Assembly: GCF_000745185.1 (NCBI RefSeq) | Contig: NZ_JQNJ01000001.1 | Span: 4,136,501 to 4,200,500 of the forward strand | Length of the DNA: 64,000 nt | Source of the DNA: Muricauda sp. MAR_2010_75 | GTDB taxonomy: Bacteria > Bacteroidota > Bacteroidia > Flavobacteriales > Flavobacteriaceae | Reading direction: 5' to 3' | In this document: positions 1 to 64,000 of the stretch, piece after piece | Position numbering within the stretch: the stretch's first letter is position 1 | How the letters are laid out: every line of letters starts with the position of its first letter | Position numbers and translations under genes: made by a program | The notes under the pieces: generated by a model | The model's input: only the letters and a program-made list of their open reading frames with translations | Database searches by the model: none | What the model was told of the DNA's origin: nothing

Positions 1-162
1 TTCCTTGGCCATGGAAAAGTAATTGAACATGGGTTTATATTGCTCAAGATGTGTGGCCACTTTCTCTTGAGAGAAATACGCCCGGAGCTGTTCCTCCTCG
101 GCCACCGTTGTATTGGCCTCAAAGTACTTTTCCACTAATTTTTCTATGTTATCCAATTCCAT
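1..162 (-). CDS. Hypothetical protein after sigma factor, partial
   Basis: Only the first 54 codons are present; the gene runs off the left edge. The ATG at 162 lies inside the last codons of the sigma factor gene (14-base overlap), so the two are probably translated together. The visible protein starts [16 protein letters not shown]. It is charged and looks helical, with no signal peptide or membrane segment so far. The place directly behind an ECF sigma gene is where an anti-sigma factor or other sigma partner usually sits, but nothing in the visible residues proves that role. Confidence 0.6.
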
Positions 163-658
163 AGCTATGCTTTTTTATCAATTCTTCACGTACTGTTTTT
201 CGTGCCCTGGACAGTGTCACCCTTACTGCGGTGGGTTTCATGTCCAATAGATCACATATTTCGTCAAACTCGTATTGTTCCACATCGCGCAGTTGCAATA
301 CCATTTTCTGCTGTTCCGGTAATTCTTCCATGATGCGCTCCATCCAACTTACACTATCTTCTGCCTCTAATTGGCGTTGTAACGAAGTGCTTTCATCACT
401 GTAATTGCTGTGCACTAACTTTAGGTTCCCGGCCTGTTTGGATTTTAATCGGTCCAAACAAAAATTCTTGGTCATGGTCATGGCAAAGGCTTCCACATTA
501 TTGTAGGTTTCCATCACCTCGTTTTTAGACCATAGTTTCAGCAAAATCTCCTGTGTGGCATCCTCCGCTTCTTCCCGAGATACCAACAGGCGCTTTGCCA
601 GTCGGTAGAGCTTATCCTTAAAGGGCATTACCACATTTAAAAATTCAGCTTGTTTCAT
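149..658 (-). CDS. ECF-type RNA polymerase sigma factor
   Basis: A 169-residue sigma-70 family protein of the small extracytoplasmic-function class, which directs RNA polymerase to a specific promoter set. Region 2 is near residues 5-75, with the [11 protein letters not shown] core-binding helix at about 33-43. Region 4 is near 110-160, with a helix-turn-helix ending in [12 protein letters not shown]. The frame is open back to a TTG at 679, but the ATG at 658 gives the usual N-terminus. The overlapping downstream gene is probably its partner. Target genes cannot be inferred from this window. Confidence 0.9.
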
Positions 659-867
659 TGGTTGTTTTCGTTGTTTCAAGTCGCATTTATCGACCTACAC
701 TATCACGACGACGCATATCGAAATTTGTTACAAAAAATTTGTAATCTGCGTTTATGTGCCTATTTTGTAGCACAAATTCGTAAGAATTTTTAAAATCGCC
801 GCCTAACTTACCAACCTCTTTTGTTTATAATGGAATGAAAATTGAGGAGTTCCGTAAAAACTTAGCT

Positions 868-2364
868 ATGAAAAAATATGTTCTTCTGTTTTTGGGGCTA
901 TCATTGCTCGTAACAGCGTGTAGTGATGATGACAACCAAATCAAAAATGGGGAGACCCCCAAATTACTTGCAGGTTCTGATGCCATAACCCAACATTTTA
1001 TGTGGCAGGCCATGAACCTCTGGTATTTTTGGCAAGGCGATGTTGATGTTTTGTCCGATACCCGATTTTCTTCGGATGCACAATACACCGAATTTTTAGA
1101 GCAAACTCCAAATCCTGCTGATTTTTATTATGATGTTCTTCTCTTTGGCGAAGACCGATTCAGTTTTTTGAACGACGACTATACCGAACTGGTCAATAAT
1201 CTTTCGGGTGTATCCCGAAGCAATGGCCTGGAATTTAATCTGGTACAGTTTTCCGAAGGTGATGGTGTCTTTGGATATGTGCTATACATTGTTCCTGATT
1301 CTGATGCTTCAACCAAAAATATTCAAAGAGGGGATGTTTTTACCCGTGTGGACGGTCAACAACTTACTATCGACAACTACATTAGTCTATTATATGGAAG
1401 CAATACCACCTACACCTTAGGTATGGCAGATGTGGTGGGCGATCAAATTGTGGACAACGATACTGAGGTAACTTTGACCAAGATTGAAAACCAAGTGGAA
1501 GACCCTATTTTGGTGGCTGAAACCTTGGATGTCAATGGCACTAAAGTTGCCTATTTAATGTACAACCGATTCCTGAGCAATTTTAATGAACAGCTCAATG
1601 CTGCTTTTGGTGAATTTGTTGCCGATGGTGCCACCGAACTCGTTTTGGATATGCGCTACAACCCCGGTGGTTCTGTTAACACCTCGCGTCTTTTGGCAAG
1701 TATGGTCTATGGCACCAATACGAGTGACCTATATATTAGACAGCGATGGAATGCCAAAGTTCAGGAACAGCTAAGTGATGACCAATTGGAGGATTATTTT
1801 GCCAATTCCACGGGTGCCAGTGCCATCAACTCACTTAATTTAAGCAGGGTTTTTGTTATCGCCACCAACGATTCGGCCTCTGCCAGTGAGTTGGTCATGA
1901 ACGGTCTGGCTCCTTATGTTGAGGTAATTCACATAGGGGAAACCACTAGAGGGAAAAATGAGTTCTCCATCACCTTGGTTGATGACCCTGGAAATGGTTT
2001 TGTGTACAGTAGTAGTCGTGAGAACAATATCAATTCCGATAATAGTTGGGGGTTGCAACCCTTGGTGGGTAGAAATGAAAATGCCGATGGGTTTTATGAT
2101 TACACTGATGGTCTTTCCCCGGATATCATTTTGCTGGAAGATATTGCCAACCTCGGTGTCCTAGGAGATCCCAATGAGCCTCTGTTGGCACGTGCCCTTG
2201 AGGAAATTACCGGGATTTCCGCCAAAAAGAGCTTTACAGCACAGCAAATGCCTGCAAAATCCTTTGCTAGCTCGAGGTTTCACACCCCTGTCAGGGACAA
2301 TATGTATTTGGATAAACCTTTGAATATTGATTTCAACCAGATTAACAATCTTATAATCGAATAA
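868..2364 (+). CDS. S41 family peptidase lipoprotein
   Basis: A 498-residue serine protease of the tail-specific (CtpA/Tsp) S41 family, probably anchored in the envelope. The signal peptide MKKYVLLFLGLSLLVTAC ends in a lipobox cysteine, followed by an Asp-rich stretch typical of surface or outer-membrane lipoproteins in this phylum. A degenerate PDZ-like part (IQRGDVFTRVDGQ) precedes the catalytic domain. That domain has LDMRYNPGGSV, the SASASE serine motif at about residues 336-341 and the catalytic-type lysine K363 in TTRGKN. An in-frame ATG at 835 exists, but the one at 868 starts exactly at a good signal peptide. The substrate is unknown. Convergent with the btuB-like gene, separated by a terminator. 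Confidence 0.88.
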   Translation: MKKYVLLFLGLSLLVTACSDDDNQIKNGETPKLLAGSDAITQHFMWQAMNLWYFWQGDVDVLSDTRFSSDAQYTEFLEQTPNPADFYYDVLLFGEDRFSFLNDDYTELVNNLSGVSRSNGLEFNLVQFSEGDGVFGYVLYIVPDSDASTKNIQRGDVFTRVDGQQLTIDNYISLLYGSNTTYTLGMADVVGDQIVDNDTEVTLTKIENQVEDPILVAETLDVNGTKVAYLMYNRFLSNFNEQLNAAFGEFVADGATELVLDMRYNPGGSVNTSRLLASMVYGTNTSDLYIRQRWNAKVQEQLSDDQLEDYFANSTGASAINSLNLSRVFVIATNDSASASELVMNGLAPYVEVIHIGETTRGKNEFSITLVDDPGNGFVYSSSRENNINSDNSWGLQPLVGRNENADGFYDYTDGLSPDIILLEDIANLGVLGDPNEPLLARALEEITGISAKKSFTAQQMPAKSFASSRFHTPVRDNMYLDKPLNIDFNQINNLIIE

Positions 2365-2365
2365 A

Positions 2366-2388
2366 AAAAGCGGCCAGTGGCCGCTTTT
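2366..2388. terminator. Bidirectional Rho-independent terminator
   Basis: Six-pair G+C stem gcggcc/ggccgc with a 3-base loop, flanked by AAAA on the left and TTTT on the right. It can end transcription from both the S41 gene and the convergent TonB receptor gene. Confidence 0.85.
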
Positions 2389-2390
2389 CT

Positions 2391-4253
2391 TTATAGGTTT
2401 AAGTTCATTCCAATCCTAAAATTTCGCCCTCTTGTCGTAAACCCAAGGATTTCGGTGTAATCTTCATTCAACAGGTTTTCTGCACTTAAGAAAAAATTGA
2501 GCTTATCTGGAATCACCTCATGCCCAAGATATAGATTCACTAGAGAAAATGACTCCAAAACCACATCGGTAAAGGTGCTAAAATCGGTGTCAAACCGTTC
2601 ACCGGTGTAGGCATAGTTCAATGTTACATTGGTGGTTTCACAAAGCTGATAACCCAAATTTATATTGGCCTTGTGTTTGGGAATTCGGATGGCATTATCC
2701 CCTTTTCTTTCCGTAAAGGTGTAATTGGCGTCCAAAGTCAATTTTTCCGCTGCAAGCCATGAAGCCTCTATCTCTACCCCGTTGGCATCAATATCATCGG
2801 ATAAGTTAATGCCCATAAAGTTTTGATCATAGCCAATCGTATTCTTTTCGTTTCGGTTAAAATACAAGGCACTTATCCTGAATCTCTTATTGATAGCATA
2901 TTCAATTCCCCCTTCAAGGGTTCTGTTCTCTTCAGGCTCTAAATCGGGATTACCGCCAAAAGCCCCAAACAATTGCGTTAAATTCGGGGTAATATAAGAC
3001 GTAGCATACGACCCCAAAAACTTCACATAGCCTTCGGAAGAGGAAAAAACATAGGATGGGTTCACATTGTAGACAAAATGGTTGCCATACTCTGAATGCG
3101 TGTTCAATCGTCCGCCCATATTCAGATTTAACCCAAAATCTGAAATGTAGACCACATTGGCATAAGGATCTACGATGGTAAATTCGGCCTCATCCGAAAA
3201 AACGGCCTTATCCTTACTGTAGTTCAAACCTAAAATCGTATGCCAGCGATCAGCAAAAATGTATTTGTTGTAAAGGTCCACTACTATGTTATTCCCTTCC
3301 GTGGTACTCTCCCCGAAAGTATCCTTTGAATTGGTTTCATAATCTGTGTAGGCGGCATTTAGTTGAATGGCGCCCTTACCATACCCAAAAGAGGATGACA
3401 CCCCTACCCTTTTTTGGTCGTTTTTTCCAAAGTTTGGCGCCTCAGCAGAGGAAGCATCGTATTCATTGTTGTATTTGGTCTGATTACCATATACAGAAAC
3501 TTGAAAATCCTCGGAAAATTGGTAGCCCAACCGTGCATTGGTGCTATAATGGGAAAAAACATCCTCCTCATTTTCTGGGGTCACCGCCGCCGAGAGCCCA
3601 CTTCTATACCGATTGGAAAAATCCACAGCATAGTTGAATTTGTCCAACGTACCATTCACCGACACCGAATTGGCAAAACTTCCTAGATTGTAGTTCTGGT
3701 CCGCTGCGGTTTGACTGGTACCCGCACTGCTTTGAAAATTTCCGGCAATTGGCCTTTTAGAAGCCTTTTTCGTTGTGATGTTGATTACGGCAGTTGCCGC
3801 ATTGGTTCCATACAGCGTACTGGCCGCTCCCTTGATGATTTCAATGGAGGCAATGGTGGATGGAGCCAGCAACCGCAAATCGTATTCCTGGGAAAATGTG
3901 GAAGGGTCAGAAACCCGAACCCCATCAATGATCACCAAGACCTGTTTTCCACGACCCCCTCGGGCAAACACCCCCAAGACATCGCCATCACGACCGCGAC
4001 TTCCGGCTATTTCAATACCGCTTTTGGTATTGATGATTTCGGCTACGGTCTTACCTTGGTTTCGTTCCAATTCCTTGGCGGTGATTTTAATCACCGTTTT
4101 TCCTGAATTTTCACGTTTCAATTCAAATTTGGAATCACTCACCACCACTTCTTGCAATGTTTGCAGTGGAATGGAATCTTTCTGTTGTTCCTGCGCAGAA
4201 AGTCCGTTGCCCGCCAAAACAGCGGTACATACCCATAAATAACTTTTTTTCAT
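2391..4253 (-). CDS. btuB: TonB-dependent receptor, BtuB-like
   Basis: A 620-residue outer-membrane receptor for energised uptake, most likely of cobalamin or a related corrinoid. The signal peptide MKKSYLWVCTAVLAGNGLSAQ is followed by a plug domain (about residues 30-145, with VLVIIDGVRVSDP and IEIIKGAASTLYG) and a beta-barrel to the C-terminus (AENLLNEDYTEILGF...RIGMNLNL). The ATG at 4253 is chosen over an upstream one at 4292 because it begins the signal peptide. The B12 assignment rests on the cobalamin riboswitch just upstream on the same strand and the BtuFCD-type genes beyond it. The barrel itself does not show the substrate. Confidence 0.88.
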   Translation of the reverse strand: MKKSYLWVCTAVLAGNGLSAQEQQKDSIPLQTLQEVVVSDSKFELKRENSGKTVIKITAKELERNQGKTVAEIINTKSGIEIAGSRGRDGDVLGVFARGGRGKQVLVIIDGVRVSDPSTFSQEYDLRLLAPSTIASIEIIKGAASTLYGTNAATAVINITTKKASKRPIAGNFQSSAGTSQTAADQNYNLGSFANSVSVNGTLDKFNYAVDFSNRYRSGLSAAVTPENEEDVFSHYSTNARLGYQFSEDFQVSVYGNQTKYNNEYDASSAEAPNFGKNDQKRVGVSSSFGYGKGAIQLNAAYTDYETNSKDTFGESTTEGNNIVVDLYNKYIFADRWHTILGLNYSKDKAVFSDEAEFTIVDPYANVVYISDFGLNLNMGGRLNTHSEYGNHFVYNVNPSYVFSSSEGYVKFLGSYATSYITPNLTQLFGAFGGNPDLEPEENRTLEGGIEYAINKRFRISALYFNRNEKNTIGYDQNFMGINLSDDIDANGVEIEASWLAAEKLTLDANYTFTERKGDNAIRIPKHKANINLGYQLCETTNVTLNYAYTGERFDTDFSTFTDVVLESFSLVNLYLGHEVIPDKLNFFLSAENLLNEDYTEILGFTTRGRNFRIGMNLNL

Positions 4254-4339
4254 TTCGTTTACGAGAATAAACGGGAGAATAGTATGATGCACATACGTAA
4301 ACTTTTATCCCGAAAGTTTAACATTGTTTGTTTGAATTT

Positions 4340-4506
4340 GGCAGGTCTCCTGACTTGCGTCTTGCCAACGACCTTCCCACCCATTGGGCAGTGGTATTGA
4401 AGTTGTGGCAAGCACCTCCTACGTACTGATGCTCAAAAACATCAGTGCCGATTCGGCACAGCTTACAGTTGCGGGAACAGCTCCGGATTTGCACCGGATT
4501 CCCTTT
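4340..4506 (-). ncRNA. Cobalamin riboswitch
   Basis: Read on the minus strand, the segment carries the conserved cobalamin aptamer elements in order: GGGAATCCGGTGCAAATCCG, the GAGCTGTTCCCGCAACTGTA segment, the B12-box type ACCACTGCCCAATGGGTGGG, and the closing AGTCAGGAGACCTGCC. A further dyad, CATGTA...TACATG at 4511-4533, lies just 5' and may extend the outer helix. The RNA leads directly into the TonB receptor gene (start 4253), so B12 binding should repress it. The importer genes on the other strand are not downstream of this RNA. Confidence 0.95.
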
Positions 4507-4577
4507 TAATCATGTAAAACCAAGTTCTACATGAACCAAAATTCAGCGCGAATGTAATCAATCTGTTTAATCTTTTC

Positions 4578-4605
4578 TTGCAAAAGTTAAATAATCTTAC
4601 TTTTG
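4578..4605 (+). promoter_or_regulatory. Promoter of the btuFCD-type operon
   Basis: TTG at 4578-4580, 17 bases, then TACTTTTG at 4598-4605, a full match to the Bacteroidetes pattern TTG-N-TAnnTTTG. The start codon at 4611 is only six bases past the -7 box, so the mRNA would have almost no leader. Confidence 0.6.
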
Positions 4606-4610
4606 GGGCT

Positions 4611-5768
4611 ATGGTAAAAAATCAGTTGCAAAATCTCTTATTAAGCGGATTCTTGTTTGCAATTCTCATTAGTTGTGGTGAGAAAAAAAAGCCTGTTCCC
4701 CTTGAACAAAATGGCTCAGAATCCGGGATGCACTATGCCACTGGTTTTTCCATCCAAAAGAACGCTGACTATACCGAGATTACGGTCATTTCGGCTTGGC
4801 CTGGAGCCGAAAAAAGTTTTACCTACGCCTTGGTACCCAGAGAGAAATTGCCATCCATGTCATTCCCAAGAGATGCCTATGATGCCATCATCGCCACTCC
4901 CGTAGAGCGTATGGTGGTCACTTCCACCACCCACATTCCTTCTTTGGAAGCACTGGGCGTTTTGAATATGGTGGTCGGATTTCCCAATACAGACCTTATT
5001 TCCTCAGAAGAAGCCCGAAAATTAGTGGACGATGGACAGATAAAAGAATTGGGCACCAATGAGAACATCAATACGGAAATGGTGCTGGAACTCAATCCCG
5101 AAATGGTAATGGGTTTCGGAATAAACGATACCAACAAGGCATACAGCACAATCCAACAGTCTGGAATCGCTGTGGTATATAACGGGGATTGGGTGGAACA
5201 AACCCCTTTGGGAAAAGCGGAATGGATCAAATTCTTTGCTCCTTTCTTTCAAAAAGAAAAGGAAGCGGACCGTATTTTTTCGGAAATTGAGACATCTTAT
5301 AAAGAAGCAAAAACCTTGGCGCAACAAGCAACGGAAAAACCTACTGTCCTCACGGGCGGACTCTATAAAGATGTTTGGTATGTGGCCGGAGGAAAAAGCT
5401 GGATGGCGCAATTTTTAACCGATGCCAATGCGGATTACATTTGGGATGAAACCGAAAACACAGGGAGTATCGGACTTAGTTTGGAGGCCGTGCTTGAGAA
5501 AGGTCAGCAGGCCGATTTTTGGTTCAATCCCTCCTCCCATACTACGTATGAAGAGGTGAAGCAGGCCAATGCACACTATCAACAATTTAGGGCATTTTCC
5601 AAAAAAAACATCTATTCCAATGCAATGGAAAAAGGTGCGAAAGGTGGACTGATTTTCTACGAATTGGCCCCACAACGACCTGATTTGGTCCTAAAAGACC
5701 TGATTCACATTTTACACCCCGATTTACTGCCTGATTACGAACCGTATTTCTTTAAACCCTTGCGCTAA
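4611..5768 (+). CDS. btuF: ABC importer substrate-binding lipoprotein, BtuF-like
   Basis: A 385-residue lipoprotein of the helical-backbone periplasmic binding family (Fe-siderophore/B12 type) that hands substrate to the permease encoded next. The signal peptide ends ...LFAILISC, with the lipid cysteine at residue 22. The first lobe carries the family pattern VVTSTTHIPSLEALGVLNMV. A long alpha-helical linker around residues 220-250 (FFQKEKEADRIFSEI) joins it to the second lobe. The frame is open to a TTG at 4578, but the ATG at 4611 starts the signal peptide. It is followed without a gap by the permease gene. B12 is the likely ligand from context; a siderophore or haem cannot be excluded. Confidence 0.85.
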   Translation: MVKNQLQNLLLSGFLFAILISCGEKKKPVPLEQNGSESGMHYATGFSIQKNADYTEITVISAWPGAEKSFTYALVPREKLPSMSFPRDAYDAIIATPVERMVVTSTTHIPSLEALGVLNMVVGFPNTDLISSEEARKLVDDGQIKELGTNENINTEMVLELNPEMVMGFGINDTNKAYSTIQQSGIAVVYNGDWVEQTPLGKAEWIKFFAPFFQKEKEADRIFSEIETSYKEAKTLAQQATEKPTVLTGGLYKDVWYVAGGKSWMAQFLTDANADYIWDETENTGSIGLSLEAVLEKGQQADFWFNPSSHTTYEEVKQANAHYQQFRAFSKKNIYSNAMEKGAKGGLIFYELAPQRPDLVLKDLIHILHPDLLPDYEPYFFKPLR

Positions 5769-6800
5769 ATGCACACGCCAAAATCATATCGGTTTTCTTT
5801 TGTGCTGATTCTTGTGGCCTTATTGCTAGCATGGCTGTTGAACATAAGCTCGGGGTCGGTTGCCATTCCTTTTGGTGCAACGTTATCTTCCTTGCTTGGT
5901 AACCCGGTGGATGTGGCTTCGTGGCAGTACATTATTTGGGAGTATCGTATCCCCAAGGCATTCACTGCCATTTTAGTAGGTGGTGGATTGTCTTTGAGCG
6001 GATTGTTGATGCAGACTTTATTTCGAAATCCCTTGGCGGGACCTTTTGTTTTGGGAATTAGCTCCGGGGCAAGCTTGGGCGCTGCACTTTTGCTGATGGG
6101 CACTTCACTACTTACAGGATTGACCTCCATCGCTTTTTTAAGTGATATTTCATTGGCCATTGCCGCCAGTGTGGGCAGTTTTTTGGTGTTGCTTGTTGTG
6201 ATGCTGGTGGCACAGCGCATCAAAGATACCATGGCGCTATTGATCATTGGGTTGATGTTTGGTAGCATTACTTCGGCCCTAGTAAGTGTTTTGGCCTATT
6301 TTTCCAGCGCGGAAAGCCTACAACGTTTTATTTTTTGGTCCTTTGGAAGCGTGGGTGACCTCACTTCGGAACAGGTATTCCTTTTAGGAGGTATTGTACT
6401 CTTGGGAACCTTGCTTTGCATTTTGTCCATTAAGGCATTGAATGCTTTTTTACTGGGAGAAAATTATGCATTGAGTCTTGGGGTTTCTCTAAAAAAATCA
6501 AGGTTGCTCATCATCATCGCCACAGGGCTGTTGGCAGGGGGTGTAACTGCTTTTGCCGGTCCCATAGCTTTTGTGGGGTTGGCCGTACCCCATCTCACCC
6601 GACAAATTTTTGATACCATGGAACATCGTATCCTGATTCCTGCCGTATTTTTATATGGCGCTATTTTGATGTTGTTGTGTGACACACTGGCCCAGTTGCC
6701 CAACACCGCCAATGTATTGCCCATCAACGCGATTACTTCATTGGTCGGGGCCCCAGTGGTGATATGGCTTTTGGTACGAAAACGAAAAATGATGTTCTAA
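5769..6800 (+). CDS. btuC: FecCD/BtuC-family ABC permease
   Basis: A 343-residue polytopic inner-membrane protein of the BtuC/FhuB/FecCD family with about ten hydrophobic segments. It forms the channel of a B12 or iron-chelate importer. Characteristic stretches are YRIPKAFTAILVGGGLSLSG near residues 60-80, NPLAGPFVLGISSGASLG near 95-112 and GPIAFVGLAVPHLTR near 260, the last being the coupling region that contacts the ATPase. The ATG directly abuts the stop codon of the binding-protein gene, and its own stop overlaps the next start (TAATG), so the three genes form one coupled operon. Confidence 0.92.
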   Translation: MHTPKSYRFSFVLILVALLLAWLLNISSGSVAIPFGATLSSLLGNPVDVASWQYIIWEYRIPKAFTAILVGGGLSLSGLLMQTLFRNPLAGPFVLGISSGASLGAALLLMGTSLLTGLTSIAFLSDISLAIAASVGSFLVLLVVMLVAQRIKDTMALLIIGLMFGSITSALVSVLAYFSSAESLQRFIFWSFGSVGDLTSEQVFLLGGIVLLGTLLCILSIKALNAFLLGENYALSLGVSLKKSRLLIIIATGLLAGGVTAFAGPIAFVGLAVPHLTRQIFDTMEHRILIPAVFLYGAILMLLCDTLAQLPNTANVLPINAITSLVGAPVVIWLLVRKRKMMF

Positions 6801-7579
6801 TGTCCGAACAGAAGGATTCCATAATCGAAGTGAAAGAATTAGCCGTTGGTTACGGCTCCAAAACGGTAGCACAAAACATAAACTTCACCCTAGAACCTGG
6901 GGTGCTCTGTGGCATTGTGGGAGTCAATGGTATTGGGAAGTCTACTTTATTGCGATCCATGGCCAACTTTCAGCCAAAATTAGGCGGCAGTATTGAAATC
7001 AAAAACAAGTTGCTGGAAAAACATCCGCCCTCAGAATTGGCGGAAAAGCTAAGCGTAGTGTTAACGGAACAACTCGCTTCCAAGAATCTGACCGTTCAGG
7101 AATTGATTGCCTTGGGGCGGCAACCCTATACCAATTGGATTGGCACTTTGACACCTAAAGACAAGGAACATATCCAAAGAAGTATGGATGCCTTTTTATT
7201 GGAAAAACTTCGCCACAATAAATGCCATGAGCTAAGTGATGGCCAATTGCAACGCGTGCTGATTGCCAGGGCCATGGCGCAGGATACCCCTCTCATCCTG
7301 CTGGATGAGCCTACCACACACTTGGACCTCTACCATAAGGTGCAGATTTTGAAATTGCTTCAACAACTGGCCCATCAAAATGAAAAAACCATCATCTTTA
7401 CTACACATGAGATCGATTTGGCCATTCAGCTGTGTGATAAAATCCTGATTTTGGACGGCAATGCCAACCCCTTTGGCGACCCTTGTGAACTAATTGAACA
7501 AAAGCATTTTGAGCGATTATTTCCTTCGGAAATGGTACAGTTTGATGCCAAGACCGGTTCGTTTAAAGTGAATAAGTAA
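6800..7579 (+). CDS. btuD: ABC transporter ATP-binding protein, BtuD/FecE-like
   Basis: A 259-residue ATPase that powers the permease encoded just upstream. It has Walker A GVNGIGKST, the signature LSDGQLQRV, Walker B LILLDEPTTHLD and the switch histidine in IIFTTHEIDL. The signature has Asp in place of the usual second Gly of LSGGQ, as often seen in FecE-type ATPases. The start ATG shares one base with the permease stop; an earlier in-frame start at 6764 lies inside the permease gene and is less likely. Last gene of the importer operon. Confidence 0.9.
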   Translation: MSEQKDSIIEVKELAVGYGSKTVAQNINFTLEPGVLCGIVGVNGIGKSTLLRSMANFQPKLGGSIEIKNKLLEKHPPSELAEKLSVVLTEQLASKNLTVQELIALGRQPYTNWIGTLTPKDKEHIQRSMDAFLLEKLRHNKCHELSDGQLQRVLIARAMAQDTPLILLDEPTTHLDLYHKVQILKLLQQLAHQNEKTIIFTTHEIDLAIQLCDKILILDGNANPFGDPCELIEQKHFERLFPSEMVQFDAKTGSFKVNK

Positions 7580-7639
7580 GTTCGTTTTCCCTTCATTTCA
7601 TCGATTGGAATCCGTTATCTTTATCCTGCAAAAATTATT

Positions 7640-8962
7640 ATGAGCAGCGAATTGATTTACCTTGTTGTTGGAGTATTGGCCTTAGCCATAGGACTTTTTG
7701 TGGGTATTTACATCCAAAAATTAAAGACCAAATCCAACGAAACCGTTTGGAAGGAATTGGAAATTAAATCCAAGGAGCAAGAACTTGTCTTGAAAAATGA
7801 ATTAAAAGAATTTCAAGAAAAAAAGTCAAATCTAGAAATAGCATTGGTAAGAGAAGAAGCCAAATCCAGCAATTTGGAAATAAAACTTTCCGAGCAAAAG
7901 GAAGAATTGGAAAAGTTGCAGGAAAAATTCACCAAAGAGTTTGAAAACCTGGCCAACAAAATCTTGGATGAAAAAAGCGAGAAATTCACCAAGAGCAACA
8001 AAGAGAACATTGAAAATATTCTGAACCCACTCAACAAAAAAATAAAAGAGTTCGAGGAAAAAGTTGTAAAATCCCAACAAGAAAATTTTGGATTACACTC
8101 GTCTTTAAAGCAACAATTGCTCGACTTACGTAGTCAAAATCTGAAAATTACCCAGGAGGCCGAAAATCTCACCAAAGCTTTGAAGGGCGACAGTAAAATG
8201 CAAGGGAACTGGGGAGAGGTAATCTTGACAAGAATTTTGGAGAAATCTGGGTTGACAAAAGATCGGGAATACACCCTTCAGGACAGTTTTAAAGATGAGG
8301 AAGGCAAAAGATACCAAACTGATGTTCTTATTCATTTGCCCGATGGAAAGAAAATGATTGTGGACAGTAAAGTTTCCATTGTTCATTTTGAACGATATGT
8401 TTCAGAAGAAGATGAAAAACAAAAAGAGCTCCACTTAAAGCAGCATATAGATTCCATCAAAAGGCATGTGGAGGAGCTTAACAAAAAAAACTATCAGCTT
8501 TTAATAGACGAAAGCCCCGATACGGTTTTTATGTTCATACCCACAGAACCCGCTTTTGCCATTGCTTCTGCTTTTGAACCCAATTTATATGAAGATGCGT
8601 TTGTTAAGGATATCATTATTGTAACCCCTTCCACGCTGTTGGCGGCATTAAAATTGGTAGACAACCTTTGGAAGAATGACAAACAAAAAAGATTTGCCAT
8701 AGAAATTGCCACTGAAGCAGGTAAACTTTACGATTCGTTTACCAATTTGACAGACGATCTCTTGAAAGTTGGTAATCAAATTGGAACGGTCCAAAACACC
8801 TATCAAAGCGCCATGAAAAAATTGACAGGTCGTGGAAATTTGATCAAAAAAGTGGAAAACTTGAAAATATTGGGGGCGAAAGCAAGCAAGAGCATTGATG
8901 AAAAATTATTAAAACGTGCCCTAGAGGATGACTCTGATGACAACCTAAAACTTGAACCTTAA
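7640..8962 (+). CDS. rmuC: DNA recombination protein RmuC
   Basis: A 440-residue RmuC family protein, thought to limit recombination at inverted repeats and to be nuclease-related. One N-terminal membrane helix (residues 6-24) is followed by a long coiled coil rich in Lys and Glu (about 30-190). The RmuC core then runs to about residue 420, with KGDSKMQGNWGEVILTRILE and the nuclease-like VDSKVSIVHFERY. Start ATG at 7640. Two small genes follow with a 3-base gap and a 4-base overlap, forming a likely operon. Confidence 0.93.
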   Translation: MSSELIYLVVGVLALAIGLFVGIYIQKLKTKSNETVWKELEIKSKEQELVLKNELKEFQEKKSNLEIALVREEAKSSNLEIKLSEQKEELEKLQEKFTKEFENLANKILDEKSEKFTKSNKENIENILNPLNKKIKEFEEKVVKSQQENFGLHSSLKQQLLDLRSQNLKITQEAENLTKALKGDSKMQGNWGEVILTRILEKSGLTKDREYTLQDSFKDEEGKRYQTDVLIHLPDGKKMIVDSKVSIVHFERYVSEEDEKQKELHLKQHIDSIKRHVEELNKKNYQLLIDESPDTVFMFIPTEPAFAIASAFEPNLYEDAFVKDIIIVTPSTLLAALKLVDNLWKNDKQKRFAIEIATEAGKLYDSFTNLTDDLLKVGNQIGTVQNTYQSAMKKLTGRGNLIKKVENLKILGAKASKSIDEKLLKRALEDDSDDNLKLEP

Positions 8963-8965
8963 TCT

Positions 8966-9334
8966 GTGAAAAAGATTCTATTTATCATCATTTCTGTCAT
9001 TGTGCTTGGGGCAGTGGGTTATTTTGCCTTTATCTACTACGTGCCCTATAGTGAAGGGTACCGCTCCGGAGAACTTATCAAATTCAGCCGTAAAGGGGTT
9101 TTGGTCAAGACTTGGGAAGGGCAAATCAGCCAAGGGCTTTCCGGGACCAATGTGTTTTCCTTTTCTGTCGAGGACAAGGAAGAGGAAATCATAGAAAAAA
9201 TGAAAGAATATCAAGGGCATTATATAAAAGTGACGTACAAAGAACGGTATGCCACCTTTTTCTGGTTAGGCGATACCAAATATTTCATTACCGAAGTACA
9301 GACCGAAAAATCCCCATTATTTAGAAACCAATGA
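8966..9334 (+). CDS. Small single-pass membrane protein, unknown function
   Basis: A 122-residue protein with an N-terminal hydrophobic helix (residues 4-26, KILFIIISVIVLGAVGYFAF) and a short extracytoplasmic domain. That domain contains GYRSGELIKFSRKGVLVKTW and ends near QTEKSPLFRNQ. The only sensible start is GTG at 8966, three bases after the rmuC stop. The last four bases overlap the start of the thioesterase gene (ATGA). The domain resembles conserved Flavobacteriaceae proteins that have sometimes been labelled 6-phosphogluconate dehydrogenase, probably because the real enzyme is encoded nearby. It has no dinucleotide-binding motif and no enzymatic role is visible. Confidence 0.75.
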   Translation: MKKILFIIISVIVLGAVGYFAFIYYVPYSEGYRSGELIKFSRKGVLVKTWEGQISQGLSGTNVFSFSVEDKEEEIIEKMKEYQGHYIKVTYKERYATFFWLGDTKYFITEVQTEKSPLFRNQ

Positions 9335-9876
9335 GAAAATTTAAGTCGTCCCGGGAAAGTAGGGTCGCCATAACGGAACTGATGCTTCCCTCCCATTCCA
9401 ATTTTGGCGGGAAGGTACACGGAGGGCACATTCTTAATCTTATGGACCAAATTGCCTTTGCATGCGCTTCCAAGCACTCGCAGAGTTACTGTGTTACCGC
9501 ATCTGTGAATCGGGTAGATTTTTTAAACCCCATTGATGTTGGGGAATTGGTAACCTTGAAAGCTTCCATCAACTATACCGGAAAAACCTCCATGGTGGTT
9601 GGGGTTAGAGTTGAATCTGAAAATGTGACCACCGGAGAAGTAAAGCATTGTAACTCCTCCTATTTCACCATGGTGTCCAAAGGGAAGGATGGTAAAAACA
9701 AAACAGTTCCTGGATTGATCCTAAAAACCAAACAGGATATCCGCCGGTTTGCCCGAAGCAAGGAACGGAAACAGTCCGCGTTCAGTCGCGATAACAAGTA
9801 CGAATCCACCAACTTTAAGGTAAACGAGTTTTTGGAGTTTTTGGAAGGGGAAAATGCTAAGATGGATTTGGATTAA
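9331..9876 (+). CDS. Acyl-CoA thioesterase, hotdog fold
   Basis: A 181-residue member of the YciA/BACH hotdog thioesterase family, which hydrolyses acyl-CoA to free acid and CoA. The family segment FGGKVHGGHILNLMDQIAF (about residues 25-43) has the catalytic-type Asp, and the second strand region YCVTASVNRVDFLNPI follows. The C-terminal 40 residues are basic and variable. It starts with a 4-base overlap on the preceding gene. Its 3' end overlaps the convergent pgl gene by 20 bases. The chain-length preference cannot be read from the sequence. Confidence 0.88.
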   Translation: MRKFKSSRESRVAITELMLPSHSNFGGKVHGGHILNLMDQIAFACASKHSQSYCVTASVNRVDFLNPIDVGELVTLKASINYTGKTSMVVGVRVESENVTTGEVKHCNSSYFTMVSKGKDGKNKTVPGLILKTKQDIRRFARSKERKQSAFSRDNKYESTNFKVNEFLEFLEGENAKMDLD

Positions 9877-10582
9877 GGTCTGCTGCCGCGTCCTTATCCA
9901 AGAACCAAACCAGATTTCCAGATTTTGGGTCAACCAATGCGGCCGGATAATCCTTTGAACCTTCTGTTTTTTCAACAACAGCTTTGACCTTTTCTGCTTT
10001 TGATGCACCTGTCACCAAAAAAGCCACTTCCTTGGCCGTATTGATGACCTTTCCATTAATGGAAACCCTGTTTTGACCAGAATCGGGATGCGTGGCCACC
10101 ACACAATGGTCTTCCACGTTCCATAAATTAATTTGATGCGGAAAAATGGAGGCGGTATGTCCGTCATCACCCATGCCCAAAATGACCAAATCAAATTGGG
10201 GCGTGCCTTCTATCTCATCCAAATTGATTTCCAACAGATTGGCATAACAAATAGCTTCTGTTTTAGGCTCTTCTTCTCCTCTGATTCTATGGATATTGGC
10301 TTCAGGTACCTCAATTTTCGAAAACAAGTGCTCCATGGTCATTTTGTAGTTGCTTTCATCATCCGTGGGAGGCACACAACGCTCATCGCCCCAATAAAAA
10401 TGGACTTTGTTCCAATCCACTTTATCGGAAAAGTGCTCCGTCAATACATCAAACACAATCTTTGGGGTGCTTCCTCCTGACAGCGCTACATGAAATACCT
10501 TCCCTGTATTGGCTTTCTCCACAAAATAGGCAGAAAACTGTTCCGCTACTTCTTGTCTATCCTTATAAATTCTTAAGTCCAT
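9857..10582 (-). CDS. pgl: 6-phosphogluconolactonase
   Basis: A 241-residue DevB/Pgl-type lactonase that hydrolyses 6-phosphogluconolactone, the second step of the oxidative pentose-phosphate pathway. The family motifs are VALSGGSTPK near residue 33, HFYWGDERCVPP near 62 and LVILGMGDDGHTASIFP near 129-145. It lies 66 bases downstream of zwf on the same strand, so the two steps are probably co-transcribed. The gap between them is filled by a 7-base tandem repeat. The end overlaps the thioesterase gene tail-to-tail. Confidence 0.95.
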   Translation of the reverse strand: MDLRIYKDRQEVAEQFSAYFVEKANTGKVFHVALSGGSTPKIVFDVLTEHFSDKVDWNKVHFYWGDERCVPPTDDESNYKMTMEHLFSKIEVPEANIHRIRGEEEPKTEAICYANLLEINLDEIEGTPQFDLVILGMGDDGHTASIFPHQINLWNVEDHCVVATHPDSGQNRVSINGKVINTAKEVAFLVTGASKAEKVKAVVEKTEGSKDYPAALVDPKSGNLVWFLDKDAAADLNPNPS

Positions 10583-10598
10583 AATAATTACAATTCAG

Positions 10599-10646
10599 TC
10601 CTAACTCCTAACTCCTAACTCCTAACTCCTAACTCCTAACTCCTAA
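10599..10646. repeat. 7-base tandem repeat between zwf and pgl
   Basis: Six exact copies of TCCTAAC followed by TCCTAA (GTTAGGA on the transcribed strand). It fills most of the 66-base gap and ends two bases from the zwf stop codon. Such an array can change copy number by slippage. Being between genes it would change spacing or RNA folding, not reading frame. Confidence 0.95.
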
Positions 10647-10648
10647 AA

Positions 10649-12178
10649 CTAACAAATCACACAATAGCCTGGATCATCAGCCAAGTTTTCTCCCGGATTA
10701 CGCCAAATTCCATTTCCATCAATTAAATCGTCAGCATTCTCAGGGCCCCAAACCCCAGCGGCATACCCATACATCCGTACATCCTCCCCACTTTTCCAAT
10801 AGTTAAGGATAGGATCCACGAATTCCCACGCGGCCTCCACCTCATCAGCTCTAGCGTATAGTGTAGCATCGCCCTGCATGGCATCCAACAACAGTCGCTC
10901 ATACGCTTCCATAACATAGGTTTCTGCCAAACTGGAATAGTAAAAGTCCATATTGGCACGCTCCACTTTAAAGCCCTGGCCGGGCACCTTCACGCCAAAC
11001 TTGATTAAAATACCTTCATCAGGCTGGATTCGGATAACCAATTTATTATCGCGGTGCATCCCCGATTCCTGAAAAATTTGGTGGTGGGGCTCCTTAAAGT
11101 GAATCACAATTTCCGTAACCTTGGTAGGCATACGCTTGGCCGTTCGCACATAAAAAGGGGTGCCGTGCCAACGCCAATTATCCACATAGAATTTAATGGC
11201 TGCATAGGTTTCCGTGGTGGAATTGGGGTCTACCCCATCCTCTTCGCGATAGCCTTTTACCTTCTTGCCACTGACTTCGGAGGCTACGTATTGAGCTCGA
11301 ATAGTATTATCGAACAAGGTCTTTTCATCTTTCATAACCCGAAGTGATTTTAAGGCCTTCACCTTCTCATTCCGAATTTCCTCGGGTTGGTCTCCGATAG
11401 GAGGTTCCATCACCACCAAGGAAACCAACTGCAATAAATGGTTTTGGAACATATCCCGTAGCGCCCCAGATTTGTCATAATAGCCTCCCCGTTTTTCCAC
11501 CCCTACGCTCTCGGCATTGGTAATCTCCACATGATGAATGTAGTTTCGGTTCCAAAGGGGTTCAAAAATGCTGTTGGAAAAACGCGTAACCAACAAGTTC
11601 TGTACGGTTTCCTTTCCCAAATAATGGTCGATACGATAAATCTGGTGTTCCTCAAAAAATCGGTGCAGTCCCTTGTTCAGTTTTTGTGCTGTTTCCAAAC
11701 TGTACCCAAACGGTTTTTCCACAATCAGACGTTTCCAACCATGGTTTTGGGTGTTCATTTCTGCATCGGCTAGGTTTTTGGCCACGGTTTCATACAATGT
11801 AGGAGGTGTTGAAAGGTAGTAAATGATATTCCCCGAAGTATTGTGCTTATCCTTCAGTTCCTCAACACGCTTTCTCAAGTCCCCATAATCCGTATCATAA
11901 TCCGCACCTAAATCCTCATAATAGAGCATATTGGCAAAACTATTGGCTTTTTCGATTCCAGCATCTTTGATTTTATCTTTCAGATACGGGCTTTTGTGGA
12001 CCACTCTGTCCCTAAAATCGGCATCGTTTAAATTACTCCGACTGGCACCCAACACCACAAAATTCTTGGGAAGGTGTCCAGCCAAATAGAGATTGAACAG
12101 GCCGGGTATCAGTTTTCTCGCTGTTAAGTCGCCCGATGCCCCAAAAATTACCAGCATCTGGTTGTCAGTCTTCTTCAT
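10649..12178 (-). CDS. zwf: Glucose-6-phosphate 1-dehydrogenase
   Basis: A 509-residue enzyme that oxidises glucose-6-phosphate to 6-phosphogluconolactone and makes NADPH. It has the N-terminal dinucleotide fold with FGASGDLTARKLIPGLFNLY (residues 12-31), the substrate motif RIDHYLGKE near 182-190 and EKPFGYSLETAQ near 154. Length is normal for the family. It is transcribed divergently from gnd across a 163-base gap and is followed by pgl, so all three oxidative pentose-phosphate enzymes are clustered. Confidence 0.97.
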   Translation of the reverse strand: MKKTDNQMLVIFGASGDLTARKLIPGLFNLYLAGHLPKNFVVLGASRSNLNDADFRDRVVHKSPYLKDKIKDAGIEKANSFANMLYYEDLGADYDTDYGDLRKRVEELKDKHNTSGNIIYYLSTPPTLYETVAKNLADAEMNTQNHGWKRLIVEKPFGYSLETAQKLNKGLHRFFEEHQIYRIDHYLGKETVQNLLVTRFSNSIFEPLWNRNYIHHVEITNAESVGVEKRGGYYDKSGALRDMFQNHLLQLVSLVVMEPPIGDQPEEIRNEKVKALKSLRVMKDEKTLFDNTIRAQYVASEVSGKKVKGYREEDGVDPNSTTETYAAIKFYVDNWRWHGTPFYVRTAKRMPTKVTEIVIHFKEPHHQIFQESGMHRDNKLVIRIQPDEGILIKFGVKVPGQGFKVERANMDFYYSSLAETYVMEAYERLLLDAMQGDATLYARADEVEAAWEFVDPILNYWKSGEDVRMYGYAAGVWGPENADDLIDGNGIWRNPGENLADDPGYCVIC

Positions 12179-12256
12179 AACAATATGGGTTTTGCTGCTT
12201 GAGTCTACAAAATTGCCCTTTCATTTCTTCATGGGGCCATTATTATTTGAGCGTAA

Positions 12257-12290
12257 CGAATATAAGGTTTATTTTAGGTTCAGATTTCAA
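12257..12290 (-). promoter_or_regulatory. Possible zwf promoter
   Basis: On the minus strand, TTG (12288-12290), 23 bases, then TATATTCG (12257-12264), seven of eight matches to TAnnTTTG. It sits in the zwf/gnd divergent gap about 80 bases before the zwf start. No convincing box was seen for gnd. Confidence 0.35.
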
Positions 12291-12341
12291 TTAATGGCCT
12301 ACTTAGCGAAGTCTTAACGTAAGAGGTTAAAAATAAAGAAC

Positions 12342-13751
12342 ATGACAAAGAAGTATGATTTTGGGCTGGTTGGCCTTGGCGTAATGGGACGCAATTTTAT
12401 TTTGAATGTGGCGGATAATGGGTTTACCGCTTTTGGAAATGACTTGGATGATGAAAAAGTGAATGCCTTGATCTCTGAAGGTGGAAATACGGAAAAGGTA
12501 GATGCCTCCACCGATGTAAAAACCTTTGTGGATGCACTCGCCACCCCTAGAAAAATTATGCTATTGGTCCCTGCTGGAAAGGTGGTGGACATTGTCATTG
12601 AAAGTTTGCTACCCCATTTGGACAAAGGCGATATTATTATTGATGGAGGAAACTCTTTTTTCACCGATACAGACCGACGCGAGGCCTATCTAAAAGAAAA
12701 AGGCATCAACTTTTTTGGTGCTGGCGTCTCTGGTGGTGCAAAAGGTGCGCGATTGGGACCCAGTATCATGCCGGGTGGGTCACGTGATGCCTATCAACAT
12801 GTAAAACCCATTTTTGAAGCTGTGTCCGCCAAATACAAGGGAGAACCTTGCGTAGCTTATTTGGGTCCGAAATCGGCCGGAAACTATGTGAAGATGGTGC
12901 ATAACGGCATTGAATATGGGTTGATGCAACTCACTTCGGAAATCTATGACCTCCTGAAAAAAGCAGGTGGACTCTCCAACGAAGAACTCCACGAAACGTA
13001 TTCAACTTGGAATGAAGGTCGATTACAATCCTTTTTGGTGGAAATCACTTCAGAAATCTTTGAACAGAAGGATAATTTGGGGGACGGCCATCTCGTCGAT
13101 AAAATATTGGACAAGGCCAAACAGAAAGGAACCGGAAAATGGACTTCCCAAAATGCGATGGATCTTGGTATTCCCGTTCCCACTATAGATGTGGCAGTAA
13201 GCATGCGCGAAATCTCAGCCTTAAAGGACGAGCGTGTCAAAGCAGACGAATTGTATGATCGACCCACGCCAAAAGCAGTAAATAAAATTGATTTTACCAG
13301 CAAAGCGGAACAGGCATTGTATTTTGCCTTTATCATTACCTATGCGCAGGGCATGCACCAATTGGCCGATGCTTCCAAAGAGTATGGCTACGAACTGGAA
13401 TTGGGTGAAATTGGTAAAATCTGGCGAGCTGGGTGCATCATCCGTGCGGCCTTGTTGGCGGACATTACCGAGGCCTACCAAGCGAATGAAAACTTGGAGA
13501 ATTTGTTGCTCTCCCCCTCCTTTGTGGAAAAAGTTCAAGAAACCGTGGCCGCAGCTCGGGAATTGGTCGCCTATGGTGCCACCAACGGTATTCCCCTACC
13601 CGGACTCTCCAATGCCCTTACGTATTTTGATGCCTACACCAGTAGTCAACTGCCGTTGAACCTGATTCAGGCGCAGCGCGACTATTTTGGTTCACATACC
13701 TATGAGCGTGTAGATAAAGAAGGGATTTTCCATACGGAGTGGGAGGAATAA
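12342..13751 (+). CDS. gnd: 6-phosphogluconate dehydrogenase, decarboxylating
   Basis: A 469-residue enzyme that converts 6-phosphogluconate to ribulose-5-phosphate, CO2 and NADPH. The N-terminal Rossmann fold has GLVGLGVMGRNFILN (residues 7-21). The active-site segment GAGVSGGAKGARLGPSIMPGG spans about 126-146, and KMVHNGIEYGLMQL holds the catalytic lysine region near 183. The C-terminal all-helical domain is complete. Divergent from zwf; the secreted peptidase gene follows after 27 bases and may be co-transcribed. Confidence 0.97.
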   Translation: MTKKYDFGLVGLGVMGRNFILNVADNGFTAFGNDLDDEKVNALISEGGNTEKVDASTDVKTFVDALATPRKIMLLVPAGKVVDIVIESLLPHLDKGDIIIDGGNSFFTDTDRREAYLKEKGINFFGAGVSGGAKGARLGPSIMPGGSRDAYQHVKPIFEAVSAKYKGEPCVAYLGPKSAGNYVKMVHNGIEYGLMQLTSEIYDLLKKAGGLSNEELHETYSTWNEGRLQSFLVEITSEIFEQKDNLGDGHLVDKILDKAKQKGTGKWTSQNAMDLGIPVPTIDVAVSMREISALKDERVKADELYDRPTPKAVNKIDFTSKAEQALYFAFIITYAQGMHQLADASKEYGYELELGEIGKIWRAGCIIRAALLADITEAYQANENLENLLLSPSFVEKVQETVAAARELVAYGATNGIPLPGLSNALTYFDAYTSSQLPLNLIQAQRDYFGSHTYERVDKEGIFHTEWEE

Positions 13752-13778
13752 ACTAGATAACCAACTAAACCCAACAAA

Positions 13779-15809
13779 ATGAAAAAACTACTCAACCTAA
13801 TGCTCTTTGTCGCCCTTATCCCTTTGGGATATGGCCAAGTGCAGTCCAACTTGGAACTCTTGGACATCTTTAACATGGAAATGGTCACCGACCCACAAAT
13901 TTCACCAGATGGTTCCAAAATCATCTATGTTCGAAATTTTAAGGATGTCATGACCGATAAAAACCTATCCAACCTTTGGATCGTGAATTTTGATGGTTCC
14001 AACAACCGCCCATTGACCACTGGAAACCACAACGATTTCTATCCCAGATGGTCACATGATGGTTCCAAAATCATTTTTAAGTCGAATAGGGCTGATGATA
14101 AAATGAAACTCTACCTGATGTGGTTGGACACCAAGGAAACCATGGCCTTGACCAATACGCCGCAGACCCCCGGGCAGGTTTCTTGGTCTTATGACGATAA
14201 GTATTTAGCCTTCAGCATGTTTATACCAAAAGAAAACCCTTCTATTGTGAAGCTTCCAGCCAAACCTGAAGGAGCGAAATGGAATGACCCGCCCAAGTAC
14301 ATTGACCAAATGAACTATCGTGGGGATGGGCAAGGCTACTTGAAAGGTGGAAACACACAATTGTTTACGTTACCTATCAGTGGAGGTACTCCCAAACAGC
14401 TCACCTTTACCGATTTTGACCATGGAGGCCCAATTTGGTCCAAAGACAATTCCCATTTGTATTTCAGTGCCAATTTCCACGAGGATGAGGAATTTAAACC
14501 AGCCAATAGCGAAATCTACAGCATTAGCGTTTCCGATGGCAAGATTACACCCCTAACCGACCGTTTTGGTCCCGATGGGAACCCCGTTTTGTCACCAGAT
14601 GGATCTAAAATTGCGTATTTGGGCTATGACGATAAATTTCAGGGCTATCAATTGACCGAATTATATGTCATGAATTCAGACGGCAGCGGTTCGCAGTTGA
14701 TTTCTGGAAATTTTGACCGTGATGTGGAGGACATGGCCTGGAACAGCAAGGGCAATGGCTTTTATTTTAGCTATACGGATCAGGGAATGGGCAAATTGGC
14801 TTCCATGAGCTTGTCCGGTGCTGTTGAAGACATTACCGATGAATTAGGTGGTCTTAATTTGGGAAGACCCTACAACGGTGCCAGTTTTTCGGCTTCAACC
14901 AATGGGAAATTTGCATATACCTACGGTACCACAAAACATCCTGCAGATTTAGCAGTGGTGGATTCCAAAAAGAACAAAAAACGACTTACCGCACTGAATG
15001 ATGACCTCTTTGCCTTCAAAAATTTGGGCAATGTGGAGGAAATTTGGTGGGAGTCCTCCTATGACCAACGTAAAATTCAGGGTTGGGTCGTAACCCCTCC
15101 AGATTTTGACCCTTCCAAAAAATATCCGATGATCTTGGAAATCCACGGTGGTCCCTTTCAAAGTTATGGGGCGGTGTATTCAGCAGAAATACAGGCGTAT
15201 GCTGCTGAAGGCTACGTGGTGCTCTATTCCAACCCCAGGGGAAGTACCAGCTACGGGGAGGAATTTGGGAACCTCATCCACCATGACTATCCAAATCATG
15301 ATTATGACGACTTAATGTCGGGAGTGGATGCAGTGCTGGCTAAAGGTTATGTGGATGAAAATAATCTTTTTGTGACCGGAGGTAGTGGCGGTGGTGTGCT
15401 TACCGCATGGATCGTGGGCAAAACAAATCGATTTAAAGCTGCTGTTGTGGCCAAACCCGTCATCAACTGGACCAGCTTTGTGTTGTATGCCGATGCCCTG
15501 CCCTTTTTCTCCAAATATTGGTTTGGGAAAAAACCTTGGGAAGACCCAGAAAATTACATGCGACGTTCTCCATTGACCTATGTAGGCAATGTGACCACGC
15601 CCACCATGCTCATGACTGGTGAAGAAGATTATCGCACACCGATCGCGGAATCTGAACAATTTTATGCTGCACTGAAATTGCAAAATGTGGAAACGGCCAT
15701 GGTTCGAATTCCGGGTGCCTCACATGGCATCGCCAACAGACCTAGCAATTTAATAGCAAAAATTGCAAGTGTTTTGGCTTGGTTTGAAAAATATAAAGAC
15801 AAGGATTAA
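13779..15809 (+). CDS. Secreted S9 family prolyl oligopeptidase-type peptidase
   Basis: A 676-residue exported serine peptidase. The signal peptide MKKLLNLMLFVALIPLGYGQ is followed by a WD40-like/TolB-type beta-propeller (about residues 30-420, with repeated DGSKI units). The C-terminal alpha/beta hydrolase has nucleophile S536 in GGSGGG, D617 in GEEDYRTP and H649 in GASHG. The propeller usually restricts access to short peptides. It lies 27 bases after gnd; no metabolic link is evident. A dipeptidyl- or acylaminoacyl-peptidase activity is possible; the sequence does not decide. Confidence 0.92.
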   Translation: MKKLLNLMLFVALIPLGYGQVQSNLELLDIFNMEMVTDPQISPDGSKIIYVRNFKDVMTDKNLSNLWIVNFDGSNNRPLTTGNHNDFYPRWSHDGSKIIFKSNRADDKMKLYLMWLDTKETMALTNTPQTPGQVSWSYDDKYLAFSMFIPKENPSIVKLPAKPEGAKWNDPPKYIDQMNYRGDGQGYLKGGNTQLFTLPISGGTPKQLTFTDFDHGGPIWSKDNSHLYFSANFHEDEEFKPANSEIYSISVSDGKITPLTDRFGPDGNPVLSPDGSKIAYLGYDDKFQGYQLTELYVMNSDGSGSQLISGNFDRDVEDMAWNSKGNGFYFSYTDQGMGKLASMSLSGAVEDITDELGGLNLGRPYNGASFSASTNGKFAYTYGTTKHPADLAVVDSKKNKKRLTALNDDLFAFKNLGNVEEIWWESSYDQRKIQGWVVTPPDFDPSKKYPMILEIHGGPFQSYGAVYSAEIQAYAAEGYVVLYSNPRGSTSYGEEFGNLIHHDYPNHDYDDLMSGVDAVLAKGYVDENNLFVTGGSGGGVLTAWIVGKTNRFKAAVVAKPVINWTSFVLYADALPFFSKYWFGKKPWEDPENYMRRSPLTYVGNVTTPTMLMTGEEDYRTPIAESEQFYAALKLQNVETAMVRIPGASHGIANRPSNLIAKIASVLAWFEKYKDKD

Positions 15810-15891
15810 AATTAAGAAAACCACCTTTTTTTCAGAATACTAAGAATCAGTATATTACTGCTTCATTAAACACCAACCTTAAATTAGTAGT

Positions 15892-16383
15892 ATGAAGAAA
15901 ATTGTTTTTCCATTGACATTTCTTGTTTTAGCCTGTAATCAAACTCCGAAGGATACTGAGGTTACAACGGAAGAACCCGTTATTGAAACCATTGATGTTG
16001 CCGCAGAAGTAGAGGCCATCAATCAACTTCGTTCATCCTTTCAACAGGCCATCAAAGAAAAAAGGTACGGCGATCTGCCCCAGTATGCCACAACAGATAT
16101 GAAGGGAGTTTCCCCTGGTAGTGCTGATTGGCTGGAATACAAAAAACAACGTGAAGCCCGCTTGGGAAAATTCAGCTATGATAGCATCATCATGACTCCA
16201 GAGGAAACCGTTGTGGTAAGTGATTCCGTTGCCTATGATTACGGTACCAGTAAAGTATACTATACCAATGATAAAGGTGAGTCGGTTGAATTACAAGATA
16301 CTTTTATCGTCATTCTTAAAAAAGATAAGGAGGATAATCAATGGAAGATACACCGCGAGGTGGCTTCAGCCATTGTAGAATGA
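15892..16383 (+). CDS. Lipoprotein with SnoaL/DUF4440-like domain
   Basis: A 163-residue lipoprotein. The signal peptide MKKIVFPLTFLVLAC ends in a lipobox cysteine at residue 15. After an acidic Thr/Glu-rich linker comes an NTF2-like fold of the SnoaL/DUF4440 kind: helix VEAINQLRSSFQQAIKEKRY, DLPQYATTDM, then strands ending WKIHREVAS. Such domains bind small ligands or act as non-enzymatic partners, and no catalytic residues are evident. It is a single-gene unit with its own terminator. Confidence 0.7.
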   Translation: MKKIVFPLTFLVLACNQTPKDTEVTTEEPVIETIDVAAEVEAINQLRSSFQQAIKEKRYGDLPQYATTDMKGVSPGSADWLEYKKQREARLGKFSYDSIIMTPEETVVVSDSVAYDYGTSKVYYTNDKGESVELQDTFIVILKKDKEDNQWKIHREVASAIVE

Positions 16384-16408
16384 GCGTTTCGCATGTTCAA
16401 AAAAATTA

Positions 16409-16442
16409 GAAAGCCCATGTTACAATTGTAGCATGGGCTTTC
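16409..16442. terminator. Hairpin terminator between convergent genes
   Basis: Eleven-pair stem gaaagcccatg/catgggctttc around the inner palindrome tacaattgta. On the minus strand it is followed by TCTAATTTTTTT, so it fits the efflux operon's end well. The plus-strand T tract is weaker. Confidence 0.75.
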
Positions 16443-16513
16443 ACTTTTGAGATGACCGATAGCCTTATAAGTAGGCATAACAACAACACTATCAATCCTA
16501 GATTCAGGGCACT

Positions 16514-17941
16514 CTAGTTCCAGCCGCCGCCCAAGGCCCGGTACATGGTAACCTGGGCCAATAGCTGGTCTTTTTTGGTCTCTACCAGTTCCATTCTGGA
16601 CTCCAATGCCTCACGCTGTGCCAACAACACCTCAATGTATTCCACCCTAGCGGATTGGAACAAACGTGTGGATAGGTCGATGGATTCCGTTAGGGCTTGC
16701 ACTTGACCGTTTTTTAATTCATAGCTCATTTTTAGATTGTCGATGTTGGACAACTGATTGGCCACTTCGATATACGCATTTAAAATGGCCTTCTCGTATT
16801 CGTACACCGCTTGCAATTGTCGGTCTGTGGCATTCTTGTACTGCGCTTTTATCGCATTTCTGTTGATCAACGGCGCTACCATATCCCCCATGACCGAATA
16901 CAACACGGACTCTGGGGTGGTGGTCAAATACTTCGTGTCAAATGCTTGCAATCCTGCTCCCGCCTTAATAGTGAATTGGGGATAAAAACTGGCTCTGGCC
17001 GCTTTAGTGTCCAATTTGGCTGCTGCCAATTCAAATTCCGCTTGACGCACATCTGGGCGGTTTTGCAACAATTGCGAAGGTATCCCCGCGTAGATGGTGT
17101 CAATGGACATATCAATGAAATTGTCCGATGTCCTCTGAATATGTTGGGGCGACCTACCGATCAAAAAATTAAGTCTGTTCTCCGTTTCCACGATTTCCTG
17201 TTGGATTTCATACTTATGGCTTTGGTTTTTCATCACCTCTGCCTGAAAACGTTTTACGGCCAACTCAGTCGCTCTAGCTGCCTGCTTCTGCAGTTTTACC
17301 ATTTTTAAGGCATTCTGCTGTATTTCCAAGTTTTGGTCAATGATGGACAACTGATTGTCCAACGCCATCAACTCATAATAGGAGTCAGCAATCTCAGCCA
17401 CCAAATTGGTCACCATGAAATTTTTGCCCTCAACACTGGACAGATATTCAAAAACAGCCGCTTTCTTCTCATTGCGCAACTTTTTCCATACATCCAGTTC
17501 CCAGGTGGCAAAGGCACCCACCATGTAATCGGTGAGCGGTTCGGGGAACTCCGCCCCTTCCTTTACTTCAAGGTTCTTTTCCACAGCCCCATTGCGGGTA
17601 TATTCCCCCACTTTTTCAACTTCAGCACCTGCTTGGATGTTCACAAAAGGTAAGTACTCTCCTTTTTTGGCCTGAATGCCATTCTTGGCTATATCCACCT
17701 GTTGAAGCATAATGTTCAACTCTTGGTTGTTTACCAAAGCAGTATCAATCAACGCAACGAGGTTTGGGTCTTTAAAAAAGTCCTTCCATTGCACCAAGCC
17801 TGTATTTGTGGTATCGGTGGACTGATTCTGATATTGCTCGGGAACAGAAGTGCTTTCATCCCGAATCTCTCGCGTGGGCACACAAGAATACAGGGCCACT
17901 ACAGCGAGAACACCTATCACATATGATTTACTATTCTTCAT
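16514..17941 (-). CDS. TolC/NodT-type outer-membrane efflux lipoprotein
   Basis: A 475-residue outer-membrane factor, the exit duct of the efflux system encoded upstream. The lipoprotein signal peptide is MKNSKSYVIGVLAVVALYSC, followed by two TolC-type repeats of long helices and short barrel strands (for example YYELMALDNQLSIIDQNLEI near 195-215 and RPDVRQAEFELAAAKLDTK near 295). The ATG at 17941 lies inside the last codons of the pump gene (11-base overlap); an in-frame start at 17971 is deeper in that gene and less likely. Last gene of a three-gene operon. Confidence 0.92.
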   Translation of the reverse strand: MKNSKSYVIGVLAVVALYSCVPTREIRDESTSVPEQYQNQSTDTTNTGLVQWKDFFKDPNLVALIDTALVNNQELNIMLQQVDIAKNGIQAKKGEYLPFVNIQAGAEVEKVGEYTRNGAVEKNLEVKEGAEFPEPLTDYMVGAFATWELDVWKKLRNEKKAAVFEYLSSVEGKNFMVTNLVAEIADSYYELMALDNQLSIIDQNLEIQQNALKMVKLQKQAARATELAVKRFQAEVMKNQSHKYEIQQEIVETENRLNFLIGRSPQHIQRTSDNFIDMSIDTIYAGIPSQLLQNRPDVRQAEFELAAAKLDTKAARASFYPQFTIKAGAGLQAFDTKYLTTTPESVLYSVMGDMVAPLINRNAIKAQYKNATDRQLQAVYEYEKAILNAYIEVANQLSNIDNLKMSYELKNGQVQALTESIDLSTRLFQSARVEYIEVLLAQREALESRMELVETKKDQLLAQVTMYRALGGGWN

Positions 17942-20900
17942 CTTTCTTCCCTTTTTTCTTATTGTTTCCATTTCTTGTGGTCATTTTTTTCAAAAGTCGA
18001 TTTACTTCACGCAAACGCGCCCGAAGTTTACTATCATCTCTGGTTTTGAAGAACTCTTCGGAAATTGGCTCATCATGTTCATCCCGAATAAGGCTCTTGC
18101 CTTCGGCCATTTTGGCGAAGATGAAATAGAGACCGGGAATCACCAATACCCCAAATACAGTACCTATGAGCATCCCACCCAGAGCAGAACCACCAATGGT
18201 TCGGTTTCCAATGGCTCCTGCACCTGTGGCCACCACCAACGGAATCAACCCGGCGATAAAGGCGAAGGAGGTCATCAAAATAGGTCTGAAACGCTGTTTG
18301 GAACCTTCAATCGCCGCAGCCAAGATGGTGGCGCCCTGTCGATGCTTCTGCACCGCAAACTCCACAATCAATACCGCGTTTTTACCCAACAGTCCCACCA
18401 GCATAATCATACCAATCTGAGCGTAAACGTCGTTACTCAATCCCATCAATTTCAATAAGAAAAAGGAACCGAAGACCCCAACCGGAAGGGACAAAATCAC
18501 TGCAAGGGGCAACAAGAAACTTTCATATTGGGCGGCCAATACGAGGTACACGAAAATCAATACTACAATAAAGATGTAGATGGATTCATTACCACGTTGA
18601 GCCTCATCATAGGAAAGTCCCTCCCAAGCAATATCGTAACCTCTTGGCAGACTCTCCTCGGCCACTTCCTGAATGGCTTTAATGGCATCCCCACTGGTAT
18701 ACCTGGCGGCGGGAAGTCCCCGAATGGCTGCCGAGTTATAGAGGTTGTAACGTGTGATCTCATTAGGTCCGAGTTTCTTCTCCATGGTCATGAAGGCCGA
18801 ATAAGGGACCATTTCGCCCTCTTCGTTCTTCACAAACAACTTCTCAAGATCTGAGGGCAGTGCTCGGTATTCTGGAGCGGCTTGGGTATACACCTTAAAG
18901 AAGCGTCCAAAACGGATGAAACCTTGTTCATAGGTACTACCAATGAGAATGTTCAGGTTTTCCATGGCCTTACCAATGGAGACCCCTTTTTGCATAGCTG
19001 CTTTATTGTTGATTTTCAGTTCGTACTGCGGATAATTCGCTGCGAAGAAGGTGAACAAACCTGTCAATTCCTTACGTTCTCGTAGCGCATCCATAAACTC
19101 ATTGTTGATACGTTCAAACTCATGGTAGTCTGTACCGTTGGTCTTATCCAACAACCGCAATGAAAAACCACCGGAAGAACCAAAACCGGGAACTGCTGGC
19201 GGTTCAAAATACTCGATGACCGCACCTAAGTCTTTGGTCTCCTCCTCCAACTCTTCCATAATCTCATGTACGGAGTGTTCCCGTTGCGACCATGGTTTTA
19301 AGTTGATGAGGCAAGTACCTGCATTGGAACCACGACCTTCAGTCATGATTTCATATCCCGCCAAAGAGGAAACGGATTCAACCCCTTCGGTCTCTTCACA
19401 TATTTTTTGAAGTTTTCGGGCCACCTCATTGGTCCGTTCCAACGTAGCTCCGGGAGGGGTTTGGATGATAGCGTAGATCATTCCTTGGTCTTCATTGGGG
19501 ATAAATCCAGCAGGCAACACCTGATTGGTAAAGAAGATTCCCGCACAGAAGGCCAACAACACTCCAAAAGTGACCACCCTTCGATTCACAATCTTGTTCA
19601 GAACACCGACATATCTTCCGGTAAGTTTTTCAAATTTGGAGTTGAACCAATCGATGAAACGGTTTACAGGCGATTTTCTTCGTGGCTTGCCATGGGTATT
19701 TTTCAACATCATGGCACAGAGGACCGGGGTCAAGGTCAAAGCCACAATAGCCGAAATGACAATGGATCCTGCCATGGTAATGGAGAACTGTCGATAGAAC
19801 ACTCCAACGGGTCCGGTCATAAATGAAATCGGGATAAACACCGAGGTCATTACCAAGGTAATGGCAATAATGGCCCCTCCAATTTCACCCAACACCTCAT
19901 AGGAAGCTTTGTAGGGTGTGAGATTTTCCTCATGCATCTTCACGTGTACGGCCTCAACTACCACAATGGCATTGTCCACCACAATACCAATCGCCAATAC
20001 GAGAGCGAACAGGGTAATCAGGTTGATGGACAGTCCAAAGAGCTGCATTACAAAGAAGGCCCCAATCAAGGAAACGGGTACGGCGATAATGGGAATCAAG
20101 GTAGAACGCCAATCGCCCAAAAACAGGAACACCACAATCGCTACCAGAATAAAGGCATCCCGTAGCGTATGGAGTACTTGTTCTATGGAAGCATCCAAAA
20201 AGTTGGATACGTCATAACTGATCTTGTAATCGATTCCCGGAGGCATTTCCGCTTCCAGTTCCTTTAATTTGTCCTTTACCGATGCGATGACATCGCTACC
20301 ATTGCTGCCAAAAGTTTGTTTCAATACGATGGATGCCGATGGTTTACCATCTAGGTTGGAGTAAATATCAAAGAATTCACTTCCGAGTTCCACATCGGCC
20401 AAATCGCCCAATTTCAAGATTTCTCCCTCCTCATTGGCCTTAATGATGATGTCTTTGTACTGTTCCGGTTCACTATATCGGTCCTGGTAGACCAAAACGT
20501 ATTCGAGAGATTGGGCTTTTTTACCAGAGCTTCGTCCCAATCGGCCTGGACGTGCCAAAATACTTTGGTCTTCCATGGCCTCCAGAATTTCCTCTGCGGA
20601 TACATTGTACGCCCGCATACGGTCTGGTTTCAACCAAACGCGCATGGCAAATTTTCGGCTACCCAAGATCTGGGCACTGGCAATACCATTGATTCGCTGT
20701 ATTTCAGGAATCATTTTGGTGTAGGCATAGTTGTAAAGGAATTTTTCGTCGTTGTTCTTGGCGTCACTGTATAGGTTCACGTACATCAACATACTGGGCT
20801 GTACGGGGGTAATGATGACACCTTCACGCTGCACCAACTCGGGAAGCAGCGGCATTACCTGATCCACCCGGGTCTTTACCCGAACCACCGCTTGGTTGGG

Positions 20901-21197
20901 GTCAGTTCCCGGTTCAAAAATCACACGCAATGTACCTTCCCCAGCACTAGTGGCATCGGAGGCAATATATCGCATGCCCTGTACCCCATTTATGGAGGTT
21001 TCCAAAGGAATAAGGGTCGATTTCACCAACACGTCCGCGCTTGATCCAGGGTAGGCGATAAAAATATTGACGGTGGTTGGTGCAATCTGTGGAAACTGCG
21101 ATATGGGCAATTGCTTTATAGCGAGTAGACCGGTAAAGACAATGATCACTGAGATCACTATTGCCAAAACAGGCCTATGAATAAATTTTTTAAACAT
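17931..21197 (-). CDS. RND multidrug efflux pump, HAE1 (AcrB-like) family
   Basis: A 1088-residue inner-membrane proton-driven transporter. It has the N-terminal MFKKFIHRPVLAIVISVIIV, two halves each with a membrane helix and large porter loops, and the duplicated membrane domains. The proton-relay segment reads GIVVDNAIVVVE with D408 and N409, where AcrB has two aspartates. The relay lysine K939 is present in GLLGKNAVLIVE. The C-terminal tail of about 30 residues is highly basic (NGNNKKKGKK). Flanked by adaptor and outer-membrane genes. Substrate spectrum unknown. Confidence 0.95.
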   Translation of the reverse strand: MFKKFIHRPVLAIVISVIIVFTGLLAIKQLPISQFPQIAPTTVNIFIAYPGSSADVLVKSTLIPLETSINGVQGMRYIASDATSAGEGTLRVIFEPGTDPNQAVVRVKTRVDQVMPLLPELVQREGVIITPVQPSMLMYVNLYSDAKNNDEKFLYNYAYTKMIPEIQRINGIASAQILGSRKFAMRVWLKPDRMRAYNVSAEEILEAMEDQSILARPGRLGRSSGKKAQSLEYVLVYQDRYSEPEQYKDIIIKANEEGEILKLGDLADVELGSEFFDIYSNLDGKPSASIVLKQTFGSNGSDVIASVKDKLKELEAEMPPGIDYKISYDVSNFLDASIEQVLHTLRDAFILVAIVVFLFLGDWRSTLIPIIAVPVSLIGAFFVMQLFGLSINLITLFALVLAIGIVVDNAIVVVEAVHVKMHEENLTPYKASYEVLGEIGGAIIAITLVMTSVFIPISFMTGPVGVFYRQFSITMAGSIVISAIVALTLTPVLCAMMLKNTHGKPRRKSPVNRFIDWFNSKFEKLTGRYVGVLNKIVNRRVVTFGVLLAFCAGIFFTNQVLPAGFIPNEDQGMIYAIIQTPPGATLERTNEVARKLQKICEETEGVESVSSLAGYEIMTEGRGSNAGTCLINLKPWSQREHSVHEIMEELEEETKDLGAVIEYFEPPAVPGFGSSGGFSLRLLDKTNGTDYHEFERINNEFMDALRERKELTGLFTFFAANYPQYELKINNKAAMQKGVSIGKAMENLNILIGSTYEQGFIRFGRFFKVYTQAAPEYRALPSDLEKLFVKNEEGEMVPYSAFMTMEKKLGPNEITRYNLYNSAAIRGLPAARYTSGDAIKAIQEVAEESLPRGYDIAWEGLSYDEAQRGNESIYIFIVVLIFVYLVLAAQYESFLLPLAVILSLPVGVFGSFFLLKLMGLSNDVYAQIGMIMLVGLLGKNAVLIVEFAVQKHRQGATILAAAIEGSKQRFRPILMTSFAFIAGLIPLVVATGAGAIGNRTIGGSALGGMLIGTVFGVLVIPGLYFIFAKMAEGKSLIRDEHDEPISEEFFKTRDDSKLRARLREVNRLLKKMTTRNGNNKKKGKKDEE

Positions 21198-21221
21198 CTG
21201 TTAGAAGATTATGGGATTGTT

Positions 21222-22304
21222 CTACTCCGTGTATAACTCTAAGTTGGACAGGATCTCCTCGGGCTTCTCGAAATCGTAATGAATCTTTTCGCCATTTCGC
21301 ACCATTCGGATTCCTTCCAACAACACCTTATCATTTTCCGACAATCCTTTTTCCACAACAAAAAGATGTGGTAGCTCTGCCCCTACGATAATCTCGCGTT
21401 GTTGCACCTTGTCATCCTTGTCCAAAACGAAAACATATTTTTTGTCCAAGACCTCAAACGTGGCCTTTTGTGGAATGAGCATGGCGTTATCCAGTGGGAC
21501 TCTCATTAAAATGCTGCCCGTCTCACCATGACGAAGAATGCCATCTGGATTATCAAAAGTGGCCCGGAAAGCAATGTTTCCTGTCTCATTGTTGAATTCC
21601 CCCTCAATGGTTTCCACGATACCGGATTGGTTAAATTTCCTGTTGTTGGCCATAAGCAAATCCACAGATGGTTTGGTATCCTTATTAGCACTGGTGATGT
21701 AATCCAAGTACTCCGCTTCGGGCACGTTGAAATAGACCCACATTTTACTGTTATCAGAAAGTGTGGTCAAGAGTTCACCTTCATCCAAAAGGCTTCCCTC
21801 CCTTACTTCCAAGTGGTCCATAATGCCGTCAAATGGGGCTCGTATATCCGTGAACCCTAAATGGGTCTCGGCCAAGGTCACTTCGGCTTTTGCCCTATCG
21901 TATTCAGCCTTTGCCATGGCCAATTCATTTTCGGAAACTACATTGCCATCAGCCAACAACTTGGTGTTCTTGTACTGTATTTCGGCCACTTCAGCCTCTG
22001 CTTTGGCCTTTTGTAAATCCGCTTCGTACACATTGGGCATAATGTGAAACATCTGTTGGCCCTTTTTTACATGCTGGCCTTCATCCACAGAAATGTGCTG
22101 TAAATATCCTTTCTCCAGAGCCCTGAGCTCAATATGTCTAATGGAATGGATTTGGCACACATAGTCTTTGGTAATGGAAGTGTCCTTTTTAATGGGACTG
22201 CTCACTAGGAATTTGGTCTCGTCCTTTTTTTCGTGTTTTTTGGACTCGCAGCTTGAATGGCAAAGCAATACAAACAAGCCAATGAACATGGGAATTCTCC
22301 TCAT
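21222..22304 (-). CDS. RND efflux periplasmic adaptor (AcrA-like)
   Basis: A 360-residue membrane-fusion protein that links pump and outer-membrane duct. A lipoprotein-like signal MRRIPMFIGLFVLLCHSSC is followed by a split biotinyl-lipoyl domain (LRALEKGYLQHISVDEGQHV, closed by TDIRAPFDGIMDHLEVREG). Between the halves is a coiled-coil hairpin (about residues 98-145, KAKAEAEVAEIQYKN...). A beta-barrel and membrane-proximal domain follow. First gene of the operon, 24 bases before the pump. A 17-base perfect palindrome upstream may be the operator. Confidence 0.93.
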   Translation of the reverse strand: MRRIPMFIGLFVLLCHSSCESKKHEKKDETKFLVSSPIKKDTSITKDYVCQIHSIRHIELRALEKGYLQHISVDEGQHVKKGQQMFHIMPNVYEADLQKAKAEAEVAEIQYKNTKLLADGNVVSENELAMAKAEYDRAKAEVTLAETHLGFTDIRAPFDGIMDHLEVREGSLLDEGELLTTLSDNSKMWVYFNVPEAEYLDYITSANKDTKPSVDLLMANNRKFNQSGIVETIEGEFNNETGNIAFRATFDNPDGILRHGETGSILMRVPLDNAMLIPQKATFEVLDKKYVFVLDKDDKVQQREIIVGAELPHLFVVEKGLSENDKVLLEGIRMVRNGEKIHYDFEKPEEILSNLELYTE

Positions 22305-22385
22305 AATGTTACAGGTTTAATAAATTGGTGTTGAGATGTATGGTAGGAAGGTCCAAATCCATTATAGCATGAACCCGCCCAGAGT

Positions 22386-22402
22386 ATTGAATAGTATTCA
22401 AT
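22386..22402. promoter_or_regulatory. 17-base palindrome upstream of the efflux operon
   Basis: ATTGAATA-g-TATTCAAT, perfect 8-base arms around one base, in the 149-base gap before the adaptor gene. On the minus strand a TATAAT sequence follows 19 bases later, so a bound repressor would cover the upstream promoter region. No TetR or MarR gene is adjacent, so the regulator is not identified. Confidence 0.5.
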
Positions 22403-22453
22403 GGGTTGATGAAAAGTGGCCAATGAGATATGGGCCTACTTTAGAAGTGAATT

Positions 22454-22858
22454 CTATATTCTAAAGACTTGAAATTGAATATGCCTCTTAAAGGGCGTGG
22501 TGATTGAAGTAGGTTGGGAAAACCCAAGATTTATTTCAAGTTCACGAAATTCTTGCCCAGAAACAGAGGCATAAAAAAAGGCAGTGAAGTAACTGCCAAA
22601 TTGGAAATCTGAATTATAAGGTGCAAGATCTTCGTCTCTTTCCTCTTGCTCCTCAACATCGGTTATCTCAACAAAAAGGCTTTTTTCAAAACCTATATGA
22701 GCAGTGTCCACAGTAGTGTGGTCAAGATACTGATGCGCTACATAACAAGCGCTCCCATCATTTATATTGTCTTGGTCATCAGCATATAAATGATTGATGA
22801 ATCCACCCAACAATAGGATGCAGAGGGGGAACAAATATCTTTTGAACGCTTTTTTCAT
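22454..22858 (-). CDS. Small secreted protein, unknown function
   Basis: A 134-residue protein with a signal peptide (MKKAFKRYLFPLCILLLGGFINHLYA). The mature part is acidic, with a DVEEQEERDEDLAPYNS stretch, and the C-terminus FQVFRI is rich in aromatic and basic residues. No domain was recognised. It lies 149 bases upstream of the efflux operon on the same strand, with its own promoter at 22867-22897; a shared transcript is possible but not shown. The start is firm because the promoter -7 box is only eight bases upstream of the ATG. Confidence 0.65.
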   Translation of the reverse strand: MKKAFKRYLFPLCILLLGGFINHLYADDQDNINDGSACYVAHQYLDHTTVDTAHIGFEKSLFVEITDVEEQEERDEDLAPYNSDFQFGSYFTAFFYASVSGQEFRELEINLGFSQPTSITTPFKRHIQFQVFRI

Positions 22859-22866
22859 TTGGGCAA

Positions 22867-22897
22867 CAAAACTATGTCACTGGAACTATCCGCACAA
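22867..22897 (-). promoter_or_regulatory. Promoter of the small secreted protein gene
   Basis: TTG (22895-22897), 20 bases, then TAGTTTTG (22867-22874) on the minus strand, a full match to the Bacteroidetes consensus. The ATG at 22858 is eight bases beyond the -7 box, so the leader is a few bases at most. Confidence 0.6.
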
Positions 22898-23040
22898 ATA
22901 GTCATTGTTAATTATGGTTAAAATTGCCACTGCTCCTATCATTTTTACAAAAAACCTTGTAATTTTTTCATATGGTTCAATTAACTGCAAAATTCTTTGG
23001 CTTGTTTTAACAAAAATTTATCCCTTTTCTGAAATGTGCT

Positions 23041-23076
23041 AAGAAAGTGCTTTGAAACACTTTCTTTTTATTTTTG
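23041..23076 (+). promoter_or_regulatory. Dyad and -7 box before the Crp/Fnr regulator gene
   Basis: An inverted repeat AAGAAAGTG-N8-CACTTTCTT (23041-23066) is followed at once by TATTTTTG (23069-23076), a TAnnTTTG -7 box. The dyad covers the region between -7 and -33 and may be an autoregulatory operator. The start codon at 23085 is eight bases past the box. Confidence 0.5.
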
Positions 23077-23084
23077 AAACACCA

Positions 23085-23660
23085 ATGTCAGAACAATTCT
23101 TTGCCCATATCAACAAGTTTATCCCGGTCAGTCATGAAGATTTTCAGGCAATCATTACATTTTTTGAATTCCAAAATGTCTTTAAAAAACAATTATTGCT
23201 TGAAGCAGGAAATTCCTGCACCCACAATTATTTTGTGCTCAATGGTTGTCTGCATATGTATTTTACCAATGAAAAGGGAGTGGAACGAACGGTTCAGTTT
23301 GCGATTGACAATTGGTGGATGACAGATGGCTTGGCCTATTTGAACCAAACTAGGACAGATTTTACTATTCAAGCTGTTGAGGACACTAAACTGCTATCAA
23401 TTACTTTTGAAAAACAAGAGCAGTTGCTTAAAGAATTTCCACAAATGGAACGCTACTTTAGAATCATGTACCAAATTGGGTATGGTGCTTCCTTACGGAA
23501 AATGAAACACATGTTCGATTTTTCCAAAGAGGAAATCTACTTTCACTTTACCGAGCACTTTCCCGAATTTGCCCAACGCGTTCCCCAATATTTGATTGCT
23601 TCCTTTTTAGGGCTCACCCCTGAATATGTGAGCGAGATTCGGGCCAAAAAGCGTTCTTAA
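23085..23660 (+). CDS. Crp/Fnr family transcriptional regulator
   Basis: A 191-residue regulator with an N-terminal cyclic-nucleotide-type jelly roll: FKKQLLLEAGNSCTHNYFVL (about 35-54), then GCLHMYFTNEKGVERTVQFA. The C-terminal winged helix is short, ending LIASFLGLTPEYVSEIRAKK. The cAMP-binding arginine cassette of CRP is not evident and there is no Fnr cysteine cluster, so the signal is unknown. The ATG at 23085 is preferred over a TTG at 23052 because the promoter lies between them. The AhpD-like gene 66 bases downstream is probably its target or co-transcribed. Confidence 0.85.
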   Translation: MSEQFFAHINKFIPVSHEDFQAIITFFEFQNVFKKQLLLEAGNSCTHNYFVLNGCLHMYFTNEKGVERTVQFAIDNWWMTDGLAYLNQTRTDFTIQAVEDTKLLSITFEKQEQLLKEFPQMERYFRIMYQIGYGASLRKMKHMFDFSKEEIYFHFTEHFPEFAQRVPQYLIASFLGLTPEYVSEIRAKKRS

Positions 23661-23726
23661 ACCTGTTTAAGTTTTTTGGATAGGGCATGGAATACCTTCG
23701 TTCCAAATTCAAAAAACAAATAAACC

Positions 23727-24167
23727 ATGGAAAAAAGAATTCAGATTGATGAAGTGGAACCCAAAGCTTTTAACGGCATGTTCGGCCTAGAAAAATATAT
23801 GCAAGAGGGACAATTGAGCAAAATCCACTACGAGCTCATCAAGATAAGGGCCAGCCAAATCAATGGATGTGCATTTTGCATTAACATGCATACAGAAGAA
23901 GCCCTGAAACTGGGAGAAAATCCAAAACGTTTGCTTTTGTTGGATGCTTGGTGGGATACCGAACTGTATTCGGAAGAGGAGCAGGTCATTCTTAAAATTA
24001 CCGAAGAAGTCACCTTGATCCATGAAAATGGATTAACACAGGAAACCTATCAAAAAGCTATTGAACTGTTTGATGAGAATTACCTTGCCCAAATCATTAT
24101 GGCTGTGGTGACCATAAATGCATGGAACCGCATTGCCGTTAGCACCCATAAACCGCTTGAAGGATAG
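23727..24167 (+). CDS. Carboxymuconolactone decarboxylase/AhpD-like protein
   Basis: A 146-residue helical protein of the alkylhydroperoxidase AhpD-like core family. It carries the redox pair CAFC with the following histidine (INGCAFCINMH, about residues 46-56), the hallmark of disulfide peroxidase activity in AhpD-type proteins. These proteins are often paired with a Crp/Fnr or AraC regulator, as here. Likely role: peroxide or organic-peroxide reduction in the cytoplasm. A strong terminator closes the unit. Confidence 0.88.
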   Translation: MEKRIQIDEVEPKAFNGMFGLEKYMQEGQLSKIHYELIKIRASQINGCAFCINMHTEEALKLGENPKRLLLLDAWWDTELYSEEEQVILKITEEVTLIHENGLTQETYQKAIELFDENYLAQIIMAVVTINAWNRIAVSTHKPLEG

Positions 24168-24193
24168 GGCTTACAATTGTAACAAATGGAGAT

Positions 24194-24217
24194 GGCCCCG
24201 GTTTCGGGGCCTTTTTT
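24194..24217 (+). terminator. Rho-independent terminator
   Basis: Seven-pair stem ggccccg/cggggcc with a gttt loop, followed by six T, just after the AhpD-like gene. Confidence 0.9.
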
Positions 24218-24272
24218 ATGGATTTCTGAATTAATTCCTTTATTTAGCCCCAACACTTTTTAAACCAAATCC

Positions 24273-24854
24273 ATGAAAACAAAATTTATCCACCTACTTA
24301 CGGCATGTATCGCTCTTACCCTGATTTCTTGTGGTGATGGCAAAAAGAAGAAAACAGATTCCACAACCAACAAGGTTGAATTCAACAAAATACATGTTGC
24401 TGATTATGAAATCAGTATTCCCAAGGATATGCAAAAGACTACTGCTTTGAACAGGGATGCCTCACTACAATATCAGAATATCCACAAAGAAATGTATACC
24501 ATTGTTATTGATGAGCCCAAAAAAGAGTTTGTCGCCGCTCTAAACAAATTGGATTATGGGGATAAATTCAGTATTGCGCTTTATAGGGATATCCAATTAA
24601 AACGCTTGGCAGAACGAATGGAAATCACACATCAATCCAATCCATCTTCGATATCCATTAATGGACTTCATGCTGAAGCTGCAGAAATTGATGCCAAGGT
24701 GGATAACATTCCCGAAGAACTGAGTTATTTCTTAACTTTTATAGACGGAAAAAGCAAAATTTATATGATCATGTCCTGGACCTTGAAAAGCAAAAAACAG
24801 GAACATAAAAAAACCTTTGAAACGATTGCCGAATCTTTTAATATCAAAGACTAG
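24273..24854 (+). CDS. Lipoprotein of unknown function
   Basis: A 193-residue lipoprotein. The signal peptide ends ALTLISC with the cysteine at residue 20, followed by GDGKKKKTDSTT. The rest is a mixed alpha/beta domain with IPKDMQKTTALNRDASLQYQ and the C-terminal TFETIAESFNIKD. This is similar in outline to small PsbP/MOG1-like lipoproteins, in which a strand pattern is followed by FETIAxSF. No catalytic motif is seen. It stands alone, convergent with carB. Confidence 0.65.
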   Translation: MKTKFIHLLTACIALTLISCGDGKKKKTDSTTNKVEFNKIHVADYEISIPKDMQKTTALNRDASLQYQNIHKEMYTIVIDEPKKEFVAALNKLDYGDKFSIALYRDIQLKRLAERMEITHQSNPSSISINGLHAEAAEIDAKVDNIPEELSYFLTFIDGKSKIYMIMSWTLKSKKQEHKKTFETIAESFNIKD

Positions 24855-24892
24855 TCGACCACTTCAAAGGTTTAACTTTTAATCTTTCGAGA

Positions 24893-27745
24893 TTACTTAC
24901 TCAAGTACATCTTTCTTCGGGAATACAAATTGTAGAATTCGTCGTCCTTGAGGCTGTCAATAAACAGAATGCTCTCTCCCGTACTCTTCATTTCCGGTCC
25001 TAGGTTTTTGTTCACGTTAGGGAACTTGTTGAATGAAAATACAGGCTGCTTTATGGCATAACCATCCAATTTTGGGTTGAATTTGAAATCTTTGATTTTC
25101 TTCTCGCCCAACATCACTTTGGTCGCAAAATTTACATACGGCTCACCATAGGCTTTGGCAATAAAGGGTACCGTTCTGGATGCCCTTGGATTGGCTTCAA
25201 TGATGTAAACAATATCGTCTTTGATTGCAAACTGAATGTTGATCAACCCAACTGTATTCAAGGCCAGTGCAATTTTACGGGTATGGTCCTTGATCTGCTG
25301 CATAACAAACTCCCCAAGATTGAACGGAGGTAAGGTAGCATTGGAATCTCCTGAGTGTATCCCGCAGGGTTCAATATGTTCCATGATTCCGATGATGTAA
25401 ACATCCTCTCCATCACAAATCGCATCGGCTTCCGCTTCAATGGCGCCATCCAAATAATGATCCAATAACAGTTTATTGTTTGGGATATTTCGCAGCAAAT
25501 CCACTACGTGGACTTCCAATTCTTCTTTGTTGATTACAATTTTCATGCCTTGTCCTCCTAAAACATAGGATGGTCTCACCAAAAGGGGGAAGTTCAATTC
25601 ATCAGCCAATTCCAAGGCTTCCTCAGCGGTTTCCGCCACTCCGAATCGTGGGTAAGGTATGCCATTGTCCTTCAACAATGTGGAGAAACTTCCCCTGTCT
25701 TCGGCCAAATCCAAGGATTTAAAGCTGGTACCAATGATATTAACTCCGTATTTATCCAATTTCTCGGCCAACTTCAGTGCAGTCTGGCCACCTAACTGTA
25801 CAATTACGCCCTCAGGCTTTTCGTGTCGAATAATATCGTAGATATGCTCCCAGAAAACGGGCTCAAAATAGAGCTTGTCAGCCGTATCAAAATCCGTGGA
25901 AACGGTTTCGGGGTTACAGTTGATCATAATAGTTTCGTAACCGCATTCGGCAGCGGCCAAGACCCCATGCACACAGCAATAATCAAACTCTATTCCCTGT
26001 CCTATTCGGTTGGGACCCGACCCCAGTACAACAATCTTTTTCTTATCGGTCACCACACTGTCGTTTGCCACATAGCGCTCCCCTTCCGGCGTCTCAATTT
26101 CTTCCTCAAACGTGGAGTAGTAATATGGAGTGACGGCCTTAAACTCGGCGGCACAGGTATCTACTAATTTGTATACCCGGTTGATTCCCAAATCGGTACG
26201 TTTGGTGTGCACTTCGCTTTCATAGCAGTCCAACATGTGTGCTATCTGGCGGTCAGCAAAACCTTTTTGCTTGGCTTCCAAAAGCAGGGCTTTTGGCAGG
26301 CTTTCCACCGTATATTTTGAAATTTCCATTTCCAAGAAGTGTAGTTCTTCGTATTGTTTTAAGAACCACATATCTATCTTGGTGATGTCATGGATGCGCT
26401 TTAACGGAATCCCCAATTGAATGGCATCGTAGATGACAAAAACTCGGTCCCAACTGGGTACTTTTAATTTATGGATGATTTTTTCATAGTCCTTGTACCC
26501 TTTTCCATCGGCCCCTAAACCATTACGTTTGATTTCAAGGGATTGCGTGGCTTTGTGCAGGGCTTCTTGGAACGAGCGACCAATACCCATAACTTCCCCA
26601 ACAGACTTCATCTGTAGCCCCAAGGTTCGGTCCGAACCTTCAAACTTATCAAAGTTCCATCTAGGAATTTTTACAATGACATAATCCAAAGTAGGCTCAA
26701 ACAAGGCCGAAGTGGACTTGGTGATTTGGTTGTCCAATTCATCCAAGGTATACCCAATGGCCAATTTGGCCGCAATTTTTGCAATGGGATATCCCGTTGC
26801 TTTTGATGCCAATGCGGATGATCGGGAAACTCTTGGGTTAATCTCAATGGCAATGATATCTTCTTTTTCATCTGGGCTCACAGCAAACTGTACGTTACAA
26901 CCTCCAGCAAAATCCCCGATGCTACGCATCATGTGGATGGCCATGTCCCGCATCCGTTGAAAAGTTCTGTCGGATAAAGTCATTGCGGGAGCTACAGTAA
27001 TGGAGTCCCCTGTGTGGATGCCCATCGGGTCCATATTTTCGATAGTACAGATAATGACCACGTTATCATTTTTATCACGAAGCAGCTCCAATTCATATTC
27101 CTTCCAACCCATCAAAGCCTTGTCAATCATCACCTCGTGAATGGGTGATACTTCCAGACCATGGCTCAACATATCATCAAAATGTTCTGGGTCATAAACA
27201 ATACCTGCCCCGGCCCCTCCAAGGGTGAACGAAGCACGGATTACCAAGGGAAAACCAAATTCCTGGGCAATTTCTTTTCCTTTTAAAAAGGATGTTGCCG
27301 ATGCTTGTGGTGGCATTCCTATGCCAATTTTCAACATCAATTCCCTGAATTTCTCGCGGTCTTCTGTAATGTTGATGGCATCGATGTCCACACCGATGAT
27401 CTCTACACCAAAATCTTCCCAAATACCTTTTTCATCGGCCTCAATACACAGGTTCAAGGCTGTTTGACCGCCCATTGTGGGCAAAACGGCATCTACATTG
27501 GGATGTTTCTTTAAAATCTCAACGATTGATTTGGTGGTCAAAGGTTTCAAATACACGTGGTCTGCCATGGCAGGGTCTGTCATGATCGTAGCCGGATTGC
27601 TGTTGATCAAGATAGTTTCAATACCGTCCTCACGAAGCGAGCGAAGTGCTTGGGAACCTGAATAATCGAACTCACATGCCTGACCAATGATGATAGGGCC
27701 AGAACCAATAATCAAAATGGATTTTAAATCTTTTCTTTTTGGCAT
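24893..27745 (-). CDS. carB: Carbamoyl-phosphate synthase large subunit
   Basis: A 950-residue synthetase subunit that makes carbamoyl phosphate for pyrimidine and arginine synthesis, working with the glutaminase CarA (not in this window). Two ATP-grasp halves are clear. The first begins GSGPIIIGQACEFDYSGSQA and the second GSGPNRIGQGIEFDYCC (near residue 568). ATP-site stretches such as IEINPRVSRSSALASKATG and IEANPRASRTVPFIAKAYG are present. The chain stops right after LGPEMKSTGESILFIDSL, so the C-terminal MGS-like regulatory domain of the E. coli enzyme (about 1073 residues) is missing. It is downstream of rpmH but separated by a terminator. Confidence 0.96.
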   Translation of the reverse strand: MPKRKDLKSILIIGSGPIIIGQACEFDYSGSQALRSLREDGIETILINSNPATIMTDPAMADHVYLKPLTTKSIVEILKKHPNVDAVLPTMGGQTALNLCIEADEKGIWEDFGVEIIGVDIDAINITEDREKFRELMLKIGIGMPPQASATSFLKGKEIAQEFGFPLVIRASFTLGGAGAGIVYDPEHFDDMLSHGLEVSPIHEVMIDKALMGWKEYELELLRDKNDNVVIICTIENMDPMGIHTGDSITVAPAMTLSDRTFQRMRDMAIHMMRSIGDFAGGCNVQFAVSPDEKEDIIAIEINPRVSRSSALASKATGYPIAKIAAKLAIGYTLDELDNQITKSTSALFEPTLDYVIVKIPRWNFDKFEGSDRTLGLQMKSVGEVMGIGRSFQEALHKATQSLEIKRNGLGADGKGYKDYEKIIHKLKVPSWDRVFVIYDAIQLGIPLKRIHDITKIDMWFLKQYEELHFLEMEISKYTVESLPKALLLEAKQKGFADRQIAHMLDCYESEVHTKRTDLGINRVYKLVDTCAAEFKAVTPYYYSTFEEEIETPEGERYVANDSVVTDKKKIVVLGSGPNRIGQGIEFDYCCVHGVLAAAECGYETIMINCNPETVSTDFDTADKLYFEPVFWEHIYDIIRHEKPEGVIVQLGGQTALKLAEKLDKYGVNIIGTSFKSLDLAEDRGSFSTLLKDNGIPYPRFGVAETAEEALELADELNFPLLVRPSYVLGGQGMKIVINKEELEVHVVDLLRNIPNNKLLLDHYLDGAIEAEADAICDGEDVYIIGIMEHIEPCGIHSGDSNATLPPFNLGEFVMQQIKDHTRKIALALNTVGLINIQFAIKDDIVYIIEANPRASRTVPFIAKAYGEPYVNFATKVMLGEKKIKDFKFNPKLDGYAIKQPVFSFNKFPNVNKNLGPEMKSTGESILFIDSLKDDEFYNLYSRRKMYLSK

Positions 27746-27784
27746 TTCTATATAGGGTGTTACTCGTTTTTTTGTTGGTACGTC

Positions 27785-27818
27785 AAAAAAAAGGTGTTAC
27801 TGGAAAAGTAACACCTTT
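27785..27818 (-). terminator. Terminator of rpmH
   Basis: On the minus strand an eleven-pair stem aaaggtgttac/gtaacaccttt with a 7-base loop runs into eight T. It separates rpmH from carB. Confidence 0.88.
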
Positions 27819-27841
27819 AATTTAAAACTATAATACAGTCA

Positions 27842-28000
27842 TTATTTTTTATGTCTTGGCTCAGAGGAAACCGTTAATCTCTTTCTTCCCTTGGCCCTTC
27901 TTCTCGCAAGAACTTTTCTACCATTGGCAGTCGCCATGCGCTCCCTAAAACCATGCTTGTTTCTTCTCTTCCTTTTTGACGGCTGATACGTTCTTTTCAT
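27842..28000 (-). CDS. rpmH: 50S ribosomal protein L34
   Basis: A 52-residue, very basic ribosomal protein beginning [20 protein letters not shown], with [20 protein letters not shown] following, a full match to the L34 family. The usual neighbours dnaA and rnpA are absent here; instead carB lies downstream behind a terminator. It has its own promoter at 28061-28090 and an untranslated leader of about 55 bases. Confidence 0.97.
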
Positions 28001-28060
28001 TTCGGAACTCTTTTAATGGATTTTGTTGCTGGGAAAATTCTTCCCGAAAAATTCTGGGCG

Positions 28061-28090
28061 CAAATATACGAAGACTTTTTATTTTGGCAA
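28061..28090 (-). promoter_or_regulatory. Promoter of rpmH
   Basis: TTG (28088-28090), 19 bases, then TATATTTG (28061-28068) on the minus strand, an ideal Bacteroidetes housekeeping promoter. Confidence 0.75.
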
Positions 28091-28166
28091 GTCAACCACA
28101 AAAATATTTAAATTAGTTTTTAGTACTTTTGCCAGCGCTAAACAAAAGGTAAAAATCAACTGGAAT

Positions 28167-28682
28167 ATGTTCAACAAAAACATTAAACTTGTTATCGCCG
28201 CATTGATCATTGGATATGCCGTTTATCAATTTATTGAAGGGTATATTGGCAACGGAATTGCCTTGATCCTGTTTTCGTTGATCTTCATTTTCCTTTATTT
28301 TAGGAACGAAATAATTTTGTTGGCCTTTCTACGGATGCGTAAACAGGACATGGAAGGCACCCAAAAGTGGTTGGACAAAATCAAAAACCCTTCCGCTGCC
28401 TTGATCAAAAAGCAGCAGGGCTACTACAACTACCTGCATGGTATTATTTATTCCCAAAAAAACCTTACCCAGGCGGAAAAGTACTTTAAACAGGCCCTAA
28501 AATTTGGTCTTACCATGGATTATGATGTGGCCATGACCAAATTGAGCTTGGCCGGAATTGCCATGCAAAAGCGCAGAAAGCGAGAGGCCACCCAGTTGCT
28601 TCAGGAAGCCAAGAAATTGGACAAGAACAACATGCTTACCGAACAGATCAAGATGATGCAGCAGCAGATGAAGAAAATCTAG
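28167..28682 (+). CDS. Membrane protein with TPR-like repeats
   Basis: A 171-residue protein with two N-terminal membrane helices (about residues 5-25 and 30-50, LVIAALIIGYAVYQF and IALILFSLIFIFLYF). A cytoplasmic helical tail follows with TPR-like units: GYYNYLHGIIYSQKNLTQAEKYFKQAL and LSLAGIAMQKRRKREATQLL. The end is a Met/Gln-rich helix (KMMQQQMKKI). The open frame begins at 28023, but the ATG at 28167 starts the first membrane helix, and a TACTTTTG box lies at 28124-28131. TPR proteins usually scaffold others; the partner is unknown. Confidence 0.75.
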   Translation: MFNKNIKLVIAALIIGYAVYQFIEGYIGNGIALILFSLIFIFLYFRNEIILLAFLRMRKQDMEGTQKWLDKIKNPSAALIKKQQGYYNYLHGIIYSQKNLTQAEKYFKQALKFGLTMDYDVAMTKLSLAGIAMQKRRKREATQLLQEAKKLDKNNMLTEQIKMMQQQMKKI

Positions 28683-28817
28683 TTGCAAAAATCCCAAATT
28701 ATAAAAAGCTGCAGGCGGCAAATACCAAGTTCCTTTTTTTTTGGGATTTGGTGCTTGATTTTTGGTCAATCCGGGTTAAGCATTCATTAATCTGATCTGG
28801 ATTTTTTAGTTGAAAAA

Positions 28818-28875
28818 TGCTAACTTCACTTATCGGTCGATATAATTCATTTAAAAACGAATCATATCTTATAAC
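28818..28875. repeat. Dispersed repeat, copy 1
   Basis: TGCTAACTTC, then TATCGGTCGATATA and CGAATCATATCTTATA. These blocks recur in the same order and orientation at 32548-32624. The core can fold into a hairpin (gatataattcattt with aaacgaatcatatc, the two mismatches being G-U pairs). It lies in the 243-base gap before the transglycosylase gene; apart from this and a 10-base inverted repeat at 28689/28740 the gap is plain. Confidence 0.75.
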
Positions 28876-28925
28876 GATAAAAGTGAACTCCAAAAACACT
28901 TACCTAAATTTCAAATAAGAATCCC

Positions 28926-29888
28926 CTACTGCCCCGCACTGGTACTGCGGTAATACCCCTTATTCGGGATTTCAATGCTGTACTTTTTTCGTGAAGCGTT
29001 GTTTAAATGCGGCTCGCGAAGCCAAGGGTTATGGCGTTTCAAAACTTTATAGTTTATTTCGTATAGTTCGGCAAAGTCGGCCCAATTGGTCACAGCAGAG
29101 TCAACTTCCACGGTAAAAGTGGGCACTTTTTCATACATATCTTCTTGTTCCAACTCAAAACCATATTTTTCGGGATGAGAAATGATTTCCTTAATGGCCA
29201 ATATCCGAAATACATATCTTCCGGTCTCCTGCCCCAACAATAAGTCGTAGTAGTCGTCCACCTGCTGAATACCCATATACTTTTGGATTCCGGCGGGCCC
29301 AGCATTGTAAGCCGCTGCGGTCAAGGTCCAGCTACCAAAGCGTTCTTTCCATTTGTTCAAGTAATCGCAGGCCACTTGGGTAGATTTTTCCACATGGTAG
29401 CGCTCGTCCACATTATCGTTCACCTCCAAACCATACTCTTTTCCAGTGCCCTTCATAATCTGCCAAAAACCGGTTGCCCCTGCGGGGGAAACCAAATTTT
29501 CTAGACCACTTTCGGCCACGGCCAAGTATTTAAAATCATCTGGGATGCCATTCTTCTTCAATATAGGCTCAATAATTGGGAAATACTTATTGGCGCGTTT
29601 TATCAACAATACCGCATTAGATTGCCAATAGGTGTTCACCAAAAACTCACGGTCTACGCGCTCCATGATTTCTGGGTCTTCCTGTGGTACAGGCTCACCT
29701 GCAAAGTTTAGATCTTCTGGAATGTCTATGGCGCTGATCTGATAGGTATCCGCCACATTTTTATCCTTGGTCACAGGCTCCTTTACATTTGGGATTTCTT
29801 GCACCTCGCTCGACTGCACAGCAAAAATCAACGTACTAACCACAGCAACCAATCCTATTAAAGCTAATATATTTTTAAGGTATTTCAT
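28926..29888 (-). CDS. Lytic transglycosylase (SLT/MltD-like)
   Basis: A 320-residue murein hydrolase that cleaves the MurNAc-GlcNAc bond with anhydro product. An N-terminal hydrophobic segment (about residues 5-24, without a lipobox) anchors or exports it. The SLT domain has the catalytic glutamate E126 in LAVAESGLE, followed by SPAGATGFWQIMKGTGKEYG and the AAAYNAGPAGIQKYM motif. The C-terminal 70 residues (VLKRHNPWLRE...) resemble a degenerate LysM-like binding part. Upstream the minus strand shows TATCTTTA, a near-consensus -7 box. Confidence 0.92.
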   Translation of the reverse strand: MKYLKNILALIGLVAVVSTLIFAVQSSEVQEIPNVKEPVTKDKNVADTYQISAIDIPEDLNFAGEPVPQEDPEIMERVDREFLVNTYWQSNAVLLIKRANKYFPIIEPILKKNGIPDDFKYLAVAESGLENLVSPAGATGFWQIMKGTGKEYGLEVNDNVDERYHVEKSTQVACDYLNKWKERFGSWTLTAAAYNAGPAGIQKYMGIQQVDDYYDLLLGQETGRYVFRILAIKEIISHPEKYGFELEQEDMYEKVPTFTVEVDSAVTNWADFAELYEINYKVLKRHNPWLREPHLNNASRKKYSIEIPNKGYYRSTSAGQ

Positions 29889-29937
29889 AGCAAATCATTT
29901 ATTAGAGTACCGTAAAGATACTATTATAAAGACGAAT

Positions 29938-30600
29938 TTATTCCAAAATAATTGTGGGGAGGTGTTCATTGAACCATCTTGCCCGATGTATGATCATGGT
30001 ATGCGTTCCATTTTTCACCCTAATGCAATCGGTAATGTTTGCAATGGGAAAAACAGCATCCTTTTCTCCATGAATGTGAACCAAGTTTTTAGGAGGTTCG
30101 GTCTGTTTCCAATTTACAATTTGGTCTATGGACCAGTCAATGTAATATTTATCCCTAACCGAAAGATATTGCTCGTATAGATCCAACCGTTTGGTAACGG
30201 TTTCACCGAAAGCGTATTTGGCTAAAAGTTCCACATTGTTCACCAGTCCTGTGGGCAATAATTTATGAACTTTGGTGTACTTTGCAAAAAGCATCCGCTT
30301 AGGCAATTCCTCTTTCGTTTTAACACAAGAGACCGCTATTACTTTTTTAGTTTGAATTATTCTTGCCATTTCCTGTACCAACATTCCCCCAAAAGAGACA
30401 CCTATAAGCACAGGGTTCTTGTGTTTGATTTTTTCGCACATCTCTTGGGCATAATCCGCCAAGGTCATGCCTTTTTCGGGAAGAAACCACTCCAAAGTAT
30501 GGGTCTCAAAAGTGGCTTCAGGAAGTTGTATTCCATCAAAAATGGATGGATTGGCAGCCATCCCTGGCATGAAGTAGACATGGATTTTATTGTCGGACAT
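29938..30600 (-). CDS. Alpha/beta hydrolase
   Basis: A 220-residue cytoplasmic hydrolase-fold protein with no signal peptide. The first strand and oxyanion region is YFMPGMAANPSIFDG. The nucleophile elbow GVSFGG is near residue 92. A late Asp in IHGEKDAVFPI and a late His in VKNGTHTMIIHRA complete a plausible triad. It is short for the fold and has a small lid. Substrate unknown. It lies 49 bases upstream of the transglycosylase gene on the same strand and may share its transcript. Confidence 0.8.
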   Translation of the reverse strand: MSDNKIHVYFMPGMAANPSIFDGIQLPEATFETHTLEWFLPEKGMTLADYAQEMCEKIKHKNPVLIGVSFGGMLVQEMARIIQTKKVIAVSCVKTKEELPKRMLFAKYTKVHKLLPTGLVNNVELLAKYAFGETVTKRLDLYEQYLSVRDKYYIDWSIDQIVNWKQTEPPKNLVHIHGEKDAVFPIANITDCIRVKNGTHTMIIHRARWFNEHLPTIILE

Positions 30601-30762
30601 TTCACACCAAATATCGATAAGGTCTAGGAAATTAACAATATTTTGACTAATTTTGTATCCCTTTTGTAACTAACCCCGCCTATTTGAACACATTTTATAA
30701 CAGGGGAAACAACAAATTACCGTTTTGGTAATTGCACGGTGTCAATTTAAAAACAGTACTAT

Positions 30763-31056
30763 ATGACAGAAATGGAAATTAACGACAATAGTTTCTTGCG
30801 TCAATTTGAAACTAGGGTCAACGGGCATTTAGCCAAAATTGAATACTCTTCCCAAGAGCGTAAAGTATTTTTGACCAAGCTGGTAATTCCAGAAGAAATC
30901 ACGCAGGAAGGCTTTAAAGAAGCCTTTATCAAAGCCGTTCTAAATGAGATTCAAGAGAAAAACCTTAGGGTAGTACCAACAAGCCCACATATAGCTGGTT
31001 TTTTGAGAAAGAACAGACAATACAAAGAGATGCTTCCCGTAGGCATCCGTATCTGA
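30763..31056 (+). CDS. YjdJ-type GNAT N-acetyltransferase
   Basis: A 97-residue minimal GCN5-related acetyltransferase of the YjdJ family, much shorter than ordinary GNAT enzymes. Family features are GHLAKIEYSSQERKVFLTKLVIP, an acyl-CoA-binding helix region and VVPTSPHIAGFLRKNRQYKEM near the end. Start ATG at 30763; a second in-frame ATG lies at 30772. The 162-base upstream gap holds a TAATTTTG box at 30648-30655 and a small inverted repeat near 30715-30733. Confidence 0.85.
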   Translation: MTEMEINDNSFLRQFETRVNGHLAKIEYSSQERKVFLTKLVIPEEITQEGFKEAFIKAVLNEIQEKNLRVVPTSPHIAGFLRKNRQYKEMLPVGIRI

Positions 31057-31080
31057 CCAACCAAAACCAAAAAGATTTTG

Positions 31081-31108
31081 AACCTCTCAGCGATGAGAGG
31101 TTTTTTTT
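31081..31108. terminator. Terminator between the GNAT gene and mtaB
   Basis: Nine-pair stem aacctctca/tgagaggtt with a gcga loop and eight T on the plus strand. The T tract overlaps the mtaB stop codon. Confidence 0.9.
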
Positions 31109-32435
31109 ATGCCGATATTGAAGCGGAAACAAACTCAAATCGCACCAAACCATCCTCATCGATTTCGGTGAGCTCCACTTGGTGCAGGGTATTCACCAAT
31201 TCTGGGTTCCAGGGTGCCTTTACCTTTACATAGTTTTCGGTGAACCCATGAATGTAGCCAGATTTGTTCTCGCCTTCAAACAAAACGGTCCTAACCGCAC
31301 CCAGCTGGCTTTCGTAGAAAGCCCTTCTCTTTTTGGCCGATAGTCCACGGAGCATCTTACTGCGCTTGCTTCGTACTTTCTTGGGGACTACTTGGTCCAT
31401 CTCGGCTGCCAAGGTATTGTCCCGTTCCGAATAGGTGAACACATGCAGGTAGGAAATGTTCAACTCATTTAGAAAATGATAGGTTTCCAAAAAATGTTCA
31501 TCAGTTTCCCCAGGGAAGCCCACAATTACATCCACCCCAATACAGGCATGGGGCATGGTCTCTTTAATGCGCTTTACCCGGTCCACATAGAGATTGGACA
31601 AATAGCGACGGCGCATCAGCTTTAAGATGGCATCGCTACCACTTTGGAGAGGGATATGGAAATGCGGCACAAAGGAATTGCTCTGGGCCACAAAATCTAT
31701 GGTTTCGTTCTTCAAAAGATTGGGCTCAATGGACGAAATACGTAACCGATGAATCCCAATGATTTGGTCCAAGGCCTTTACCAAATCCAAAAAAGTATGT
31801 TCATGCCGTTTATTGCCAAATTCGCCTTTGCCATAATCGCCAATGTTTACACCTGTCAACACGATTTCCTTAATATCCTTAGAGGCTATCTCCTTGGCAT
31901 TCAGTAAAACATTCTCCAAAGTATCACTACGTGATATGCCTCGAGCTAAAGGAATGGTGCAATAGGTACATTTGTAATCGCAACCATCCTGCACCTTTAA
32001 AAAAGCACGGGTACGATCACCAATGGCATAACTGCCCACGTAAAAGTCGGCCTCCTCAATCTCGCACGAATGCACCTCACCTTTATCATTTTTGGCCAAA
32101 TCGTTTAAGTAATCGGTGATTTTGAATTTTTCAGTCGCTCCCAGAACCAAGTCAACGCCATCAACAGCAGCCAATTCCTCAGGTTTCAATTGGGCATAAC
32201 AGCCCACAGCGGCCACAAAAGCATCAGGATTGCCCTTTTGCGCCTGTTTTACGATGGTCTTAAACCGCTTATCCGCATTCTCGGTTACTGAGCAAGTGTT
32301 GATCACATAAATGTCCGCTTTTTCGGAAAAGTCCACCCGCTCAAAGTCCTCCTTTTCAAAACTTCGTGCAATCGTGGAAGTCTCGGAAAAGTTGAGTTTG
32401 CAACCCAGTGTATAGAAAGCGACTTTTTTGCTCAT
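31107..32435 (-). CDS. mtaB: tRNA t6A37 methylthiotransferase MtaB
   Basis: A 442-residue radical-SAM enzyme of the MiaB/MtaB class that adds a methylthio group to t6A37 of tRNA. The N-terminal UPF0004 domain has the cluster cysteines in TLGCKLNFSE, INTCSV and VGCYAQ. The radical-SAM core has DGCDYKCTYCTIPLARG (CxxxCxxC) near residues 155-171. The TRAM domain is at the C-terminus. GCKLN and the YCTIPLARG context favour MtaB over MiaB. The ATG at 32435 is preferred to a TTG at 32462. Confidence 0.93.
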   Translation of the reverse strand: MSKKVAFYTLGCKLNFSETSTIARSFEKEDFERVDFSEKADIYVINTCSVTENADKRFKTIVKQAQKGNPDAFVAAVGCYAQLKPEELAAVDGVDLVLGATEKFKITDYLNDLAKNDKGEVHSCEIEEADFYVGSYAIGDRTRAFLKVQDGCDYKCTYCTIPLARGISRSDTLENVLLNAKEIASKDIKEIVLTGVNIGDYGKGEFGNKRHEHTFLDLVKALDQIIGIHRLRISSIEPNLLKNETIDFVAQSNSFVPHFHIPLQSGSDAILKLMRRRYLSNLYVDRVKRIKETMPHACIGVDVIVGFPGETDEHFLETYHFLNELNISYLHVFTYSERDNTLAAEMDQVVPKKVRSKRSKMLRGLSAKKRRAFYESQLGAVRTVLFEGENKSGYIHGFTENYVKVKAPWNPELVNTLHQVELTEIDEDGLVRFEFVSASISA

Positions 32436-32547
32436 TGACCAACTTCTTGTTTTGGGCGGCAAAGATAATGATTTGTTGAGAGTTATGGTAGAGGTTTTGG
32501 GGTTTGCTCAATACTTCTCGGGCTACATTAGAACTTTACTCATTTTC

Positions 32548-32624
32548 TGCTAACTTCGTTACATGTGCTGAATTCATTTCAGTATCGGTCGATATAAATC
32601 ATTGAAGCGAATCATATCTTATAC
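32548..32624. repeat. Dispersed repeat, copy 2
   Basis: Same blocks as copy 1 at 28818: TGCTAACTTC, TATCGGTCGATATA and CGAATCATATCTTATA, with 22 extra bases between the first two. Just after it TTGGCAGTA (32627-32635) is matched in inverted orientation by TACTGCCAA at 33491-33499, on the far side of the next two genes. Confidence 0.75.
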
Positions 32625-32653
32625 CATTGGCAGTAATGTAGAAAAATGCAAAA

Positions 32654-33058
32654 ATGACATTTTACGAAAAAGAACTTAATAGGATAAATGGTATTATTTA
32701 CTCAAACCAAGAGCAAATAGAAACCGTGATTGGAGTTAGAAGTTATATCGACAATAACTTTGACAAAGATCTGAATTTGGATTTATTATCCCGTTTTCGT
32801 TTCGTATCCAAGTATCATTTATTGCGATTATTCAAAAAACATTATGGTCTCACCCCAAAACAGTACTTAATAGACAAACGAATTGAAAAATCTAAAGAAC
32901 AGCTGATAAATGGAATGTCGGTAACGGAAACCTGTTTTGCTGTTGGCTTTGAAAGTTTAGGGTCGTTCAGCATTTTATTTAAAACCAAAACGGGAAAATC
33001 ACCTTCTGAATTTCAAAAAGAGCAACTTTCAAGAAGCAAATTAGATTCAGGGTTCTGA
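32654..33058 (+). CDS. Short AraC family transcriptional regulator
   Basis: A 134-residue protein that is little more than the AraC DNA-binding domain. The first helix-turn-helix is LNLDLLSRFRFVSKYHLLRLFKKHYG (about residues 36-62) and the second TETCFAVGFESLGSFSILFKTKTGKSP (about 93-120). There is no separate ligand domain. It is followed 31 bases later by a VOC protein gene, a pairing seen in many Bacteroidetes, so it probably controls that gene. The pair sits between repeat copy 2 and a transposase remnant. Confidence 0.85.
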   Translation: MTFYEKELNRINGIIYSNQEQIETVIGVRSYIDNNFDKDLNLDLLSRFRFVSKYHLLRLFKKHYGLTPKQYLIDKRIEKSKEQLINGMSVTETCFAVGFESLGSFSILFKTKTGKSPSEFQKEQLSRSKLDSGF

Positions 33059-33089
33059 ACTTTGGAAAACAAATAAAAAAATATCAAAG

Positions 33090-33485
33090 ATGAAAGTAAC
33101 ACTGATTAGCATTCCCGTTCGAGACCAAGAAAAGGCACTAAAATTTTATACAGAAATACTTGGATTCATAAAAAAGAAAGACAAACCATTAGAAGGTGGA
33201 AATAGATGGCTGACTTTAATTTCCAAAGAGGCTCAAGATGGGCCAGAATTGTTGTTAGAACCAGCACCAAATCATTTTGAACCATCAAAAGTCTATCAAG
33301 ATGCATTGATGGAAGCTGGAATTCCATACACTCAGTTTGATGTTGAAAATGTTGATGCGGAATATGAGCGATTAACAAAACTTGGAGTAGAATTTAGTAT
33401 TAAGCCATCTAAGATGGGAACGTGGAAGTATGCAGTATTTAACGATACCTGCGGGAATAATATTGAACTTGTGGAAGAGTTATAA
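33090..33485 (+). CDS. VOC family (glyoxalase-like) protein
   Basis: A 131-residue vicinal-oxygen-chelate fold protein with two beta-alpha-beta-beta-beta modules: IPVRDQEKALKFYTEILGF near residues 7-25 and PYTQFDVENVDAEYERLTKLG near 76-96. Candidate metal ligands are His 58 or so in APNHFEPS and the C-terminal Glu in NNIELVEEL. These proteins include glyoxalases, dioxygenases and antibiotic-resistance proteins; the substrate is not evident. Probably co-transcribed with the AraC gene. Confidence 0.85.
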   Translation: MKVTLISIPVRDQEKALKFYTEILGFIKKKDKPLEGGNRWLTLISKEAQDGPELLLEPAPNHFEPSKVYQDALMEAGIPYTQFDVENVDAEYERLTKLGVEFSIKPSKMGTWKYAVFNDTCGNNIELVEEL

Positions 33486-33527
33486 AACACTACTGCCAAC
33501 AAAGAATTGAGTTAAAAAACAAGTCTT

Positions 33528-33638
33528 TTACGCCAATTTTGATACATAATTCTCATCATAGGGCAGCCTTGATTTTGCAATTGCAAATGCCTGCTTCAAC
33601 AGTTTGTTCCAGACCAATAACGAAATCCCTGTTTTCAT
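33528..33638 (-). pseudogene. Possible transposase remnant, IS110-like C-terminus
   Basis: A 36-codon open frame ends with NKLLKQAFAIAKSRLPYDEN and then YVSKLA. The text resembles the last residues of IS110/IS116/IS902-type transposases as I recall them. A stop codon lies four codons before the ATG, and no further transposase sequence was seen upstream. It fills most of the 191-base gap between the VOC and DinB genes. The family match is from memory and is tentative. Confidence 0.35.
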
Positions 33639-33676
33639 CCTAAAACTTCAACAGCTTTTTTAAACTAAATGCATCT

Positions 33677-34159
33677 ATGAAATATTTATTCAACTACAAT
33701 TGGAAAGTCCGTGATGAATGGTTTGCGGTGTTGCAGAAGGTTCCCCATGAAGAACTTATTAAACAACGAACAGGTGGCTTGGGGAATGTGCTCCATACCC
33801 TTTATCACATCGTAGTTGTTGAGCATAACTGGATTTGCGATCTTAAAGGAACGTCCATCTTGGATTTGGGTTTTTCTAACTTCGATCAATTGGATAAAAT
33901 TATTGACTTGTCCCAAAAACTCCATGTTGATGTAGAAGCGTATCTCAAGGATTGGCACGAATCACTTGAGTTTAAGGTGCTCCATATGGATTTTCCGGCC
34001 TCCTCCATCCATTGCACCTATGGAGAAGCGTTGCGACATGTCATCGCTCATGAAATACACCATATGGGACAACTCTCGGTTTGGGCTCGGGAAATGGGGA
34101 TACAACCAGTAAGCAGTAACCTCATACATAGAGGAATTATGGCACAAACCTCAAATTGA
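33677..34159 (+). CDS. DinB family protein
   Basis: A 160-residue four-helix-bundle protein of the DinB/YfiT family. The metal-binding histidines are visible in LHTLYHIVVVEHNW (about residues 41-54) and HVIAHEIHHMGQLSVWA (about 120-136), the classic triad pattern. Family members include bacillithiol-dependent transferases and maleylpyruvate isomerases, but most are uncharacterised. Start ATG at 33677. It stands alone. Confidence 0.88.
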   Translation: MKYLFNYNWKVRDEWFAVLQKVPHEELIKQRTGGLGNVLHTLYHIVVVEHNWICDLKGTSILDLGFSNFDQLDKIIDLSQKLHVDVEAYLKDWHESLEFKVLHMDFPASSIHCTYGEALRHVIAHEIHHMGQLSVWAREMGIQPVSSNLIHRGIMAQTSN

Positions 34160-34295
34160 TTGAAGGGCCATAACAAACAGAAAGGTTTTTAAACTCCATT
34201 AAACATACTTAAGCATTTAGTAACCAATGCTTTTAGAATTTTAAAAATCACTGGCACTTTTGCATCCGCTTCGAAAAATTTAGTATCTTCATTTT

Positions 34296-35231
34296 ATGAA
34301 GTGTTATTTTTACATTTGTTTTTCAATCCTTTTTTTGCTCATTTCATGCGGTAGTGATGACAACAGCACCGAAAGATTCATTACTGATCCTCGGGATGGA
34401 CAACAATATAAATGGAGTGACTTCAACGGAACGGCTTGGCTTACTGAAGACCTTCAATTCAATGGAAAAGCCACCTACACCTTTTATGAAGCACTTTCTG
34501 CTTGTCCTGAGGGGTGGGAGTTAGCCACCAGCGAAGATTGGAAAGCATTGGCCAAAAACAGTGGCGGTTATTATTTTTATGAAACCACCGTGGGTGACCC
34601 AAAAGAAGGATTTACAAATTTAGTGGACGCCTCTGGGTTTAACGCCACTTCTGATGCTAATTACTGGACCGCCACCCCAGCTTGGGAAGAATCGTTTACC
34701 ATACGCTCTGCATTCGTGGGCTTTTTCCCAGCAGATTATGGGGGTATTGGAAATCCACCTGCGGTAGTTGTGGGGCCTAACCTAAAGTCGTTCTCCATGC
34801 GGTGCCGTTGTGTCAAGAAAGATGCTGCCAATACAGGTGCTTTTGAATTTCAATCGGGCAATACAAGCTATGATTTTAGCGACTATTTCAATTATTCAGA
34901 AACCAATGGCGTTCTCACAATTCATGCATACCATCTTGATGGTGCCAATGATGAGGAATGGATACAGTTAACCATAAACTTGGACGACTTTCTTGCGGAT
35001 GGTGGTCAAACGGCTTCCGGACACCTTCGATATATCGTCACGGAGGAATTGTCTGAATTTTCCAATAGTACCAAGACATTTATTGCTGAGGAATTAGAGC
35101 TCTCCATTACCGATTACAATACGGATCATATTGAAGGGACGTTCTCCTGTATTTTGGTTGAAAGTGGCAACAATTCTTCTGACACCATTCCAGTGACCAA
35201 TGGAACTTTTTCCGTTACATTGGGTAACTAA
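34296..35231 (+). CDS. FISUMP-domain lipoprotein
   Basis: A 311-residue lipoprotein. The signal peptide ends LFLLISC (cysteine about residue 18), followed by GSDDNSTE. Residues 30-170 form a Fibrobacter succinogenes major paralogous (FISUMP) domain, with DPRDGQQYKW, WLTEDLQF, CPEGWELATSEDWKAL, ANYWTATPAW and SMRCRCVKK. The remaining 140 residues form a strand-rich domain without recognised relatives. FISUMP proteins are secreted or surface-exposed in this phylum and their role is unsettled. It stands alone, with a TATCTTC box just before the start. Confidence 0.85.
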   Translation: MKCYFYICFSILFLLISCGSDDNSTERFITDPRDGQQYKWSDFNGTAWLTEDLQFNGKATYTFYEALSACPEGWELATSEDWKALAKNSGGYYFYETTVGDPKEGFTNLVDASGFNATSDANYWTATPAWEESFTIRSAFVGFFPADYGGIGNPPAVVVGPNLKSFSMRCRCVKKDAANTGAFEFQSGNTSYDFSDYFNYSETNGVLTIHAYHLDGANDEEWIQLTINLDDFLADGGQTASGHLRYIVTEELSEFSNSTKTFIAEELELSITDYNTDHIEGTFSCILVESGNNSSDTIPVTNGTFSVTLGN

Positions 35232-35330
35232 ATACGCCTAAGAGCAACTCTATTTGTACCATCTATCCAAAGCCCATCAAAAAAAATCCAAAAACTGTAT
35301 CTTTAACCTTAAACAGCAGCCTAAACCCAT

Positions 35331-36296
35331 ATGCCCAAAAAAGTTTTTCTCAGTCTAAAGTACCCCCAGCTTGCCATTAATATGCTGAAAGAAGCTGGAT
35401 TCGACATTACCATCAACGAAAGCAATAACCCCGTTCCCCAAGACGAGCTGATCAACATCTGTCAAGAGTACGATGCTCTCCTTAGCACAGGCTCCAACAA
35501 AATTGATGCGCATTTCTTGAAAAGTTGTCAGCATTTGGACGTCATTTCACAATTTGCCGTGGGCTACGATAATATTGATGTACAAGCCGCCAAACAATTT
35601 GGCATCGTCATTGGAAATGCCCCAGGCGCCATGACCGAAGCCACTGCGGATGTGGCCTTTGGGCTTATGATCATGGTCTCCCGAAAAATGGCATACATGC
35701 ACAAAACCATTGAAAAAGGCCAATGGCAGCACTTTGTTCCCACCGCCAATCTCGGTTTTGAGCTTGATGGCAAAACCTTGGGAGTCTTTGGGTTGGGAAC
35801 CATAGGCATGGTCATGGCCAAACGCTGCAAAGCCGCTTATGGGATGGATATCATTTATCACAATAGGTCCAGAAATCATGAGGCCGAGGACACACTCAAT
35901 GCAAAATATGTATCCCTTGAGGAGCTTTTGACCCAAAGTGATGTTATCTCCGTGCACAGCAATCTTACCGAAGAAACCAAAGGCTTATTTGGAAAGGATG
36001 CCTTTGCCAAAATGAAAAACAGTGCCATTTTTATCAATACTGCCCGAGGCGGCATTCATAACGAAACAGAATTGGTCGAAGCCCTGAAAACGGGTTCCAT
36101 TTGGGGTGCAGGCCTTGATGTAACCAATCCCGAACCCATGCAGCCCAACAATCCCTTGCTTCAAATGGAAAACGTGGCCGTACTGCCCCATATTGGCTCC
36201 TCAACGGTGGAAGCCCGTAATGAAATGGCCCGGATGTCCGCCCAAAACATCATAGATTTCTACAAAACAGGCAAAATACCCTATCCCGTAACTTAG
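35331..36296 (+). CDS. D-isomer 2-hydroxyacid dehydrogenase
   Basis: A 321-residue NAD(P)-dependent reductase of the D-2-hydroxyacid dehydrogenase family, close to glyoxylate/hydroxypyruvate reductases. Cofactor motif VFGLGTIGMVMAKRC near residues 148-162. Catalytic Arg in NTARGG, Glu in DVTNPEPM and His in LPHIGSST are all present. The substrate is probably glyoxylate or hydroxypyruvate, but other 2-keto acids are possible. No operon partner; the amidohydrolase gene follows after 69 bases. Confidence 0.92.
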   Translation: MPKKVFLSLKYPQLAINMLKEAGFDITINESNNPVPQDELINICQEYDALLSTGSNKIDAHFLKSCQHLDVISQFAVGYDNIDVQAAKQFGIVIGNAPGAMTEATADVAFGLMIMVSRKMAYMHKTIEKGQWQHFVPTANLGFELDGKTLGVFGLGTIGMVMAKRCKAAYGMDIIYHNRSRNHEAEDTLNAKYVSLEELLTQSDVISVHSNLTEETKGLFGKDAFAKMKNSAIFINTARGGIHNETELVEALKTGSIWGAGLDVTNPEPMQPNNPLLQMENVAVLPHIGSSTVEARNEMARMSAQNIIDFYKTGKIPYPVT

Positions 36297-36365
36297 TTGG
36301 AAACAAACAGGGCTGTTGTATTGCCTAAAAATCCATAACTTCAGCAAGACTAAAATCCGACTTAT

Positions 36366-38411
36366 ATGAAACTCCGTTTACTGCTTTTTAGCTTAATTGT
36401 TCTAGCAGGTTATTCCTGTAAAAAGGAACCCACCTCCTCATTGGCCAATTACCAAGGGGACGAAACCTACTCCGTTATTGTGGGTGAAAACAAGGTGGGC
36501 CATCTGAAAACCAACATTTCTGGGGACACCATCAATATTGATTACGATTACAAGAACAATGGTCGTGGGCCCACCATGAAGGAAACCATTGTTCTCAATG
36601 CCGAAGGTTTCCCGACAAGCTGGGAAGTTACTGGAAATACCACTTTTGGCAATGCGGTTGATGAACACTTTTTGTTGGAAGGTGAAAATGCCACTTGGAC
36701 CGATGCTACTGGTTCGGGAAGTGCCACGCTCGAAGAGCCTCAACTGTATGTCAATCAATTTGGGAGCCCCTACTCCACCGTTTTGGCAGCCCGATTGTTA
36801 CTGAAAGCTCCAGATAATACACTACCGGTTCTCCCAGCGGGAAATTTAACCCTTACCAAAATGGAAGATTTTACCGTACCAAATACTTCGGATAATGGAG
36901 AATTGGCATTGACTACCTATGCCTTATCCGGCGCAGACCTTGACCCGTCCTATTTTATCTTGGATAATGCCCAAAAGTTCTTTGCGTTTATTTCACCACG
37001 CTACATTGTGATTCGTGAAGGTTTTGAAGCGGTTGAAAAAGACATGCGCCAACTGGCCGAAAACTATTCCGCTGCGCGTTATGAAAACATCCAAAAGGAA
37101 TTTGCCCACAATTACGAGGGCGAGGTTCGTATCCGCAATGTACGGGTTTTTGATCCCAAGACGCTATCCTTGACCGACCCGGTCTCCGTGGTGGTGGAAG
37201 GCGAAAAAATCATCGGCATTGAAGCTGCCGATGCCTCGGTAGAAGGTGAAGTGGAAATTGAAGGGAACGGTGGCACTTTGGTTCCCGGTCTTTTTGAAAT
37301 GCATGCCCACACGGGAGACGAAGGTGCTTTGCTGAATGTTTTGGCCGGAGTGACCTCGTTCCGGGATATGGGAAATGATAATGAGGTACTTACCAGTCTT
37401 ATCGGAAAAATTGAATCTGGGGTGCTTGCCGGTCCTCGTGTAACCCGACTGGGCTTTATTGAAGGGAAGAGTCAGTATAACGCCAACAATGGTATTGTGG
37501 TAGAAAGCAAGGAAGAAGCCCTGGCTGCTGTCGATACCTATGACAGCTTAGGATTTTACGGAATAAAACTTTACAATAGCATGAATGGCGATTGGGCTCC
37601 CGACATTGTGAAAAAAGCCCATGCTAAAGGGATGTTTGTGACAGGTCACGTTCCTGCCTTTTCCAATGCCAATGCCATGTTGAAAGCGGGTTTTGATGAA
37701 ATGACCCACCTCAACCAAACCATGTTGGGCTGGGTTTTGGAGCCCGATGAGGACACCCGTACCTTATTACGTCTCACGGCTTTGAAGCGCTTACCCGATT
37801 TGGATTTGAACAGCCCAGAAGTGCAAGAAACCTTGGATTTATATGTGGCCAATAACACCGCTTCGGACCCCACTTTAGCCATCCATGAAATGTTGATGCT
37901 CTCCCGAAATGGGGAGGTAACCCCGGGAGCCGTGGATTATGTAGACCACATGCCCCCCAACGAACAACGTAGCCTAAAAGTGGCACTCGCACAAATTGCA
38001 GATGAGGAAGAGGACAAGGCCTATCGCGAAGCCTACGCCAAAATCGTGGAAACCTTGAAGATGATGAAGGACAAAGGCATCTTCATCGTAGCAGGAACCG
38101 ACTTGGGTGGTGCGTTTAATCTACACCGCGAGTTGGAATTGTATCACGAACAATTGGGCTACACCCCAGCCGAACTCCTAAAATTGGCTTCCTACGACAT
38201 GGCCAAATACTTGGGAAAAGAGGATTTGGGCAGCATTGAGCCCGGTAAACTGGCCGATTTCTTTTTAGTGCCCGGTAATCCTGTGGAAGATATCAAGGCC
38301 ATTAAGACCATTGCATTGGTCTCCAGAGGGGGTACCTTCTACTACCCTACTGAGGTTTACCCTGCTTTTGGAATTACCCCATTCACAGAAAAACCTCAAG
38401 TGAAGGAATAA
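36366..38411 (+). CDS. Amidohydrolase-family lipoprotein
   Basis: A 681-residue exported protein. The signal peptide ends LIVLAGYSC with the cysteine at about residue 18. The first 220 residues form a beta-rich domain of unknown role. An imidazolonepropionase/prolidase-like amidohydrolase follows: IRNVRVFDPKTLSLTDPV, the metal motif MHAHTGDEG (HxH), VTGHVPAF, MTHLNQT and the late Asp in IVAGTDLGGAF. The closing strand region LGSIEPGKLADFFLV is typical. It probably hydrolyses cyclic amides or dipeptides in the periplasm. A strong terminator follows. Confidence 0.88.
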   Translation: MKLRLLLFSLIVLAGYSCKKEPTSSLANYQGDETYSVIVGENKVGHLKTNISGDTINIDYDYKNNGRGPTMKETIVLNAEGFPTSWEVTGNTTFGNAVDEHFLLEGENATWTDATGSGSATLEEPQLYVNQFGSPYSTVLAARLLLKAPDNTLPVLPAGNLTLTKMEDFTVPNTSDNGELALTTYALSGADLDPSYFILDNAQKFFAFISPRYIVIREGFEAVEKDMRQLAENYSAARYENIQKEFAHNYEGEVRIRNVRVFDPKTLSLTDPVSVVVEGEKIIGIEAADASVEGEVEIEGNGGTLVPGLFEMHAHTGDEGALLNVLAGVTSFRDMGNDNEVLTSLIGKIESGVLAGPRVTRLGFIEGKSQYNANNGIVVESKEEALAAVDTYDSLGFYGIKLYNSMNGDWAPDIVKKAHAKGMFVTGHVPAFSNANAMLKAGFDEMTHLNQTMLGWVLEPDEDTRTLLRLTALKRLPDLDLNSPEVQETLDLYVANNTASDPTLAIHEMLMLSRNGEVTPGAVDYVDHMPPNEQRSLKVALAQIADEEEDKAYREAYAKIVETLKMMKDKGIFIVAGTDLGGAFNLHRELELYHEQLGYTPAELLKLASYDMAKYLGKEDLGSIEPGKLADFFLVPGNPVEDIKAIKTIALVSRGGTFYYPTEVYPAFGITPFTEKPQVKE

Positions 38412-38432
38412 CCTTTTGCCATACAATTTTTT

Positions 38433-38465
38433 AAAGCCAGTGGTGCTTTTGCTACTGGCTTTTTT
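38433..38465 (+). terminator. Rho-independent terminator
   Basis: Nine-pair stem aaagccagt/actggcttt with a 12-base loop and a run of T, directly after the amidohydrolase gene. Confidence 0.85.
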
Positions 38466-38507
38466 AATGGATGGAATACCCTTCCAGAGTCATCTCCAAC
38501 AATCAGT

Positions 38508-38515
38508 TATCTTTG
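38508..38515 (+). promoter_or_regulatory. -7 box of the AraC gene
   Basis: TATCTTTG matches TAnnTTTG and lies 28 bases before the TTG start at 38544, which supports that start. No TTG element was seen at the expected upstream distance. Confidence 0.5.
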
Positions 38516-38543
38516 AAGTTGATACAGCTAAACCTAAAACACA

Positions 38544-39416
38544 TTGCGGGAATTTCACTTTATCAAAGAAAAATATGGTTTTGAACTGTTGATGGACCTC
38601 CACAAGTTCGAGGATAACTCCAATGTTTTTTTTGAGCCAGACCCACATATCACCAATTTCTTCGAAATCTTTGTCTTTGAGCAGGGTAATGGCTCCATAG
38701 AACTCAATGGCCATTATCTGGATGTTGGCAGCTATACACTGTTCTTTACTTCACCTTATCAAAAAAAAAGTTGCCGTATTGACCGAAATTCTGTAAGAGG
38801 TTTCCATTTGGTCTTTCAAAATGATTTTTTGACCAATTTTTTTGAGGACAAGCTATTTGTTTACCGTTTGCAATACTTTTATAATGCCCTTTACCCACAA
38901 TACCTACAAATTTCTCCAAGGGAATACCAACTCATCCAGACCTTATTTGATGAGATTGTGGCCGAAATCCAAAACTTTCAAAAGGATAGCCTTCATCTTA
39001 TTAGACCGCTACTCTATTTTGCCTTGTCCAAATTGAATCGTCTGTACTCCAAAGTTTACAAATTATCACATGAGACCCATTCAGAGTCGAACATATATCG
39101 ATTTAAGGAAGCCTTGGAGATTCATATACGCCGACACCATGCCGTTGGCGATTATTGCCGCCTCCTAAATATGACCCGCCACCAATTGAACCAAGTTACA
39201 AAGGCCTATTTTGGACGTACTTCCAAAGATGTCATCCAATTCCGGTTACTGCAAGAAGTACAGATGGAACTACGCTACACCAATCATACAATTTCTGAAA
39301 TTGCCCACGACCTTCAATTTAGTGATCCCAACAATCTAACACGCTTTTTTACCCGATTATCTGGACAGTCTCCAAGAGCATATAGACTTAATTACCAAAA
39401 TGATAGGTATTTATAA
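38544..39416 (+). CDS. AraC family transcriptional regulator
   Basis: A 290-residue regulator with an N-terminal cupin-like sensing domain (about residues 20-165, GNGSIELNGHYLDVGSYTLFF). The C-terminal AraC DNA-binding domain spans about 190-285: AVGDYCRLLNMTRHQLNQVTKAYFG, then HTISEIAHDLQFSDPNNLTRFF. TTG at 38544 is taken as the start: an in-frame stop lies nine bases upstream, and the residues FHFIKEKYGFELL before the first ATG (38592) look like part of the fold. It is 61 bases before a secreted protein gene that it may control. Confidence 0.85.
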   Translation: MREFHFIKEKYGFELLMDLHKFEDNSNVFFEPDPHITNFFEIFVFEQGNGSIELNGHYLDVGSYTLFFTSPYQKKSCRIDRNSVRGFHLVFQNDFLTNFFEDKLFVYRLQYFYNALYPQYLQISPREYQLIQTLFDEIVAEIQNFQKDSLHLIRPLLYFALSKLNRLYSKVYKLSHETHSESNIYRFKEALEIHIRRHHAVGDYCRLLNMTRHQLNQVTKAYFGRTSKDVIQFRLLQEVQMELRYTNHTISEIAHDLQFSDPNNLTRFFTRLSGQSPRAYRLNYQNDRYL

Positions 39417-39477
39417 CAAATTGATACGTAGGGAGCCATAAAAACACAGCAATTTTGTACTATCAAAAAACGAAAAA

Positions 39478-40557
39478 ATGATTCTTCTACGAACAACTCT
39501 GCTCTTCAGTGTTTTTTTTATTGCACATCAAATGTTGGCGCAAACAAAGGAAACTATCCCCATGCAATCCAATTATTGGAGCATCACTGATGGGGGAAGC
39601 ATTTCTTTTGAGACTTTTGACGGTAGGGAAACCATGGTCTTGGACGGTAAGGCCGTGGTCAAGGATATGGACTTTTCCAATGGAACCCTTGAAGTGGACG
39701 TGTACGCCAATACCATTCGTAGCTTTGCAGGATTTGTTTTCAGGAAACAAGCAGGTACCATGGAAGAAGTATACATGCGTATGCACAAATCGAGACAGCC
39801 CGATGCAGTTCAATACACTCCCACCTATAACGGTGAGAGCAACTGGCAATTGTATAGGGAGTATCAAGCCAATGTAATTTTCAAAGAAACAGGATGGAAC
39901 AGCTTACGGGTCGAAGTAAAGAATCAAACAGCGGAGATATATGTGAACAATAAGAAAGTTTTACAGGTCAACGACCTGAAATCTGGCAATCTTTTAGGGG
40001 AAATTGGGATTTTTGCGCTGTTCGGTAACCGGTTTTCCAATTTTCGGGTTACACAAACGGGAAAAGCTAAGCTACAAAAGAGTCAATCCACTACTGAAAC
40101 TGAACCGGGAGTCATTACGGAATGGAACATTACTGATGCCTTGCCTTATTTGGAAGATCAACTCTTATTCAATGATTTCGCCAAAGCCAAAACCACTAAA
40201 GTAACTACAGAAAAATCAGGATTGTTGCCTATATCCAAATATATGGCCAAGCCTACTTCTGGCAATTTTGAAGACAACAAAGAAGCCTACACTGTAGCAT
40301 CGCACATCCTTACAGTTGAAGAAGAACAAACCAAATTATTCTCTTTTGACTACAGTGATAAAATCATGGTATTTTTAAATGGGGAATTGCTTTATTATGG
40401 AAACAATGCATTTCGATCCAAAGGCAATCAATTTCAAGGTCATTTGGGCCTAGATGTCAATAAATTGCCGCTTCATCTGAACAAAGGAACAAACACACTC
40501 CATTGCGTTGTAATTGACAAAGCCAACGGATGGGGGTTGATTGGCAAGATAGAATAG
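39478..40557 (+). CDS. Secreted beta-sandwich protein, unknown function
   Basis: A 359-residue protein with signal peptide MILLRTTLLFSVFFIAHQMLAQ. The N-terminal half (about residues 30-195) is a concanavalin-like jelly roll of the DUF1080/LamG kind, with DMDFSNGTLEVDVYAN, FAGFVFRKQ and GWNSLRVEVKNQTAEIYVN. The second half (about 210-359) is another strand-rich domain ending GTNTLHCVVIDKANGWGLIG. Such folds bind carbohydrate or sit beside glycosidases, but no catalytic residues are seen. It ends one base from the convergent GlmU-like gene, with no room for a private terminator. Confidence 0.7.
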   Translation: MILLRTTLLFSVFFIAHQMLAQTKETIPMQSNYWSITDGGSISFETFDGRETMVLDGKAVVKDMDFSNGTLEVDVYANTIRSFAGFVFRKQAGTMEEVYMRMHKSRQPDAVQYTPTYNGESNWQLYREYQANVIFKETGWNSLRVEVKNQTAEIYVNNKKVLQVNDLKSGNLLGEIGIFALFGNRFSNFRVTQTGKAKLQKSQSTTETEPGVITEWNITDALPYLEDQLLFNDFAKAKTTKVTTEKSGLLPISKYMAKPTSGNFEDNKEAYTVASHILTVEEEQTKLFSFDYSDKIMVFLNGELLYYGNNAFRSKGNQFQGHLGLDVNKLPLHLNKGTNTLHCVVIDKANGWGLIGKIE

Positions 40558-40558
40558 G

Positions 40559-41734
40559 TTAGTACTTCCGCCACTTTTGGGTCAGTTCAAAAACGTGCTC
40601 CAAAATCTGGGCTTCGGTCTCAGTAAACTCCACATTGCGGCGTTTCATCATGGCTTCGGCCACCTCAAAGGCCTTGTTGGTTTTAAATGCTGTAAATCCT
40701 GAGGCACCGCCCCAACTAAAACTAGGGATAAAGTTTCTGGGATACCCACTACCAAAAATATTGACACTTACCCCTACCACCGTTCCGGTATTGAACATGG
40801 TATTGATGCCGCATTTGCTATGGTCGCCCATCATCAAACCGCAAAATTGCAGTCCGGTTCTGGCAAAACCTTCGGTTTGATAACTCCACAAACGAACAGG
40901 AGCGTAATTGTTCTTCATGTTGGAGGTGTTGGTATCCGCACCCAAATTGCACCACTCGCCCAGTACGGAATTCCCTAAAAATCCTTCGTGCCCTTTATTG
41001 GAATACGCAAACAAGACCGAATTGTTGACCTCGCCACCCAATTTACAGCCTGGTCCGGCTGTGGTGGGGCCGTAAATCTTCGCGCCCATCTTTAAAATAG
41101 CACCTTCGCAAAGTGCTAAACCACCACGAACAATACAGCCTTCCATAATCTCGGCATTCTTGCCCATGTAAATAGGCCCCGTGGATGCATTTAAAATACT
41201 GAACTCTACCTTGGCACCCTCTTCCAAAAAAATGTTTTCCGGGTTCAACACTTGGTTGGTACTGGAAATGGGTTGGCTCTTTCGTCCGGTGGTCAGGATA
41301 TCATAATCGGATTGGAGTGCTTCTCCATTTTTCGAGAAAATATCCCACGTGTTTTTTATCGTCAACCCTTTGGGTTGATAGGAAATGATGGTATAGTTGG
41401 AAACATCAAACACAGTTTCCACAGTCCCGGTCCCGTAAGCGATGCAAGTGTCCCCATCCATCAAGGCCTCCCCTAGTTGAAGTTTTTGGATGGCTTTCAC
41501 CAAATCCAGATTTGGAAGATAGCTGGCGTTGATGACCACATTTTCTGAGGAAGTTTTCAACGGAAATTTTGTTGAAAGGTAGTCCTCCGTTTTTACACTG
41601 ACCGAGACATTCAAGCATTTTTCCCATTTCTCACGAATGGTTAAAATACCCACCCGTATTTCAGCCACAGGCCTAGTAAACGTAAAGGGAAATAGGGCTT
41701 CTCTATGGATTCCGTCTGATAGAATGTAGTTCAT
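40559..41734 (-). CDS. GlmU-family protein with left-handed beta-helix
   Basis: A 391-residue protein matching the Bacteroidetes 'GlmU family' group. The N-terminus MNYILSDGIHREALFPFTFT keeps the size of a nucleotidyltransferase domain but lacks the usual glycine-rich LxxGxGTRM loop. The C-terminal half is a hexapeptide-repeat beta-helix (GPIYMGKNAEIMEGCIVRGG, MGAKIYGPTTAGPGCKLGG, GLMMGDHSKCGINTMFNTG). It may be a sugar-nucleotide acyl- or nucleotidyltransferase for cell-wall precursors, but activity cannot be assumed. It lies 82 bases after rpmE with a terminator between. Confidence 0.8.
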   Translation of the reverse strand: MNYILSDGIHREALFPFTFTRPVAEIRVGILTIREKWEKCLNVSVSVKTEDYLSTKFPLKTSSENVVINASYLPNLDLVKAIQKLQLGEALMDGDTCIAYGTGTVETVFDVSNYTIISYQPKGLTIKNTWDIFSKNGEALQSDYDILTTGRKSQPISSTNQVLNPENIFLEEGAKVEFSILNASTGPIYMGKNAEIMEGCIVRGGLALCEGAILKMGAKIYGPTTAGPGCKLGGEVNNSVLFAYSNKGHEGFLGNSVLGEWCNLGADTNTSNMKNNYAPVRLWSYQTEGFARTGLQFCGLMMGDHSKCGINTMFNTGTVVGVSVNIFGSGYPRNFIPSFSWGGASGFTAFKTNKAFEVAEAMMKRRNVEFTETEAQILEHVFELTQKWRKY

Positions 41735-41754
41735 GGATCAGTGTTGATGGTATA

Positions 41755-41790
41755 AAAATAAAAAACGCCCCTGAAAATCATCAGGAGCGT
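41755..41790 (-). terminator. Terminator of rpmE
   Basis: On the minus strand a ten-pair stem acgctcctga/tcaggggcgt (one G-T pair) with a 6-base loop, then a T-rich run. Confidence 0.8.
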
Positions 41791-41816
41791 CCATATATTT
41801 CGTCAAAAAGAGTGAC

Positions 41817-42086
41817 CTACTCGGCCTTCTTCTCTTCTTTGCTGAATTTCTTGTACTTGTTCTTGAACTTATCAATCCTACCAGCGGTATCCACCAATTT
41901 GGTTTTACCAGTGTAATAAGGGTGCGAAGTTCTAGAAATCTCCAACTTTACCAAAGGATACTCCTCACCATCAACCGTGATGGTTTCTTTGGCCTCGGCA
42001 GTTGATTTAGTGATGAACACATCGTCATTGGACATGTCTTTGAAAGCCACTAATCTATAATTTTCTGGGTGTATGCCTTTTTTCAT
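41817..42086 (-). CDS. rpmE: 50S ribosomal protein L31, type B
   Basis: An 89-residue L31 paralogue without any cysteine, hence the zinc-independent type B (often rpmE2 or ykgM). It begins MKKGIHPENYRLVAFKDMSN, contains SRTSHPYYTGKTKLVDTAGR and ends in a basic/acidic tail (KKFSKEEKKAE). No zinc-binding L31 is in this window. In bacteria with both types the type B form is made under zinc limitation, but here a strong constitutive-type promoter is seen and no Zur site was recognised. Confidence 0.95.
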   Translation of the reverse strand: MKKGIHPENYRLVAFKDMSNDDVFITKSTAEAKETITVDGEEYPLVKLEISRTSHPYYTGKTKLVDTAGRIDKFKNKYKKFSKEEKKAE

Positions 42087-42121
42087 CGTCTTAACTACTT
42101 ATTCTCAGATTTTTCGAGGTG

Positions 42122-42151
42122 CAAATTTAAGGATTTCTTTGATTCCTCCAA
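42122..42151 (-). promoter_or_regulatory. Promoter of rpmE
   Basis: TTG (42149-42151), 19 bases, then TAAATTTG (42122-42129) on the minus strand, an ideal match to the Bacteroidetes consensus, 35 bases before the start codon. Confidence 0.75.
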
Positions 42152-42246
42152 CTGAAAAAAGAAAAAAAGAAAAAAACTACCTTTAAGTGTAACAAATTTC
42201 CCCCTTGGTTCACTAATTAACTATAATCAACACTAAAAATAAACAA

Positions 42247-42768
42247 ATGGAAGAACAACAACCAAAAGCCAGTAAATTTATGCTGAACTATGGCCTTATT
42301 TTAGGTTTGGTCTCAGTTGTTTTCGGGGTAATGCTCTACACCCAGAAAATGCATTATGAAATGAGTACGCCCGTAATCGTTATTTCAATCTTGTTGAGCG
42401 TAGCGGCCATTTTCCTTGGCATCAATGCGTACAAAAAAGCAAACGGAGGGTATCTGACCATTTCCGAGGGCCTAAAAATAGGCGTAGGCATAGCCTTGGT
42501 TTCTGCCATCATCTCTTTACTTTACCAGTATCTGCTCGTCAATTTTATTGAGCCGGATTTTATGGACAAAGCCTTAGAATTGGCTAAACCCAAAGCTTTT
42601 GAACAATATCCTTCAATGACGGAGGAACAATGGGAGCAAAGTGCGGCCATGCAGAAAAATTTGGGTTGGCTACGCTACCCGATAGGTTTAATCTTCAGTT
42701 GTGTCATTGGTTTGGTCGTTGGCCTTATCACTGGGCTCATCCTTAAAAAATCCAAGTCGGAATACTAA
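42247..42768 (+). CDS. DUF4199 membrane protein
   Basis: A 173-residue inner-membrane protein with four hydrophobic helices (about residues 13-28, 42-60, 75-98 and 146-167), the layout of DUF4199, a family largely confined to Bacteroidetes. A soluble loop between helices 3 and 4 carries FMDKALELAKPKAFEQYPSM. Family function is unknown; it commonly precedes a GT2 glycosyltransferase gene, as here (42 bases downstream). Confidence 0.88.
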   Translation: MEEQQPKASKFMLNYGLILGLVSVVFGVMLYTQKMHYEMSTPVIVISILLSVAAIFLGINAYKKANGGYLTISEGLKIGVGIALVSAIISLLYQYLLVNFIEPDFMDKALELAKPKAFEQYPSMTEEQWEQSAAMQKNLGWLRYPIGLIFSCVIGLVVGLITGLILKKSKSEY

Positions 42769-42810
42769 ACCAAAAAATACTACTTTTGAAAGGAATTCGA
42801 GAAACAAGCA

Positions 42811-43758
42811 ATGCAAATCTCCATTGTAATTCCTTTACTTAACGAGCAAGAGTCGCTTAACGAACTACATGATTGGATTGTACGTGTAATGCAATCCAAT
42901 CATTTTTTATATGAAATCATTTTTATCGACGATGGCAGTACCGATGGCTCATGGGAGACCATTAAAGAGCTTTCGGAAAAAAATGAGCATGTAAAAGGTA
43001 TTCGGTTCTTAAAGAATTACGGGAAGTCGCAGGCCTTGCACGCCGGTTTTAAAGCTGCTGAAGGAGATGTGGTCATCACCATGGATGCCGACCTTCAGGA
43101 TAATCCCGAAGAGATTCCAGAACTCTATGAATTGATCACCAACGGAGGCAACCATATCGTTTCCGGCTGGAAAAAGAAACGGTACGACTCCGTCATCACC
43201 AAAAACATTCCTTCCAAACTCTTTAATTGGGCTGCCCGAAGAACTTCCGGTGTTAAACTACACGATTTTAATTGTGGCCTCAAGGCCTTTAATGGGCAGG
43301 TTGTAAAAAACATTGATGTGCATGGCGAAATGCACCGGTATATCCCCGTATTGGCCAAAAATGCAGGTTTTTCTAAAATCACAGAGAAAGTTGTGCAGCA
43401 CCAAGCCCGAAAATACGGCACTACCAAGTTTGGAGCAGAACGTTTCATCAACGGATTTTTGGATTTGATCACCATTTGGTTCGTATCCAAATTTGGCCGC
43501 CAGCCCATGCATCTTTTTGGGGCTCTGGGCGTTCTCATGTTCATTGTAGGATTTGGATTTGCCCTCTATCTGGGCATTGATAAATTATTTTTGAATCCCA
43601 CCGGGCGATTGATCACGGAGCGACCTCAGTTTTTCATCGCCCTAACCGCCATGATCATAGGAACACAGCTTTTTTTGGCAGGTTTTATTGGGGAAATCAT
43701 GGTACGATCCCGAAAAAATGACACCCGCTATTCCATTTCCGATAAAATAAACATTTAG
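42811..43758 (+). CDS. GT2 glycosyltransferase, polyprenyl-phosphate type
   Basis: A 315-residue GT-A enzyme of the dolichyl-phosphate mannose synthase/GtrB/ArnC class, which moves a sugar from a nucleotide donor to a lipid phosphate. Motifs: VIPLLNEQESLNELH at the N-terminus, IDDGSTDGSWETI, the metal motif TMDADLQDNPEE, and KTFGAERF-like KFGAERFINGFLDL. Two C-terminal membrane helices (about 232-252 and 270-298) anchor it. A TACTTTTG box lies at 42781-42788. The product may feed lipid or polysaccharide modification. Confidence 0.92.
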   Translation: MQISIVIPLLNEQESLNELHDWIVRVMQSNHFLYEIIFIDDGSTDGSWETIKELSEKNEHVKGIRFLKNYGKSQALHAGFKAAEGDVVITMDADLQDNPEEIPELYELITNGGNHIVSGWKKKRYDSVITKNIPSKLFNWAARRTSGVKLHDFNCGLKAFNGQVVKNIDVHGEMHRYIPVLAKNAGFSKITEKVVQHQARKYGTTKFGAERFINGFLDLITIWFVSKFGRQPMHLFGALGVLMFIVGFGFALYLGIDKLFLNPTGRLITERPQFFIALTAMIIGTQLFLAGFIGEIMVRSRKNDTRYSISDKINI

Positions 43759-43816
43759 CATCTCCAAAACTGATAATCTTTGTATTTTTAAACCATACTA
43801 AACAAGCATATTCTAT

Positions 43817-45523
43817 ATGGATTCCATTACATCTGCAGCGCAAGCTTGGTTAACCGATTTTTTCGACGAAAACACCAAAAAGGAAATTCAATACCTTCTG
43901 GAAAACGATACGGAAGAACTTAAGGAACGTTTCTACAAGGATTTGGAGTTTGGTACCGGAGGGATGCGTGGTATAATGGGCGTTGGAACCAATAGAATCA
44001 ACAAATATACCTTGGGGAAAAATACCCAGGGACTCAGCAATTATCTTAAAAAATCTTATACCGATAGCGACATCAAAGTGGTAATTGCCTATGATTGCAG
44101 ACACAATTCGGACACCTTGGCTAGAACCGTGGCCGAAGTTTTCTCGGCCAATGGTATTAGAGTCCATTTATTTCCCGAGCTACGTACTACTCCAGAGCTT
44201 TCCTTTGCAGTACGCCATTTGGGCTGCCATGCCGGAATTGTATTGACCGCTTCACACAACCCACCGGAATACAACGGCTACAAGGTCTATTGGGCCGATG
44301 GGGGGCAAATTGTACCTCCTCAGGATGACGAGATCATTGCTGAAATCAATTCACTGTCTTTTGAGGACATCAAATTTAAGGCTGATGAAAGCCTAATTCA
44401 TCTAATCGGTGAGGAAGTGGACGAAGCCTTTTTTGATGCTTCCGTAAAAAATGGAAGTTTTGATGCCAAGGGAAAAGACAACTTCAAAATCGTTTTCACT
44501 TCCCTGCACGGAACATCCATCACGGCCATTCCCGAAGTGTTGAAGCGTGCCGGCTACAACAATGTCACCATTATAGAAGAACAGGCAAAACCTGACGGCG
44601 GCTTTCCAACCGTAAAATCACCCAACCCCGAAGAACCCGAAGCTTTGGCCATGGCCATTAAAAAAGCAGAAGAAATCGGTGCAGATATGGTCGTTGGTAC
44701 CGACCCAGATAGTGACCGGCTCGGGATTGCTGTGCGAAATTTGGAGGGCAAGATAGAACTGCTCAATGGAAACCAGACCATGGTCCTTATGACCAAGTTC
44801 CTTCTAGACCAATACAAAGAAAAAGGCTTCAAAGGCAACGAATTTATTGCCACCACCATTGTTTCCACACCTATGATGGAGCAAATGGCCAAAGCCTATG
44901 GCGTAGAGTATAAAACTGCACTTACAGGCTTTAAATGGATTGGAAAAATGATCAAGGATTTCCCCAATTCCAAATTTATTGGAGGCGGTGAAGAAAGCTT
45001 TGGCTATATGGTGGGCGACTTTGTCCGGGACAAGGATGCGGTCACCTCTACCCTACTCGCTTGCGAGATTGCCTCCAACGCAAAAGCCAATGGTAGTTCT
45101 TTCTACAAAGACCTTATCGATTGCTATGTACACTTCGGTTTTTACAAGGAAAAGTTGATTTCCCTAACCAAAAAAGGCATGAGCGGTGCCGAGGAAATCA
45201 AGCAAATGCTCAAAGATTTTAAAGAAAATCCCGTGGAATCCGTACAAGGTTCAAAATTGTTATGGATTGAGGATTACAATACGTCAATTGCCAAAAATGT
45301 ACAGACTGGGGAGGAACGTACCATGCACTTGCCCAAGTCCAACGTATTGATCTATGAAACGGAAGATGGTACCCGAATTGCGGCCAGACCTAGCGGTACC
45401 GAGCCCAAAGTAAAGTTCTACATCAGCACCAATGCAAAATTAGCTAAGGCCGAGGATTATAAATCCGTAAATTCGCAGTTGGATACCAAAATTGATGGCA
45501 TCCTTTCTGAACTGAATTTGTAG
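43817..45523 (+). CDS. Phospho-sugar mutase (PGM/PMM)
   Basis: A 568-residue alpha-D-phosphohexomutase that interconverts 1- and 6-phosphates of glucose or mannose. All four active-site loops are present: phosphoserine S146 in LTASHNPPEYNGYK, the metal loop GTDPDSDRLGIA (about 295-306), the sugar loop GGGEESFGYMVGD (about 393-405) and the phosphate loop RPSGTEPKVKFY (about 525-536). The length fits the long PGM2-like form common in Bacteroidetes. It is followed four bases later by an ABC exporter gene. Confidence 0.95.
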   Translation: MDSITSAAQAWLTDFFDENTKKEIQYLLENDTEELKERFYKDLEFGTGGMRGIMGVGTNRINKYTLGKNTQGLSNYLKKSYTDSDIKVVIAYDCRHNSDTLARTVAEVFSANGIRVHLFPELRTTPELSFAVRHLGCHAGIVLTASHNPPEYNGYKVYWADGGQIVPPQDDEIIAEINSLSFEDIKFKADESLIHLIGEEVDEAFFDASVKNGSFDAKGKDNFKIVFTSLHGTSITAIPEVLKRAGYNNVTIIEEQAKPDGGFPTVKSPNPEEPEALAMAIKKAEEIGADMVVGTDPDSDRLGIAVRNLEGKIELLNGNQTMVLMTKFLLDQYKEKGFKGNEFIATTIVSTPMMEQMAKAYGVEYKTALTGFKWIGKMIKDFPNSKFIGGGEESFGYMVGDFVRDKDAVTSTLLACEIASNAKANGSSFYKDLIDCYVHFGFYKEKLISLTKKGMSGAEEIKQMLKDFKENPVESVQGSKLLWIEDYNTSIAKNVQTGEERTMHLPKSNVLIYETEDGTRIAARPSGTEPKVKFYISTNAKLAKAEDYKSVNSQLDTKIDGILSELNL

Positions 45524-45527
45524 GTGA

Positions 45528-47354
45528 ATGAACTACTTTAAAAAAATACTCCGTTTTGCGGGACCGTACCGCAAATACGGTTATTTGAATATTTTCTTCA
45601 ATATTCTGTATGCGCTTTTCAGTGCCCTGTCCTTTGCTGCACTTATTCCCATGCTTGATGTCTTGTTCAAACCGGAGCAAAAGGTCTATGTGAAACCTAT
45701 TTATGAAGGTTTTTCCAAATCAAAAGATTACTTACAAGACTATATTAACTATAGGGTGACCGCCTATTCTGGAGACGACGATATGAAAGGATTGGTATTG
45801 GTCATAAGTTTGGTATTGGCACTTTTTCTGTTAAAAAATGCATTTAATTATTTGGCGATGTATTTCATCACATTTTTAAGAAATGGGGTGCTTAAGGACA
45901 TCAGAAATAAAATGTACCAAAAGATAGTAGATCTCCCAATCTCCTATTTCTCGGAAAAGCGAAAAGGAGATGTCATTGCCAGAATCACTTCAGACGTATT
46001 GGAGATACAACATTCCTTCCTGTCCATTTTGGAGTTGATAGTACGTGAACCGCTTACTATACTATTCACCATTTTGGTCATGTTCGGAATAAGTGCTAAA
46101 CTGACCATTTTTGTTTTTATTTTCATTCCTATTGCTGGCATGTTGATTTCACGTATCGGAAAATCCCTCAAACGAAAATCGGACCGCGTGCAAAAGGAAC
46201 AAGGAGAATTTCTTTCCATAGTGGAAGAAACTTTGGGTGGTCTCCGGGTCATCAAAGCTTTTAATTCTGAGTCTAAATTTTACAATACGTTCAAAAATTC
46301 AACGACGCGCTTTTTCAAGTTTTCCAATTCGCTATTGAATAGACAAAACCTAGCCTCTCCCACCGGAGAGTTCTTGGGGATTTTAGTCATTGGGGTATTA
46401 CTGTGGTTTGGTGGAAAAATGGTATTGGTGGACAAAACGTTGGATGCATCCTCCTTTATTGCCTATATGGGGTTGGCCTATAACATCCTTACTCCTGCCA
46501 AAGCTATCAGCAAAGCATCCTACGGTGTTAAAAAAGGAAATGCGGCTGCAGAACGGGTTTTGGAAATTCTGGAATCTGAAAATCCCATCAAGGATATGGA
46601 AGGTGCCATGGAGAAAACCGATTTCAACTCCGGAATTGAGCTCAAAAATATTTCCTTCAAGTACGAGGATGATTATGTGTTGAAGGATTTCAACCTAAAG
46701 GTTGATAAAGGCCAAACCGTGGCCCTGGTCGGCCAGTCTGGAAGCGGGAAAAGTACGGTGGCCAATTTGGTGACCCGTTTCTACGATGTCAACGAAGGGG
46801 AATTGTTGCTGGATGGCATCAACATCAAGAATATTACCAAAAAATCACTCCGTGGTCTTATGGGCTTGGTAACACAAGATTCCATTTTGTTCAATGATAC
46901 GGTGAAAAACAATATCGCCCTAGGCAAGGAAAATGCCACTACAGAGGAAATCGTAGCTGCAGCCAAAGTGGCCAATGCACATGACTTTATTATGGACCTG
47001 CCCCATGGCTACGACACCAATATTGGGGACAGCGGCAACAAATTGAGTGGCGGTCAGAAACAACGCCTCTCCATTGCACGTGCCGTGCTTAAAAATCCAC
47101 CTATCATGATTTTGGACGAGGCCACCTCAGCTCTGGATACGGAAAGTGAGCGCTTGGTACAGGATGCTTTGGAAAAAATGATGCAGAACCGGACTTCAAT
47201 AGTAATTGCCCACCGATTGTCTACGATTCAAAGTGCAGATTCCATTGTGGTGATGAGCAAAGGAAAAATTGTAGAGCAGGGTACCCACGAGGAGCTGATG
47301 AAATCCAAAAAAAGCTATAAAAAGCTGGTGGAAATGCAGTCGTTTTCCTCCTAA
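45528..47354 (+). CDS. MsbA-like ABC exporter
   Basis: A 608-residue half-transporter fusing a six-helix membrane domain (about residues 15-335) to an ATPase. Walker A is GQSGSGKST at 402-410, the signature is LSGGQKQRL, Walker B is IMILDEATSALD and the H-loop IVIAHRLSTI. The sequence resembles lipid A/phospholipid flippases (MsbA) most. It starts four bases after the mutase stop, so the two are co-transcribed. Lipid export is the likely role; a drug exporter is the alternative. Confidence 0.92.
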   Translation: MNYFKKILRFAGPYRKYGYLNIFFNILYALFSALSFAALIPMLDVLFKPEQKVYVKPIYEGFSKSKDYLQDYINYRVTAYSGDDDMKGLVLVISLVLALFLLKNAFNYLAMYFITFLRNGVLKDIRNKMYQKIVDLPISYFSEKRKGDVIARITSDVLEIQHSFLSILELIVREPLTILFTILVMFGISAKLTIFVFIFIPIAGMLISRIGKSLKRKSDRVQKEQGEFLSIVEETLGGLRVIKAFNSESKFYNTFKNSTTRFFKFSNSLLNRQNLASPTGEFLGILVIGVLLWFGGKMVLVDKTLDASSFIAYMGLAYNILTPAKAISKASYGVKKGNAAAERVLEILESENPIKDMEGAMEKTDFNSGIELKNISFKYEDDYVLKDFNLKVDKGQTVALVGQSGSGKSTVANLVTRFYDVNEGELLLDGINIKNITKKSLRGLMGLVTQDSILFNDTVKNNIALGKENATTEEIVAAAKVANAHDFIMDLPHGYDTNIGDSGNKLSGGQKQRLSIARAVLKNPPIMILDEATSALDTESERLVQDALEKMMQNRTSIVIAHRLSTIQSADSIVVMSKGKIVEQGTHEELMKSKKSYKKLVEMQSFSS

Positions 47355-47838
47355 GGGTTCCTGAAAGAACAAGGAGCAAGAATCAAGAACAAGTGCAATT
47401 GCAAGTTCAAACGGCAAGTGGTTCCTTTTGCTTTAAAAAATTCTTCATTTCACTTCAGAATGGGCAATGTCATGCCGAACTCAAAGCAAAGGCATGGCGA
47501 GATTCTTCACTCCGCTCAGAATGACATCTCCAAAAACTTATGCAATTCCTACCTGCGGCCGGCAGGTGTGTCAAACCTGCAAAAGTTCAAGTTCAAATAG
47601 TACATGCTACTTTTACCAAAAAAATACAAGAGCAGTTTTTTATTCCATTTTCGGTATGAGAAGTCAAAAGACAAATTTTAATGGTTGATTTTAAATGAAA
47701 CAACGACAACCTAAGCCCTAAAAAGTGATTTCATCGAGTTTTTCAATCCTTTGAACCAATCTGCTGATTCACATGACTTTTGTCATGTTTCCTAAAATCT
47801 TATACCGCTATTTTCGTTATATTTACAAAATTGAACTT
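47355..47838. other. 484-base gap with degenerate repeats
   Basis: No convincing gene. It holds a low-complexity stretch built from caag/gaac words (47365-47415), a REP-like element (47467-47527), a small palindrome acctgc-ggccg-gcaggt (about 47553-47569), and A+T-rich sequence leading to the next gene. Short open frames here follow the repeats and lack codon-use support. Confidence 0.7.
47467..47527. repeat. REP-like palindromic element, degenerate
   Basis: Outer arms ATGTCAT/ATGACAT enclose the right arm ATTCTTCACTCCGCTCAGAA. That arm is related to the right arm of the elements at 53594 and 55626 (common core CTCCGCTC...TGACA). The left arm has diverged. An inner catgcc/ggcatg hairpin lies within it. 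Confidence 0.6.
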
Positions 47839-48921
47839 ATGCAGGTCATTCAGGATAGAAATGCTTGGGGACAAGTTGTGGACCGATGTGAGCAAGCTGA
47901 TTTTTATCATACCTACGACTACCATCAGATATCAAAAAAAACTGATGAAAGACCTATTTTGGTCAAATATGAAAGGGGTAATTCCCTTATTGCACTTCCA
48001 TTGCTCATTAGGGACATAGAAGGAACAGAGCTCAAGGATGCCACTTCGGTTTATGGCTATGTTGGGCCCGTAGGCAAAAATGTTGACCCTTCTTTTAACA
48101 ATGAGGATTTCAAAAAGCAGCTCTGTGATTTTTTAAGGGATAACCAGATTGTTTCGGTATTCTCCAGATTACATCCATTTATCAGCAAACAGGACACAAT
48201 TCTTAAGGGTATTGGAAATATAGTCCCCCATGGGAATGTAGTGAACATAGACCTTACCCTAAGTTTAGAGCAGCAAAAAAAACAATATGGTAGAAGGCTA
48301 AAAACCTACATCAACAAGGAAGTCAAGGAGTATGACATCATTGATGGGATTCAAGAAAAATGCTTGGACGAGTTCATTGCCACTTATTGTGACAATATGA
48401 AAAGACTCCATGCCAAACCCAGCTACTTCTTTGGCAAAAAGTATTTTTATAAACTTTTGGCCAGTAGTCAAATTCACGCTGAACTTTTGGTGGCCCAACA
48501 CAAAGAATCCGGTGAGTTTGCAGGAGGTGCCATTTTTACCAAAAACAATGGCACGGTGCAGTATCACTTATCCGGTGTTAAAAGCGAATATTTTCATCTA
48601 AATCCAATTAAACTGCTAATAGACCACGTTCGAAAAACATCTACTGAGGAAGGGTATGTCAACTTTAACTTAGGAGGTGGGCTCAATGGAAAAGATGAAG
48701 ATTCTCTTTTTTACTTTAAGTCTGGATTTTCCAAAGATTATAGAAAATTTAGCTCTTGGCAATACATTGTGGATGAAACCCAATATAAAAAGCTCTTAAA
48801 ACAGAGAGAAGCCAAAAATGCCTCTGAAATTGATAAGAACTCATGCTTTTTTCCCCTTTATCGTCTAGATTCCAACAACAAAAAGGAAATTTCTGAAATA
48901 AACTGCCTTGGCGATGATTGA
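47839..48921 (+). CDS. FemAB/BioF2-like acyltransferase (paralogue 1)
   Basis: A 360-residue protein of the double-GNAT FemAB/BioF2 (Acetyltransf_6) superfamily, which transfers acyl or aminoacyl groups to cell-wall or surface polymers. It starts MQVIQDRNAWGQVVDRCEQA. The central GRRLKTYINKEVKEYDII and a C-terminal GNAT half (AGGAIFTKNNGTVQYHLSG, VNFNLGGGLNGKDEDSLFYF) fit the fold. An in-frame ATG at 47773 would add 22 residues; 47839 gives the usual N-terminus. The last eight bases overlap the next gene of related fold. Confidence 0.8.
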   Translation: MQVIQDRNAWGQVVDRCEQADFYHTYDYHQISKKTDERPILVKYERGNSLIALPLLIRDIEGTELKDATSVYGYVGPVGKNVDPSFNNEDFKKQLCDFLRDNQIVSVFSRLHPFISKQDTILKGIGNIVPHGNVVNIDLTLSLEQQKKQYGRRLKTYINKEVKEYDIIDGIQEKCLDEFIATYCDNMKRLHAKPSYFFGKKYFYKLLASSQIHAELLVAQHKESGEFAGGAIFTKNNGTVQYHLSGVKSEYFHLNPIKLLIDHVRKTSTEEGYVNFNLGGGLNGKDEDSLFYFKSGFSKDYRKFSSWQYIVDETQYKKLLKQREAKNASEIDKNSCFFPLYRLDSNNKKEISEINCLGDD

Positions 48922-50143
48922 CAATCCCTTTCTGTCAGAAACCTTCACTAAAAAATGGGCTAAAAGTTTTGGTAAAGAAGAAACACCAACTGATGTTGAA
49001 GGTGTTTACGGCCCAAAATTCTATCGAGGAAAATGGGGCATACTTACTAATTATGGGAAAACCCATACCAAGGGGATGCAATACACCTTGGAACGTCCCT
49101 TGAGTCTAAAAAAAGAAATTCTGTTGATTTTTGATGTACCAACTTATTTCAAAATCCCACAACCCCAAGAATTAAACCCCACAAAACTTATACGGGTCAA
49201 ACAATATCCTGGTTTTTTAATTGAGTTGGACAGTTTTTCAAGCTTGCAGGAGTATCTGCAGAAAAAATTCAAGAAATCGAGCCGATACAAGTTGTACAAA
49301 TACAGCAGAAGACTCTCGGAATGTTTCGAAATAAAAACACAGATGTACCTAGGTGATGCTATTACCGAAGAAGCGTACAACTTCCTCTTTGATAGGTTTA
49401 GGGAGCTTTTGGAAAAACGATTTCTGGACAAGGCAGAGCACAACAACAACTTGGATGAAAAAGAATGGGATTTCTATAAAAGTGTGGCCTATCCACTTAT
49501 CCTAAAAAAACAAGCAGGACTTTTTGTGGTTAAAAACGGGGAAAATCCCATTGCCATAACATTGGTCTATTTTTCCAAGGACATTATTTTTGATGCCATT
49601 ACCGTTTTTGATATTGATTATGCCAAATTCCATTTGGGTTCCGTCAATATTATGCACCTTATTGATTGGGGCATTGCCAACAAATTCAAACTACTGGACT
49701 TTTCCAAAGGTTATTTTGATTACAAAACCCGCTGGGCCACAAAAAGCTATGATTTTGAATACCACATTCTCTACAATTCCAAATCATTTTCATCCGTTGC
49801 AAAGGCCATGTTGGCCAAAAATTATTTCAAGCTAAAACAATATCTCAGGGAAAAAGATCTTAACCTGTTATTGAACAAAGTCCTTTTTCGTTTTCGCAAA
49901 AAAGAATGGGATTCTACAAACGCATCGGATGAAAAAGGCAAATCCATTGTTTTTGAAGATGTTGAAGTACAAGATACATCCCTCATAAAAATAGATGCTT
50001 ATAGTCCACAGGTCATTAAATTATTTTTTGATTTTTTGTATTTGAACAATGAGTCCGCCAAAGATGTTGAGGTGTTTTATGGTTCCAACGGGCAATATCT
50101 ATTTCGGGGCAAAAATTCCGAAAAAGTAGCCCACTTCACTTAA
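48914..50143 (+). CDS. BioF2/GNAT-like acyltransferase (paralogue 2)
   Basis: A 409-residue protein of the same double-GNAT class. An N-terminal half of 160 residues is followed by YNFLFDRFRELLEKRFLDK (about 154-172), then FVVKNGENPIAITLVYFSKD and LLDFSKGYFDYKTRWAT. A C-terminal extension of about 80 residues ends GSNGQYLFRGKNSEKVAHF. It shares clear segments with the gene at 50169-51131 (KQYxGFL and FLFDRFxxLLxKRF). The ATG at 48914 overlaps the previous stop (ATGATTGA), so the two plus-strand genes are coupled. Substrate unknown. Confidence 0.8.
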   Translation: MIDNPFLSETFTKKWAKSFGKEETPTDVEGVYGPKFYRGKWGILTNYGKTHTKGMQYTLERPLSLKKEILLIFDVPTYFKIPQPQELNPTKLIRVKQYPGFLIELDSFSSLQEYLQKKFKKSSRYKLYKYSRRLSECFEIKTQMYLGDAITEEAYNFLFDRFRELLEKRFLDKAEHNNNLDEKEWDFYKSVAYPLILKKQAGLFVVKNGENPIAITLVYFSKDIIFDAITVFDIDYAKFHLGSVNIMHLIDWGIANKFKLLDFSKGYFDYKTRWATKSYDFEYHILYNSKSFSSVAKAMLAKNYFKLKQYLREKDLNLLLNKVLFRFRKKEWDSTNASDEKGKSIVFEDVEVQDTSLIKIDAYSPQVIKLFFDFLYLNNESAKDVEVFYGSNGQYLFRGKNSEKVAHFT

Positions 50144-50168
50144 TTTTCCGGCCTAGAGTCCTTGGGTT

Positions 50169-51131
50169 TTATGGATTTTTCCAATCAAATCCTTTTAGTT
50201 TTTTTGACATCCGGCGGTACAATAAACGATCTATGCTGAACACTTTGCCCAAAATTCCCCTATCCCGTAAATATTGTTTAAACTGTAACTTCCCTTTAGT
50301 TAACTGCATTCTTAAACGCCCTGCCACAGAGCCGCTTTTATAAAATAAAAGGTGATGGTAAAGGTAGGTGTGGTTGGACCATTTAACCTTGTAATAGGTT
50401 TCCCCCATTAAAAAATCAAAGATTTTAAAATTATGGGCCATAAGCCAATCCAAACGTTCCATCATACACACATCTCCCATATAATATTTTTGATATTCCT
50501 CATCAAATACCTGAATGTATCCAAAACAAATATCCTCCAAATAGAAGTCCATGGCAAGGGCTATGGGTTCTTTGCCATCATATATGACGAACAATGATGC
50601 CTCGTTACGTAAAATCATGGGGTAGACCAGTTCGTGGTACGTTTTCCAAACCAAAAGATACCTGTTCTGAATTTTCTTCTCATCAAACCTTTTCTTCAGC
50701 AGGTCATAGAACCTGTCAAATAAAAAATCGTAATGTTCCCGGTCGATTTCCCCGTAATGGTTCCTGTAGGTAATGTTATAATGGGTCTCGAGCTGCCTTT
50801 TTTTGGCTTTAATGTTCTTTATGGACTTTTTACTGAATTTGGTGGACATGTAGTCAAAAGGCGTTTCGCTACCCGACAAATCACATAAAAAGCCTTGATA
50901 TTGCTTTACTTTTCTGGTTTTTAGCCGATTTGATTCAGCCTTAAGCGCCACATCAAGGTAATCCGGAACATCAGTAACCTTTGAAAAGCTTGCAATCTTG
51001 TTGGGGAATGGACTTGCAGGTATTGGAGCAAACTCTTTATTGGTAATAGAATTCCGGATAGGATTGGAATAAAATGAATGAAGTTCTCGCCTCAAAAAAA
51101 GGTCAAAAATAAAACCAGGAGTGTGAATCAT
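50169..51131 (-). CDS. BioF2/GNAT-like acyltransferase (paralogue 3)
   Basis: A 320-residue paralogue of the gene at 48914, on the opposite strand and convergent with it (25 bases apart). It has KQYQGFLCDLSG, YDFLFDRFYDLLKKRFDEKK and FVIYDGKEPIALAMDFYLED, then KIFDFLMGETYYKVKW. It lacks the long C-terminal extension of paralogue 2. The ATG at 51131 is preferred to a TTG at 51140. Inverted orientation suggests an old duplication followed by rearrangement. The 154 bases upstream of it show no feature. Confidence 0.78.
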   Translation of the reverse strand: MIHTPGFIFDLFLRRELHSFYSNPIRNSITNKEFAPIPASPFPNKIASFSKVTDVPDYLDVALKAESNRLKTRKVKQYQGFLCDLSGSETPFDYMSTKFSKKSIKNIKAKKRQLETHYNITYRNHYGEIDREHYDFLFDRFYDLLKKRFDEKKIQNRYLLVWKTYHELVYPMILRNEASLFVIYDGKEPIALAMDFYLEDICFGYIQVFDEEYQKYYMGDVCMMERLDWLMAHNFKIFDFLMGETYYKVKWSNHTYLYHHLLFYKSGSVAGRLRMQLTKGKLQFKQYLRDRGILGKVFSIDRLLYRRMSKKLKGFDWKNP

Positions 51132-51285
51132 AATATCCAATGCAATTTTTAAAGTCTATCAACAGTGAGCAAGAGACTTAAACTCTTGAACAACTTGAGG
51201 TATAAAGGTAAGGCAGATCAATACGTTTTCCATGAAAAGACGATAAGGGGTTGTTTCATTCAGATGTAGAAACAAGAGCCGCCTT

Positions 51286-52317
51286 TTACTGAAAAACCAA
51301 CTTCGAAATTCGGTTTCTTCCAGCAGCATAGGCCACCGAATCGTTCAAAAACCGAAGCGTGTAAAAGGATTCCTCACTGAATGATTTCCAGTTTTCTCCC
51401 CCATCCCCAGAATACGAAATCCCGGTAAACCCTACAGCAACCAGACCTTTTCCCTCTGAATTGGGCACAAACTGTACACAGCTTTTGTAATCGGGTTCCT
51501 GTCCATCTGCAATGAGGTCCCACGTTTTGCCACCATCATAGGTAATCATTTTATTGGCTTTATTGGATTCCGGTTGGGTGTAATCCCCTCCCATCGCAAA
51601 TCCTGTGGTTTCATCATAAAAATCCATGGAATAGATGCCTTGGGTTTCTTCCTGGTGAATAATTTCGGTTTGCTGAACAGTCCAAGTTTTTCCTTTATCT
51701 TCAGAATGGTAGACACGTCCTGCTGTGGTACCAATCCATGCATGGTTTCCTGACAACGCAACATTACTATTGCTGGCCGCAAAGGCCCCTTCGCCTTCCA
51801 TACCTTCCGGCAGGTTGGCGCACGGAATCTTGTTCCAGGTTTGCCCTCCATCCCTGGTAATGATGATGGACAGGCATCCATTAACCGTATCGCCCATGGC
51901 TATACCTTCGGTATCGTTCCAAAAAGCCATACAATCATAAAATACACCTTCGCCATCTTCCTTATACACCAATTCCATTTTTCCTTGGTCGCCTGTTTTG
52001 TAAAGTAATGCCAGACTATCAATGGAAATCATAAAGAAGTCGTTTGAAGTATTTCCCACCGCCCTAAAAGCGGGTGTAATGGAATCATAAACCTGAACAT
52101 TGGAACGAACTCTCTGGGTGGTAACATCTACAGTTCCGTACATACCCCTACTTCCTGCAAAAGCCAAGGTTCTGCCATCCAAAAACGTAATGGCCCGGAT
52201 ACTGACCGAATCTTCAAAAACCGGAGTGATTGACACCGATTGAAAGGGTTTGTATTGTGGCTCTTCAGCACAGGAAATTAAAATAAGGATGAACAAAACC
52301 AAAGGAGAAAACCGCAT
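51286..52317 (-). CDS. BNR/Ycf48-like beta-propeller lipoprotein
   Basis: A 343-residue lipoprotein. The signal peptide MRFSPLVLFILILISC is followed by a beta-propeller with BNR/Asp-box repeats: TRDGGQTWNKI, SEDKGKTWTV, TYDGGKTWDLI and SGDGGENWKSF. Such propellers are found in sialidases and photosystem assembly factors; no sialidase catalytic residues are evident. The ATG at 52317 begins the signal peptide; the frame is open to 52362. It is divergent from the methyltransferase gene with about 60 bases between starts. Confidence 0.85.
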   Translation of the reverse strand: MRFSPLVLFILILISCAEEPQYKPFQSVSITPVFEDSVSIRAITFLDGRTLAFAGSRGMYGTVDVTTQRVRSNVQVYDSITPAFRAVGNTSNDFFMISIDSLALLYKTGDQGKMELVYKEDGEGVFYDCMAFWNDTEGIAMGDTVNGCLSIIITRDGGQTWNKIPCANLPEGMEGEGAFAASNSNVALSGNHAWIGTTAGRVYHSEDKGKTWTVQQTEIIHQEETQGIYSMDFYDETTGFAMGGDYTQPESNKANKMITYDGGKTWDLIADGQEPDYKSCVQFVPNSEGKGLVAVGFTGISYSGDGGENWKSFSEESFYTLRFLNDSVAYAAGRNRISKLVFQ

Positions 52318-52351
52318 GCTATTTATTTTCTGTAAAAGTACACAGAAATGG

Positions 52352-52359
52352 TACCTTTG
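52352..52359 (+). promoter_or_regulatory. -7 box of the RNA methyltransferase gene
   Basis: TACCTTTG matches TAnnTTTG, 17 bases before the ATG at 52377. In the same gap the minus strand shows TACTTTTA, a near match for the propeller gene. Confidence 0.45.
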
Positions 52360-52376
52360 CAACCTTATTTTACACC

Positions 52377-53591
52377 ATGCGTTTACACCGAAATCTTGTT
52401 TTTGCCGTAATTGATGCCCTGAATATGATTTTCAATGAAGGGGAATATGCCGATAAGGTCATAGAGAAAGTCTTACGCTATGATAAACGCTGGGGAGCCC
52501 GTGACCGTGCTTTTATTGCTGAAACCACCTACGATATTGTACGCTGGAAACGACTCTATACCGAGATTGCCGAAGCCAACGAACCCTATACTCGTCCCCA
52601 TTTGTTCCGATTATTCACCGTATGGTGCGTATTGCGGGGAATCCGAATTCCCGACTGGAAACAATTGGAAGACACTCCGGAACGCCGAATCAAAGGACGA
52701 TTTGATGAATTGTCAAAAATCAGAAAGTTTCGGGAGTCCATTCCCGATTGGATGGATGAATTGGGCGAGAAAGCATTGGGAGATAAACTTTGGACCAAAG
52801 AAATTGCTGCCCTGAATCAACAGGCCGATGTTATCCTCCGTACCAATACCCTGAAAATCCAAAGAAAACAATTGCAAGATTTTTTGGCCAAGGATGATAT
52901 TGAAACCGAAACCTTGGAAGGGTATCCGGATGCACTACGCTTAAAGGAACGCAAAAATGTATTCACCACAGCAGCTTTTAAAGATGGATTATTTGAGGTG
53001 CAGGATGCTTCTTCCCAATTGGTGGCCCCATTCTTGGAGGTGAAACCCGGGCAACGTGTCATTGATGCTTGTGCCGGTGCTGGGGGCAAGACCCTTCACT
53101 TGGCTTCGCAAATGGAAAATAAGGGTCAACTCATTGCTCTGGACATTTACGAGAGCAAACTGAAGAAGCTAAAGATTCGGGCAAGACGAAACGGGGTCCA
53201 TAACTTTGAGACACGGGTCATTGATTCCACAAAAGTCATTAAAAAACTCTATAATAGTGCCGACCGATTGTTATTGGATGCACCTTGTTCCGGTTTGGGC
53301 GTATTGCGAAGAAACCCAGATTCCAAATGGAAATTGGAACCCGAATTCATAGACCGTATCATGGGCGTACAGCAAGATATTCTTCAGAATTACAGTAGAA
53401 TGGTTAAAAAAGGAGGACAAATGGTCTATGCCACCTGCTCCATCCTGCCCCAAGAAAACACGGAACAGGTGAAAAAATTCCTTGCTTCCGAAGCTGGGCA
53501 GGATTTTGAGTTCATCAAGGAAAAAAACGTCTATGCCTCAGAAAGTGGTTTTGATGGATTTTATATGGCTTTGTTGAAGAAGAACGCCTAA
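52377..53591 (+). CDS. RsmB/NOL1-NOP2-Sun rRNA or tRNA m5C methyltransferase
   Basis: A 404-residue SAM-dependent RNA cytosine-5 methyltransferase. The N-terminal helical NusB-like part spans about residues 1-140. The Rossmann methylase has DACAGAGGKTLHLASQ (about 229-244), LLDAPCSGLG with C304 and MVYATCSILPQEN with C354, the two cysteines used for release and catalysis. The architecture fits RsmB (16S C967), but the target is not certain. A REP-like repeat starts immediately after the stop codon. Confidence 0.93.
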   Translation: MRLHRNLVFAVIDALNMIFNEGEYADKVIEKVLRYDKRWGARDRAFIAETTYDIVRWKRLYTEIAEANEPYTRPHLFRLFTVWCVLRGIRIPDWKQLEDTPERRIKGRFDELSKIRKFRESIPDWMDELGEKALGDKLWTKEIAALNQQADVILRTNTLKIQRKQLQDFLAKDDIETETLEGYPDALRLKERKNVFTTAAFKDGLFEVQDASSQLVAPFLEVKPGQRVIDACAGAGGKTLHLASQMENKGQLIALDIYESKLKKLKIRARRNGVHNFETRVIDSTKVIKKLYNSADRLLLDAPCSGLGVLRRNPDSKWKLEPEFIDRIMGVQQDILQNYSRMVKKGGQMVYATCSILPQENTEQVKKFLASEAGQDFEFIKEKNVYASESGFDGFYMALLKKNA

Positions 53592-53684
53592 ATGTCGCAT
53601 CGAGCGCAGTCGAGATGTGCCTTAAAGGTTCTCGACTCCGCTCGAACTGACAATTCACTTTACCTTTTATTCCTTCATCGTAGT
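53592..53684. repeat. REP-like element in a 92-base direct repeat, copy 1
   Basis: Palindrome arms GTCGCATCGAGCGCAGTCGA-GA (53594-53615) and TCTCGACTCCGCTCGAACTG-AC (53630-53651). The similarity to copy 2 (55624-55714) continues through CAATTC.CTTTAC to TATTCCTTCATCGTAG. This includes a degenerate copy of the last codons of the M20 amidohydrolase gene. It starts directly after the methyltransferase stop. Confidence 0.9.
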
Positions 53685-53791
53685 AGCACTATTCCAAATT
53701 CGGCTACAACAACCGAAGATTTGGCTACACCTCTCCTTTTGTTTAGGGTCAACTTTGCAGTGTCAATTCATAAAATTTAAAACAAAGAAAA

Positions 53792-54634
53792 ATGAACACA
53801 AAGAAAGTTTGGTTGGTCACAGGAGCATCAAAAGGTCTTGGACTGGCTTTAGTGAAAAAGTTATTGGATGGAGGATACCGAGTGGCCGCTACCTCCAGAA
53901 GTTTACCTGCGCTGAAAAGTGCAGTAGGCACTCATGATAATTTTCTGCCGTTGCAGGTTGATTTAATGAGTGAGGTAAGCATAGCCTCTGGAATCTCCAA
54001 AACCGTTGAAACATTTGGAAGTCTTGATGTGGTGGTCAACAACGCAGGCTACGGTCAAAATGGAACCTTGGAAGAGTTGACTGATTCGGAATGCAGACAA
54101 AACTTTGATGTAAACGTTTTTGGCTTATTGAATGTAGTTCGCAAAGCCATGCCAATTTTAAGGGGGCAAGGTTCCGGACATATTTTCAATATTGCTTCGG
54201 TTGCTGGAATGGTGGCCAATTTTCCAGGATTTGGTATCTATTGTGCCACAAAATTTGCTGTGGTTGGGCTAACCGAAGCCCTCTCAGAAGAAGCAAAACC
54301 TTTTGGAATCAATACCACTTTGGTCTATCCTGGCTATTTCCGTACGGAATTCTTAACTAGTGATTCCTTGCGTTTGGCAGCTAACCGTATGGATGTCTAT
54401 GCCAATGCACGTGAGTCTGAACGCCTTCATATAGAAGAAATTTCTGGAAATCAGTTGGGTGATCCTGAAAAAGCAGCAAAGGTACTGATAGAGGTAGCTG
54501 AAAGTGATAATCCCATGCTTCATTTGTTCTTGGGAAGTGATGCGTATGCCATGGCTGAAAACAAATTGAAAACCTTGGAAAATGCCTTGCTCGCCTATAA
54601 GGAGTTGAGCTATTCCACCGATTTTGCGAATTAA
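53792..54634 (+). CDS. SDR family oxidoreductase
   Basis: A 280-residue classical short-chain dehydrogenase/reductase. NAD(P) motif TGASKGLGLA (about residues 10-19), NNAGYGQNG (about 85-93), and the catalytic Ser-Tyr-Lys with YCATK near 150-154. The arginine in ATSRSLPAL after strand 2 suggests NADPH. It is followed by an AraC regulator gene 77 bases downstream, with a hairpin between. Both genes lie between two copies of a 92-base direct repeat. Substrate unknown. Confidence 0.92.
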   Translation: MNTKKVWLVTGASKGLGLALVKKLLDGGYRVAATSRSLPALKSAVGTHDNFLPLQVDLMSEVSIASGISKTVETFGSLDVVVNNAGYGQNGTLEELTDSECRQNFDVNVFGLLNVVRKAMPILRGQGSGHIFNIASVAGMVANFPGFGIYCATKFAVVGLTEALSEEAKPFGINTTLVYPGYFRTEFLTSDSLRLAANRMDVYANARESERLHIEEISGNQLGDPEKAAKVLIEVAESDNPMLHLFLGSDAYAMAENKLKTLENALLAYKELSYSTDFAN

Positions 54635-54646
54635 TAGTTAATTTGG

Positions 54647-54684
54647 TAAATGCTGGGCCGATCATTTGGTTTGCCCAGCATTTA
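54647..54684. terminator. Hairpin between the SDR and AraC genes
   Basis: Perfect 12-pair stem taaatgctgggc/gcccagcattta with a 14-base loop. There is no strong T tract on the plus strand, so it may be an attenuator or a weak terminator. Confidence 0.6.
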
Positions 54685-54711
54685 CTCCACAATTTTTTGA
54701 TACAAATCCAG

Positions 54712-55614
54712 ATGTACACTTTTAATACATTAAGCGAGTTTCATACCTTTTGCAATCTGCCAAAACCAGAGCATCCTTTAGTAAGCTTAATTGATTACTC
54801 AAAAGTAAACTACCAAACTCATGATAAAGAGGTCACTTGGATACAAAATTTTTACTCCATTGGACTAAAAAGAGATGTTCCCGCCAAGGTACGATATGGT
54901 CAACAGCAGTACGATTTTGATGAGGGGTTGTTGAGTTTTATTGCCCCACGTCAAGTGCTTCAGTTTGAAATGTTGCCTGCTGAAACAACGCCTTCAGGTT
55001 GGTTGCTTCTGATTCATCCCGATTTTTTATGGAATACCCCCTTGGCCAAAAACATCAAAAACTATGAATTCTTTGGTTATGACATCAACGAAGCCCTTTT
55101 TCTTTCTGAAAAGGAAGAGAAAACCCTAACGGATATCCTGCTGAACATTCAACACGAATACCATTCCAACACGGATACATTCAGTCAAAATATCATCATT
55201 GCACAACTGGAACTATTTTTCAATTATGCAGAACGCTATTATCAACGCCAATTCATCACACGAAAAATTTCAAACCACGAGATTTTGGTTCGGTTGGAGG
55301 ACCTTCTCAACAATTACTTCAACCATGAGGAAGCCATCCATAAAGGACTCCCTTCGGTCCAATATGTTGCGGAAACCTTGAATGTTTCCCCCAATTATTT
55401 GAGCAGTCTGCTTAAAGTATTGACAGGACAGAGCACCCAGCAACATATCCATGAAAAATTGATTGAAAAAGCGAAGGAAAAACTGTCCACCACCCAACTT
55501 TCCATAAGCGAGATTGCCTATACTTTGGGATTTGAGCACTCCCAATCGTTCAGTAAACTGTTCAAGAGCAAAACCAAGCAATCACCCTTGGCGTTTAGGG
55601 CATTATTTAACTGA
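54712..55614 (+). CDS. AraC family transcriptional regulator
   Basis: A 300-residue regulator with an N-terminal sensing domain (about residues 20-170, YDFDEGLLSFIAPRQVLQF). The C-terminal AraC DNA-binding domain spans about 200-298: VQYVAETLNVSPNYLSSLLKVLTG, then LSISEIAYTLGFEHSQSFSKLF. The ATG at 54712 begins MYTFNTLSEFHTFC, typical of the subfamily; the frame opens at 54643 inside the hairpin, which is an unlikely start. It probably regulates the SDR gene upstream, a common pair in this phylum. Confidence 0.88.
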   Translation: MYTFNTLSEFHTFCNLPKPEHPLVSLIDYSKVNYQTHDKEVTWIQNFYSIGLKRDVPAKVRYGQQQYDFDEGLLSFIAPRQVLQFEMLPAETTPSGWLLLIHPDFLWNTPLAKNIKNYEFFGYDINEALFLSEKEEKTLTDILLNIQHEYHSNTDTFSQNIIIAQLELFFNYAERYYQRQFITRKISNHEILVRLEDLLNNYFNHEEAIHKGLPSVQYVAETLNVSPNYLSSLLKVLTGQSTQQHIHEKLIEKAKEKLSTTQLSISEIAYTLGFEHSQSFSKLFKSKTKQSPLAFRALFN

Positions 55615-55623
55615 TTTGCACTC

Positions 55624-55714
55624 ATGTCAAATCGAGCGCAGTCGAGATGTGCCTCAAAGGTTCTCGACTCCGCTGGAACTGACAATTCTCTTTACTCTTA
55701 TTCCTTCACCGTAG
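55624..55714. repeat. REP-like element in a direct repeat, copy 2
   Basis: Palindrome arms GTCAAATCGAGCGCAGTCGA-GA (55626-55647) and TCTCGACTCCGCTGGAACTG-AC (55662-55683), about 90 percent like copy 1. The repeat runs into the last five codons of the M20 amidohydrolase gene, whose stop is at 55698-55700. Confidence 0.9.
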
Positions 55715-57290
55715 GATACTCTACTCCCAACTGCTCCAAATAGGAGTCGTATTTGGTCTCATCGTAGTAGTATTGCTCCAACTCATCCCGGAAGGTATCC
55801 TGCTTATCCTTGTTTAAATAGACAGGAGGCATATCATCCGCAGAAATCATGGGCTGATACTTGGTTTCTTTGCTCTGCTCATTGTTGAAGTAATTCCAAG
55901 CTCCTTCCAGCAATTCAGGTTTCAACAAAAAGTCCAACAAGGTCATGGCTTCCGCTTTTGCGCCGGCCGTCACCCCTTTGTGGGCAATAGGCGTAGCCAT
56001 GGCGATGGCGTTGCTCCAATGGTGACCTTGCAAACCGGGAATATTGGAAGGAAAACGCATGGTCACTGTTGGGATTTTCCAGGAAATGTCACCAATATCA
56101 TCCGAACCACCGCTAATGGGTTCCAATACGGGAAGGCCAATTTCATCCAACTCGGTGGGAAGACCTTCAATTTTTTCGGAACCTACTTCAGTTTGTACAG
56201 CTTTGGCCAAAGTTTGGTCCGCATCGGACCAAGTGGGCAACCCTACTTTTTCAATATTCTCATACATGGTCTCGGCAATCACTTTATTATAATGTCTGGG
56301 CCAAGCGGTTCCCAAAATCCGTGAGGTCATGGTAGTTCCTGTCATCAAAGCCGCACCTTTGGCAATGTCGTTTGCCTCAGCATACATCTCCATGATGCCT
56401 TCATAAGTAATGTCTCTAAAATAGAACCAGATAGCTGCTTTGGAGGGCACTACGTTTGGCTGGTCTCCCGCATCAGTAAAAATGGAATGTGAGCGTTTTA
56501 GGGGATGCAGGTGCTCTCTCTTGTAATTCCAGCCAATATTCATCAATTCAGCGGCATCCAAGGCACTTCTTCCCCTCCATGGTGCACCGGCGGAATGCGC
56601 GGCCTCTCCTTCAAAAAGGTATTCCACCGAAATCAATCCAGTACCTCGGGTAGGACCCCAAGAAACGCCAAAATTGTTGCCTACGTGGGTGAAGATGCAC
56701 ATATCGATATCGTCAAAAAGACCATCACGCACATACCATGCTTTCGCAGCGACCAATTCCTCGGCAATTCCGGGCCATAGAATCAAAGTACCCCCAATAT
56801 TTTCACGCTCCATGATTTCTTTTACCGCCAGGGCTGATGTGATATTTAAAGGGATACCAGAATTGTGGCCCTCACCATGACCGGGCGCACCTTCCACAAT
56901 GGGTTTATGATAGGCAACACCAGGATATTGCGAAGCTTTGGGAATACAGTCTACATCACTACCCAACGCAATTGTGGGTCCGTCCCCATTGCTCCATGTG
57001 GCAAACCATGCGGTGGGAATCCCTGAAATGGAATGCTCTATGGCAAACCCATTGCTCTCCAAGATTCCGGTAAGGTATTTGGAGCTTTCCTCCTCTTGAA
57101 AACCGAGTTCAGCAAAGCTGAATATTTTGTCCACCATAACTTGGGACTGTTTTTTGTGGTCTTCCACAATTTGGGCGACCTCGGTCTTTAGTTTTTCAAT
57201 CTGTTTTTTGGAATATTTTTTTTGGGCGGTTGCCGTGGCAACAGAACAAAACAATAGCGCCCCGGTTAATAGGGTATTGACAGTTTTCAT
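55698..57290 (-). CDS. Secreted M20 family amidohydrolase, AbgB-like
   Basis: A 530-residue metallo-hydrolase with signal peptide MKTVNTLLTGALLFCSVATATAQ. The M20/AbgB pattern includes FAELGFQEEESSKYL, GSDVDCIPKASQ, the metal site GAPGHGEGHNSG, the catalytic-type Glu pair in WPGIAEELVAAK and the dimerisation lid GEAAHSAGAPWRGRSALDA. A late metal ligand is in LQGHHWSNA. AbgB relatives split p-aminobenzoyl-glutamate, but the native substrate here is unknown. The frame extends to 57371 without a better start. The 3' end lies in a direct repeat. Confidence 0.9.
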   Translation of the reverse strand: MKTVNTLLTGALLFCSVATATAQKKYSKKQIEKLKTEVAQIVEDHKKQSQVMVDKIFSFAELGFQEEESSKYLTGILESNGFAIEHSISGIPTAWFATWSNGDGPTIALGSDVDCIPKASQYPGVAYHKPIVEGAPGHGEGHNSGIPLNITSALAVKEIMERENIGGTLILWPGIAEELVAAKAWYVRDGLFDDIDMCIFTHVGNNFGVSWGPTRGTGLISVEYLFEGEAAHSAGAPWRGRSALDAAELMNIGWNYKREHLHPLKRSHSIFTDAGDQPNVVPSKAAIWFYFRDITYEGIMEMYAEANDIAKGAALMTGTTMTSRILGTAWPRHYNKVIAETMYENIEKVGLPTWSDADQTLAKAVQTEVGSEKIEGLPTELDEIGLPVLEPISGGSDDIGDISWKIPTVTMRFPSNIPGLQGHHWSNAIAMATPIAHKGVTAGAKAEAMTLLDFLLKPELLEGAWNYFNNEQSKETKYQPMISADDMPPVYLNKDKQDTFRDELEQYYYDETKYDSYLEQLGVEYPTVKE

Positions 57291-57465
57291 ACGGTTGGAT
57301 TTTGAATTAGCATTAATCCTTCTAAGATAGGGAAAGAGCAGAAAAATAACCATAGCAAGATACAATTGCAATCCAATTTTTAATTACTCCATAAAATAAT
57401 ACTGGAATTATTGGTTTTAATTCCCTTTTAATCGGTCATCCAACTGAATATGCCATCCACAAAAG

Positions 57466-57618
57466 TCAAAATAGCCCACGAAGTACATTTTTTAATAGAT
57501 GCTTGAGAAAGTTGACCCATGTACCAGCACTCCAATGGTCAATCAAAATAAGAAGGATGCCCAAAATTACAATGGAGGCAAGTAGCCATTTCACGATTTT
57601 CCTTCTTCGTTCTTTCAT
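57466..57618 (-). CDS. Possible small single-pass membrane protein
   Basis: A 50-codon frame beginning MKERRRKIVKWLLASIVILG: five basic residues, then a hydrophobic helix (about residues 11-27, LLASIVILGILLILI) and a short amphipathic tail ending LLKNVLRGLF. It fits a small bacterial membrane protein and occupies most of an otherwise empty 522-base gap between the amidohydrolase start and purL. No promoter box or homologue was recognised. Confidence 0.4.
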   Translation of the reverse strand: MKERRRKIVKWLLASIVILGILLILIDHWSAGTWVNFLKHLLKNVLRGLF

Positions 57619-57772
57619 ACCAGAAACCTTAAACAGCTTTCAAACTAGTCAAATGGGTTTGTGACCTGTGTTGCAAATTTGTCAGTAACGCTTGGGAATT
57701 GATAAATCAGCTATCAACACGCATGGTTCAAAACTCTAAACATTCGAAAACATAAAATCCATCCCAAAATCG

Positions 57773-57780
57773 TAAATTTG
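57773..57780 (+). promoter_or_regulatory. -7 box of purL
   Basis: TAAATTTG matches TAnnTTTG, 32 bases before the purL ATG. No TTG element at the expected spacing. No purine riboswitch was recognised in the 190 bases upstream. Confidence 0.45.
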
Positions 57781-57812
57781 CACTTTCTTAAACCGTTCAA
57801 CGCATAAATTGT

Positions 57813-60800
57813 ATGATCCATTTTTTTGGGGACAAGGCTACCAAGGTTTTTGCCGTCCAGACTACTCAGGAAATCACTAAGGAAGATAATGAAAAATTAA
57901 CATGGTTGTTCGGCAACCAACCCAAGATAGAAGCGGCGTCACTCGACGCCTTTTTTGTTGGGCCACGTGCCGCCATGGTCACCCCATGGAGTACCAACGC
58001 CACCGAGATTACCCAGAACATGGGCATTGCCGGAATTATTCGGATTGAGGAATTCCATGCCGTTGTGGAAGACTTTACGGATTACGATCCCATGCTCTCC
58101 CAAAAATACAAGGGATTGGGACAAGATATTTATACCATCAACATCGTCCCAGAACCCATTTTGGAGATTGAGGACATTGCCGCCTACAACCAAAAGGAAG
58201 GTTTGGCTTTGAGTGATGAGGAAGTAGCCTACCTAGAAGGGCTTGCCCAAAAATTGGGACGTAAGTTAACGGATTCTGAAGTATTCGGTTTCAGTCAGGT
58301 GAATTCGGAGCACTGCCGCCATAAAATTTTCAATGGCACCTTTATTATAGATGGGAAAGAGATGCCCTCTTCCCTATTCAAATTGATCAAAAAGACTTCC
58401 GAGGCAAATCCAAACGATATCGTTTCGGCCTACAAGGACAATGTGGCCTTCATCAAAGGACCAAAAGCCATTCAATTTGCACCAAAAAGTGCCGATAAAC
58501 CGGATTTTTACGAAGAAAAAGAATTTGATTCAGTCTTATCCCTCAAAGCCGAGACGCATAACTTCCCCACCACCGTGGAGCCTTTCAACGGAGCTGCGAC
58601 GGGTTCCGGAGGGGAGATTCGAGATCGTTTGGCCGGTGGAAAAGGCTCATTGCCCTTGGCGGGAACCGCTGTATACATGACTTCGTATTCTCGATTAGAG
58701 GCAAACCGACCTTGGGAAAAAGGGATGGCGGAACGTGAATGGCTCTACCAAACCCCAATGGATATTTTGATCAAGGCCTCCAATGGAGCATCCGATTTTG
58801 GAAACAAATTCGGGCAACCACTTATCGCGGGTTCGGTGCTTACATTTGAACATGATGAGTCAAAAGATATCTCGACTGCGCTCAATATGACACCTCGAAA
58901 ATTAGGCTTTGACAAGGTGATCATGATGGCCGGAGGAGTTGGTTACGGAAAAACCGACCAAGCCTTAAAGGACACGCCCAAAAAAGGAGACAGAATAGTC
59001 GTTCTAGGTGGGGATAACTATCGCATCGGAATGGGTGGTGCAGCCGTTTCCAGTGCCGATACAGGAGAATTTAGTGCTGCTATAGAACTGAATGCCGTAC
59101 AACGTTCCAACCCCGAAATGCAAAAAAGAGCTTCCAATGCTGTTCGTGGACTGGTGGAAAGTCATGATAACCCTATCGTTTCCATCCATGACCATGGCGC
59201 TGGAGGACACCTCAACTGCTTATCGGAATTGGTGGAAGAAACCGGAGGCAACATCGATACCGACAAATTGCCCATCGGGGACCCTACCCTTTCCAAAAAA
59301 GAACTGATTGGCAACGAATCCCAAGAACGTATGGGATTGGTGATTGGTGAAAAAGATCTGGATTTGTTGGATCGTGTGGCAGCTCGTGAGCGCTCTCCCA
59401 TGTACAATGTGGGTGAGGTCACTGGTAATCATAAATTCACCTTTGAATCCCACAAATCCGGTGAAAAACCAATGGACTTGGAACTTTCGGATATGTTTGG
59501 AAGTTCACCTAAGACCATAATGGATGATAAATCGGCCCAACAAACTTATCCGCCCCTCTCCTATTCCTTGGAGCATTTCCATGAGTATTTGGAGCAGGTG
59601 CTTCAGTTGGAAGCGGTAGCCTGCAAGGATTGGCTCACTAATAAGGTGGACCGATGTGTGGGCGGGCACGTGGCGAAACAACAATGTGCTGGTCCCTTAC
59701 AATTACCCTTGAACAACTGCGGGGTAATGGCCTTGGATTTTAAAGGCAAGGAAGGTATTGCCACCACCATTGGGCATTCGCCAGTTTCCGCTTTAATTGA
59801 CCCTGTTGCGGGAAGTAGAAATAGTGTGACGGAATCCTTGACCAATATGGTTTGGGCACCTTTAAAAGAGGGATTGAAATCCGTTTCGCTATCCGCCAAC
59901 TGGATGTGGCCCTGCCGCAACGAAGGCGAGGATGCACGTTTGTACAAGGCGGTGGAATCCTTGTCGGATTTTGTCATTGAATTGGGCATCAACGTGCCCA
60001 CCGGAAAGGATTCGCTTTCCATGAAACAAAAATATAAGGATGGTGAGGTGCTGTCCCCTGGAACTGTAATTATTTCGGCAGCAGCACACTGCGATGACAT
60101 CACCAAGGTAGTGGAACCTGTCCTTCAAAAGGATGGAGGTGACATCTATTACATCAACATTTCCAAAGACAGTCATAAATTAGGCGGTTCTTCCTTTGCC
60201 CAAATATTGAATGGCATCGGAAATGAAACACCTTCCGTTTTAGAGGCTGATTATGTAAAGATCGTTTTCAATACACTTCAAGGATTGATTAAAAACAATC
60301 AAATTTTGGCAGGTCACGATGTAGCCTCAGGTGGATTGATCACGACCCTTTTGGAACTCTGCTTTGCAGACAATGATCTTGGCGCCCAACTCGATTTGAA
60401 CGACATTGGAGAATCCGATAGCATTAAACTATTATTTTCTGAAAATGCCGGGCTCGTTTTCCAAGCTAAGGATGCGTCCGTTGAAAACATATTGAACGAT
60501 GCCGGGATTACATTCCATAATATAGGTAGTGTCGCTTCGGAGAGCACGCTCAGTATCAAAAATAATGGGGTAGAGATTGGACTGAACATTGCCTCACTGC
60601 GTGATACATGGTTCAAAACCTCCTTTTTGCTGGACAACAAACAGACTTCCCACGGACTGGCCAAAGACCGTTATGATAATTACAAAAATCAAGCTCTGAA
60701 CTACAATTTTCCGGAAGATTTTACTGGAAAGCTCCCGTTGGCTTCGACTCCGATCAGCCAACGACCCAAAGCTGCTATCCTTCGCGAAAAAGGAAGCAAT

Positions 60801-61520
60801 TCTGAGCGCGAAATGGCCAATGCGATGTATTTGGCTGGATTTGATGTGAAGGATGTGCACATGACCGACCTTATCACGGGCCGGGAAACCTTGGAAAACA
60901 TTCAATTTATTGGTGCTGTGGGCGGATTCTCGAATTCGGATGTTCTGGGAAGTGCCAAAGGTTGGGCCGGAGCCTTTAAATACAATGAAAAGGCCAATAA
61001 GGCTTTAAAAGACTTTTTCGCCCGCCCCGATACTTTATCGGTGGGAATCTGTAACGGATGTCAATTGTTCATGGAATTGGACTTGATAAATCCAGAACAC
61101 GAGATTCACGGTAGAATGACCTACAACGATTCACACAAGCACGAAAGTGGTTTCACCTCCGTGAAAATTCAGGAAAACAATTCGGTGATGCTCTCCAATA
61201 TGGCCGGTACCACCTTGGGTGTCTGGATTTCGCATGGTGAGGGCAAATTCAGTCTTCCCCATGCTGAAAACGAGTACGACATCGTTGCCAAATATGGATA
61301 TGAAGGGTATCCCGCCAATCCCAACGGCAGCGATTATAATACCGCGATGCTCTGCGACAAAACAGGTAGACATTTGGTAACCATGCCGCATATTGAGCGG
61401 TCCACGTTCCCGTGGAACTGGGCCCACTATCCAAAGGATAGAACCGATGTGGTCTCACCTTGGTTACAGGCATTTGTGAATGCCAGAAAATGGGTAGAAA
61501 ACATAAACCATGAAGATTAG
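57813..61520 (+). CDS. purL: Phosphoribosylformylglycinamidine synthase, large form
   Basis: A 1235-residue single-chain FGAM synthase (step 4 of purine synthesis) with all three parts: an N-terminal PurS-like domain, a linker and the ATP-dependent synthetase core. The core has FSQVNSEHCRHKIFNG near 163-178, ETHNFPTTVEPFNGAATGSG near 248-267 and IHDHGAGGHLNC. A C-terminal class I glutaminase has AILREKGSNSEREMANA and the nucleophile cysteine in VGICNGCQLF. A stretch of about 12 residues (350-361, SKDISTALNMTP) is encoded by a REP-like half-element. The GNAT gene overlaps its end. Confidence 0.97.
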   Translation: MIHFFGDKATKVFAVQTTQEITKEDNEKLTWLFGNQPKIEAASLDAFFVGPRAAMVTPWSTNATEITQNMGIAGIIRIEEFHAVVEDFTDYDPMLSQKYKGLGQDIYTINIVPEPILEIEDIAAYNQKEGLALSDEEVAYLEGLAQKLGRKLTDSEVFGFSQVNSEHCRHKIFNGTFIIDGKEMPSSLFKLIKKTSEANPNDIVSAYKDNVAFIKGPKAIQFAPKSADKPDFYEEKEFDSVLSLKAETHNFPTTVEPFNGAATGSGGEIRDRLAGGKGSLPLAGTAVYMTSYSRLEANRPWEKGMAEREWLYQTPMDILIKASNGASDFGNKFGQPLIAGSVLTFEHDESKDISTALNMTPRKLGFDKVIMMAGGVGYGKTDQALKDTPKKGDRIVVLGGDNYRIGMGGAAVSSADTGEFSAAIELNAVQRSNPEMQKRASNAVRGLVESHDNPIVSIHDHGAGGHLNCLSELVEETGGNIDTDKLPIGDPTLSKKELIGNESQERMGLVIGEKDLDLLDRVAARERSPMYNVGEVTGNHKFTFESHKSGEKPMDLELSDMFGSSPKTIMDDKSAQQTYPPLSYSLEHFHEYLEQVLQLEAVACKDWLTNKVDRCVGGHVAKQQCAGPLQLPLNNCGVMALDFKGKEGIATTIGHSPVSALIDPVAGSRNSVTESLTNMVWAPLKEGLKSVSLSANWMWPCRNEGEDARLYKAVESLSDFVIELGINVPTGKDSLSMKQKYKDGEVLSPGTVIISAAAHCDDITKVVEPVLQKDGGDIYYINISKDSHKLGGSSFAQILNGIGNETPSVLEADYVKIVFNTLQGLIKNNQILAGHDVASGGLITTLLELCFADNDLGAQLDLNDIGESDSIKLLFSENAGLVFQAKDASVENILNDAGITFHNIGSVASESTLSIKNNGVEIGLNIASLRDTWFKTSFLLDNKQTSHGLAKDRYDNYKNQALNYNFPEDFTGKLPLASTPISQRPKAAILREKGSNSEREMANAMYLAGFDVKDVHMTDLITGRETLENIQFIGAVGGFSNSDVLGSAKGWAGAFKYNEKANKALKDFFARPDTLSVGICNGCQLFMELDLINPEHEIHGRMTYNDSHKHESGFTSVKIQENNSVMLSNMAGTTLGVWISHGEGKFSLPHAENEYDIVAKYGYEGYPANPNGSDYNTAMLCDKTGRHLVTMPHIERSTFPWNWAHYPKDRTDVVSPWLQAFVNARKWVENINHED
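58870..58891 (+). repeat. REP-like half-element inside purL
   Basis: TCTCGACTGCGCTCAATATG-AC is identical at 20 of 22 positions to the reverse complement of the left arm of the intergenic element at 55626. It lies in frame and encodes part of a loop after LTFEHDE and before RKLGFDKVIMMAGG. Confidence 0.7.
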
Positions 61521-61965
61521 AAAGGCAGAAAAAGAAGATGTTCCTGTCATAGTGCAACTGTTGACCAATGACAAATTGGGGAAGCTTCGGGAAGATTATA
61601 AAGACCCTCTTCCCGATACATACTACCATGCCTTCGATAATATCTTCAATGACCCCAACCAGGAATTGGTCATCATCGAAAATGAGAATGGTGAAGTCAT
61701 TGGAACCCTTCAATTGAGCTTTATTCAATATCTTACCTATAAGGGTGGAATCCGGGCTCAGATTGAAGCCGTTAGAGTGCATGAAGCCTATCGCGGCAAA
61801 GGAATTGGCAAAAAATTATTTCAGTGGGCCATTGAGCGGTCAAAACAAAAAGGAGCCCATGTGGTACAATTGACCACGGACAAAAAACGAACTGGTGCAT
61901 TGGCATTCTACAAATCTTTGGGATTCACGGATTCCCACGAGGGCATGAAATTGCATATGGTGTAA
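61510..61965 (+). CDS. GNAT family N-acetyltransferase
   Basis: A 151-residue single-domain acetyltransferase. The acetyl-CoA motif is VRVHEAYRGKGIGKKLFQWA (about residues 91-110, with RGKGIG for the pyrophosphate), and motif B is TGALAFYKSLGF. The ATG lies within the last codons of purL (11-base overlap), so its translation is coupled to purL. The pairing probably reflects operon economy rather than a role in purine synthesis. Acceptor unknown. Confidence 0.92.
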   Translation: MKIRKAEKEDVPVIVQLLTNDKLGKLREDYKDPLPDTYYHAFDNIFNDPNQELVIIENENGEVIGTLQLSFIQYLTYKGGIRAQIEAVRVHEAYRGKGIGKKLFQWAIERSKQKGAHVVQLTTDKKRTGALAFYKSLGFTDSHEGMKLHMV

Positions 61966-62056
61966 AATTGGCAGGAATTTATGCTTGTTTTTGAATAACT
62001 CGTTTTAAAATACCGTTTCCTTTCCCTATTTTGCAATTACTTTACAGAAACTTACT

Positions 62057-63826
62057 ATGCAAAAAGTTACCCGATTATTCGATTTTCCATACTACCAATT
62101 GGAAAAACACCCCCTCGAAAAGGCATTGGTCACAAAATACAACGGCCAATGGGTAGCAACCTCAACACAGGAATATATTGATAAGGCAAATGCATTTAGC
62201 AGAGGCTTACTTCAACTGGGGGTTAAGCCCAATGACAAGATAGCCCTTATTTCTACCACCAATAGGACCGAGTGGTGCATTGCCGATATAGGCATACTTC
62301 AGGTAGGTGCGCAAAATGTTCCTATTTATCCCACCATTTCTGAGGAAGATTATGAATACATCTTGAATCATTCCGAGGCCAAATATTGTTTTGTGTCCTG
62401 TGACGAAGTACTTCAAAAAGTCTTGGCCATAAGTGGAAACCTAAAGACGTTAAAAGACGTTTATTCTTTTGATCAATTGGACAATTGCAAGAGTTGGACA
62501 GAAGTTTTGGAGCTTGGAGCGGATACTTCGAAACAAGAAGAAGTTGAGAACCGAAAAGCTGGGGTATCTCCTGGCGATTTGGCCACGCTTATTTATACAT
62601 CTGGAACAACGGGAAAACCCAAAGGCGTAATGCTATCCCACAATAATATTGTTTCAAATGTGCTATCGGCGCAAAACCGATTACCGCTAGAGCCTGGAGA
62701 TAGGGTCTTGAGTTTTCTTCCCCTCTGCCATATTTTTGAACGGACATTTTCCTATGCATACATCTATCTATGCTATGAAATCCATTTTGCGGAAGGGCTG
62801 GACAAAATCAGTGAAAATGTCAAAGAAGTGAAACCCTCATGCATGACCGTTGTACCCAGACTGGTGGAAAAGGTTTATGATGCCATCATTGCTAAGGGCA
62901 CGGCACTTACCGGACTTAAAAAGAAGCTTTTCTTTTGGGCCGTGGAACTTGGATTCAAGTTTAAGCCCTACAAAGCAAATGGGTGGTGGTACGAGCTGAA
63001 ATTAAAGCTGGCCAGAAAATTGATTTTCAGTAAATGGAAGGAAGCACTCGGCGGTAACCTGGAAATGATGGCCTCTGGCAGTGCGGCATTACAGCCCAGG
63101 CTCGGGCATATTTTTGCCGCTGCGGACATGCCCATCATGGAGTGTTATGGCTTAACGGAAACATCCCCTGGGATATCAGTCAGCGAAATACGCAACCATG
63201 GTTGGAAAATAGGCAAGGTGGGTAGGATCATGGATGGCGTTGAGATAAAAATTGCCGAAGATGGGGAAATACTGTGCAAGGGACCCAATGTAATGATGGG
63301 CTACTATAAAGACCCTGAAAAAACAGCAGAAGTACTCAAAGATGGTTATTTCCATACCGGTGACATTGGAGAGATTGATGAAGATGGCTTTTTGCAGATT
63401 ACCGACCGTAAGAAGGAAATGTTCAAAACCTCAGGCGGTAAATATGTGGCTCCTCAATTGTTGGAAAACCGATTTAAAGAATCCCGCTTTATAGAACAGA
63501 TTATGGTTGTTGGCGAAGGCGAAAAAATGCCAGCTGCTCTAATTCAACCTAATTTTGAATTTGTCCGTGAATGGGCCAAAAGACATCAGGTAACCGTGGG
63601 TGATAATTCAGATTTGGTCAAGAATGAAAAGGTAATAGCCCGTTTTCAGGAGGAAGTGGACCTTGCCAATGAGGAATTTGCCAAATGGGAAAAAGTAAAA
63701 CAGTTTAGGCTCACCCCAGATGTTTGGAGTGTTGAAGAAGGGCACCTTACCCCTACCATGAAATTAAAACGGAAAATTGTAAAGGAGAAATATATAGACC
63801 TCTACAATGACATTTATGGGCATTGA
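62057..63826 (+). CDS. Long-chain acyl-CoA synthetase (AMP-forming)
   Basis: A 589-residue adenylate-forming ligase that activates fatty acids to acyl-CoA. The AMP motif YTSGTTGKPKGVMLSH is at about residues 180-195, MECYGLTETSPG near 358 and the hinge ITDRKKEMFKTSGGKYV near 450. The length matches the long-chain FACL group (eukaryote-like FadD15 form) rather than short-chain enzymes. It lies upstream of a probable MarR gene; together they suggest a fatty-acid degradation locus continuing to the right. Confidence 0.93.
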   Translation: MQKVTRLFDFPYYQLEKHPLEKALVTKYNGQWVATSTQEYIDKANAFSRGLLQLGVKPNDKIALISTTNRTEWCIADIGILQVGAQNVPIYPTISEEDYEYILNHSEAKYCFVSCDEVLQKVLAISGNLKTLKDVYSFDQLDNCKSWTEVLELGADTSKQEEVENRKAGVSPGDLATLIYTSGTTGKPKGVMLSHNNIVSNVLSAQNRLPLEPGDRVLSFLPLCHIFERTFSYAYIYLCYEIHFAEGLDKISENVKEVKPSCMTVVPRLVEKVYDAIIAKGTALTGLKKKLFFWAVELGFKFKPYKANGWWYELKLKLARKLIFSKWKEALGGNLEMMASGSAALQPRLGHIFAAADMPIMECYGLTETSPGISVSEIRNHGWKIGKVGRIMDGVEIKIAEDGEILCKGPNVMMGYYKDPEKTAEVLKDGYFHTGDIGEIDEDGFLQITDRKKEMFKTSGGKYVAPQLLENRFKESRFIEQIMVVGEGEKMPAALIQPNFEFVREWAKRHQVTVGDNSDLVKNEKVIARFQEEVDLANEEFAKWEKVKQFRLTPDVWSVEEGHLTPTMKLKRKIVKEKYIDLYNDIYGH

Positions 63827-63905
63827 TTCTCCAACCATCAATCTAAAATAACATACCCACTACCCAACTCGAGAGGATTTAATTTTCATTAGGATAATTT
63901 GATGT

Positions 63906-63929
63906 ATTTATTATGCATGCATAATAAAT
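63906..63929. promoter_or_regulatory. 24-base perfect palindrome, probable MarR operator
   Basis: ATTTATTATGCA-TGCATAATAAAT, perfect over all 24 bases, centred between 63917 and 63918. It lies just upstream of a TATATTTG -7 box and so covers the -33 region of the gene starting at 63961. The site size and symmetry suit a dimeric winged-helix repressor, most simply the product of that gene. Confidence 0.75.
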
Positions 63930-63934
63930 TTTCA

Positions 63935-63942
63935 TATATTTG
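63935..63942 (+). promoter_or_regulatory. -7 box of the MarR gene
   Basis: TATATTTG, a full match to TAnnTTTG, 18 bases before the start codon and five bases after the palindrome. Confidence 0.6.
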
Positions 63943-63960
63943 AGAACACCAAACTGTTCT

Positions 63961-64000
63961 ATGAAAGATTTGACCATTGATTATGCACTGAGAGCCACTT
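63961..64000 (+). CDS. Probable MarR family regulator, partial
   Basis: Only the first 13 codons are present, MKDLTIDYALRAT. This opening resembles MarR regulators that precede fatty-acid beta-oxidation genes in Flavobacteriaceae, as I recall them. The call rests mainly on context: an acyl-CoA synthetase gene upstream and a large palindromic operator in the promoter. The gene continues past the right edge. Confidence 0.5.
   Translation, partial: MKDLTIDYALRAT

Follow-up and report, generated by a model that had tools for sequence, protein, structure and literature searches.

The DNA analysed here, hereafter the window, is a stretch of 64,000 nucleotides (positions 4136501-4200500) of the 4.42-Mb single-contig genome of Muricauda sp. 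MAR_2010_75. The window contains purL, whose product scores 1461 bits against NCBIfam NF003672 (cut-off 783) and matches domains PF13507, PF02769, PF22689, PF18072 and PF18076 (Table 1). Translation of positions 58845-58910 gives FEHDESKDISTALNMTPRKLGF, in which codon 350 (S) begins at 58860, confirming both the coordinates and the frame of the sequence-only reading, which had described a REP-like half-element read in frame inside purL. The segment, site s3, lies between the linker domain (residues 122-171) and the AIRS_C domain (residues 390-544). Within it, the core spanning codons 352-360 is a copy of a multicopy palindromic repeat that probably lies mostly between genes. Specifically, this core has one mismatch to a 24-mer pattern having one free position, while the minus-strand copy at 55625-55648 has none to the same pattern. 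The pattern, with up to three mismatches, matches four times in the window and never in 100 dinucleotide shuffles. The two 24-base copies differ at 2 of 24 bases, and for this reason the 20-of-22 match reported earlier between the purL segment and the element at 55626 holds for the 22-mer used there. Site s4 carries a second, decayed repeat that the sequence-only reading missed; it occupies codons 977-982 (ASTPIS), just ahead of the glutaminase domain (Pfam match from residue 984), and PurL of relatives has intact cores at this site.

Table 1. Features of the window that bear on the repeat copies in purL
Feature	Position	Strand	Basis
purL, phosphoribosylformylglycinamidine synthase, 1235 aa	57813..61520	+	Open reading frame, open throughout
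Site s1, residues about 34-39, no repeat in the window's purL	57912..57929	+	PurL alignment
Site s2, residues about 296-299, no repeat in the window's purL	58698..58709	+	PurL alignment
Site s3, codons 350-361, SKDISTALNMTP, net +10 residues versus the short allele	58860..58895	+	PurL alignment and translation
Repeat core ATCTCGACTGCGCTCAATATGACA, family A, sense	58869..58892	+	Pattern search
Site s4, decayed second repeat resembling family B, one mismatch to GCTTCGACTCCGCTCAGC	60741..60758	+	Pattern search
Intergenic inverted pair, family A (reference element of the sequence-only reading)	55625..55675 (arms 55625-55648 and 55663-55675)	- and +	Pattern search
Second inverted pair, family A	53593..53652 (arms 53593-53616 and 53629-53652)	- and +	Pattern search

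Family A has the pattern (N)TCTCGACTGCGCTCGA(N')nTGACA. With up to two mismatches allowed, it matches the genome 34 times, against no match of the reversed control pattern; for family B, TTCGACTnCGCTCA, there are 27 matches (control 0). Covariation was analysed in the 30 of 34 family-A copies with a fetched locus. The stem pair N/N' is complementary in 29 of these copies (shuffle mean 9.3, maximum 20 in 10,000), with AT in 12, TA in 9, GC in 4, CG in 4 and TT in 1, and the next outer pair is complementary in 27. The foot TGACA (TGTCA on the opposite strand) is present in 21 of the 30. Across the genus, the exact 16-mer core has 1,297 copies and is found at least once in 66 of 71 genomes, the reversed control giving zero in all of them. 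Like REPs, the family is short, multicopy and dispersed, and it is an imperfect palindrome with conserved pairing at the covarying pair. The hairpin base of family A carries neither GT[AG]G nor CGTC; because its foot is TGTCA instead, we use the term REP-like. The copies in the window's purL are single halves and do not have the two inverted halves with a spacer that define a REPIN. Single-strand folding of four typed examples was no better than that of shuffles, and GC skew and copy orientation gave no clear replichore signal. Inverted pairs of a minus-strand family-A copy and a plus-strand family-B copy, with starts 30-44 bases apart, recur in the genome (G000:C1 643603/643633, 647534/647564, 728041/728071, 1185394/1185433, 1470592/1470636 and 2481829/2481873).

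We compared PurL across the genus Flagellimonas/Allomuricauda, in which it was found in 71 of 71 genomes and read in 70; the protein of G048, a fragment from residue 398, was left out of the 70, and L001, a duplicate of the window's own purL, was left out of trees and counts. The long s3 loop with the repeat is present in 8 of the 70 (G000, the genome of the window, and G035, G040, G033, G041, G019, G042 and G007), while 59 have exactly 10 residues fewer. The longer loop suspected by the sequence-only reading is therefore real, and so is the insertion, although its net size is 10 rather than the proposed 12 residues (350-361). As for the remaining three genomes, the insert of G053 is a separate repeat in the opposite orientation (VTERSRSDK), that of G054 has the carriers' length but is not repeat-like, and G061 has two additional residues. 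Relative to the best-scoring solved chain, 9n9w, the window's PurL has about nine extra residues at s3. The flanking residues differ between the alleles (QEEA or EEEA versus DESK...TP), and the exact insertion points therefore cannot be fixed. An AlphaFold model of PurL residues 1-600 built from 50 sequences has a mean pLDDT of 55, falling to 23-38 in the ten-residue blocks of 301-370, so that it is unusable at the loop and we base no structural claim on it.

Beyond these genomes, 80 named PurL proteins include 16 titled Flagellimonas, Muricauda or Allomuricauda, of which 13 are short at s3, and 64 from other genera, of which 43 are short and 21 longer. A few of the 21 longer loops contain a repeat core, and most have no recognisable one. 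Because short loops prevail in both groups, the short s3 loop is probably ancestral, as judged from this unrooted comparison. In a homolog search that listed close relatives only, the insert is present in 17 of the 120 nearest listed protein clusters, counting that of the window's PurL, and absent from 103; the carriers include Allomuricauda ruestringensis DSM 13258 and Flagellimonas amoyensis. The eight genus carriers are themselves rich in the repeat, each holding 18-47 exact cores (median 39.5), as compared with a median of 12.5 in the 62 others (G048 left out; relatedness uncorrected), so the same residues were not found in repeat-free relatives.

Site s3 is one of four length-variable PurL loops that we read (s1-s4). 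Together they make up 6.1% of the sequence, yet 34 of the 35 repeat cores found in PurL of the genus lie in s2-s4. Specifically, the 35 cores occur in 28 of 70 genes, with 25 at s4, 7 at s3, 2 at s2 and 1 elsewhere (G023). The cores occur in both orientations, in several frames and from different families, with four combinations of orientation and frame at s4. At s1, G043, G047, G038 and G003 carry ACPELVSG, which derives from a different palindrome (family C); at s2, G019 and G049 have a repeat-derived EDPFDSAQG/E, and G038 a degenerate form. In a set of 81 PurL proteins (own plus the 80 named), 14 proteins contain a total of 18 cores. As read from their listed positions, every one of these lies at s3 or s4, and the records concerned include Maribacter, Cellulophaga, Hanstruepera and Croceitalea. 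Two further differences were seen in the purL alignment: a 6-column gap at columns 974-979 in four genus PurL, outside s1-s4 (alignment ends set aside), and, in L011 and L277, a linker at s4 in which PSPLGGGREG replaces the usual sequence and possibly derives from yet another repeat.

PurL is not the only host. In the genome of the window, 5 of the 30 family-A copies lie within identified conserved genes, namely PurL, ArgS, HemW, Mfd and a BioF-like gene; the other 25 were checked for long open frames alone. We read ArgS, HemW and Mfd in the 30 best-scoring of the 71 genus genomes each and found one main loop per protein in which the repeat, its orientation or its absence varies by species. 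The ArgS loop holds the repeat or a decayed form in all 30, in 21 sense and in 9 antisense, by our own regex classes, of which sense includes decayed copies. HemW has the repeat in 20 and lacks it in 10; in three of the 20 (L179, L189 and L194) the repeat centre itself contains another palindrome (CCTGCCTGCCG...), which adds seven residues in frame. The Mfd loop contains family A sense in 7 genomes, a family-B inverted pair in 9, family C in 8, family A antisense in 3, a family-A pair in 2 and nothing recognised in 1, and a few further cores lie nearer the gene start. As a separate observation, the ArgS of the window's genome (L148, G000:C1:640265-642370) has about 100 extra residues, its frame being 702 residues versus about 592 in most of the genus; within the genus G013 and G046 alone match across this stretch in one piece, while four other-genus genomes match it in two pieces (frames 661-710).

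Between the window's genome and its sister G044, 3 of 21 in-frame indels of at least four residues contain a repeat (PurL twice, MtaB once), the other 18 having none under a regex for families A and B and one form of C. Repeats thus do give rise to indels, but to a small share of them overall, and these are concentrated in certain loops. This comparison covered 657 ortholog pairs and 178,306 aligned residues. In both species a gene resembling the methylmalonyl-CoA mutase small subunit (O449, from an 800-kb set of the window's genome, and S210 in G044) also contains family-B-like cores, and PrmC of G044 has two cores. In 13 repeat-poor genomes (1-4 exact copies each, 30 copies in all), we judge that six copies fall within real genes. 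Two of them are in ArgS (G005 and G022), one is in Mfd of G053, as judged from its position, and three are in other genes. The ArgS loop of G005 is three residues longer, and its copy looks like a separate insertion.

We next consider how well the copies are conserved. At fourfold sites within the repeat, argS is identical in 258 of 278 comparisons, hemW in 330 of 330 and mfd in 24 of 24, while identity in the flanks is 46-67%. The carriers for these counts were picked by intact amino acids, and the set therefore favours young copies. Synonymous conservation in purL, argS and hemW starts and stops close to the repeat edges. Read without amino-acid selection, the 20 filled HemW alleles include, beside perfect and single-mismatch copies, three with three to five mismatches and three with the nested insert. 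The ArgS sense class is off at 44 of 513 bases (L167 and L171, one residue shorter, left out), and the antisense class is more decayed and looks protein-conserved in places.

The distribution of the copies, in states assigned by our own regexes, was mapped on a concatenated tree built from 9,942 columns that include the ArgS loop and parts of other loops; it covers the 48 genomes that contribute two or more of the four genes. On this tree Mfd requires 11 changes (shuffle mean 17.4, 0 of 200 shuffles as low), PurL s3 at least 4 (shuffle mean 7.5, 0 of 200) and HemW at least 6 (shuffle mean 8.5, 8 of 200). ArgS orientation shows no phylogenetic signal there, with 8 changes against a shuffle mean of 8.0 (132 of 200).

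That s3 is ordinary protein sequence, its codons resembling the repeat by chance or through convergent codon use, is very improbable. The resemblance covers about 24 bases only, some PurL inserts are not repeat-like (that of G054 and those of several other genera), and some ArgS antisense alleles keep SSAVETS while their codons drift, as under protein constraint. The counts nevertheless already contradict such an origin: codon-shuffled purL yields a mean of 0.1 cores per 70 genes (maximum 2) against the 35 observed, so that the frequency inside purL is far above chance; fourfold sites among 7 purL carriers are identical in 78 of 78 comparisons within the repeat, against 351 of 760 in the flanks; and orthologous loops hold the repeat in opposite orientations. 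An error of sequencing or assembly as the source of the long loop has negligible probability and is likewise already contradicted, as the loop is found in separate genomes and protein clusters from several sources and the frame runs through it; we found no point in its favour.

The readings that accept a repeat differ in how the copies came to be distributed. One ancient insertion per site, kept by selection on the DNA (or on DNA and protein) and made patchy by losses and in-place flips, is a history that we take seriously while leaning against it. The tabulated carriers have one stem pair per site (A:T in purL, G:C in argS, C:G in hemW), which speaks for one inherited copy per site and not for overwriting from a pool, and thus also weighs against gene conversion from the genomic repeat pool, a process that may contribute. 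Likewise, when filled HemW alleles are recognised by a motif that lies downstream of the repeat and outside it, 11 of the 20 have no mismatch in 24 bases and 3 have one, with gene-wide fourfold identity of 0.43 among 11 carriers, and the ArgS sense copy of G022 is off the consensus at 1 of 27 bases despite only three exact cores in that genome. Against a single ancient insertion, decayed copies are common (the ArgS antisense class; PurL of G035), and of the 21 other-genus ArgS loops that a regex could read among 30 fetched loci, 20 have no repeat; we know of no DNA-level function of these repeats. Homologous recombination that carries repeat-bearing and repeat-free alleles from one species to another is rather unlikely in our view. 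It would account for the repeated changes of PurL s3 and HemW on the 48-genome tree and for the fact that filled and empty HemW alleles also differ downstream of the repeat. However, the numbers of changes stay high on trees of short flanks (ArgS orientation, loop-free tree of 25 flanking codons per side, 7 against 7.9 in shuffles; HemW, 8 against 8.7), and synonymous differences reappear a short way outside the repeat. A transferred tract would need to be little longer than the repeat itself. As the sole cause of the patchiness, allele exchange is unsupported for ArgS by the flank tree. Of the processes considered, no single simple one yet reconciles the near-perfect DNA conservation of some coding copies with patchy presence and changes of orientation.

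Our preferred reading, to which we assign a probability of about 0.87, is that the purL copy is a single half of a REP-like palindrome of Bacteroidota and that, in some lineages of the genus, it entered PurL in frame at a loop that tolerates changes in length. Three lines of evidence argue for insertion: multicopy hairpins that covary, presence and absence among close relatives, and the same loops holding different repeats, orientations and frames by species. Set against a clean insertion, there is no clean empty site, the flanks differing between alleles. Also weighing against this reading are the RAYT search without a match in this genome, the foot that is not GT[AG]G, single strands that fold no better than shuffles, the 18 repeat-free indels relative to G044 and the 21 longer other-genus s3 loops, most of them with no recognisable core. 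The half-copy would have entered the s3 loop and been tolerated rather than useful, with selection probably retaining only insertions that are in frame and within loops. The mover may have been single-strand (RAYT/TnpA-REP type) or similar machinery, since lost or unrecognised in this genome. The proposal of the sequence-only reading that a mobile palindromic repeat was captured by purL in frame is thus supported as the best reading in its capture part, through presence and absence and the covarying hairpins, and was in this respect right but understated; present-day mobility finds no such support, as no RAYT was found.

A search for Y1/RAYT transposases (PF01797) gave no match in the window's own genome at E 1e-3, a threshold that divergent enzymes could escape. 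A PF01797 gene is present in 13 of the 71 genus genomes, and a regex search up to about 1.5 kb each side of the fetched Y1/RAYT-like loci of relatives found none of these repeats. RAYT as the present mover was rejected on these two grounds. The RAYT-like genes of relatives include L134-L141, L143, L144 and L146.

A bolder extension, which we put forward tentatively and think more likely wrong than right, is that certain loops of Flavobacteriaceae housekeeping enzymes are standing docking sites in which repeats are repeatedly replaced by other families and flipped, always in frame, and that the argS copy is a micro-cassette invertible in place. The argS alleles are exactly 39 bases long in 9 of 9 antisense and 19 of 21 sense cases, and when bases 5-34 are inverted in place, sense and antisense alleles agree on average at 26.2 of 39 bases instead of 19.1, identity within the two classes being 28.3 and 31.5 of 39; the orientation shows no phylogenetic signal, as noted above. 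If true, selfish hairpins would provide core enzymes with a self-renewing reservoir of loop sequences.

The insertion can be compared with several known systems. Rickettsia palindromic elements reportedly lie in frame in protein genes and leave them unbroken; RPE-1 type elements are longer and occur in obligate intracellular bacteria. The window's purL copy is similarly an in-frame coding palindrome, shown to be one by relatives without it, but the coding copies here are about 24-30 bases and, in PurL, single halves. The likeness to Rickettsia elements drawn by the sequence-only reading therefore stands as an analogy, in that the copy works like an RPE, and not as membership.

According to Di Nocera et al. 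2013 (PMC3733652), GTAG/CGTC REPs are read in frame in housekeeping genes of free-living bacteria, tRNA synthetase and repair genes among them; in two Xanthomonas species recB carries a REP at about the same site, and the authors suggest that intragenic REPs may act as flexible linkers or loops. The elements described there and ours are alike as short palindromes in frame in housekeeping genes, but the window's family has a TGTCA foot without GT[AG]G, a TCGA-n6-TCGA stem with a bulge and a different host phylum, and here the same loops were followed over 30-70 species, among which the repeat family, its orientation and its very presence change. PMC6006769 reports REP insertions within tnpA-REP genes (subclass 2.4) and a Bacteroidetes subclass 2.6 with atypical structures. 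Its in-frame coding REPs and its Bacteroidetes repeats without a GT[AG]G foot are matched here, whereas our hosts are housekeeping enzymes and no RAYT-like gene lies beside the repeats in the fetched loci. With REPINs (PMC3116915, PMC8049555), the intergenic inverted half-element pairs (55625-55675) are shared; the PurL copies differ in being single halves, while Mfd of some relatives holds pairs.

As intragenic in-frame REPs are documented in free-living bacteria (PMC3733652), in tnpA-REP genes (PMC6006769) and in Rickettsia, the kind of event seen in purL is already known. The literature searched contained no report on REP-type repeats in Flavobacteriaceae housekeeping genes or on changing repeats in one loop, which is weak evidence of absence because subscription papers were mostly beyond its scope. 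As far as this literature goes, what is new compared with the known systems is a Bacteroidota family in core enzymes, with repeats that turn over from species to species while the loops stay the same. Where conserved Bacteroidota enzymes differ in a loop, the difference can be repeat DNA, a caution for alignments and trees. Furthermore, the same enzyme loops without a repeat, with different repeats or with either orientation form a natural many-species series. With it, two long-standing questions become testable, one being whether the capture of selfish palindromes contributes to the evolution of protein loops, the other whether repeats of the REP type undergo movement, conversion or inversion at their sites.
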